Below are positions 1 through 32,577 of a DNA stretch of 32,577 nt, in pieces. A program made the translations under genes and the position numbers. Source of the DNA: Planctomycetota bacterium (GTDB taxonomy: Bacteria > Planctomycetota > Phycisphaerae > Phycisphaerales > UBA5793); contig CAUJHZ010000014.1 of assembly GCA_963205185.1 (NCBI GenBank), positions 1 to 32,577 on the forward strand, given 5' to 3'. How positions within the stretch are numbered: position 1 is the first letter of the stretch; each line of letters begins with the position of its first letter. The notes below the pieces were generated by a model, which saw only the letters and a program-made list of their open reading frames with translations, was not told the DNA's origin and did not search any database.

Positions 1-275
1 CAGATCCTTCGAATACGGTCCAGCCATCCTGGCTCCTTGTCCGACTCGAACATGAGTCGCACACACCATAGATGACGCCGCCGCCTGGCGCAACCGAACA
101 AGCGCCGAACCGCGCTACGCTTGGATTAGGAACGCTCTAGAACACATTCATCCGGCCATTGCAAGCGGCTGGAAGGACTTTTCGCATTCTCAATCTCACT
201 GGGTCTGGCGCAGCCGCGACGGGACCGTTATGATGGGGGCGGCACCCAAGCGCCACTCGGAGTAAGCATCGCCTG
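1..275. other. Upstream region without a recognisable gene
   Basis: No reading frame here looks like a gene on either strand. The three forward frames entering from the window edge all stop within about 75 bases, so no gene tail is visible on the plus strand. The stretch presumably carries the promoter of the zinc-ribbon/ankyrin gene that starts at 276. A Shine-Dalgarno-like CGGAG lies at about 258-262, roughly 13 bases before that start. Confidence 0.4.
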
Positions 276-1826
276 ATGCGCCGCTTTTTGCTCCTCATCC
301 TGATCACGGCACTGCTCGGTCTCGCCACGAGTATGGGGGTGGCGTGGCTGGTGGCCGGGACGCAGCCGCGCTGGGCGGCCCTGTCAGACCGCGAGGACCT
401 GGGCGGTTCCGGGTGGCGCGTTGTGCACTACAAGGGGCGAGGGCAATCGATCTGGTCGGCTGCAGCCGATTGGTATTACGAGGGCGAAGCAGCCGCCGGC
501 AACCGCGGCGCGGCGGACCTGATCCCGCTCCCGCAGCCGCGCGACGCGGAAGATTGGATCATGGAACACCGCGTCGGTTGGCCTGTCCTGTCCTGGAAGG
601 CACAGTGGCGCTCGCATCCGACAGGAATGGGGCTCGTTGATCGAAATGATCTGCATGGCGGCGCGCTCATCGGTTGGCCGTCCACAGCCCCCTCGGCCGA
701 GCCGAACGTGGCGCGGATCCTCCCGTTCGAACCGTTGTGGCCGACGGTGATTGCTGATGTCGGCTTCTGGTGGGCTGCATGGTGCGGACTTGCAGCCCTT
801 CTTCTGTTGCCGGCGATCCTTCGTCATTGGTTGAGGAAGCGATCGAATCGCTGTGTAATCTGTGGATACGACCAGCGCGGCCGGCCCGGGCAGGTGTGTT
901 CGGAATGTGGTGCGTCAACACATGCGCGCCCGGATTTGCTGCCGAGCTGGCTGCCGGTGGCGCTGGGCGGGCTCCTGTTTGTCGCTGGTGGCGCCGAGAT
1001 TCTCCTTGGTGTTGAGATCGCGGGCCGACATCACTATGCGTTTCCGATCCACTTTGCTGCTCGGGATGGAGATCTGAAGGCAATTGAACGTGCTCTGGCG
1101 CGAGGTGTTTCTGCCGACATTCTCGCGGATGGCGCGGAACATCCCGGAGGCACGACGGCGCTCATGTGGGCCGCCGCCGGAGATCAGCCGGAGGCGGTTC
1201 GTTGCCTGATTCGTGCCGGTGCGTCGCTCGAGAAGCAAGACCTCGAAGGGCGCACTCCGTTGATGATTGCGGCCGCACGCGGCGCGCGCGAGTCTCTCGC
1301 AGCGCTGATCGATGGCGGCGCTGAACTCGACCGAGTGGTCGATGGCACGACGGCGCTGTACGCGGCGGTTGCGGCGCGGCAGCACTCCTGCGTCCGCGCC
1401 CTGATTGACGCCGGAGCGGATGTCAGCGCCGGTTCATATCTCCCGATCCGGGCGGCCATCGATTTTGATCGAGCGATTCTCGAGATGCTCATGGATGCCG
1501 GGGCTGATCTGAGCAATCCGGCGTTGGTGTGGCATGCGGCCGAACGAAGAAACGCCGGGGACCTTCGCTTGCTGCTTGAGCATGGCGCTTCCGCGACGGC
1601 GCGGTCGGACGGATGGTCGCTCTTTCATTCCGCCATCTACGACGGGTCGCCGGAGATCGCGCGCGTGCTCGCCGAATGCGGCGTTGATCCGACGGTGCGG
1701 TACCTGAACAGCCGTACGCCGCTCGAGCTTGCGCTGGATTCGCACGAACTGTTCGGCGGGTACGACGAGTACATTGCCATTCTCGAGCAGGCTGAACTCG
1801 ATTGGCAAGCGATGCACCCGAACTGA
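276..1826 (+). CDS. Membrane-anchored zinc-ribbon and ankyrin-repeat protein
   Basis: This is a 516-residue protein of unknown function. It has a hydrophobic N-terminal helix (about 4-27), a non-repetitive domain (30-155), a second helix (157-183) followed by a very basic stretch, and a zinc ribbon with Cys193, Cys196, Cys208 and Cys211 in the form CVICGYDQRG...CSEC. A third helix (222-248) leads into about six ankyrin repeats (255-480), recognisable by recurring TALMWAA, TPLMIAA and LIDAGAD blocks. The zinc ribbon is a planctomycete-type module of unknown role; ankyrin repeats normally bind proteins. By the positive-inside rule the zinc ribbon would be cytoplasmic, which places the ankyrin domain outside the cytoplasm. 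ATG 276 is used because the hydrophobic anchor starts there and an SD-like CGGAG precedes it. It converges with the lipoprotein gene at 1853-2092. The architecture is clear; the function is not. Confidence 0.85.
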   Translation: MRRFLLLILITALLGLATSMGVAWLVAGTQPRWAALSDREDLGGSGWRVVHYKGRGQSIWSAAADWYYEGEAAAGNRGAADLIPLPQPRDAEDWIMEHRVGWPVLSWKAQWRSHPTGMGLVDRNDLHGGALIGWPSTAPSAEPNVARILPFEPLWPTVIADVGFWWAAWCGLAALLLLPAILRHWLRKRSNRCVICGYDQRGRPGQVCSECGASTHARPDLLPSWLPVALGGLLFVAGGAEILLGVEIAGRHHYAFPIHFAARDGDLKAIERALARGVSADILADGAEHPGGTTALMWAAAGDQPEAVRCLIRAGASLEKQDLEGRTPLMIAAARGARESLAALIDGGAELDRVVDGTTALYAAVAARQHSCVRALIDAGADVSAGSYLPIRAAIDFDRAILEMLMDAGADLSNPALVWHAAERRNAGDLRLLLEHGASATARSDGWSLFHSAIYDGSPEIARVLAECGVDPTVRYLNSRTPLELALDSHELFGGYDEYIAILEQAELDWQAMHPN

Positions 1827-1834
1827 CTGAATAC

Positions 1835-1858
1835 CGCTGCCCGTTATCGGGCTCAGCG
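1835..1858. terminator. Hairpin between convergent genes
   Basis: CGCTGCCCG and CGGGC(TC)AGCG form a stem of 5+4 base pairs with a two-base bulge and a TTAT loop. It lies between the stop codons of the convergent ankyrin and lipoprotein genes and overlaps the latter's stop. There is no long T-tract, so a role as a shared terminator is inferred from position and symmetry. Confidence 0.4.
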
Positions 1859-2092
1859 CCAGAACGCAGGGTGCTCCAGAACGCGTTCTTCGACCGGGTA
1901 CGACTCGGGCGGATCGGATGTATAGCGGACATTCCCATCGGGACCGTGCCACATGTAGAACGAATCGCAGCCTGAAACCGCCATCGCCGCCAGCATGGCC
2001 AGCGCGAGGCAGCATTCGGCCCAGTGGCTGGAGAGAAAGGCCGAGATGGTGCGGCTGCGATTCGAACGGCCGGTGGGATTCGCCTTGCCCAT
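1853..2092 (-). CDS. Very small predicted lipoprotein
   Basis: This is a 79-residue protein. A longer in-frame opening exists upstream, but ATG 2092 is preferred because GGAGAG lies 6-7 bases before it. A hydrophobic segment (about 27-41) ends in a lipobox, AVSGC, with Cys42 as the predicted lipidated residue. Asp follows at +2, which in E. coli favours inner-membrane retention; that rule may not hold here. The mature part is only about 38 residues and contains MWHGPDGNVRYTSDPPESY, which resembles no family I know. It is divergent from the DNRLRE gene at 2267, and their upstream regions share about 170 bases. The lipobox and ribosome binding site make it likely to be a real gene; its role is unknown. 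Confidence 0.65.
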   Translation of the reverse strand: MGKANPTGRSNRSRTISAFLSSHWAECCLALAMLAAMAVSGCDSFYMWHGPDGNVRYTSDPPESYPVEERVLEHPAFWR

Positions 2093-2191
2093 GTCATCTC
2101 TCCAGCGCGGCGTGCCCGCATCAAAAGGACAGCGCCCAACAGACGGTATTCCAACCAAACGGCGGCGCCGCCCCCTCCCCGCCGCGACCCC

Positions 2192-2220
2192 TTGCGTTCG
2201 CCGACGATTTCCTGTATCCT
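2192..2220 (+). promoter_or_regulatory. Candidate sigma-70 type promoter for the DNRLRE gene
   Basis: TTGCGT (2192-2197) and TATCCT (2215-2220) are separated by exactly 17 bases, matching -35 and -10 boxes at four of six positions each. The gene start is 46 bases downstream at 2267. This is pattern matching only; planctomycete promoters are poorly characterised. Confidence 0.4.
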
Positions 2221-2266
2221 CAAGGCGCTTCCAGCACCGCGAACCGACCACCGGAGGAGAGAACCC

Positions 2267-3196
2267 ATGCGCCCCACGACCACACTGACCTGTCTGCTTG
2301 CCGCCGCTGCATTCGCCGCCACGGCTCACGCCCAGAGCGTCGTCACGCTCTATCCGACTGCCGACGCCCACACGCGCGACGTTGCCCCCAACGAGAACAA
2401 CGGTTCCTCAGACGTGATCTGGATCGGCCGCGGAGCATTCTGGAACCTGGGCAACATCCGCAGCTTCGTCCGCTTCGACCTGCTCGACCTGTTGCCGGGC
2501 AACTCGAACGCCATTACCGGCGCTGCACTCAGCGCGTACCAGTTTGACACGGAGCCGGCCGCAGGCGGGCTCGATACGAACGTGCACAAGGTCAGCGCCA
2601 ACTGGGACGAGAGCACCGTCACCTGGGCCAACCAGCCAGCCTTCGCCAGCCAGATCTGGGCCACAGCGCAGACCGGAGACAGCTTCTACACCGGCTGGAT
2701 CGACTGGGATGTGACGGCGCTCGTGCAGGATGAGATCACGAGCCAGTCGCACCAGGGCTGGATGTACAAGAACACCTTCGAGACCGCCGGGGCGTCGCGG
2801 CTCGGGTATTTCCACAGCCGCGAATACGCCGCGGACCCGTCGCTGCGCCTGCAACTCAACGTGGAGACGGCGCTGGGCGATGCGCCGGTGATGACGCTGG
2901 CATACGACCAGCTCACCGCCGGCCAGACGACGGTGTTCGACGTAACCGGCGCGACGCCGGGGCAGCGCATCTACTTCATCTACAGCCTGACGGGCCTTGG
3001 GGAGCAGCGCGTGAACCAGTTGGGCGTGACGCTGGGTCTGCGCAACCCGACCAGCGCCGGCGACGCCGTAGCCGACAGCAACGGCAACGCGTCCTTCTCA
3101 CGTCGGATTCCGGCGGGCGCCGCCGGCCGCCGCGTGTGGGTTCAAGCGGCGCAGCAGGGCGGTGTGTCCAACATTACGGCGGCCCGGGTTCGGTAA
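2267..3196 (+). CDS. Secreted DNRLRE domain protein
   Basis: This 309-residue exported protein starts at ATG 2267, which has a strong GGAGGAG 8 bases upstream and directly opens a signal peptide (about 1-23, cleaved after AHA). Residues 24-205 match the DNRLRE pattern: an opening VTLYPTADAHTRD, RSFVRFDL, WDESTVTWANQP, and a DVTALVQ strand before a closing LRLQLNVE. DNRLRE domains are beta-sandwich modules of secreted cell-surface or polysaccharide-associated proteins. Residues about 212-309 form a second beta-rich module with an FxxSLTGLG...VNQLGVTL...IPAG...VWVQA pattern that recurs at the C termini of the two FG-GAP proteins further along. A hairpin follows the stop. The substrate or partner is unknown. 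Confidence 0.85.
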   Translation: MRPTTTLTCLLAAAAFAATAHAQSVVTLYPTADAHTRDVAPNENNGSSDVIWIGRGAFWNLGNIRSFVRFDLLDLLPGNSNAITGAALSAYQFDTEPAAGGLDTNVHKVSANWDESTVTWANQPAFASQIWATAQTGDSFYTGWIDWDVTALVQDEITSQSHQGWMYKNTFETAGASRLGYFHSREYAADPSLRLQLNVETALGDAPVMTLAYDQLTAGQTTVFDVTGATPGQRIYFIYSLTGLGEQRVNQLGVTLGLRNPTSAGDAVADSNGNASFSRRIPAGAAGRRVWVQAAQQGGVSNITAARVR

Positions 3197-3199
3197 TCT

Positions 3200-3223
3200 C
3201 ACCCTGATCAGCACCTCAGGGTG
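3200..3223 (+). terminator. Hairpin after the DNRLRE gene
   Basis: CACCCTGA (3200-3207) pairs perfectly with TCAGGGTG (3216-3223) around an 8-base loop, four bases after the stop codon at 3196. No T-tract follows, so it may be a terminator or an mRNA 3' end stabiliser. Confidence 0.45.
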
Positions 3224-3319
3224 GCCAATCCAGCTATAGCGGACTGGCATAGCCGATTCGCCCACCTAGCATAGCGTGGATCGCTGTTTCATTGCCGTTT
3301 TCCTTCATGGGAGGGCAAC

Positions 3320-4479
<1,160 letters not shown>

Positions 4480-4483
<4 letters not shown>

Positions 4484-4827
4484 CCGCCGCATGGAACACG
4501 ATGTCAGTGCTGCTCGCGCAGGACGCCACGCCGACGACGCGTTCGGCCCTGCTCATCGCGGTGCTGTTCATCCTCGTGCTCGCTTCGCTCTATGGGTTCG
4601 AGATCATCCAGAAAGTGCCGGCGACACTGCATACCCCGCTGATGAGCGGCTCCAACGCCATCTCGGGAATCACCATCGTCGGCGCGCTCATTTGCATCAT
4701 TCACATGGAGCCGGGGCACTGGATCGTCACCATCCTGGGCTTCCTGGCCATCGTGTTCGCGATGATCAACGTTGTCGGCGGCTTCCTCGTGACCGACCGC
4801 ATGTTGCAGATGTTCAAGAGGAAGTGA
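4480..4827 (+). CDS. pntAB: NAD(P) transhydrogenase subunit alpha part 2 (membrane domain)
   Basis: This 115-residue membrane protein corresponds to the C-terminal membrane segment of fused PntA. It shows the conserved VPATLHTPLMSGSNAISGI stretch at about 44-62, with three or four transmembrane helices (about 22-42, 62-76 and 82-104). Together with PntB it forms the proton channel (domain II). It overlaps pntAA by four bases, and pntB follows seven bases after its stop, so the three genes are almost certainly one transcript. Its length and motifs match the family well. Confidence 0.94.
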
Positions 4828-4834
4828 TCGGCTC

Positions 4835-6307
4835 GTGCTGTCGCTGCTTGTGGGGTTGGATCATTCCATGCACACTCTCGCCACCATCGTCAGACCCATG
4901 CCGCTGTGGGTTGAACTGATCCAGGACATCGCGTATCTCGTTGCGGCGGTCCTGTTCATCTTCGGCATCAAGCAGCTCAGTTCGCCGCGCACGGCCCGGC
5001 GCGGCAACATGACCGCCGGCGTGGGCATGTTGCTGGCCATCGTCGCCACGCTCTACATCCAGAACGCGATGAGCCTCGTCTGGATCATCACGGGAATGAT
5101 CGTCGGCGCCGCCGTCGGCGCCGTTCTGGCCATCCGCATCCAGATGACCGCGATGCCCCAGCTCGTCGCGCTCTTCAACGGGTTCGGCGGCCTCGCGTCC
5201 GTGCTCGTCGTCGGCAGCGAGTACCTCCGCCGCTCGGACGACATCACGCTGCCCATCACCTTTGACCAGGGCTTGACGATGGGCCTGAGCGTGCTCGTCG
5301 GCTGCGTGACGTTCACCGGCAGCATGGTGGCGTACGGCAAACTGCAGGGCCTCATCGCCGGCCGGCCGCGCCAGTGGTCGGGGCAACTCATCGGCAACGC
5401 GCTCATGTTCGGCCTGTCGGTGATCGCCAGTTTCTGGATCGGCATGGACAACACCGCCGGCTGGACGCTGCTGGTCATCGCCGCTCTGTCCTCCGTGCTC
5501 GGCGTGACGCTGACCATCGCTATCGGCGGGGCTGACATGCCCGTCATGGTCGCGCTGCTCAACAGTTACTCGGGCATCGCCGCGTGCGCCACAGGCTTCA
5601 TCCTCGACCCGCCCAACAAGGCGCTGATTGTCTCGGGCGCGCTCGTTGGCGCCAGCGGCATCATTCTCACATCGATCATGTGCAAGGCGATGAACCGCAG
5701 CCTCGCCAACGTGCTCTTCGGCGGCGTGGGCACCGATGACAGCACCGGCGCCGCCGGCCAGCAGCACGACGACCGGCCCGTGCGCACCGTGGATGCCGAG
5801 GAACTGGCCATGATGCTCGACGGCGTGCGCAAGGTCATCATCGTGCCCGGCTACGGCATGGCCGTCGCGCAGGCGCAGCACGCCGTGCGCGATCTCTATC
5901 ACCTGCTCGAGAAGGCCGGCACCGAGGTTTACTTCGGCATCCACCCCGTCGCCGGCCGCATGCCCGGGCACATGAACGTGCTGCTGGCCGAGGTGGACAT
6001 TCCCTACGACCGGCTGCTCGACCTCGATCAGTGCAATCCCGAGTTCGAGACGGCCGAGATTGCGATGGTCATCGGCGCCAACGACGTCGTCAACCCCGCA
6101 GCGCGTCACGACAAATCGAGTCCGATCTACGGCATGCCGATTCTCAACGTCGACAAGGCGCAGACCGTCATCGTCTGCAAGCGCTCGCTCGCCGCGGGCT
6201 ACGCAGGGGTCGAGAATGAACTGTTCATCGCGCCCAACACGCTCATGTTCTTCGGCGACGCCAAGAAGTCGATCGGCGACCTCAGCAAAGCGCTGACGGA
6301 GCAGTAG
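4835..6307 (+). CDS. pntB: NAD(P) transhydrogenase subunit beta
   Basis: This 490-residue subunit has an N-terminal membrane half with about eight or nine helices (roughly 27-285) and a C-terminal NADP(H)-binding domain III (about 310-490). Diagnostic stretches are SSPRTARRGN near the first helix, then in domain III VPGYGMAVAQAQ, HPVAGRMPGHMNVLLAE, GANDVVNPAA and KRSLAAGYAGVEN. The GTG start at 4835 follows AAGAGGAAG by ten bases. ATG 4868 is an alternative that would remove 11 residues and leave the conserved region intact. It completes the pnt operon, which supplies NADPH for biosynthesis from the proton motive force. No clear terminator follows, only the repeat element at 6351. Confidence 0.95.
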   Translation: MLSLLVGLDHSMHTLATIVRPMPLWVELIQDIAYLVAAVLFIFGIKQLSSPRTARRGNMTAGVGMLLAIVATLYIQNAMSLVWIITGMIVGAAVGAVLAIRIQMTAMPQLVALFNGFGGLASVLVVGSEYLRRSDDITLPITFDQGLTMGLSVLVGCVTFTGSMVAYGKLQGLIAGRPRQWSGQLIGNALMFGLSVIASFWIGMDNTAGWTLLVIAALSSVLGVTLTIAIGGADMPVMVALLNSYSGIAACATGFILDPPNKALIVSGALVGASGIILTSIMCKAMNRSLANVLFGGVGTDDSTGAAGQQHDDRPVRTVDAEELAMMLDGVRKVIIVPGYGMAVAQAQHAVRDLYHLLEKAGTEVYFGIHPVAGRMPGHMNVLLAEVDIPYDRLLDLDQCNPEFETAEIAMVIGANDVVNPAARHDKSSPIYGMPILNVDKAQTVIVCKRSLAAGYAGVENELFIAPNTLMFFGDAKKSIGDLSKALTEQ

Positions 6308-6350
6308 GCGCTAAGGCCTCGCGATACCGGGCCGATCGAGACGGCGTTTC

Positions 6351-6441
6351 ACCGCAGAGATCGCCCAGAGCGCTGCGAAAAGCATGGGGTTGGCATCGCC
6401 ACGTATTTCAATCCCGCCGCGTGCTCCGCGGTCTCTGCGGT
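6351..6441. repeat. Inverted repeat of the CCGCAGAGA type
   Basis: ACCGCAGAGA (6351-6360) and TCTCTGCGGT (6432-6441) are perfect inverted copies. The symmetry extends imperfectly for about 27 bases per arm, with CGC, AG and GCG blocks conserved. It lies between the convergent pntB and unknown membrane-protein genes. The same core, closer together, recurs at 30516-30539. A REP-like interspersed element is the likely identity; it may also serve as a terminator. Confidence 0.5.
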
Positions 6442-6479
6442 TGAACTGCATTTCGAAGCGAGCGGCCGGCATCGGCGCG

Positions 6480-7223
6480 TCAGTTGCGCGGATTGATCGA
6501 CTGGCCGCGACGGACTTTCGTGAGATCGAGCATGAGCCGGGCGATGGCGCCGCGCTGTACGGCCGGCACCTTGCCCGACACCTCGGTCTCGTAGAGGTTG
6601 AAAATCATGTTCACGCCGCGCGGATCGACGGTCGAGCCGATTTCTTCGCTGGCGTGCTCCTGTTCGCGCTTGCCCTGCCGCTCCATCGCGGCCATGCGAT
6701 CGGCGTCGCTGATGTCGCGCTCCCGGCCGGAGAATCCGTCGCCGATCTTGTCCATCTCCAGCAGCAGGTTGCGCAGAAATGCCTCGCGATCGCTGGTCGG
6801 CACGTTCATGTACTCCATCGCCGACTCGGCGAGAAAATCCACCGCCAGCCGCCGCATGTTCTCTTCGATCTGCTCGCGCAGTTTGAAGTTCAGATCGGCG
6901 ATCAGTTCCGAAAGTTCGGCGGCATCCTCTTCGTCAAAGTCGCGGAAGCGGTCGAAGAACTTCTGGAGATAGCTGATGCGCTCGCGCGGCGTGAGGCGGT
7001 TGAAATCCTCCGCCATCGCAAAATTGGCCACCGCCTGCAGATCGTCGTCCATCACGTCCGGCTCGGGCAGCGGGAGCAAGGTGAGAATACCCAGGACCGC
7101 CGCGCCGGCGAGCACGACGCCGCCGCTGATGCTCAGGGCCCAGATGGCGCGCGGCTCGCGCAGGAATCGACTCTGCGTTCGCAGCGCCGCGCCCCATCCC
7201 GAGATTGAATCACGCCAACTCAT
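6480..7223 (-). CDS. Unrecognised single-pass membrane protein
   Basis: This 247-residue protein matches no family I recognise. A basic N terminus (about 1-26) is followed by one transmembrane helix (about 27-52, AIWALSISGGVVLAGAAVLG...). The rest is a hydrophilic, highly charged, mostly helical domain with likely coiled-coil stretches (about 60-135 and 165-200), rich in Glu, Asp and Arg. The predicted topology is N-in with the large domain outside the cytoplasm, although the charged domain could also face inward. ATG 7223 follows AGGTGAT by about five bases. It lies 28 bases downstream of the pseudopilin gene on the same strand, so the two are probably cotranscribed and it may be an accessory factor of that pilin-like system. 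That link is inference only. Confidence 0.75.
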   Translation of the reverse strand: MSWRDSISGWGAALRTQSRFLREPRAIWALSISGGVVLAGAAVLGILTLLPLPEPDVMDDDLQAVANFAMAEDFNRLTPRERISYLQKFFDRFRDFDEEDAAELSELIADLNFKLREQIEENMRRLAVDFLAESAMEYMNVPTSDREAFLRNLLLEMDKIGDGFSGRERDISDADRMAAMERQGKREQEHASEEIGSTVDPRGVNMIFNLYETEVSGKVPAVQRGAIARLMLDLTKVRRGQSINPRN

Positions 7224-7251
7224 CGATCACCTGCACGCGAAGATTCGATCA

Positions 7252-7824
7252 TCACTGACGCCAGCGCGGGTTGGTCCAGTCCCGCAGCGATGAGACCGAG
7301 CCGTCCCACCACGATGCGTTCTTGCCCGTTTCATCCAGCGGCACGTGCCAGCCTTCGGCGTCGGCCATGACCGGATACCTCTCGGGCGAGAACTCGTAGA
7401 ACTTCGTCACCACCCGGGCCACCGAGCGCGGCGAATCGCCCTTGAACAACTCGCGCGCCCACATGATCCAGCCCGGCCAGTAGTCGTAACTCGAGCCGAG
7501 CTGCTCCGCCACGCCGGTGTTATCGTCGGGGCACGTCCAGACCGGGTCGCCGTCGATGTACCGCCGCAGGGCCTTGAGCATGTCCGACTGATCTTCCTCG
7601 CCGTTCTGCTTTGAGAGCGGGATGAAGTAGGGCAGGATGCCGTCGCTGTCGCCGAGATAGTTCGTCAGGCCGATGGCGATCTGGTGGAGATTGGAGGCGC
7701 ACGCAGTGCGCCGGGCGCTCTTGCGGGCCCAGGAGAGACTGGGCATGAGCATGGCGATGAGCAGGCTGATCAAGCCCATCACCACCAGCAGCTCAAGCAG
7801 TGTGAAACCCCGCGCGTGGCGCAT
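7252..7824 (-). CDS. Type II secretion/type IV pilin-like pseudopilin (prepilin N-terminal motif)
   Basis: This 190-residue protein has a textbook class III signal: RG followed by FTLLELLVV at residues 5-15, predicted to be cut between Gly6 and Phe7 by a prepilin peptidase, with Glu11 at mature position 5. The hydrophobic helix continues to about residue 28. Residues 41-57 (CASNLHQIAIGLTNYL) match the planctomycete DUF1559-like pseudopilins, and a DGSV near the C terminus matches the end of such domains. These proteins are abundant in planctomycetes and their specific roles are mostly unknown. No secretin, ATPase or prepilin peptidase gene lies in the window, so the assembly machine must be encoded elsewhere. 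The start has only a weak upstream GGGG. Confidence 0.88.
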   Translation of the reverse strand: MRHARGFTLLELLVVMGLISLLIAMLMPSLSWARKSARRTACASNLHQIAIGLTNYLGDSDGILPYFIPLSKQNGEEDQSDMLKALRRYIDGDPVWTCPDDNTGVAEQLGSSYDYWPGWIMWARELFKGDSPRSVARVVTKFYEFSPERYPVMADAEGWHVPLDETGKNASWWDGSVSSLRDWTNPRWRQ

Positions 7825-7962
7825 CGACTCAGTCCCCTTCGCCGGCCGGCTGCATCTTTAACCAATGAATCGGTCCGATGTTGCGTCCGCCGCCTGTCTC
7901 CGGGATGGTACGCGCCCCGGGCCGGGCGCCCCGCCTGCCGCGTGGCCTCGCCGCCCCGGCGC

Positions 7963-8532
7963 CTACTCCTTCAAGTGTTTGAGCAGCGAATCGACGATGG
8001 CGCCGTCCCAGGTCAGGCTCACGGCTCCGTCGTGGAAGACCTCCACCAGCAGCGGCGCCACGTCCGAGGTGATGGCGATGTCCTGGCTCGCTTCGCTGCC
8101 GTGGTTCAGCAGCGAGCGCACCATGTCGATGAGCAGCCGCGTCTCGCCCCGCGTGACCGCCAGGGCGTTGCGGGTGTTCTGGTTCAGAGCCGCCAGGGCG
8201 TCGATCTCCTGCCACTCTTCATCCGCCGCCAGATCGAACGCGACGCAGTCGATGACGGCCCGCCACTGATCCACCGGGATCACCAGCACCTCGCTCAGGT
8301 GGATGCGATCGAGCGCCTGTTCGAGGAAGTCGGCCAACTCGGCCTTGGGGCGCTCGACGACGACGGCGTCGGGATAGGGCTGCACCCGGCTGGCGGCGTC
8401 GCGGACGTGCAGCGTCTTGAGCCGAGGCTGCGGTTCGATCTCGAGGCGCGTCAGACCCGCCTCGTCAGTGGCCTCGATGAGTCCATGTTCCTGAAGACCG
8501 GGCAGAACCTCACGGTACTGGACGAACTCCAC
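7963..8532 (-). CDS. Unrecognised conserved-looking protein
   Basis: This 189-residue protein is taken from GTG 8532, which has GGAG eight bases upstream. An in-frame ATG at 8679 would add 49 residues, but that extension has a clearly lower third-position GC (about 63% by my count) than usual here, so it is probably untranslated leader. The sequence has no signal peptide or membrane helix. It begins EFVQYREVLPGLQEHGLIEATDEAG and continues as an alpha/beta, acidic soluble protein with a LSEVLVIPVDQWRAVIDCV stretch in the middle. It is divergent from the phosphatase gene at 8725 and separated from the pseudopilin by 138 bases. I cannot assign a function. Confidence 0.65.
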   Translation of the reverse strand: MEFVQYREVLPGLQEHGLIEATDEAGLTRLEIEPQPRLKTLHVRDAASRVQPYPDAVVVERPKAELADFLEQALDRIHLSEVLVIPVDQWRAVIDCVAFDLAADEEWQEIDALAALNQNTRNALAVTRGETRLLIDMVRSLLNHGSEASQDIAITSDVAPLLVEVFHDGAVSLTWDGAIVDSLLKHLKE

Positions 8533-8724
8533 CGGACAATCTCCGCAACACAGGTCTCTTGCGCGTTTGCGGCCGACGGAGGGCCGGCCGGTTACAGACA
8601 GTCTATCGTGGCTTGCGCCTGGAGCCAACAGACTTTTCACATCGATGAGCCGGATGCGCAGCAGCCCATCTCTGGCCATATCGTTCCAGGTCGCAGGGAA
8701 GTCCCAGTCGCCTGGAGCCAGTCC

Positions 8725-9177
8725 ATGAAAGGCCGGACCGTCCTTTTTGTCTGCACCGGCAACACCTGCCGCTCTCCCATGGCCGAGGGTCTGGCCCGGC
8801 ATCTCCTCGCGCACGGGCTGCTCGAAGGTGATCGCCACTGGCAGATTCAATCCGCCGGGGCGTGGGCATCGCTTGGCAGCCCCGCCACGCCCGAGGCCAT
8901 CGCCGCCATGCAGCGCATCGGCGTGGACATCTCCACCCACCGCTCGCAGCCGCTCACCCGCGACCTGATCGACTGGGCGTCAGTCGTCGTCGGGATGTCG
9001 CAGTCGCACCTCGACCAGGTCCTTGAGATCGACCCCGGCGCAACGCCCAAACTGCTGCGCCTCAACCCCGAGCAGGACATCGACGATCCCATCGGCCAGA
9101 CGCAGGAGGTCTACGATCAGACCGCGCGGGAGATCAAGCGGCTGCTCCAGGCGAGATTGAAGGAACTGGCGCGGTGA
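8725..9177 (+). CDS. Low-molecular-weight phosphatase, probable protein-arginine phosphatase (YwlE type)
   Basis: This 150-residue protein has the P-loop VCTGNTCRSPMAEGL at residues 9-23: Cys10 is the nucleophile and Arg16 completes CX5R. The general acid is Asp121 in DDPIG. Position 14 is Thr, as in Bacillus YwlE (CTGNTCRS), where this Thr favours phosphoarginine. Tyrosine phosphatases of the same fold usually have Ile or Leu there. The likely role is therefore removing phosphate from arginine in proteins, although a tyrosine phosphatase is not excluded. ATG 8725 follows GGAG by eight bases. Its stop overlaps the GTG start of rpiB in GTGA (9174-9177). The same ywlE-rpiB pairing is known from Bacillus. 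No McsB-type arginine kinase is in the window. Confidence 0.88.
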   Translation: MKGRTVLFVCTGNTCRSPMAEGLARHLLAHGLLEGDRHWQIQSAGAWASLGSPATPEAIAAMQRIGVDISTHRSQPLTRDLIDWASVVVGMSQSHLDQVLEIDPGATPKLLRLNPEQDIDDPIGQTQEVYDQTAREIKRLLQARLKELAR

Positions 9178-9644
9178 AGATATTCGTCGGTGCCGATCAT
9201 CGAGGCGTGAAGGGCGCGCTGGAGGTCGTTGAGATCCTGCGCTCGCTCCGCCACGACGTGCAGTACATCGGCCACCTCGACCAGACCAGCGTGGACTATC
9301 CCGAGCAGGCATACCTCGTGGCTCTGGCCGTCGCCTCCGGCCGGGCCGACCGCGGCGTACTTCTCACCGGCAGCGGGATCGGCACCTGCATCACCTGCAA
9401 CAAGATCAGGGGCATCCGCGCCGTCGTGGGCTACGACCCCTGGGCCGCTGAAATCAGCCGGGCCCATCATGACTGCAACATCCTGTGCATCCCCACCGAT
9501 CTCGTCGGCCCCAACGACGTGCGCAAGATCGTCATCAAGTGGCTCGAAACCGAATTCGAGGCCGGGCGGCACGAGCGCCGCCTGCGCAAGCTCCGCATGG
9601 TCGAAGAGGGCCAGGACCCCGCCGACTATCGCGAAGGCGACTGA
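9174..9644 (+). CDS. rpiB: Ribose-5-phosphate isomerase B family protein
   Basis: This 156-residue RpiB/LacAB family protein interconverts ribose 5-phosphate and ribulose 5-phosphate in family members. It shows the opening KIFVGADHRG (Asp8, His9), the VDYPEQA stretch, the GVLLTGSGIGTCITCNKIRGIRA loop (61-83) and RAHHDCNIL (96-104), which corresponds to the phosphate/ring-opening region. The E. coli catalytic Cys66 aligns with Thr65 here, and the Mycobacterium catalytic Glu75 position is Thr71, so neither known base is present. Cys72 sits next to the latter. It might be active through another residue, or use another sugar phosphate. GTG 9174 overlaps the phosphatase stop. Its 3' end overlaps the end of the comEC gene by 19 bases on the opposite strand. 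Confidence 0.9.
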   Translation: MKIFVGADHRGVKGALEVVEILRSLRHDVQYIGHLDQTSVDYPEQAYLVALAVASGRADRGVLLTGSGIGTCITCNKIRGIRAVVGYDPWAAEISRAHHDCNILCIPTDLVGPNDVRKIVIKWLETEFEAGRHERRLRKLRMVEEGQDPADYREGD

Positions 9645-12193
9645 TCCGGCCCGGGAGATTCCGATGGAGCGAGGTGGGTGTGCACGCGCGGCGGAGCGGC
9701 GCGGCGAAGTTCGATCGTCGTCGCGCCGTGCGCCGCCGTAATGTACCGCTGTCGATGGGCGAGTTCATCCACCCAGCGATCGCCGATCAGCCGCCCCTCG
9801 GCCGTGCTCTGCAGGACGATCTGCGGATCGACGAGGCGGACGAATTCAGCGCTCATTTCGGCCCAGCTGCCGTGGTGCGGCAGTTCCATGATCGTTGCCT
9901 TCAGTTCGCTCGCGTCGCGGCTGTGCATGAGTTCGACGAGCCCCGCGCCCTGGATATCGCCGGTGAGCAGCAGGCGGTGCTCGCCGCACTCGACGAGCGC
10001 GACCATCGATGCTTCGTTGCTGGCGCGGTACGCGCCCTCCGCCGGCGGGTGCAGCCACCTCCAGCGCGACTGGCCGAAGTCGGCCTGATAGCCGGCGTCG
10101 GCGATGATGAGTTGCACGCCCAGCCGCTCGGCTTCGCCGATCACCAGTGCGATCGGTCCGAGCGGATCGGCTTTCGCCTGGTTCATCATGTCCGTTGTGA
10201 TGAGCAGCCGCCTGGTGTGCAATTCGCTCATCACTTCGATCGCCGCGGCGAAGTGATCGACGTCGCCGTGGCTCAGCGCGAGCGTCTGCACCTCCAGGAT
10301 CCCCAGCCGGCGCACCGCGGGGATGATGGTCGAATCGCCGATGCCGAGATAGTTGCCCGAGCCGGCGTCGAACATCACCGCCTCGCCGCCGCTTTCCACG
10401 ATGTAACATGATCCGTTGCCGACCGCGAGCATGATGATGCGATCTCGCTGGCGCGCCGGATCGATCCACTGCGGCAACTGCGCCCGCAACAACCACGCCG
10501 TCAGCAGCGCGACGATGCACGGCATCGCCCAGCGCCGCCACTGGCTGGCGGACGCCCCGGCGGGAAATCGAATCCAGCACACCAGCGCCGCCGTCGTGGC
10601 CACGGTCCACCACACGCCCGGCGGCTTCACCGGCACACTCGAGAGCGGCAGGCGATCGACGCGATCAACCAGTCCGATGAGCCCGTCGGTTGCGATGGCC
10701 AGCACGGGCGCGAGGATCACGCCCACGCTGGGCAGCAGCACCGCGGTGAGCGCCTTGAGATAGCCTGCCGTCAGCGCGATGTGCGTGAGCAGCATCGCCG
10801 GCAACGTCGCGAGCGGCGCCAGCGGGCAGATGACGCCGAAGTGATGCGCGGCCAGCGGCGTGGCCACGAGCCAGGCGATCAGCGTCGCCGTGACGATCGT
10901 CTTGCCCTGCTCGAAGAGTTCGTCGGCGGGGCTGAGCAGTTCAGTGTCGCGGATTTCGCCGAAGAAGCGGCGGCGCAGATGCGGCGTGAGCGTGATGAAC
11001 GCCAGCACCACGCCGAAACTCAGTTGCGCGCCCGGCGAGGCGATCTCGCTGGGCTTCCACAGCAGCACGACGATGGCGCTGATGGCCCACAGATTGAGAT
11101 GATCGAGCCGCCGTCCCGCCACGCCGGCGCCCAGAAACGCCAGCGACATCACCCCCGCGCGCCACGCAGGAACGCGCGCCGGCACGATCGCGAGATACGC
11201 CACCACCAGCAGCGCGATCACCAGCCGCTCGATCGCCGGCGGCCACGAAAACAGGCGCACGAGCATGAGCCCCGTGAGCACGAGGATCGCCAGGTGCATG
11301 CCCGAGATCGCCAGCAGGTGCGCCAGACCCACGCGCGTGAACGACTTGTCGAGCCCGTCGAGCCCTGCGCCGCGCTCGCCGAGCATGAGCGCCGCGAGCA
11401 GCGCATCACGCTGCGTTTCGTCGGTCTCGGGCAGGTCCTGGCGGATCCACCCGGCGGCGCGCTGCCGCAGGTCGCTCTGCCAGCGGCGCAGGCGCCACAT
11501 CCACTCGCTCTCGACGCCGAGTTCGACCACGCTCTCAGCCGTGGCGACGTCGAAGAGGCCGGCCAGGCCCTGGGCCCGGGCGATTTCGGCGAGGTTGGTT
11601 TCGCCCGGGTTCATCGCCGGCGGAAAGGCGCGCGCCATGCCGATGAGCCGCAGCCGGTCGCCGATGTGCCAGTGATAGCCCGGCCCGCTCACGCGCACGA
11701 GCACCACGCCGCCCATCGGCTGGATCTCGCCGTCGCTGCGGATCGCCCGCAGCACTTCGAAGCGAAAGACCGTGATCGGCTCCTGAAAGCCGTAGCGCCC
11801 CAGCGAACCGCGCCCGGGCGTCTTGACCGTCGGGGGGCTGGCGATGCGCCCTTCGACGTGCCAGAGATGATCGCGGTCCGTCACCATTGCCGCGATTGAA
11901 GTTTTCTGCACGCGATGTTCGACCAGCGTGGCCCAGCACACGCTCAGCGCGACCAGCGCCGCGCCAAGCAGCATCGGCGCAGGGAGGACCGGCTCGCGCC
12001 GGCGCCAGAAGGCGCGCACCACCAGTCCCGCCGCCGCGGCCGCAACCATGATCCAAAGCCAGAGGGAGCGGATCTCGAGTATATTGGCGATGAGCACCCC
12101 GGCGGCGAGCAGCGCCAGCACCACGACCGGCCGCCGCGACACCGGCACGCCGCTCACCTCCGCCGGCGCCGAGAGCGCGGCATCAGCGGCCAC
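9626..12193 (-). CDS. comEC: ComEC/Rec2 family DNA-uptake channel protein
   Basis: This 855-residue polytopic membrane protein carries single-stranded DNA across the inner membrane in competence. N-terminal helices (about 22-95) are followed by an OB-like extracytoplasmic domain (about 98-220). The Competence domain (about 262-540) contains LLAALMLGERGAG and GLAHLLAISGMHLAILVL. A C-terminal metallo-beta-lactamase-like domain (about 585-825) has SHGDVDH at 641-647, LLLTGDIQ with Asp746, and LPHHGS at 772-777. This three-part order and length are those of full-length ComEC, and the histidine/aspartate motif looks intact. The start is GTG 12193 with GGAGG about six bases upstream. No comEA, comF or pilus genes adjoin it, so its regulation and partners cannot be read from the context. 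Confidence 0.93.
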   Translation of the reverse strand: MAADAALSAPAEVSGVPVSRRPVVVLALLAAGVLIANILEIRSLWLWIMVAAAAAGLVVRAFWRRREPVLPAPMLLGAALVALSVCWATLVEHRVQKTSIAAMVTDRDHLWHVEGRIASPPTVKTPGRGSLGRYGFQEPITVFRFEVLRAIRSDGEIQPMGGVVLVRVSGPGYHWHIGDRLRLIGMARAFPPAMNPGETNLAEIARAQGLAGLFDVATAESVVELGVESEWMWRLRRWQSDLRQRAAGWIRQDLPETDETQRDALLAALMLGERGAGLDGLDKSFTRVGLAHLLAISGMHLAILVLTGLMLVRLFSWPPAIERLVIALLVVAYLAIVPARVPAWRAGVMSLAFLGAGVAGRRLDHLNLWAISAIVVLLWKPSEIASPGAQLSFGVVLAFITLTPHLRRRFFGEIRDTELLSPADELFEQGKTIVTATLIAWLVATPLAAHHFGVICPLAPLATLPAMLLTHIALTAGYLKALTAVLLPSVGVILAPVLAIATDGLIGLVDRVDRLPLSSVPVKPPGVWWTVATTAALVCWIRFPAGASASQWRRWAMPCIVALLTAWLLRAQLPQWIDPARQRDRIIMLAVGNGSCYIVESGGEAVMFDAGSGNYLGIGDSTIIPAVRRLGILEVQTLALSHGDVDHFAAAIEVMSELHTRRLLITTDMMNQAKADPLGPIALVIGEAERLGVQLIIADAGYQADFGQSRWRWLHPPAEGAYRASNEASMVALVECGEHRLLLTGDIQGAGLVELMHSRDASELKATIMELPHHGSWAEMSAEFVRLVDPQIVLQSTAEGRLIGDRWVDELAHRQRYITAAHGATTIELRRAAPPRVHTHLAPSESPGPDQSPSR

Positions 12194-12310
12194 GGCATCC
12201 TCCGTGGGAACGCACTTCGATGATGGATGCAGCCACGCTCGTCACCGGGGCTGACCGTAGCAATCGAGCGGTTCGTCTGCAAGTACCCCGAGTCGCAACT
12301 CGCGGAGCAA

Positions 12311-13870
12311 TTATGGCACGATCACAAGTTCGATTACATTTGATGTTACTGGCCCGGACACGCTGCTCACATCCAGCGCCTGCAGCCACAGCGGTCCCGA
12401 TCGGATGCCCTGCGGTATCTCGATGGCGAACTCCACCACGCCGTGCGCGTCGGAGACCGCGGCGCCAAGGCGGTGGATGCGGCGATTGAGGTCGATGCAG
12501 ATGCCCAGTTGCTGAACATACGTGCAGCCATTACCGGTGATCGAGCCAAGCAGATGAACCCGGCGGTCAGCCTCGCGGACGTACACCTGCAGACCGGCGA
12601 CAGAGCCGCGAGCAACTTCGTAGAGTCGTCTCGGAACCGAGAGATGCAGCAACAGGTCGTTGCCGCCGTGCACGACGACACCCGTTGGCGAAGCGACGAT
12701 CAGGTCGTCACGACCGTCGTTGTTGACGTCGCCCGCGGCGATTTCGTTGCCGTACGACGGCCACACCGCGCCGCTCGACTGCACCCAGTGGATCATGCGC
12801 CCGGAGATCGGGTCGAGCACGTCGATGCCGGTGCGATCGAGATCGCTGTACGTTTCGAAGAGAAGTTCGGGGCGGCCGTCGCCATTGATGTCGGCAAATG
12901 GTCCGGGGATGACGAACGCGGTCGACTCCTGGATCACCCGCAGCTGATCCACGGCCTGCCCGTCAATGCCCGAGCAGACGTAGACGAATTCGCCGTGCAC
13001 GTCTGACGGCGTGATCACATCGGGCACCCGATCGCCCGTGAGATCGACGCCAGTGGAGAGCGCGTAGCCGAAGTCTCCCTCATTACCCCACCCGGGCGCA
13101 TCGGCATGCCAGACTTCATCCAGAGTCCGGCCCGAGAGCATCGTGATGCCGTATGAAGCGGGTCGCGCCTCGCGCTGGCCAACGGCGATGTCGCCGATGG
13201 TGTCTCCATCCACATCGCCGGCGCTCCGAATGCGGCGCGGCCAGAGCAGCGACACTTCTCCGATCAGATCCCCCGTCCGGCCGCTGCGGACAGCAATGGA
13301 ACCACTCTCAGCATGTCGCGCGACGTAGGCAAAGTCCGGAACATCATCCTGGTCCACATCATCCAGTCCGGTTACATCGATGCCCAGCAGATCCCCGGCC
13401 GAAGCGCCTTGGAAACGGAAGATTCGATCGCCCGTTCGGCCGGAGAGAACTTCGACCACTCCGGCGGCGCCGTTCACATCGGGGAGCCCGATCAGAAGAT
13501 CATCCGCGCCGTCAGCGTTGATGTCGCCGATGAACACTCCCATTAGACTCGACGCGTAGGCCGTGCCCCCGTTGAACACATCTTCGCCGGTGCGACTCCA
13601 CAACGCGTTCCGCTCGTGTCCGGAATAGACGAACCACCTTCCGACCGTGGCGCCTTCGGCGACGAATGCGGGGTCGCCGATGAACAGGTCCGCCCACCCA
13701 TCGCCGTTCGCATCTCCGGTCGCCACGCTCACGCCGAACTGGACCGAGCCTTGCGGCGGCTCGATCACAAACGGCATGCCCGACTGAGCCAGCGCGGGCG
13801 CGACCAGCGCCGCCGGCGCAACAGACATCATCAGAGGTAAAGACGATTGGAACAGCCTGCGCAAGAACAT
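12311..13870 (-). CDS. Secreted FG-GAP repeat protein
   Basis: This 519-residue exported protein starts at ATG 13870 with GGAG eight bases upstream. It has a signal peptide (about 1-28, cleaved after ALA). Seven FG-GAP/VCBS-type repeats follow, each with a calcium-binding-like D-x-(N/D)-x-D-x-x-x-D core: DANGDGWADL, DINADGADDL, DVDQDDVPDF, DVDGDTIGDI, DLTGDRVPDV, DINGDGRPEL and DVNNDGRDDL. They are predicted to form an integrin-alpha-like beta-propeller. The last ~95 residues are the C-terminal module with HLLGSITGNGCTYVQQLGICIDL and GPLWLQALD, shared with its paralogue and the DNRLRE protein. Such proteins are surface or secreted and of unknown partner. It is divergent from the peroxiredoxin gene, with 220 bases between. 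Confidence 0.88.
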   Translation of the reverse strand: MFLRRLFQSSLPLMMSVAPAALVAPALAQSGMPFVIEPPQGSVQFGVSVATGDANGDGWADLFIGDPAFVAEGATVGRWFVYSGHERNALWSRTGEDVFNGGTAYASSLMGVFIGDINADGADDLLIGLPDVNGAAGVVEVLSGRTGDRIFRFQGASAGDLLGIDVTGLDDVDQDDVPDFAYVARHAESGSIAVRSGRTGDLIGEVSLLWPRRIRSAGDVDGDTIGDIAVGQREARPASYGITMLSGRTLDEVWHADAPGWGNEGDFGYALSTGVDLTGDRVPDVITPSDVHGEFVYVCSGIDGQAVDQLRVIQESTAFVIPGPFADINGDGRPELLFETYSDLDRTGIDVLDPISGRMIHWVQSSGAVWPSYGNEIAAGDVNNDGRDDLIVASPTGVVVHGGNDLLLHLSVPRRLYEVARGSVAGLQVYVREADRRVHLLGSITGNGCTYVQQLGICIDLNRRIHRLGAAVSDAHGVVEFAIEIPQGIRSGPLWLQALDVSSVSGPVTSNVIELVIVP

Positions 13871-14090
13871 GAGAGAACTCCTTCCGCGCGGCCGGGTCTG
13901 GTGTGGTTCCGCATTGGCTGGGGCCGAAAAGGCAGGATCGGCCCGGCGGGGATGCCGGCAGGGGGTGCCGGATGAAAGGCCGCGCTCGTCCAGAGCCTAT
14001 CTTGTACGTCCGGGCCGAACAAGCCCCGCGCTAGCATATTCTGGCAGAAAATCTTAACGGCTTGAATTCTTAGATGACGAGGAGCCCCGT

Positions 14091-14576
14091 ATGTCAGCCC
14101 GGCCGCGCGTCAAAGTCGGCGATCCGGCGCCCGACTTCACTCTGCCCGATGCGCAGGGGCGGCCGGTGCGATTGCATGATCACATCGGGTCCGGCTGCGT
14201 GGTGCTCTTTTTCTATCCGAAGGACGGCTCGATGGGCTGCACGCGGCAGGCGTGCTCGTTTCGCGATGGGCACGAAGCCTTCGCCGACGCCGGCGCGACG
14301 GTGCTGGGCATCAGCAGCGACGCGAGCGAGTCGCACGCGACATTCGCGCAGCGCCACCTCCTGCCGTTTACGCTGCTCAGCGATCGCGGCGGCAAGGTGC
14401 GCCGCCTGTTCGGCGTGCCGCGCACCTTCGGCCTGCTGCCGGGGCGCACGACGTACATCATCGACCGCCACGGTGTCGTGCGGCACATCTTCGATTCACA
14501 ATTCCATCCGACGGCCCACGCCGACGAAGCGCTGCGCCTCGTGAGGAAACTCAACGACGATGCGCATCTGGAGTGA
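14091..14576 (+). CDS. bcp: Thiol peroxidase, AhpC/TSA-Bcp (PrxQ) type peroxiredoxin
   Basis: This 161-residue thioredoxin-fold peroxidase reduces hydrogen peroxide and organic hydroperoxides, usually with thioredoxin. VGDPAPDFTLPDAQG (9-23) and FFYPKDGSMGCTRQACSFRDG (40-60) give the peroxidatic Cys50 and the resolving Cys55 in the PrxQ spacing (five apart). The usual TPGCT is SMGCT here: the Ser/Thr is kept but Pro is replaced by Met. LFGVPRTFGLLPGRTTYIID matches the C-terminal half of the family. ATG 14091 follows GAGGAG by eight or nine bases. It has no signal peptide and so acts in the cytoplasm. It is sandwiched between two secreted FG-GAP genes on the opposite strand and is not cotranscribed with either. 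Confidence 0.92.
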   Translation: MSARPRVKVGDPAPDFTLPDAQGRPVRLHDHIGSGCVVLFFYPKDGSMGCTRQACSFRDGHEAFADAGATVLGISSDASESHATFAQRHLLPFTLLSDRGGKVRRLFGVPRTFGLLPGRTTYIIDRHGVVRHIFDSQFHPTAHADEALRLVRKLNDDAHLE

Positions 14577-14605
14577 GCGCACGATCCAGTGTCGCCGGCG
14601 ACCGA

Positions 14606-16170
14606 TCAGGGTGCAATTATCTCGAGTTCCATCACGTTGCTCGTGATCGGGCCGCGCGTCGGGTCGTTGATGTCCAGAGCCTGAACCCAGACCGGTCCGA
14701 CTGGCATTCGCCTGGGAATCGTCACTCGGAAGTCAGCAAACCCGTCGGCATCCGTGACAACTGACGCGATGTTATAGATGTGCTGATCCAGATCGATACA
14801 GATGCCCAGTTGCGGCACGAAGGTGCAGCCGTGACCGACTCGTGACCCGAGCAGGTGAATGGTGCGACTCGGCTGGCCACTGAAGACGCCGAAGTCCGTC
14901 GTCGAGTCGCGGCGCTGCTTGTTGGTCACATTCCCCGGGGCTCGATGCAGCAGGAGTTGGCCACCACTCTCCACACTGACGGACCCACTGGCCGGATTCG
15001 TGATCACCAGCCCGCTGATGAGATCCGCCAGTCCATCGCCGTTGACATCGCCGACGGCGTACTCGTTGCCTGCGAACTGCACGCGTGAGTCAAAGACATT
15101 GCGCCAGGTGACGATGAGCCCGGTCAGAGGTTCAAAGACCAGTACTTTGTCGGCTCCCCACACAACGACTTCGTCCGTGCCATCCCCGGTGACGTCTGCA
15201 AAGTCAAGATCGATGCCGAGCAGGTGTTGAAGGTGAATCGGAAGTCGTCGGTGTAGGTCATTTCGATCGTCCCCGACTGCCCCGAGATCAGGTAGGAGGT
15301 TCCGTCGAGAAAATCGCCGCTGGCGAGCACATCCGGCACATGATCTCCGGTGACGTCCGTTCCGGCTTCGAGTTGATAACCAAAATCGTGATCGCCGCCG
15401 AACGAATCACGAGTCAGTTCCCAGATCACGTGACCATCTGCGCCGGAGATCGTGCTGACGACATCGACGCGCTGGGTGTTGTGCCAGGAACTGATTGCGA
15501 TGTCCCCAATCAAGTCGCCGTCGATATCGCCCGCATTGCGCACCTGTCGCGGCCAGGCGACGGCGATGGCGCGAATTTCGCTGCCGTCGCGGCCGGATCG
15601 AATCGAGAGTTCGCCGTCCGCGGTGAAGCGCGTGTCAAATGCGAAGTCCGGCACGTCGTCGCCGTTCAGATCACCCAGCCCCGCAACGCACCAGCCCATC
15701 CAGTCATCGACGGCATCGCCGCGATACGAATAGAGCAGATCGCCGGTGCGACCGGAGAAGACATCGACTCCGCCTCGTGAGTCGGACAGACGACTGCGGC
15801 CGAGAATCACGTCGTCGCAGTCGTCGCCGTCCACGTCGCCGAGAAACTCAGCTGTGGATATCGAGTAGGCCGGCAGGATCTGGCCATCTGTCCCGCTCCA
15901 CAGGAGCGACCCATCCACGCCGGAGTACATGTGCCATTTGGCGGCGACTTCGACGTTCTCGCCCGCAGCATCGTCGACCACGAAGATGTCGTCGTGGCCA
16001 TCGTGGTTGGCGTCGCCGCCGCTGGCCACGCGCGAGCCGAAATACACGCTGTCAGGTGGCGCTTCGATGGTGTAGGGCAGGCCGTTCTGGGCGAGGGCCG
16101 AAGCGGCAAGTCCAGCGATGATGATCGCGGCAACGGCGGACGATGCTGGTCGGATACGTGGCTGATTCAC
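14606..16170 (-). pseudogene. Secreted FG-GAP repeat protein, interrupted by a single-base frameshift
   Basis: This is a paralogue of the 12311-13870 gene. The start is GTG 16170, with AGGAAG about eight bases upstream, opening a signal peptide (NQPRIRPASSAVAAIIIAG...ALA). FG-GAP cores DANHDGHDDI, DVDGDDCDDV, DLNGDDVPDF, DIDGDLIGDI and DVTGDHVPDV are read in one frame until about 15250. The next cores DVTGDGTDEV and DVNGDGLADL, and the shared C-terminal module ending ELEIIAP, are read in another frame. The first frame runs on to a stop at 15124 with non-repeat residues. The span of 1565 bases is one short of 522 codons; with one added base the product would be 521 residues, almost exactly the paralogue's 519. 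The change lies near 15215-15250. A real inactivating mutation and an assembly error are both possible. Confidence 0.85.
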
Positions 16171-16627
16171 GATGGGTCTTCCTGTTTTGTTGGGTCCCCG
16201 GCGTGCGACCGGGTGGGGGGGTGGATCTCCAACTGACTTGCTCGCCGCACCGTCGGCTGCGGTGGTCAATCATTCAGCGAGCGGCAATGCCGAATGTTGT
16301 TCCCCCACGGCCTGTGCAGCCGCCCGTCTAAGCGCCCATGCTAACAGAACCGGATGCAAAGCGCGCGGGCTTTGTTGCGGAATTGCAAGAAAATCTGAGG
16401 CCGACCGGACGGGGGCGGTGGTCCAACCGCGCCGTGAACGACGGGCGCTGCCACCCGGTGCGGCACCCAGAGGAGTTCGGCGCCCCGTCGGAGACTGATG
16501 AGAAGGACATGCTCGCTTCTGTTCCGGCGCACCCGAGGAATCAGGGCCCGAACTTTGCGCGGTGCGCGCCGCCTGCGTCGTATACTGCCCCTCCGGTTCG
16601 TGCTCCGCTTATCCCCGGGAGTTCATC
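16171..16627. other. 457-base divergent intergenic region
   Basis: It separates the minus-strand FG-GAP gene from the plus-strand isomerase-like gene and should hold both promoters. Forward open frames exist but lack a ribosome binding site and family features, and I regard them as chance. A TATACT at 16581-16586 is the only good -10-like box seen. I found no RNA gene or strong hairpin. Confidence 0.4.
16581..16586 (+). promoter_or_regulatory. Candidate -10 box upstream of the isomerase-like gene
   Basis: TATACT matches the bacterial -10 consensus at five of six positions and lies 42 bases before ATG 16628. No convincing -35 box is found at 16-18 bases spacing, so this is tentative. Confidence 0.3.
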
Positions 16628-17773
16628 ATGCCGCTGCTCGATCTGCGTTCGCAGGCTGTTCGCCGCAATTCGGCGGAGATGCTCATGCACCTTCAGTCGT
16701 TCGATCTCGATCTCAAGTTCTCTGCGGGCATCTGGTTCTTCTCGCCGCCGCACAGCCGCTTCCATGCCAAGTATCAGCCGGACCGCACCATCGAGCAGCG
16801 CCTCGAGATCGCCGCCACGCTCGCCGACCACGGCCTGGGCGCCCTCGAAGCGCACTACCCCAACGAGATCAACGAAGACAACGTCGATCTGTGGAAGGCG
16901 TTCACGCGCGACACGGGCATTCGCCTGCTCACCGTTATCCCGCTGCTGTTCTGGGATGAGCAGTTCGAGTGGGGCTCGCTCTCGAGCCCGCTCAAAGAGC
17001 CGCGGCGCAACGCGATCGAGCGCACCAAGGGCGCGCTTCGGATGAATCGCCAGCTTGATACTGACTTTGCCGTGGTCTGGCCGGGCATCGATGGTTACGA
17101 GAATCCCTTCGGCGTGGACTTTGCCGCGATGCGCGATCGATTTGCGCACGGGCTGGCCGAAGCGATGGACGCCGTGCCCGGCGTGCGCATCGCCTTCGAG
17201 CCCAAGCCTTACGAGCCGCGCGGCCGCATTCTCTATGGCACGACGCCTGAAGGTGTGCTGCTCGGCCAACAGGTCGAGTCGATGCTGAAAGCGGATGAGA
17301 ACCGCCGGCTGCTGGGTGAAGGTCACAAACTCGTCTGCATGAATCCCGAGGTTGGCCACGTGCTCATGGGCTTTGAAGATCTGGCCTACGCGTTCAGTTG
17401 GCCGCTGAGCGAAGGACGACTGGCGCACAGCCACTGGAACAGCCAGCCGCTGGGCAATTACGACCAGGATCTCAACGTCAGCGTGCTCTCACCAGAGCAG
17501 ACCGAGGCGCTGCTCTACACGATGAAGATGTACGGCTACACCGGCTGGCTGGGCATCGACATCAATCCCGAGCGCATGCCCGTCGAGATCGGCCTGCGCA
17601 ACTCGATGGATGCGCTGCGGGCGGCCAATGATCGGATCAACGGCCTCGATCACGAGGCGATTCTCTTCTCGCACGAGCATCCCGACGAGTCGCGCGGCTG
17701 GCTGGAGGCGCACCTCATCCGCGCCCGCGCGGGAAACGCAGCGTCGCTGAGCCCGCTGAAGCGGCCCTTATGA
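16628..17773 (+). CDS. Xylose isomerase-like TIM-barrel protein
   Basis: This 381-residue protein of the xylose isomerase-like (AP endonuclease 2) superfamily probably isomerises a sugar. Metal-ligand candidates fall in the expected order: Glu191 in AFEPKPYEP, Glu241 and His244 in CMNPEVGH, His267/His269/Asn271 in AHSHWN, and Asp311 in GIDINPE. FWDEQFEWG (108-116) lies in the barrel's second quarter. FEPKP followed by NxExxH is the classical XylA signature pattern, but the overall sequence is diverged, so the sugar specificity is open. ATG 16628 follows GGGAG by about six bases. A longer in-frame reading from 16562 lacks a ribosome binding site. Xylulokinase lies two genes downstream, which supports a role in pentose use. 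Confidence 0.85.
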   Translation: MPLLDLRSQAVRRNSAEMLMHLQSFDLDLKFSAGIWFFSPPHSRFHAKYQPDRTIEQRLEIAATLADHGLGALEAHYPNEINEDNVDLWKAFTRDTGIRLLTVIPLLFWDEQFEWGSLSSPLKEPRRNAIERTKGALRMNRQLDTDFAVVWPGIDGYENPFGVDFAAMRDRFAHGLAEAMDAVPGVRIAFEPKPYEPRGRILYGTTPEGVLLGQQVESMLKADENRRLLGEGHKLVCMNPEVGHVLMGFEDLAYAFSWPLSEGRLAHSHWNSQPLGNYDQDLNVSVLSPEQTEALLYTMKMYGYTGWLGIDINPERMPVEIGLRNSMDALRAANDRINGLDHEAILFSHEHPDESRGWLEAHLIRARAGNAASLSPLKRPL

Positions 17774-17989
17774 GACTTGCGGGTGCGCAGCGGACGGCGG
17801 CAGCGGCATAGGGTGGAACCCCGTACCTTATTCAAAACCGTCAAGCCGTCGAGACATCTGCAGCGCCTCTCCCATCAAATGCGAATGAAGAGCGTTCGGC
17901 TGCGCCAGGCGCGCCGCCGGGCCCGGTTCGCCTGCGGCGGGCCGCCCGCCATATGTTCCAATCAACCTTCAGATGGGAGAACCCCGGAT

Positions 17990-19081
17990 ATGACATTGAA
18001 GAATCTGTCCCTCGTCGCCGCCGGCCTTGTCGCGCTCGCCGGCGCCACCGGCAGCCGCGCCGCCCTGCCGCCGTGCGGTCCTGAGGGAGGCAATCCGTTC
18101 CTCGCCTTCGCGCTCGACGGCAGCCGCCTGCTCACCTGGCGCGGCACGCCGTACCCGAACTACTTCGTGACCATGGGGCTCAAGAACCTCGACATCCCGG
18201 GCTTTATGCTCATGGAAAGCGGCGGCAATCTCATCGCCTCCAAGGACGAGGGCTGTTCGTGGTCGCTCGTCGCCACGCTGGGAATCGACCAGTGGCCGCT
18301 CAACATCGCCCCCAGGCCCGGCGGCGGGGCGTACGCCTTCGGCGTCAATCGCAGCACGCTGTATCGCGTCGATTACCATGGCCAGGACTTCAGCGCCACC
18401 TCCCTCCGCGCGCCCACCGGCAGCATCCTCGGCCTCGGCGCCGACCCCGTCAATCCCAGCCACGTCCGCCTCTCATCCGATCGCGGGCAGATCTACGACT
18501 CGATCGACGGCGGCGTTTCATGGAACCCCGTCGGCGTGACGCCGCCGGCCGGCAGCCTCACCTATCGCATGGCCTTCGATCCCAATAACCTGGATCACGC
18601 GCTGTTCGGTGGCGCGACCAGCGGCGGCTGGGTGACGTTCGACGGCGGACAAAACTGGACGCCCTGCGCCGGCCTCTCCGAAACCAACGGTCCCGTGAAC
18701 CTCTTCAACGCGGTCATCTCGCCGGTCGATTCCAACTTCGTCTGGGTCATGGCGCTCGATCTCGACCAGGCCGACGCCGGCCACCCGTCCGGCGGGCGGC
18801 ACTTCTACCTCTCCACCGACGGCGGCGTGACGTTTGAGCCCAAGGTCGACAACGGCCCAGGCGTGACGATCACCAATGGCCCGGAGATGACGTGCCACCC
18901 GACGCGCAAGACGGCGCTCGCATGGGCGTGGGGCTCGCGCTTCGACGGCATGTACGTCTACCAGTACGACGCCGTGCTCAATCGCCTGAAGACCGCATAC
19001 AAAGCCGGCTACATCGCGCGAACGGTCGAGTACTACCGCCCCGATCCGCGGCATCTGTACGTCGGTCTCGAAGCCCGCTGA
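17990..19081 (+). CDS. Secreted BNR/sialidase-type beta-propeller protein
   Basis: This 363-residue exported protein starts at ATG 17990, with GGGAGA nine bases upstream, and opens a signal peptide (about 1-24, ending SRA). Asp-box/BNR repeats are visible: ASKDEGCSW, SIDGGVSWNPVG, TFDGGQNWTPC and STDGGVTFEP, spaced through residues about 80-290. These form blades in sialidase and Vps10-like propellers. No sialidase catalytic residues (Arg triad, Tyr) can be recognised, so it is more likely a binding or structural propeller. It lies between the isomerase-like and xylulokinase genes, but a strong terminator follows it, so it is not in an operon with the kinase. Confidence 0.85.
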   Translation: MTLKNLSLVAAGLVALAGATGSRAALPPCGPEGGNPFLAFALDGSRLLTWRGTPYPNYFVTMGLKNLDIPGFMLMESGGNLIASKDEGCSWSLVATLGIDQWPLNIAPRPGGGAYAFGVNRSTLYRVDYHGQDFSATSLRAPTGSILGLGADPVNPSHVRLSSDRGQIYDSIDGGVSWNPVGVTPPAGSLTYRMAFDPNNLDHALFGGATSGGWVTFDGGQNWTPCAGLSETNGPVNLFNAVISPVDSNFVWVMALDLDQADAGHPSGGRHFYLSTDGGVTFEPKVDNGPGVTITNGPEMTCHPTRKTALAWAWGSRFDGMYVYQYDAVLNRLKTAYKAGYIARTVEYYRPDPRHLYVGLEAR

Positions 19082-19118
19082 CCCCTGGGCCGGCGCGACC
19101 ACCGAATGTACCCGTATA

Positions 19119-19151
19119 GCGACCCGCCCCTCGGCGGGTCGCGTTCGTTTT
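19119..19151 (+). terminator. Strong rho-independent terminator
   Basis: GCGACCCGCC (19119-19128) pairs perfectly with GGCGGGTCGC (19133-19142) around a CCTC loop, followed by the T-rich GTTCGTTTT (19143-19151). It lies 38 bases after the BNR protein stop and should separate it from xylulokinase transcription. Confidence 0.85.
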
Positions 19152-19264
19152 GGTGGTGTCGCACCGGGTTTCGTGCCACGCGCCGCGATTCCGGTACGAT
19201 GTGAGGGAGCCGTCACGGGTAACCGGCTGCGTGTAAGCGCATCATGTCGCTGGAGGTCCGCCTG

Positions 19265-20788
19265 GTGATCGAGTCGAATCACGCACCGCTTCTTCTCGGC
19301 ATCGACATCGGCACGACGGGCGCCAAGGTGCTGCTTGTCGATGCGCGCGATGCCAACGCCATCGCGCACCGCACCGTCGAGTATCCGCTGCACATGCCAA
19401 GGCCCAACTGGTGCGAGCAGGATCCGCACGACTGGTGGCGCGCGACCGTGGCGGCAGTGCGGCAGGTGATGGAGAGCGAGCGCATCGAGCCCGCGCGAAT
19501 CGCCGGCATCGGCCTGAGTGGCCAGATGCACGGCCTGGTCGCGCTCGACGCCGCGGGCGAGGTCATCCGGCCGGCGATCCTCTGGAACGATCAGCGCACC
19601 GCCGCCGAGTGCGACATCATCACGCAGCGGCTCGGCGAGCAGCGCCTCATCCAGCTCACCGGCAACATCGCGCTGACCGGCTTCACCGCGCCCAAGATCG
19701 TCTGGATGCAGCACCACGAGCCCGAGGCGCACAGCCGCATCGCCTCGATCATGCTGCCCAAGGATTACATCCGCTATCGCATGAGCGGGCAGCGCTTCAC
19801 CGACGTCGCCGACGCTTCGGGCACGCTGCTGCTCGACGTGGCCAATCGCGCGTGGTCGAGCGAGATGCTCGAAGCGCTGCAGGTGCCGCATCACTGGCTG
19901 CCGACGGTAACCGAGAGTGATGTTGCTTCGACGCGCCTGAGTGCTGAGGCGGCGCGGCAGCTCGGCCTGCTGGAAGGCACGCCCATTGCCGCAGGCGGCG
20001 GCGACCAGGCCGCGCAGGCCGTGGGTTCGGGCATCGTTGAAGAAGGAACGGTGTGTGTCACCATCGGCACCTCCGGCGTGGTATTCGCGCCGACGGCCGC
20101 GTACCGGCCCGAACCGCGCGGCCGGCTCCACGCCTTCTGCCACGCCGTGCCGGGCATGTGGCACCTCATGGGCGTCATGCTCAGCGCCGGCGGCAGCCTG
20201 CGCTGGTTCCGTGATCTGCTCGGCGACGAGTTCAACGAACATTCGTGTTACCTCGGCAAGGATCCGTATGACCTGCTGACAGAGGAAGCGAGCCACGTCG
20301 CGCCAGGCGCCGACGGGCTCATCTTCCTGCCGTATCTCACCGGCGAGCGCACGCCGCACAACGACCCCAACGCGCGCGGCGTGTTCTGCGGCCTGTCGCT
20401 GCATCACCGCCGCCCGCACCTGGCGCGGGCGGTGCTCGAAGGCATCACCTTCGGCTTGCGCGACGGTCTCGATCTGCTGGTGCAGGCTGGCGTTGAACTC
20501 CGCGAGATTCGCGTTTCCGGCGGCGGGGCGCGGAGCGCGATGTGGCGACAGATGTTCGCGGATGTTTTCAATGCGCCCGTGACGGCGTGCGAATCGCCCC
20601 ACGGCGCGGCGATGGGCGCTGCACTGCTTGCGGGCGTCGCGGCGGGGTGTTTTACGAACGTGCCCGATGCTTCGAGCCTGCTGCGCCTCCATGCCCAGCG
20701 CACTTGCCCAGGCCCGGCTGCCGTCGCCTATCCCTCGATCCTCGATCGCTACCGCGGGCTGTATCCGGCTCTCGCCGGTCGATTCTGA
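19265..20788 (+). CDS. xylB: Xylulokinase
   Basis: This 507-residue FGGY-family kinase phosphorylates D-xylulose to xylulose 5-phosphate, feeding the pentose phosphate pathway. It has the ATP-binding GIDIGTTGAK (12-21), the xylulokinase-specific SGQMHG (85-90), WNDQR (107-111), catalytic Asp247 in AGGGDQAA, GTSGVV (268-273), and the second FGGY block with LSLHHRRPHLARAVLEG. GTG 19265 is chosen because TGGAGGT lies 8 bases upstream. ATG 19244, seven codons earlier, has no such site. Family length and motif order are normal. It stands alone after a terminator, two genes beyond the isomerase-like protein. Its substrate could be another ketopentose, but GQMHG favours xylulose. Confidence 0.92.
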   Translation: MIESNHAPLLLGIDIGTTGAKVLLVDARDANAIAHRTVEYPLHMPRPNWCEQDPHDWWRATVAAVRQVMESERIEPARIAGIGLSGQMHGLVALDAAGEVIRPAILWNDQRTAAECDIITQRLGEQRLIQLTGNIALTGFTAPKIVWMQHHEPEAHSRIASIMLPKDYIRYRMSGQRFTDVADASGTLLLDVANRAWSSEMLEALQVPHHWLPTVTESDVASTRLSAEAARQLGLLEGTPIAAGGGDQAAQAVGSGIVEEGTVCVTIGTSGVVFAPTAAYRPEPRGRLHAFCHAVPGMWHLMGVMLSAGGSLRWFRDLLGDEFNEHSCYLGKDPYDLLTEEASHVAPGADGLIFLPYLTGERTPHNDPNARGVFCGLSLHHRRPHLARAVLEGITFGLRDGLDLLVQAGVELREIRVSGGGARSAMWRQMFADVFNAPVTACESPHGAAMGAALLAGVAAGCFTNVPDASSLLRLHAQRTCPGPAAVAYPSILDRYRGLYPALAGRF

Positions 20789-20975
20789 GTCGCTGCCGCC
20801 GCGAGTTATCGCACGTCCCCGCGTGAGTATGGCCAGTATTGGCCGCCCGGGGCAAGCGGACCGCTTTCGCGCCGTTCCACCTCTGATTGAGCGAAATCCC
20901 CCCCGCGATCGTGCCGATGGAATCCCGTGGCGATGCGGCTGCAGCCGCGGCCGCCGTCTCCCCGGGGGTGGAATC

Positions 20976-21293
20976 ATGACCGGAAAATCGAGAGAAATCC
21001 TGCTCAGCGAGTTCGCCGACGATCCGGACATGGCCGAACTCGTCGAACTGTTCGTCAGCGAACTGCCCGAGCGCCTCGCCGTGCTCCGCACCGGTCTCGA
21101 GTCCAACGCGCTCGAACAGGTTCAGCGCGTGGCGCATCAGTTGAAGGGCGCCAGCGGCGGCTACGGCTTTCCGCTGATCGGCGACTGCGCCGCCCGGGTC
21201 GAGGCCGCCGTCAGGACCGGCGCTGCGCTCGACCAGATCCGCCGCTGCGTCGATGAACTGTCCGAACTGTGCCGTCGCGCCGCCTCGACCTGA
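20976..21293 (+). CDS. Hpt (histidine phosphotransfer) domain protein
   Basis: This 105-residue, single-domain, all-helical protein carries the phospho-accepting His54 in VAHQLKGASGGYGF, the canonical HxLKGxS(A)xxxG motif. It would relay phosphate between a hybrid sensor kinase and a response regulator in the cytoplasm. ATG 20976 follows GGGGGTGGA by a few bases. The long in-frame extension upstream overlaps xylulokinase and is rejected. It lies 34 bases before the REC-GGDEF gene, so the two are very likely cotranscribed and functionally linked, with the Hpt protein probably passing phosphate to the REC domain. No kinase gene is in the window. Confidence 0.9.
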   Translation: MTGKSREILLSEFADDPDMAELVELFVSELPERLAVLRTGLESNALEQVQRVAHQLKGASGGYGFPLIGDCAARVEAAVRTGAALDQIRRCVDELSELCRRAAST

Positions 21294-21327
21294 ATCAATC
21301 CCACGGCCCGCAGGATCCTTGCCAAAG

Positions 21328-22275
21328 ATGACCGGCAACAACGAACGATCACGCGTGCTCATCGTGGACGACTCGGTCGACATCCATCGACTGCTCAAGA
21401 TCAGGCTGCGCGACCAGAACCTCGACATCATCACCGCTTCGACCGCGGCCGAAGGGCTGCGCCTGGCTCGCCAGGTGCTGCCAGATCTCGTGCTGCTCGA
21501 CATCGACCTGCCTGACAAATCCGGCTTTGAAATGCTCGGTGAAATCAAGGCCGACCCGGCGACGCACGATCTCGCCGTCATTTTCGTCTCAGGTTCAGTC
21601 GACAGCCAGGATAAGGTGCGCGGGTTCGACCTCGGCGCGGTCGATTACGTCACCAAGCCCTTCGACATGGCCGAACTTCGCGCCCGCGTCCGCTCCGCGC
21701 TGCGTACGCAGCGCCTGGTGCGGATGCTGGCCCAGCGGGCCCACCTCGACGGGCTGACGGGGCTGTGGAACCGCGCCCATCTCGACGTGCGCCTGAGTGA
21801 GTGCGTGGACGCCGCGCGCCGCCACGGCCGCCACCTGTCGCTCGTCATGGCCGACATCGACCACTTCAAGCAACTCAACGACACCTATGGCCACCCGTTC
21901 GGCGACCACGTCCTGCAGGAAATGGCGAACATGCTCGAGGAGATCGCGCGCTCCGAAGACATCGTCTGCCGTTACGGCGGCGAAGAATTTGCAGTCATCC
22001 TCTGCGAAACCGACCACGTCGAGGCGACGAAGGTCGCCCAGCGCTTTCGCAGCCGCATCGAGGGCGCCATCTGGCAGGAGCATGAGCGGCTGCGGGTCAC
22101 GGCTTCGTTCGGCGTGTCAAGTCTCTCGCTGCTCACGATCAAATCGCCCGAAGCCCTGCTCAACTCGACGGACACAGCGCTCTACGAAGCCAAGCGGACC
22201 GGCCGCAACCACGTCGTGGTCGCCGCGCCGCAGGAGAAGGTTCATCTCAACGCGCCGCATTCGCGCTCGGCGTGA
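21328..22275 (+). CDS. Response regulator with diguanylate cyclase output (REC-GGDEF)
   Basis: This 315-residue cytoplasmic regulator makes cyclic di-GMP from two GTP when phosphorylated. The REC domain (about 9-125) has the acidic pair Asp14/Asp15, phospho-acceptor Asp58 in LLDIDLP, Ser88 and Lys110 in TKPF. After a helical linker (125-140) the GGDEF domain starts at LDGLTGLWNR and carries GGEEF at 217-221. The inhibitory I-site RxxD is intact at Arg208-Asp211, exactly five residues before GGEEF, so product inhibition is expected. ATG 21328 is chosen because the REC domain begins there. The stop codon directly abuts the stop of rarA on the other strand. REC-GGDEF proteins of this kind resemble WspR. 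Confidence 0.93.
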   Translation: MTGNNERSRVLIVDDSVDIHRLLKIRLRDQNLDIITASTAAEGLRLARQVLPDLVLLDIDLPDKSGFEMLGEIKADPATHDLAVIFVSGSVDSQDKVRGFDLGAVDYVTKPFDMAELRARVRSALRTQRLVRMLAQRAHLDGLTGLWNRAHLDVRLSECVDAARRHGRHLSLVMADIDHFKQLNDTYGHPFGDHVLQEMANMLEEIARSEDIVCRYGGEEFAVILCETDHVEATKVAQRFRSRIEGAIWQEHERLRVTASFGVSSLSLLTIKSPEALLNSTDTALYEAKRTGRNHVVVAAPQEKVHLNAPHSRSA

Positions 22276-23631
22276 TCAATCTTCGCCGCGAGGTTGCTGT
22301 CGATGCGCCTGGCGGATCTCCGCAAGGCGTTCGCTGAGTCGCGATTCGAGGCCGTTCATGGTCGGCTCGTAATAGATCTTGTCCACGCCGAGATGCTGTC
22401 CCGCGACGACGCCGCCTTCGTGATCGTGCGCATATTCATAGCCCTCGCCGTGCCCGAGTTTGGCGCTGCTCTTGTAGTGCGTGTCCCGCAGGTGCAGCGG
22501 CACCTCGATCGTGCGGCCTTTCTTCACGTCGCTGCACGCGGTCCAGATCGCCATGGCCGAGGCATTGCTCTTGGGCGCCATGGCCATGTAGATGGCGGCC
22601 TGGGCCAGCGTGAGTTGCGCCTCCGGCCAGCCGATGCGCTCGACGATTTCATACGCCGCGGCGGCCACCTGCAGGGCCCGCGGATCGGCGTTGCCGATGT
22701 CCTCGCTCGCCAGGATCGCGATGCGCCGGGCGATGAACAGCGGGTCTTCGCCTGCCACCACCATCCGCGCCAGCCAGTACACCGCCGCATCGGGGTCGCT
22801 GCCGCGCATCGACTTGATGAACGCGCTGATGATGTCGTAGTGCTCATCGCCCGTAGCGTCGTAGACGATCGCCTTGCGCTGGATCGATTCCTCGGCAATG
22901 GCGAGGTTGATGACAATCGGCCCGCTTGCGGCTTCGCGATTTTCTTCACTTGCCGTGGAGAGCACCGCCACTTCGAGTGCGCCCAGCGCCCGCCGCGCAT
23001 CGCCGTCGGACATGATGGCCCAATGGTGGATGGCCTCATCGCTCACGTGCAGATCGAGCTTCCCGTAGCCGCGCTCCTCGTCGTCGATGGCGCGCCGGAC
23101 CACCGACTCGACATCCTCGACCGTGAGCGGCTCGAAGCGGAAGACTGTGCTGCGGCTGACGAGCGCCGAGTTGACCGCAAAGTAGGGATTCTCGGTCGTG
23201 GCGCCGATGAGAATGATGATGCCGCGCTCGACGTCGTTGAGCAGCACGTCCTGCTGGGCGCGGTTGAAGCGGTGAATCTCATCGAGAAAAAAGACCGTGC
23301 GCTGGCCGTTGAGTTCGATGGCGCGCGTCGCTTCGTCGATGATGCGCCGCACGTCCTTGACGCCCACCATCGCGGCGTTGGCCCGCTCAAAGCGGCTGCG
23401 CGTCGTTTTCGCCAGCACCTCGGCCAGCGTCGTCTTGCCCGTGCCCGGCGGACCGTGCAGGATGAGCGAAGTGAGCCGATCGGCGTCGAGCATGCGCCGC
23501 AGCAATTTCCCCGGGCCCAGAAAATGCTCCTGACCGACGAACTCATCGAGCGTGCGCGGCCGCATGCGCACCGCGAGCGGCTCGACCTTGCGGTGCGCCT
23601 CCCGACGCCGCGACTCCCAAAGATCCGACAT
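22276..23631 (-). CDS. rarA: Replication-associated recombination protein A (RarA/MgsA) AAA+ ATPase
   Basis: This 451-residue ATPase acts at stalled replication forks, interacting with SSB and the clamp-loader system in E. coli. MRPRTLDEFVGQEHFLGPGK (23-42) is the family's opening. Walker A is GPPGTGKTT (60-68), Walker B FFLDEIHRFN (114-123), sensor 1 GATTENPYF (143-151). The C-terminal half includes MRGSDPDAAVYWLARM and ASEDIGNADPRAL, both highly conserved in RarA. Length and motifs are full. It follows the DUF58 gene by 47 bases. No Shine-Dalgarno precedes the ATG, but TACAAT ends five bases before it, so the message may be leaderless from its own promoter. Confidence 0.95.
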   Translation of the reverse strand: MSDLWESRRREAHRKVEPLAVRMRPRTLDEFVGQEHFLGPGKLLRRMLDADRLTSLILHGPPGTGKTTLAEVLAKTTRSRFERANAAMVGVKDVRRIIDEATRAIELNGQRTVFFLDEIHRFNRAQQDVLLNDVERGIIILIGATTENPYFAVNSALVSRSTVFRFEPLTVEDVESVVRRAIDDEERGYGKLDLHVSDEAIHHWAIMSDGDARRALGALEVAVLSTASEENREAASGPIVINLAIAEESIQRKAIVYDATGDEHYDIISAFIKSMRGSDPDAAVYWLARMVVAGEDPLFIARRIAILASEDIGNADPRALQVAAAAYEIVERIGWPEAQLTLAQAAIYMAMAPKSNASAMAIWTACSDVKKGRTIEVPLHLRDTHYKSSAKLGHGEGYEYAHDHEGGVVAGQHLGVDKIYYEPTMNGLESRLSERLAEIRQAHRQQPRGED

Positions 23632-23636
23632 GCACG

Positions 23637-23642
23637 ATTGTA
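23637..23642 (-). promoter_or_regulatory. Candidate -10 box giving a leaderless rarA transcript
   Basis: On the minus strand TACAAT ends five bases before the rarA ATG, matching the -10 consensus at five of six positions. Transcription would start at or very near the start codon. No consensus -35 box is seen, so confidence is low. Confidence 0.25.
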
Positions 23643-23678
23643 CGATGCAGGCGGACGCGAAAGAGCCCGCAGGGAGCG

Positions 23679-24608
23679 TTACACTCCCAGACCGCCCAGC
23701 CGCAGCGTGCGCCGCAGGGTGTCCACCGGATCGTCAGTTGTTCGCACCTGGAGCAAGCCCATGCCCCGCGCGTGAAAGTCGCGCCGCAGCGATTCGATGT
23801 GCGCGCGCACGAGGCGCTGGTAGTCGCGCAGGACGCTGGGCGCGTGCGAGCGCACGGCCAGGCCGGTTTCGTCGTCGATGAATCGCCCGCCCCCCAGGCC
23901 GCGCAGGTCCAGTTCTTCCTCGGTGAGCACCTGCACGCCGACGACGTCGCAGCCGGCGTGCGCCATCGGGTGCAGACTTCGGCGCAGTTCATCGCGCTCG
24001 ACGAGAAAATCGCTCAGGATCACCACCACGCGGCGCTGCGGCAGCAGCCGCTGCGCCGCCAGCAGGCAGTCGGGCAGGCGCGTTTGCCCGGCCGGCGCGG
24101 CGCCCTGCAGCTCATGAATGACGCGGTGCAGGTGCTCCATGGTGCCGCCCGCGGGCATGGCTCTCACGATCGACTCGCCCGCCAGCGCCAGAGCGGCGCG
24201 GTCACCCTGTCGGACAGTGACCAGCGCCAGCGCCGCGGCCAGCATTGAAGCATATCGAAACTTGCTCAGCGGCGAGGCGGCGCCGCCAAAGCCCATCGAC
24301 GCCGAGCAGTCCACCACGAGTTGCACGGTCAGGTCGGCAAAGCGCCGGTGCCGCCGCACGTAGAGCCGGTCGCTGCGGCCGTAGAGTTTCCAGTCCACGC
24401 GGCGCACGTCGTCGCCGGGCACGTACATGCGATAGTCGAAGAACTCCGTCGAGCCGCCGCGCTGCGGCGTGGCGTGGCGACCCTGCCGCAGCCCATCGAC
24501 GAGCGTGCGCGCGATCACGTGCAGATCCCGCAGACGATCGATCGTCTCGAGAAAGAGCCGCACGTCATCGCGGCGCTGCGGTTCGCGCTTTTGGCCCAGC
24601 GCCGCCAT
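23679..24608 (-). CDS. DUF58 domain protein
   Basis: This 309-residue protein has the DUF58 signature EFFDYRMYVPGDDVRRVDWKLYGR at residues 55-78, followed by a von Willebrand A-like region starting VVDCSASM (98-105) with a MIDAS-type DxSxS. DUF58 proteins generally work with MoxR AAA+ ATPases, possibly in protein maturation or metal insertion, but the biochemical role is not established. No transmembrane helix is seen, as in the short cytoplasmic form. ATG 24608 overlaps the stop of the saccharopine dehydrogenase-like gene by one base (TGATG), implying translational coupling. Unusually, no MoxR gene or Bat-type partner adjoins it. Confidence 0.9.
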   Translation of the reverse strand: MAALGQKREPQRRDDVRLFLETIDRLRDLHVIARTLVDGLRQGRHATPQRGGSTEFFDYRMYVPGDDVRRVDWKLYGRSDRLYVRRHRRFADLTVQLVVDCSASMGFGGAASPLSKFRYASMLAAALALVTVRQGDRAALALAGESIVRAMPAGGTMEHLHRVIHELQGAAPAGQTRLPDCLLAAQRLLPQRRVVVILSDFLVERDELRRSLHPMAHAGCDVVGVQVLTEEELDLRGLGGGRFIDDETGLAVRSHAPSVLRDYQRLVRAHIESLRRDFHARGMGLLQVRTTDDPVDTLRRTLRLGGLGV

Positions 24609-25759
24609 CAGCCGATCTCAGCCGAGCCGATGTGATACGTCACGCCGCGATGGCGCAACTGCTCGATGACGAACTCGAAGAGCCCCGGTTCGCGCCCGAG
24701 GAACTCCGGCGGATTGACGCCCGGCCGCCTGAGCGCGCCCTCGGCCACGCGCCGCGCCACGATCGTATTGGGCAGCGCCGTGGTGCGCGACATCGACGTA
24801 CAGCCGCTGGCGCGATCGAACACGTCGAAGAGATCCAGCGTGTGCCGCATGCGCCTCCCGCCGCGCGAGCCCTCGACGATCACGCGCATGACCGTGAGAT
24901 CTTCCTCGCCCGGCTCGTAGGTCCACTTGGGAAAGAGCAGGGCGGTCGTCACGTCGATGGGCTTGATCTTTGCGCGCTGGGCGCCGACTTCGATCGGCTC
25001 GTGGCTGAACAGGCCCAGGTGGCGCAGCACGCGCATGAGTTCGATGTGGCCGGGGTAGCGCAGCGTCTTCTCGACCATGTTCGGCGCGCCGATGGTCTGG
25101 GCCAGGCTGCGCAAGCCGTCGGTGTTGAACGCTTCGAGCGTGCCGAGGCCGTCGAAGACGAGCAGCTCCGGCTCGCTGAGCGCTTCGCGCACGACGACCT
25201 GCCCGTTCTCGACGATGCGGCTGGGGCGGGTGTACTCCTCGATGACGTCGGCGGGCGAGAAGCCGGCTTTGTATTCGAACGGCCAGCGCCGCTCGCGCGG
25301 CAGGCCGCCGACGTAGATCTTCACCGTCTCGATCTCGTCGAGCTGCGACTGGGCCCAGCCGACGAACATGTTGGACATGCCCGGCGCCACGCCGTTGTCC
25401 ACCACCGCGGTCACGCCCCGCTCGCGCGCAAGTTGATCGAGTTCGAGCGCTTCTTCGGGCATGAACGAGATGTCGCAGTAGTTCCTGCCGGCTTCGATGA
25501 CGGCGCGCAGGGTCTGGAATCCAAGCGTGCTCGACAGCGCGCCCAGCACGATGTCGTAGCCGCCCACCAGTTCGCGTACGGCCGCGGCGTTGGAGAGATC
25601 CGCCTGCAGCGTGCGCACGCCCGGCAGGCGCTGGGCGAGCCGCTGCAGCGCTGCCTCGCGCTGATCGGCCACGGTGACGTCAATGCGGTTGCCGCTCGCC
25701 AGGTCCATGGCCATGACGCTGCCGACCATGCCGCCGCCGAGGATGATCGCCCTGTTCAT
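24608..25759 (-). CDS. Saccharopine dehydrogenase-like NAD(P)-dependent oxidoreductase
   Basis: This 383-residue protein has an N-terminal Rossmann fold with IILGGGMVGSVMAMDLA (5-21). It continues with family stretches VLGALSSTLGFQTLRAVIEAGRNYCDISF and VVDNGVAPGMSNMFVG, typical of saccharopine dehydrogenase and lysine 6-dehydrogenase-like enzymes. Such enzymes act in lysine synthesis or breakdown, but the family also holds members with other substrates, so the exact reaction is uncertain. ATG 25759 follows TGAGGTG by about six bases. That ribosome binding site lies partly in the repeat element upstream (25769-25964). It heads a minus-strand group with DUF58 and, after 47 bases, rarA. Confidence 0.88.
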   Translation of the reverse strand: MNRAIILGGGMVGSVMAMDLASGNRIDVTVADQREAALQRLAQRLPGVRTLQADLSNAAAVRELVGGYDIVLGALSSTLGFQTLRAVIEAGRNYCDISFMPEEALELDQLARERGVTAVVDNGVAPGMSNMFVGWAQSQLDEIETVKIYVGGLPRERRWPFEYKAGFSPADVIEEYTRPSRIVENGQVVVREALSEPELLVFDGLGTLEAFNTDGLRSLAQTIGAPNMVEKTLRYPGHIELMRVLRHLGLFSHEPIEVGAQRAKIKPIDVTTALLFPKWTYEPGEEDLTVMRVIVEGSRGGRRMRHTLDLFDVFDRASGCTSMSRTTALPNTIVARRVAEGALRRPGVNPPEFLGREPGLFEFVIEQLRHRGVTYHIGSAEIG

Positions 25760-25768
25760 CTTTTCACC

Positions 25769-25964
25769 TCAGTGCCCGCCGCGCTCAGCAGGGGTGCCGT
25801 GGTCGAAGCGACGCTTTGGGAGCGCCGGCCACGCGGCCGCGCCATCGTGGCACGAGGCACGTCGCTTACCGAGCGCGCCGTCGCGTGGCCTTCCGGTCGC
25901 AAAGCCTCCCTCCAGACCACGGCACCCCCATCCATCCATTCTTTCAGTGTCCGCCGCGCTCAGC
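25769..25964. repeat. Intergenic element with 21-bp direct repeats and nested inverted repeats
   Basis: Two copies of TCAGTGYCCGCCGCGCTCAGC (25769-25789 and 25944-25964, one mismatch) flank a region of dyad symmetry. GGGGTGCCGTGGTC (25791-25804) pairs perfectly with GACCACGGCACCCC (25915-25928). GGCCACGCG (25827-25835) pairs with CGCGTGGCC (25882-25890), and GCTTTG (25813-25818) with CAAAGC (25900-25905), all centred near 25859. It fills the gap between two minus-strand genes. It could be a REP/MITE-like mobile repeat, an attenuator or a structured RNA. The right direct repeat abuts the stop codon at 25966. Confidence 0.6.
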
Positions 25965-25965
25965 G

Positions 25966-27165
25966 CTACTGCCTTTCCGACTGCTCGCTGAGCATAGTCA
26001 GCAGCCGCGGTCGAAGCGGGTGCGCAAGGTCGCACACGGCAGCACCGAAGATGGCGCACGCCAGCAGCGGCTCGTTGAGCCAGCCCGAAACGAAGAACAC
26101 CGCCGCGATAGAGACCTGCGACGCAGCCGAATCGATCAGCGGCATGGTCCCGACCCACGCGCTGCTCCACGGCCAGCCAAGCCAGCGCAGGCCGCTGGCC
26201 AGGCCAAACCAGCGTGCATCGCCGCCGACGATCAGCCCGAGAATGAGCGGCCCGATCATCGTCGGAGCGAGCAGATCGACGTTGACCACCAGCAGCGCCG
26301 TCAGGATCGCGGGGAGCCCCAGGCCCAGCATCGACCGTCGCGCCCGCCGCGGCAGGAGTTTCGCGGCCACGCCCAGCACCGCGCCCGCCAGCAGCGCGAT
26401 GCGCAAATCTCCGGGCACAGCAGCATCCGGTGGCGCTGCGGCGAGCACCGCCGTCACCGCTGCGACAAAGCAGATGAACCAGACGATAAACGCGATGTTG
26501 ACCAGCCGGTCGCGCGCCTCGACCGACGTCAGCACCGCGATCATCGCCGCGCCGTCTTCACGCGCCGACGGGAGATTCGCCCCGGCCCCGACGACGGAAA
26601 ACGTCAAACCCAGCGCAACTGCCGGGCCGCGCGCGCCCTCAAACGCGAACACGACGGCCAGGCCGATGATGCCGCAGGTGACCGTGATCATCCACAGCGC
26701 GGCAAAGAGGCTCTCCGACCACGCCACCGGGCGGCGCAAGCGCGGCGAGCACGCCACCAACAGCGCCAGAGCCGCGATCGCCAGCGTCTGCACGCGCCAC
26801 GCCTGGTGCTGGTGCATCGCCGCTTCGTGCGCTGCCATCGCCTGCTCGCGCTCCGGGCGCTGGCGAGCGAGCAGCTCGTCGATTGCCACTTCGGAAATAT
26901 CGGTGGCCTGCAGCGCTTCGATATCCGCGCCCTGGCGGCTGCGCAACTGCTCGAGCGCCTCGCGCTCGGCCCCGCCGCCGACGAACCAGCGTTCATAGAC
27001 ATCAGGCGCGGCGCGCCCAAAGACCGTGGCGCCGACGAACACACCGGCGAGCAGGCCGCCGACGATCGCCGCCCGCGTAAGACCTGCCGCGCGCAGCAGC
27101 AGGGTCAGCAGCACGGCGGCCGCGGTGGGAATCAGGATCGCGAGAATCGGCGCGACTGCGGACAT
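25966..27165 (-). CDS. Unrecognised polytopic membrane protein
   Basis: This 399-residue protein is not one I can place in a family. It has about ten predicted transmembrane helices: two at the N terminus (about 3-22 and 34-50), then a hydrophilic helical insert (about 52-122, rich in Glu, Arg and Ala with EREALEQLRSRQGADIEALQ), then eight or so more (about 126 to 380). Many Ala/Gly-rich helices and a SVVGAGANLP stretch recall transporters, but no diagnostic motif is seen. ATG 27165 lies six bases after the folE2 stop, without a clear Shine-Dalgarno, so it is probably translated by coupling. Its function is therefore only hinted at by cotranscription with folate-pathway gene folE2. Confidence 0.7.
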   Translation of the reverse strand: MSAVAPILAILIPTAAAVLLTLLLRAAGLTRAAIVGGLLAGVFVGATVFGRAAPDVYERWFVGGGAEREALEQLRSRQGADIEALQATDISEVAIDELLARQRPEREQAMAAHEAAMHQHQAWRVQTLAIAALALLVACSPRLRRPVAWSESLFAALWMITVTCGIIGLAVVFAFEGARGPAVALGLTFSVVGAGANLPSAREDGAAMIAVLTSVEARDRLVNIAFIVWFICFVAAVTAVLAAAPPDAAVPGDLRIALLAGAVLGVAAKLLPRRARRSMLGLGLPAILTALLVVNVDLLAPTMIGPLILGLIVGGDARWFGLASGLRWLGWPWSSAWVGTMPLIDSAASQVSIAAVFFVSGWLNEPLLACAIFGAAVCDLAHPLRPRLLTMLSEQSERQ

Positions 27166-27171
27166 CGCACG

Positions 27172-28002
27172 TCAGGAGGCTCGCTTGTCGCGGGTGATTT
27201 CGGCGTAGGCGTTGTGATTGTGGATCGACTCGAAGTTCTCGCTGCGCACGCGATACCAGGTGATGCGCTGGTCGGCGTTGAGAGCCGTCGCCGCGTCGCG
27301 CACGATGTCTTCGACGAACTTGGGCGAGTCGTATGCGGCCTCGGTTACATACTTCTCATCGGGCCGCTTGAGGATGGAGTACAGTTCCGCGCTTGCGGAC
27401 TTTTCGAGGATGCTCACCACGTCCTCGATCCACACTTCGCCTTCGAAGCGCACCTCTGCGGTGATCTCGCAGCGCTGGTTGTGGGCGCCGTAGCGGCTGA
27501 TTTCCTTGCTGCACGGGCACAGGCTCGCTGCCGGCGCCGCGACCTTCATCACGAAATCGTCGGACCCGTTGCTGGCGCATTCGAACGTCACGCGATAGTC
27601 CATCAGCCCCGGCTGCTTCGAGACCGGCGCGAGCTTCTCGATGAAATAGGTGAACTCGACGCGAATGTGGGCGTCCTTTGCATCCAGCCGCTGGCGCAGG
27701 TCCTGGCACATCGAGATGATCTGCTCGGGGCGGATGCAGTCGCGATGCTCATTGAGCGATTCGAGAAAGCGGCTCATGTGCGTGCCCTTGCGGTCGTGGG
27801 GCAGCGAGACGTACATGTCGATGGTGGCGACGGTGGTCTGCGACTTGCCGCAGGGCATGCGCAGGGTGATGGGGTAGACGACGTTCTTGACGCCCACCTT
27901 GTCGATGGCCAGGCGGCGCGAATCGGCGAGGCTCTGAACATCGACCATGGGCTTGTCGAGGGTCGCCGCGGCGGCGCTGCCGCGAGTCGTTGGTGCGTTC
28001 AT
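27172..28002 (-). CDS. folE2: GTP cyclohydrolase FolE2 (type IB)
   Basis: This 276-residue enzyme converts GTP to 7,8-dihydroneopterin triphosphate, the first step of folate (and 7-deazaguanine/queuosine) synthesis. Diagnostic stretches are VGVKNVVYPITL near the N terminus, KGTHMSRFLE, the catalytic-cysteine block LCPCSKEISRYGAHNQR, and the C-terminal FESIHNHNAYAEI. These identify COG1469/FolE2 rather than the zinc-dependent FolE, which it replaces in many bacteria. ATG 28002 is selected over longer in-frame readings because AGGAG lies about six bases upstream. The membrane-protein gene follows six bases after the stop. No zinc-responsive (Zur) operator was recognised upstream, so regulation is open. 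Confidence 0.95.
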   Translation of the reverse strand: MNAPTTRGSAAAATLDKPMVDVQSLADSRRLAIDKVGVKNVVYPITLRMPCGKSQTTVATIDMYVSLPHDRKGTHMSRFLESLNEHRDCIRPEQIISMCQDLRQRLDAKDAHIRVEFTYFIEKLAPVSKQPGLMDYRVTFECASNGSDDFVMKVAAPAASLCPCSKEISRYGAHNQRCEITAEVRFEGEVWIEDVVSILEKSASAELYSILKRPDEKYVTEAAYDSPKFVEDIVRDAATALNADQRITWYRVRSENFESIHNHNAYAEITRDKRAS

Positions 28003-28176
28003 GTACGGCTCCTGATGTGGCCGCGCACCGCCCCGAGTCACTCGGTCCCACCGCGCGGATTCAGTGGATGTTAGTCGAAAGCGGCAAAACCATCCATGCA
28101 ATGCCGCGTGGGCCGCGCATTGGCAGTCGCTTTCAGGCCCTTCCCCGTGAAAATCAGCCGCCAATCTCTGCGGCCG

Positions 28177-29022
28177 TCAGCCCTGCGGCGCGGGCTCGGT
28201 CGCCGGGTGATGCTCGGCTCCGAAACTCCGCGCCAGGCCGATGCCCAGCGCCGTGCCGAACGTACCCGCGCCGATGGCGTCGAGGGGCATGAGCCGTCCC
28301 AGCGCCAGGAAGTTGCCCGCCGCCAGCCGGGCCACGGCGTCATCGGCGCTGATCATCATCGTCAGCAGCGCCGCCGCCGCGCCGACCACCGCCGGAGCCA
28401 CAAAGAGAACTGATGCGTTGCAGCGGGGCCAGATGAGCCGCGTGATCATCGTCGCCAGCGCGCTGCCCGCCGCGAAGCCGAACACGGTTTGCCCCTTGGC
28501 CTCAGTGCGCAGAAACACCCATGCCAGGGCCAGGCCGAGCACGATGTTGAGTACGAGCGCTTTGATGCTCGTCGGGCTGAAACGGTTCTCCTGGTTCGGG
28601 TACTGGTTCGGGCTGAGTTTCACGTGCAGGACCATGAGCGCGGCCACGGGAATCGCCCAGAAGCACGTTTCGATTGCAAACTTGAAATACATGGAGCCGA
28701 AGGCCCGGCCGAACTCATCCACGTGGCGCAGGATGTCGTCGATCGGCGCGCCGCGCCGCGCGATGATGACCCAGCACAGGCCGTACATGAGCATGCCGGT
28801 GTAGCGGTTGGTGACCCGGCCGACGACCAGCGAGATCACGCCAAAGGCGATCGCGCCCAGCACCGCCGCGAGCAGCGCCCCGCCGAGAGGGCTGGCGACC
28901 GAAAGCGGCGCGCCGACCCTTCCGTCGCTCGTGTGCATGCCGTGGAGCACCCACGTGGCGACGGGCCAGGCCATGACCGCACCCGTAATCACCGCCACCC
29001 ACTGTTTCAAGGCGTCAAACAT
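28177..29022 (-). CDS. Unrecognised polytopic membrane protein
   Basis: This 281-residue protein of unknown family has about seven predicted transmembrane helices (roughly 8-27, 46-66, 75-88, 118-134, 155-172, 182-200, 208-228), with a weaker one near 250. A RRGAPIDDILRHVDEFGRAFG segment lies between helices three and four, and the C-terminal tail is short and hydrophilic (FGAEHHPATEPAPQG). There are no transporter signatures I recognise. ATG 29022 is the first Met before a hydrophobic segment, with no clear Shine-Dalgarno. It lies 19 bases downstream of the outer-membrane-like gene on the same strand, suggesting coexpression, and 174 bases before folE2. Confidence 0.7.
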   Translation of the reverse strand: MFDALKQWVAVITGAVMAWPVATWVLHGMHTSDGRVGAPLSVASPLGGALLAAVLGAIAFGVISLVVGRVTNRYTGMLMYGLCWVIIARRGAPIDDILRHVDEFGRAFGSMYFKFAIETCFWAIPVAALMVLHVKLSPNQYPNQENRFSPTSIKALVLNIVLGLALAWVFLRTEAKGQTVFGFAAGSALATMITRLIWPRCNASVLFVAPAVVGAAAALLTMMISADDAVARLAAGNFLALGRLMPLDAIGAGTFGTALGIGLARSFGAEHHPATEPAPQG

Positions 29023-29041
29023 GTCGGGGAGTCTAACGCGC

Positions 29042-29935
29042 TCAGAACACCAATTCCCCGCCGAAGAACAGGCCGGCGATGCGGCCGTCCCATTTGTACG
29101 GCTGGCTGCCGTCGTCGGCTTCGATATCCACATCCATGTGCCGGTAGCCCAGTTGCAGGCCGAAGTTGTTCAGCACGGTGTAGTGAATGCTGAACTGCAG
29201 GTCGAACGCGCTCAGATCGCCGTGGGCCGAAGCGCCGATGCCGTAAGTGATCGTCACGCCCACGTCCCACCGGCCGCGCGTCGCGATGTCCGGCCCGACT
29301 CCTACGGCCAGGCGCCCGCCGGCGCAGGCGATCGCACCCCATTCGTCGAAGGCGACCGTCGGCCCGCCCCCAATGGCCGTGCGGTGATCGATGTTGATGC
29401 CGCGCACGCCGGCGAGCGCGTGCACGCGGATGTCCACCGGCTCGCCGGTGTTGTCCGGCGTGCGCATTGGATAGAGATTGCCGAAGAAGTCGTAGCCGGC
29501 GGTGGCGCCGAGGCTGGTCAGGCCGAAGTCGCCCATGAGTTCGGTTCCCGGCCCATACGACACTCCGTTGATGAGAATGCTCTGGCCCGTGGTCTGGTCG
29601 GCGCTGGTCGAGAAGTCAAACGCGTTGAGCCAGACGAACCAGCGGTCATCGACGAAGATCTCCACGTCGCCGGCGAACGCCGCTTCGTTGTCTTCGAGGC
29701 CGAAGAACGTATCGAGGCGCTGCGTGCCTGAATTGGAGGCGCTGCCGAAGCGCACGTCGCCACTCAGGGCCGCGTACCACACCCCTGCCGCGGCGCGAAT
29801 GCGCGTGCGCGCCGCGTCGGCAAGCGTCTCGAGCGACGCTTCGGCGGGCTCGCCATCCTGCGCCCGCGCGGCTTGCATGTGTGCCGCGCTGCATGCCGCG
29901 GCCAGCCATCCCATCCACACTGCTGCTTTGTTCAT
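29042..29935 (-). CDS. Predicted outer-membrane beta-barrel protein
   Basis: This 297-residue protein has a signal peptide (about 1-25, cleaved after ARA). The rest alternates hydrophobic and polar residues, with many Gly, Asp and aromatic positions (for example FVDDRWFVWLNAFDFST, GATAGYDFFG, LQLGYRHMDVDIEADDG), and it ends in Phe (FFGGELVF). That is the standard terminal residue of outer-membrane barrels assembled by BAM. It resembles small OmpW- or OprB-like barrels only in general character; no specific family is claimed. ATG 29935 follows GGAG by eight bases. It is divergent from arfB, with 95 bases between, and leads a minus-strand group with the adjacent polytopic membrane protein. Confidence 0.75.
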   Translation of the reverse strand: MNKAAVWMGWLAAACSAAHMQAARAQDGEPAEASLETLADAARTRIRAAAGVWYAALSGDVRFGSASNSGTQRLDTFFGLEDNEAAFAGDVEIFVDDRWFVWLNAFDFSTSADQTTGQSILINGVSYGPGTELMGDFGLTSLGATAGYDFFGNLYPMRTPDNTGEPVDIRVHALAGVRGINIDHRTAIGGGPTVAFDEWGAIACAGGRLAVGVGPDIATRGRWDVGVTITYGIGASAHGDLSAFDLQFSIHYTVLNNFGLQLGYRHMDVDIEADDGSQPYKWDGRIAGLFFGGELVF

Positions 29936-30030
29936 GCGCTGCTCCACACACCCGGCCCATCGGGTCCGACAAGAGTAGAGTCTGCCGTGCGCCGCGACCA
30001 TCGCGCGCGGCACATCGCGGGAGACCTGTC

Positions 30031-30504
30031 ATGGCCGGCGCCGGCGCTGATTCATCACCTCCATCGGGCGGCTCGCTCGAACTCGCCCCGGGTCTGCACG
30101 TGCATGATTCGGAAGTGACCTTCGCCGCGAGCCGGTCGAGCGGGCCCGGCGGGCAGAACGTCAACAAAGTCAACACGCGTATGGAACTGCGCCTGTCCGT
30201 GGCGGCGCTGGGCGGGCCGGGTCGGCTGTCGCAGGCGGCGCTCGATCGCTTCCGCCGCCTCGCCGCGGGCCGCATCACGAAGGAGGATGAACTCATCCTC
30301 GCCTCGGGTCGCTTCCGCTCGCAGGCGCGCAACCGCCAGGTCTGTCTCGATCTGCTGCGCGAACTGATCCTCACCGCCCGCGTGCCGCCCAAGCCGCGCA
30401 AGGCGACGAAACCCGGCCGCGGCGCGGTGCAGAAACGACTGCGCGAAAAAAGAATCCGCAGTGAAACCAAGCAGCGGCGAAAGAGACCTTCACGCGAAGA
30501 GTAA
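30031..30504 (+). CDS. arfB: Alternative ribosome-rescue factor B (peptidyl-tRNA hydrolase ArfB/YaeJ)
   Basis: This 157-residue protein releases nascent chains from ribosomes stalled on mRNAs lacking a stop codon. It has the catalytic GGQ in SRSSGPGGQNVNKVNTRMELR (residues 34-54), a class I release factor-like core, and a long basic C-terminal tail (KPRKATKPGRGAVQKRLREKRIRSE...) that inserts into the mRNA entry tunnel in E. coli ArfB. It lacks the codon-reading domains of PrfA/PrfB, and its length fits the family. ATG 30031 follows GGGAG by several bases. The longer in-frame reading from 29881 runs through the divergent gene's start and is rejected. It is convergent with the zinc-ribbon gene, with a hairpin repeat between. 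Confidence 0.93.
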   Translation: MAGAGADSSPPSGGSLELAPGLHVHDSEVTFAASRSSGPGGQNVNKVNTRMELRLSVAALGGPGRLSQAALDRFRRLAAGRITKEDELILASGRFRSQARNRQVCLDLLRELILTARVPPKPRKATKPGRGAVQKRLREKRIRSETKQRRKRPSREE

Positions 30505-30515
30505 TTCGCCCGTCG

Positions 30516-30539
30516 CCGCAGAGACCGCGATCTCTGCGG
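30516..30539. repeat. CCGCAGAGA palindrome, possible bidirectional terminator
   Basis: CCGCAGAGA (30516-30524) and TCTCTGCGG (30531-30539) are perfect inverted copies around CCGCGA. It lies between the convergent arfB and zinc-ribbon genes. The same core occurs at 6351-6441, which suggests an interspersed family rather than an ordinary terminator. No T-tract follows. Confidence 0.55.
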
Positions 30540-30577
30540 TCAGTTGAGTCGAGCCGCGCCGCCTCGCGGTCTCGCGA

Positions 30578-31075
30578 TCAGTAGAAGCCGAACGCCACGC
30601 CCAGCAGCGCAAGAAACGCCAGCACGTGGATCATCCAGACGATCCCGGCGAGCCACATCTGCGACCGGGCCGGCATGGATACGATGCGCTTACGCCTGGC
30701 CATCATGAACAGCGCGAATCCGCCGCTGAGGAAGCCGAACGTGTCCGTCGCGACGATGAAGCCCGGCGCGCTGCCGTTGCCGCTCAGCGGCGAGACGATG
30801 ATCGGGATCGCCACAAACATCGCCGCGATGCCCGAGAACATACCCGGCACGATCGCCGCGAGAAACCACTTCAGACTCACGTCGCTGACGCCCACTGTCA
30901 GCCGCAGCCGGTGCCGACATTCGGGGCACACCGGCCGCGTCAGCCCGCGCACGTTGTAGCCGCACAGCGGGCACGGCGCATCGTTGCTCGAGAGGTATTC
31001 GAGCAGCAGGCGGTCGTTGCGGTCGGCTGCCTCGCCAGAAGTCGTCGCGCCCGCCGTCGATTCCACTTCAGCCAT
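30578..31075 (-). CDS. Zinc-ribbon membrane protein
   Basis: This 165-residue protein carries a zinc ribbon with Cys35, Cys38, Cys50 and Cys53 (CPLCGYNVRGL...CPEC), the same planctomycete-type module seen in the ankyrin protein at 276-1826. About three transmembrane helices follow (roughly 70-95, 104-126, 139-163). It has no signal peptide, and the ribbon is predicted to be cytoplasmic. The function is unknown; family members are numerous in Phycisphaerae-type genomes as far as I recall, but that is not checked. The final residues FGFY end the last helix. The gene is divergent from the FIST gene by 99 bases, which must hold both promoters. Confidence 0.8.
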   Translation of the reverse strand: MAEVESTAGATTSGEAADRNDRLLLEYLSSNDAPCPLCGYNVRGLTRPVCPECRHRLRLTVGVSDVSLKWFLAAIVPGMFSGIAAMFVAIPIIVSPLSGNGSAPGFIVATDTFGFLSGGFALFMMARRKRIVSMPARSQMWLAGIVWMIHVLAFLALLGVAFGFY

Positions 31076-31174
31076 GACTCACCACCATCGGCATCGACCT
31101 CACGTCATGTTCATCTTCGCCGCGCCAAGCGTAGGCTCTCGCGCCGCTCTCAAACGGCTACCATCCATCGAGTT

Positions 31175-32377
31175 ATGCCCACGACCTCCTACAAGGCCGC
31201 CTGCCACGTCAGCGATCTGCCCGACACCGATACGGCAGCGCACGACGCCGTGACCAGCGTCGCCTCGCAGATGCGCGGCTCCACCGACCTGGCCGTCGTC
31301 TTCGCCAGCGGGCATCACGTCAATCGCATCGACACCATCACCTCCACGGTTTACGACCTGCTCGCGCCGTCCACCGTCATCGGCTGTACCGGCGTGAGCG
31401 TGGCCGGCAACGAGCGCGAACTCGAAAACCAGCCGGGCCTGGTCGTGCTGGCGCTTTCGCTGCCGGGCGTCGAACTGCACACGTTCAGCGACAGCGACAT
31501 CGACTGGCCGCGCTCCAAGGACGATCCCGAGCGCCTCAAGGCCGCGATGAAGGCGGATCATCCCGATCTGCGCGGCGTGATGCTCCTGGCCGATCCGTTC
31601 ACGCCCATCATGGGACTGCTGCCGGCGCTGTCGAGCGTGCTCGAGCGATCGCTCGATGAGCCGGCCGTTCCGATGTTCGGCGGGGTGGCCTCGGCCGGGC
31701 GCCAGGCGGGCGACAACCGGCTGCTGCGCGACGACGAGATCCGCAACGGCGGGCTCATCGGCCTGAGTTTCACCGGGGCCGTGCGCATCGAGACTCTGGT
31801 CAGCCAGGGCTGCCGGCCCATCGGCCGGCCCATGGTCATCACCGGCGCCAAGCGCAACGTCATCGAGTCGCTCGGCGGCAAGTCGGCCATGGCCGCGTTC
31901 CAGGAACTCGCCGTCGAACTCTCCGACCAGGAGCGCGAACTCATCCAGGACAAGGGCCTGTTCGTCGGCCGGGTCGTGAGCGAATACCGCGAGCACTTCG
32001 GACGTGGCGACTTTCTCGTGCGCAACGTCATCGGCGTCGATCGCGACCACGGCCTGCTGGCGGTGAGCGATCTCGTCCGGGTCGGGCAGACGGTGCAGTT
32101 CCACGTGCGCGACGCCCAGACGGCGCACGAAGACCTGGAGATGCTCCTCGCGGCCCAGCAGTTTGATGAAGCGCCGCTGGCGGGGATTCTGTTCACCTGC
32201 AACGGTCGCGGCACGCATCTCTTTAATGAAGCCGATCACGATGTAACAACCATTCGCCGCGCCATGCCGGGCCTGCCCATTGCGGGCTTCTCCGCGGCGG
32301 GCGAAATCGGCCCCGTGGGCAACTCCACGTTTCTCCACGGCCACACGGCGAGCATCGCCCTGCTGCGCGGGGTATAG
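31175..32377 (+). CDS. FIST domain (FIST_N plus FIST_C) sensory protein
   Basis: This 400-residue protein of FIST type is thought to bind small ligands such as amino acids in signal transduction. Residues about 30-225 match FIST_N (LAVVFASGHH, STVIGCTGVSVAG, PMFGGVASAGRQAGDN). Residues about 226-390 match FIST_C, ending in LAGILFTCNGRGTHLFNE and GLPIAGFSAAGEIGPVGNSTFLHGHT, which are family hallmarks. It has no transmembrane helix, signal peptide or output domain of its own, so it must act through a partner. ATG 31175 has no clear Shine-Dalgarno; a TACCAT ten bases upstream could be a -10 box for a nearly leaderless message. The longer in-frame reading from 30626 is antisense to the neighbour and rejected. 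Confidence 0.9.
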   Translation: MPTTSYKAACHVSDLPDTDTAAHDAVTSVASQMRGSTDLAVVFASGHHVNRIDTITSTVYDLLAPSTVIGCTGVSVAGNERELENQPGLVVLALSLPGVELHTFSDSDIDWPRSKDDPERLKAAMKADHPDLRGVMLLADPFTPIMGLLPALSSVLERSLDEPAVPMFGGVASAGRQAGDNRLLRDDEIRNGGLIGLSFTGAVRIETLVSQGCRPIGRPMVITGAKRNVIESLGGKSAMAAFQELAVELSDQERELIQDKGLFVGRVVSEYREHFGRGDFLVRNVIGVDRDHGLLAVSDLVRVGQTVQFHVRDAQTAHEDLEMLLAAQQFDEAPLAGILFTCNGRGTHLFNEADHDVTTIRRAMPGLPIAGFSAAGEIGPVGNSTFLHGHTASIALLRGV

Positions 32378-32577
32378 AGTGCGGGAGCAAGTGCTTTATG
32401 CCGCGCGGGTTGCGCTGAGAAGGGGCAGCGGGGCGGAAAGTTTTCCACAAACTGATCTTTTTCTCCACTTTTGTTCCTTTTGCGAGTCTCCGGGGGGGGG
32501 GGGGGTGGGGTATTGAGGACAGGTGCCCCCGGGCGGGCGCCGGGGATTTGTGGGGGTCAAGGCACCCACGGGGGAAA
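32378..32577. other. Terminal stretch with a 14-G run, no gene
   Basis: No gene is supported here. Bases 32492-32505 are an uninterrupted run of 14 G, followed by T and four more G. The final 70 bases are G-rich and lack coding character. This resembles poor-quality or low-complexity contig end sequence, although a true G-quadruplex-like sequence is not excluded. Confidence 0.5.

What the first reader, a model, noticed from the sequence alone, without database searches (positions are those of the whole stretch)
2900..3196. Common C-terminal module in three otherwise different secreted proteins
The last ~95 residues of the DNRLRE protein and of both FG-GAP proteins (12314-12610 and about 14609-14900) share a SxTGxG...VxQLGxxxxL...DxxGxxxF...IPxGxxGxxxWxQA...SN pattern. 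Different N-terminal domains with one shared tail suggest a sorting or anchoring module.
Basis: partly seen in the sequence, partly recalled or inferred. Interest (0 to 1): 0.5.

Follow-up and report, generated by a model that had tools for sequence, protein, structure and literature searches.

The report
Mass-produced C-terminal Ig-like tail domain
The shared protein ending is real: it is a small, undescribed antibody-like domain that sits at the very end of a very large number of different exported proteins in this planctomycete, much as known "ship this to the cell surface" tags do, although no matching shipping machine has been found.

Summary
The three tails are homologous and belong to a domain family of about 100 residues that no Pfam or NCBIfam model recognised beyond scattered chance-level hits. 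The window's own genome (4.55 Mb) has 149 matches with one profile and 219 distinct places with two, a lower bound. In the own-genome DNA held (0.57 Mb), 171 domains had a stop codon in view; 169 end within 3 residues of it. Passengers are diverse (64 groups among 137 proteins), and by a simple rule most have a signal peptide. AlphaFold2 gives a confident 9-strand Ig-like sandwich (pLDDT 95 and 96). Two cysteine pairs are almost perfectly both-or-neither, which fits an extracytoplasmic place. The 6 genomes searched of its family have it; 0 of 35 from other families of its order do; 51 of 294 drawn from the phylum do (own included). Best reading: a C-terminal sorting or surface-attachment module that works like the type IX secretion CTD but is not a member of it by sequence; recognition and machinery are inferred. 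Against it: 16 stand-alone 'signal peptide plus module' proteins suggest a job of its own, and 3 of 40 modules sampled from other families are internal.

The parts
2267..3196 (+). DNRLRE/CBM96 protein, 309 aa, with signal peptide (start MRPTTTLTCLLAAAAFAATAHA)
   Evidence: translation; Pfam CBM96 residues 26-195 E 2e-22, NCBIfam DNRLRE E 4e-25
2888..3193 (+). C-terminal Ig-like module of the DNRLRE protein; its last strand ends 2 residues before the C-terminus
   Evidence: A3 match 2885-3190 E 6.6e-38, the sequence being a row of A3; AF2 model of 2861-3193, pLDDT 94.8, strands between model residues 12 and 109 of 111
12311..13870 (-). first FG-GAP protein, 519 aa, signal peptide + FG-GAP beta-propeller + module
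   Evidence: signal-peptide heuristic
12314..12655 (-). C-terminal module of first FG-GAP protein
   Evidence: A1 match E 2.6e-58 (a query member); A3 match 12320-12622 E 4.5e-24 (also a row of A3)
14606..16170 (-). second FG-GAP gene, split by a frameshift near 15.2 kb (upper frame 15124-16269 with probable GTG start at about 16170, lower frame 14606-15163)
   Evidence: read directly
14615..14956 (-). C-terminal module of second FG-GAP gene
   Evidence: A1 match E 1.3e-58 (a query member); A3 match 14618-14923 E 6.0e-25 (also a row of A3)

Best explanation
The tail is an extracytoplasmic Ig-like beta-sandwich that acts as a C-terminal sorting/attachment module. Proteins leave the cytoplasm by an N-terminal signal peptide (strongly indicated). 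The module folds in the periplasm, its disulfides forming in two of the three subtypes (indicated). Its C-terminal strand and fixed C-terminus are then recognised by an outer-membrane or surface component that places the cargo on the cell surface, in the matrix or outside (inferred). Different cargoes were joined to the same module many times, and one planctomycete family uses it for a large number of its exported proteins. It works like the C-terminal domain (CTD) of type IX secretion cargo, but the receptor is unknown.
For: Strict terminal position: with the three-tail profile 97 of 98 matches end within 27 aa of the stop; with the final profiles 169 of 171 within 3 aa. In 136 terminal tails the C-terminus lies at a nearly fixed distance after the conserved S-N: 8-10 residues in 54 of 54 without a Cys pair, 7-9 in 40 of 43 with one, 5-7 in 39 of 39 with two. 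Signal peptides as above. Modularity: 137 proteins fall into 64 N-terminal groups, 45 of them single; 7 of the 10 largest groups mix tail subtypes. Passengers include subtilases, carboxypeptidase M14, GSDH, GDSL lipase, beta-helices, HAF repeats, FG-GAP and a choice-of-anchor B protein whose domain ends at residue 372 of 483, about ten residues before the module. Fold: AF2 pLDDT 94.8 and 96.4. Cys 50/100: both in 82, neither in 54, single in 0 of 136; second pair 38 both, 97 neither, 1 odd. The published CTD of T9SS cargo is also a C-terminal Ig-like sandwich on exported proteins (PMC11285876, abstract and section 2.2 seen; PMC12618676, abstract seen).
Against: No receptor, translocon or processing enzyme was found. 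16 proteins are just signal peptide + module (all two-pair subtype, nine of them side by side in threes), which a pure tag does not need. 3 of 40 modules sampled from other planctomycete families are internal, two directly after the signal peptide. Two own-genome exceptions: a tandem pair and one with a Cys-rich extension of about 105 residues. Low PEP-CTERM does not track the module: the f2 and f3 genomes also have few PEP-CTERM (5-55) and no module, and 4 of 16 f5/f6 genomes have only 2-37. Profiles A3 and A5 were built from C-terminal stretches, so they could under-detect internal variants. The signal-peptide rule is home-made and fires on 56 of 139 control frames when any start codon is allowed.
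Confidence: 0.48

Rival explanations
1. The module is a binding or assembly domain in its own right: an Ig-like unit that docks secreted proteins onto a surface polymer, glycan or protein matrix, perhaps made of the stand-alone copies. No sorting machine reads it.
For: 16 stand-alone signal peptide + module proteins, three each side by side on C57, C59 and C7; Ig-like fold with weak structural likeness to ligand-binding and Big-1/adhesin domains; 3 subtypes that could mean different ligands.
Against: Binding domains of this fold often occur in tandem, internally or N-terminally too (general knowledge); here one frame of 172 has two copies and 169 of 171 domains end at the stop codon. The two most conserved residues, a Gly and a Gln, look structural (inference).
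Confidence: 0.3
2. It is a divergent member of the type IX secretion CTD family, read by a T9SS.
For: Same position, signal peptide, size and fold class as published CTDs.
Against: TIGR04183 finds nothing in the genome at E<=0.1; SprA finds nothing in 41 genomes, but its controls were silent too, so this part is inconclusive.
Confidence: 0.07
3. It is only a folding or stability cap, or a neutral 3' end spread by gene duplication, with no sorting or binding role.
For: Whole-gene duplication explains part of the number: the largest N-terminal group (24, apparently HAF-type) carries the one-pair tail throughout.
Against: 64 N-terminal groups and mixed subtypes within 7 of the 10 largest, fixed C-terminus, and absence from 35 genomes of sister families, which must export comparable proteins without it (inference).
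Confidence: 0.12

Closest known systems
Type IX secretion C-terminal domain (TIGR04183 Por_Secre_tail and Type B CTDs)
   Same: C-terminal, on signal-peptide proteins with varied passengers, Ig-like antiparallel beta-sandwich; in the published domain the last strand/C-terminus matters for export (PMC11285876)
   Different: No TIGR04183 match in the genome; two of three subtypes carry Cys pairs; no T9SS seen (inconclusive); 219 places, lower bound, against the 12 Type B substrates told for F. johnsoniae, Type A not counted there (PMC12618676 abstract)
PEP-CTERM/exosortase
   Same: C-terminal, many per genome, diverse signal-peptide proteins, found in planctomycetes; the genome does hold 2 exosortase matches (PMC1569441, abstract and passages seen)
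   Different: PEP-CTERM is a short PEP motif + transmembrane helix + basic end; this is a folded ~100-residue all-beta domain with 0-3 residues after it
Bacterial Ig-like domains (Big-1 and relatives)
   Same: Predicted fold class; the best viral-library hit is a Big-1 protein, E 3.9e-4; the A-D-x-x-G turn resembles such domains (recalled)
   Different: No Pfam Big-type model is among the matches of the 73 + 39 tails at E<=0.05; nearly always single and terminal
Neocarzinostatin-type apoproteins and Nir2 C-terminal domain
   Same: Closest solved folds: Nir2 Z 10.1, rmsd 2.5 over 90; neocarzinostatin 1nco Z 9.2, rmsd 2.7 over 92
   Different: Common Ig-like arrangement, 12-14% identity; no functional link implied

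Membership tests
Type IX secretion CTD | located at the C-terminus of exported proteins | tested here: met
   169 of 171 within 3 aa of the stop; signal-peptide-like starts 119 of 132 by a home-made rule
Type IX secretion CTD | compact Ig-like beta-sandwich | tested here: met
   AF2 models, 9 strands, pLDDT 94.8 and 96.4, Ig-like neighbours; the published 3+4 strand order was not compared
Type IX secretion CTD | sequence match to the family model TIGR04183 | tested here: not met
   0 matches in the genome at E<=0.1; the same search rang in 6 of 14 control genomes and was over its cut-off in 1
Type IX secretion CTD | SprA translocon in the same genome | tested here: inconclusive
   0 of 41 genomes, but no control genome rang
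Type IX secretion CTD | needed for outer-membrane export, cleaved by PorU | not testable with these tools
   needs experiment
PEP-CTERM | PEP motif, transmembrane helix and basic end at the C-terminus | tested here: not met
   169 of 171 domains end 0-3 aa before the stop, and the two predicted structures are all-beta at the C-terminal end
PEP-CTERM | exosortase in the genome | tested here: met
   2 matches in own genome, 41 of 41 genomes searched
Any Pfam or NCBIfam family | a recurrent match in the tails | tested here: not met
   73 tails: nine Pfam families, each in 1 of 73 members, best E 0.0049; NCBIfam none at E<=0.05. 39 two-pair-type tails: four Pfam families in at most 2 of 39, best E 0.012; these were not scanned against NCBIfam

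The most novel reading that the evidence does not exclude
An undescribed protein-sorting or surface-assembly system of Planctomycetota that reads a folded Ig-like C-terminal signal and serves more than two hundred client proteins in one 4.5 Mb genome, with three signal subtypes (no, one or two disulfides) for different destinations and stand-alone modules as structural or receptor subunits.
Probability: 0.35. Interest if true: 0.88.

Novelty: new variant of a known kind. Interest (0 to 1): 0.66.

Why it matters
In one planctomycete family at least 219 places of a single genome carry this one undescribed tail. If it is a sorting module, it marks out much of the exported proteome of this lineage at a stroke, and it makes the question of how these bacteria place proteins outside the cell directly testable with one reporter fusion. 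Its absence from sister families and reappearance in distant ones gives a ready phylogenetic profile with which to look for the machinery.

Tried and rejected
Low-complexity or chance similarity: rejected (0 hits in 7,284 shuffled frames with either profile; pLDDT 94.8). Known Pfam/NCBIfam domain: rejected at the thresholds used (searches scanned 94 whole proteins but show only the 25 commonest of 55 and 36 families). Peptidase_C25_C, an Ig-like domain, hit 1 of 73 tails at E 0.0069 and is treated as chance. Polyubiquitin chains at E 4.5e-9 in the PDB sequence search had 0 matched stretches passing on their own and look like a repeat artefact; ribosomal protein L19 and others there are chance-level. 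Replacement of PEP-CTERM: only suggestive, because PEP-CTERM counts vary widely in families without the module. Single horizontal gain by the family: not simply supported; in a FastTree tree of 196 tails the family's tails and the 40 distant ones interleave (20 label changes; shuffled mean 36.8, minimum 31), so several subtypes seem older than the family, while the 39 two-pair tails form one family-only clade, support 0.91. T9SS CTD structures did not appear in the 50 rows shown, which tells nothing. Literature: 8 searches listed, by title and start of abstract, no paper on this module; most subscription papers are not held. One search read the '-' strand loci L001-L030 in the wrong orientation; one search replaces it.

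Rows left out before counts, and caps: A2 took 94 of 98 frames (one frameshifted, one with an inner stop and two 5'-incomplete ones left out). A3 took 73 of 96 tails (others over 60% alike). A5 took 39 of 40. The Cys and conservation counts use 136 tails: of 149 matches 2 had no stop in view, 2 were not terminal and 9 tails were under 105 residues. The 219 is a union of two lists, each cut at 150 scored candidates (of 257 and 297); 48 of its 70 additional places were not fetched. The stand-alone list has 19 rows, of which I discarded 3 by eye (C61:25732, C67:17167, C71:43541: the core lies inside a longer protein). The phylum draw scored at most 16 candidates per genome and the class draw 24, so presence there is a lower bound; the 35 order genomes had all candidates scored. 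The 40 distant places were chosen among the best matches, not at random; 30 of the 34 with a complete 5' end pass the signal-peptide rule. Control frames are non-overlapping frames of 250 aa or more and may include non-genes; with GC3 >= 0.75 the control is 20 of 67 (first ATG) or 37 of 67 (any start).

Full report
WHAT WAS CLAIMED AND CHECKED. Translation and BLASTP confirm it: E 2e-8, 2e-7 and 2e-38 for the three pairs (the last also covers propeller sequence). The DNRLRE protein has a CBM96/DNRLRE domain at residues 26-195 and nothing recognised in the tail. The second FG-GAP gene is interrupted by a frameshift near 15.2 kb.

SIZE OF THE FAMILY. A profile of the three tails gives 114 matches at E<=1 in the window's own genome, 4.55 Mb in 76 contigs. 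A profile of 73 non-redundant own tails (A3) gives 149 at E<=1e-3 with only 150 of 257 candidates scored. A second profile of 39 tails of a two-disulfide subtype (A5) gives 150 with 150 of 297 scored. The union is 219 distinct places, a lower bound. In the 0.57 Mb of own DNA held, hmmsearch of 7,284 frames gives 173 domains in 172 frames, and 0 in shuffled frames.

POSITION. With the three-tail profile, 97 of 98 matches at E<=1e-3 with a stop in view end within 27 residues of it; the exception is the first of a tandem pair whose second copy is terminal. For the 149 A3 matches, 145 of 147 with a stop in view end within 30 residues and 130 within 3. With both profiles 169 of 171 end within 3 residues; the other two are the tandem copy and one with a Cys-rich extension of about 105 residues. 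In 136 terminal tails the number of residues after the S of the conserved S-N is nearly fixed in each subtype: 8-10 (54 of 54 without a pair), 7-9 (40 of 43 with one pair), 5-7 (39 of 39 with two). In relatives, 20 of 20 sampled from five same-family genomes are terminal; of 40 sampled from the best matches in other families of the phylum, 37 are terminal (within 19 residues) and 3 are internal, two of those directly after the signal peptide.

EXPORT. By a simple rule (non-negative start region, hydrophobic core, A-x-A-like site) 119 of 132 complete module frames have a signal peptide at some start codon and 97 of 132 at the first ATG, against 56 and 24 of 139 control frames from the same DNA. 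This is a heuristic, not SignalP. Two cysteine columns are both present in 82 and both absent in 54 of 136 tails, never single; a second pair is 38 both, 97 neither, 1 odd. The tails are related to each other, so these are not independent events, but the pattern fits disulfides and thus an oxidising compartment.

MODULARITY. Among 137 proteins with more than 120 residues before the module, N-terminal parts form 64 groups, 45 of one protein. 7 of the 10 largest groups, among them subtilases and FG-GAP propellers, contain more than one tail subtype, by a motif rule and again by alignment columns, so tails and passengers have been re-assorted. Passenger families include HAF repeats, DUF3466, FG-GAP, Peptidase_S8, Peptidase_M14, GSDH, GDSL lipase, beta-helix, CHRD and choice-of-anchor B, J and Q domains. 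That NCBI's 'choice-of-anchor' names mark families that carry varied C-terminal sorting signals is recalled, not from a call.

FOLD. AlphaFold2 gives mean pLDDT 94.8 for the DNRLRE tail with nine strands and 96.4 for a two-pair tail, also nine strands. Nearest solved structures are common Ig-like folds: Nir2 C-terminal domain Z 10.1, rmsd 2.5 over 90; neocarzinostatin Z 9.2, rmsd 2.7 over 92. Foldseek gave nothing at E<=1e-3 in the PDB and one hit, a Big-1 protein at 3.9e-4, in the viral library. No Pfam or NCBIfam model recurs in the tails.

DISTRIBUTION. All 6 genomes searched of the family f1 have it, at 111-116 matches each with scoring cut at 116; 0 of 35 genomes of other families of the order have any. 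In the class, 4 of 198: two f1 genomes and two marginal single hits at E 2.7e-4 and 7.8e-4. A tail tree mixes family and distant tails (20 changes against a shuffled mean of 36.8), apart from a family-only clade that holds all 39 two-pair tails.

MACHINERY. Exosortase matches are in 41 of 41 genomes searched, 2 in the own genome. PEP-CTERM matches at E<=1 number 6-22 in the six f1 genomes and 76-150 (the cap) in 12 of 16 f5/f6 genomes; the f2 and f3 genomes (5-55) and 4 of the f5/f6 genomes (2-37) are low as well, without the module, so replacement is only a possibility. Por_Secre_tail is absent from the own genome at E<=0.1. SprA was absent from all 41, but the control rang nowhere, so absence of T9SS is not shown.

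READING. The strict terminal position, fixed C-terminus, signal peptides, varied passengers, re-assortment and Ig-like fold are together what a folded C-terminal sorting signal looks like; the published T9SS CTD is an Ig-like C-terminal sandwich whose last strand matters, though its C-terminus can be extended (PMC11285876, abstract and section 2.2). I therefore favour a sorting/attachment module that works like that CTD, at 0.48, and do not file it as a member because its sequence model does not match. The main result against this is a set of 16 small proteins made of a signal peptide and one two-pair module, nine of them in three side-by-side sets: a module that is a protein by itself probably binds or builds something. 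The binding/assembly rival stands at 0.3, and the two are compatible if stand-alone modules form the structure on which tagged cargo docks.

Noticed in passing
window 15124-16269 and 14606-15163, - strand: Second FG-GAP gene is split by a shift of frame near 15.2 kb; pseudogene or assembly error.
   Followed up: partly
L212 (G000 C57:46204-47352), L093 (C59:12814-14016), L083 (C7:706-2240): Three sets of three neighbouring stand-alone signal peptide + module proteins, all of the two-disulfide subtype.
   Followed up: partly
L031 (G000 C76:250320-250934): The only frame with two modules head to tail, both at the C-terminal end (1 of 172 frames).
   Followed up: yes
L160 (G213), L167 (G064), L150 (G055): Internal modules in distant planctomycete families; in L160 and L167 the module follows the signal peptide directly and a long second part follows it.
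   Followed up: no
L090, L081, L088, L087, L085 (G000 C25, C45, C58, C61, C10): A group of 24 apparently HAF-type secreted paralogues, all with the one-pair tail; tail fragments of the same kind lie at contig ends (C71:6, C60:21603).
   Followed up: no
L116, L117, L119, L121 (WYBR01 contigs): Records labelled Vicinamibacteraceae (isolate PLA1) carry the module at 71-82% identity; the public label is probably wrong, they look like this planctomycete genus (inference).
   Followed up: no
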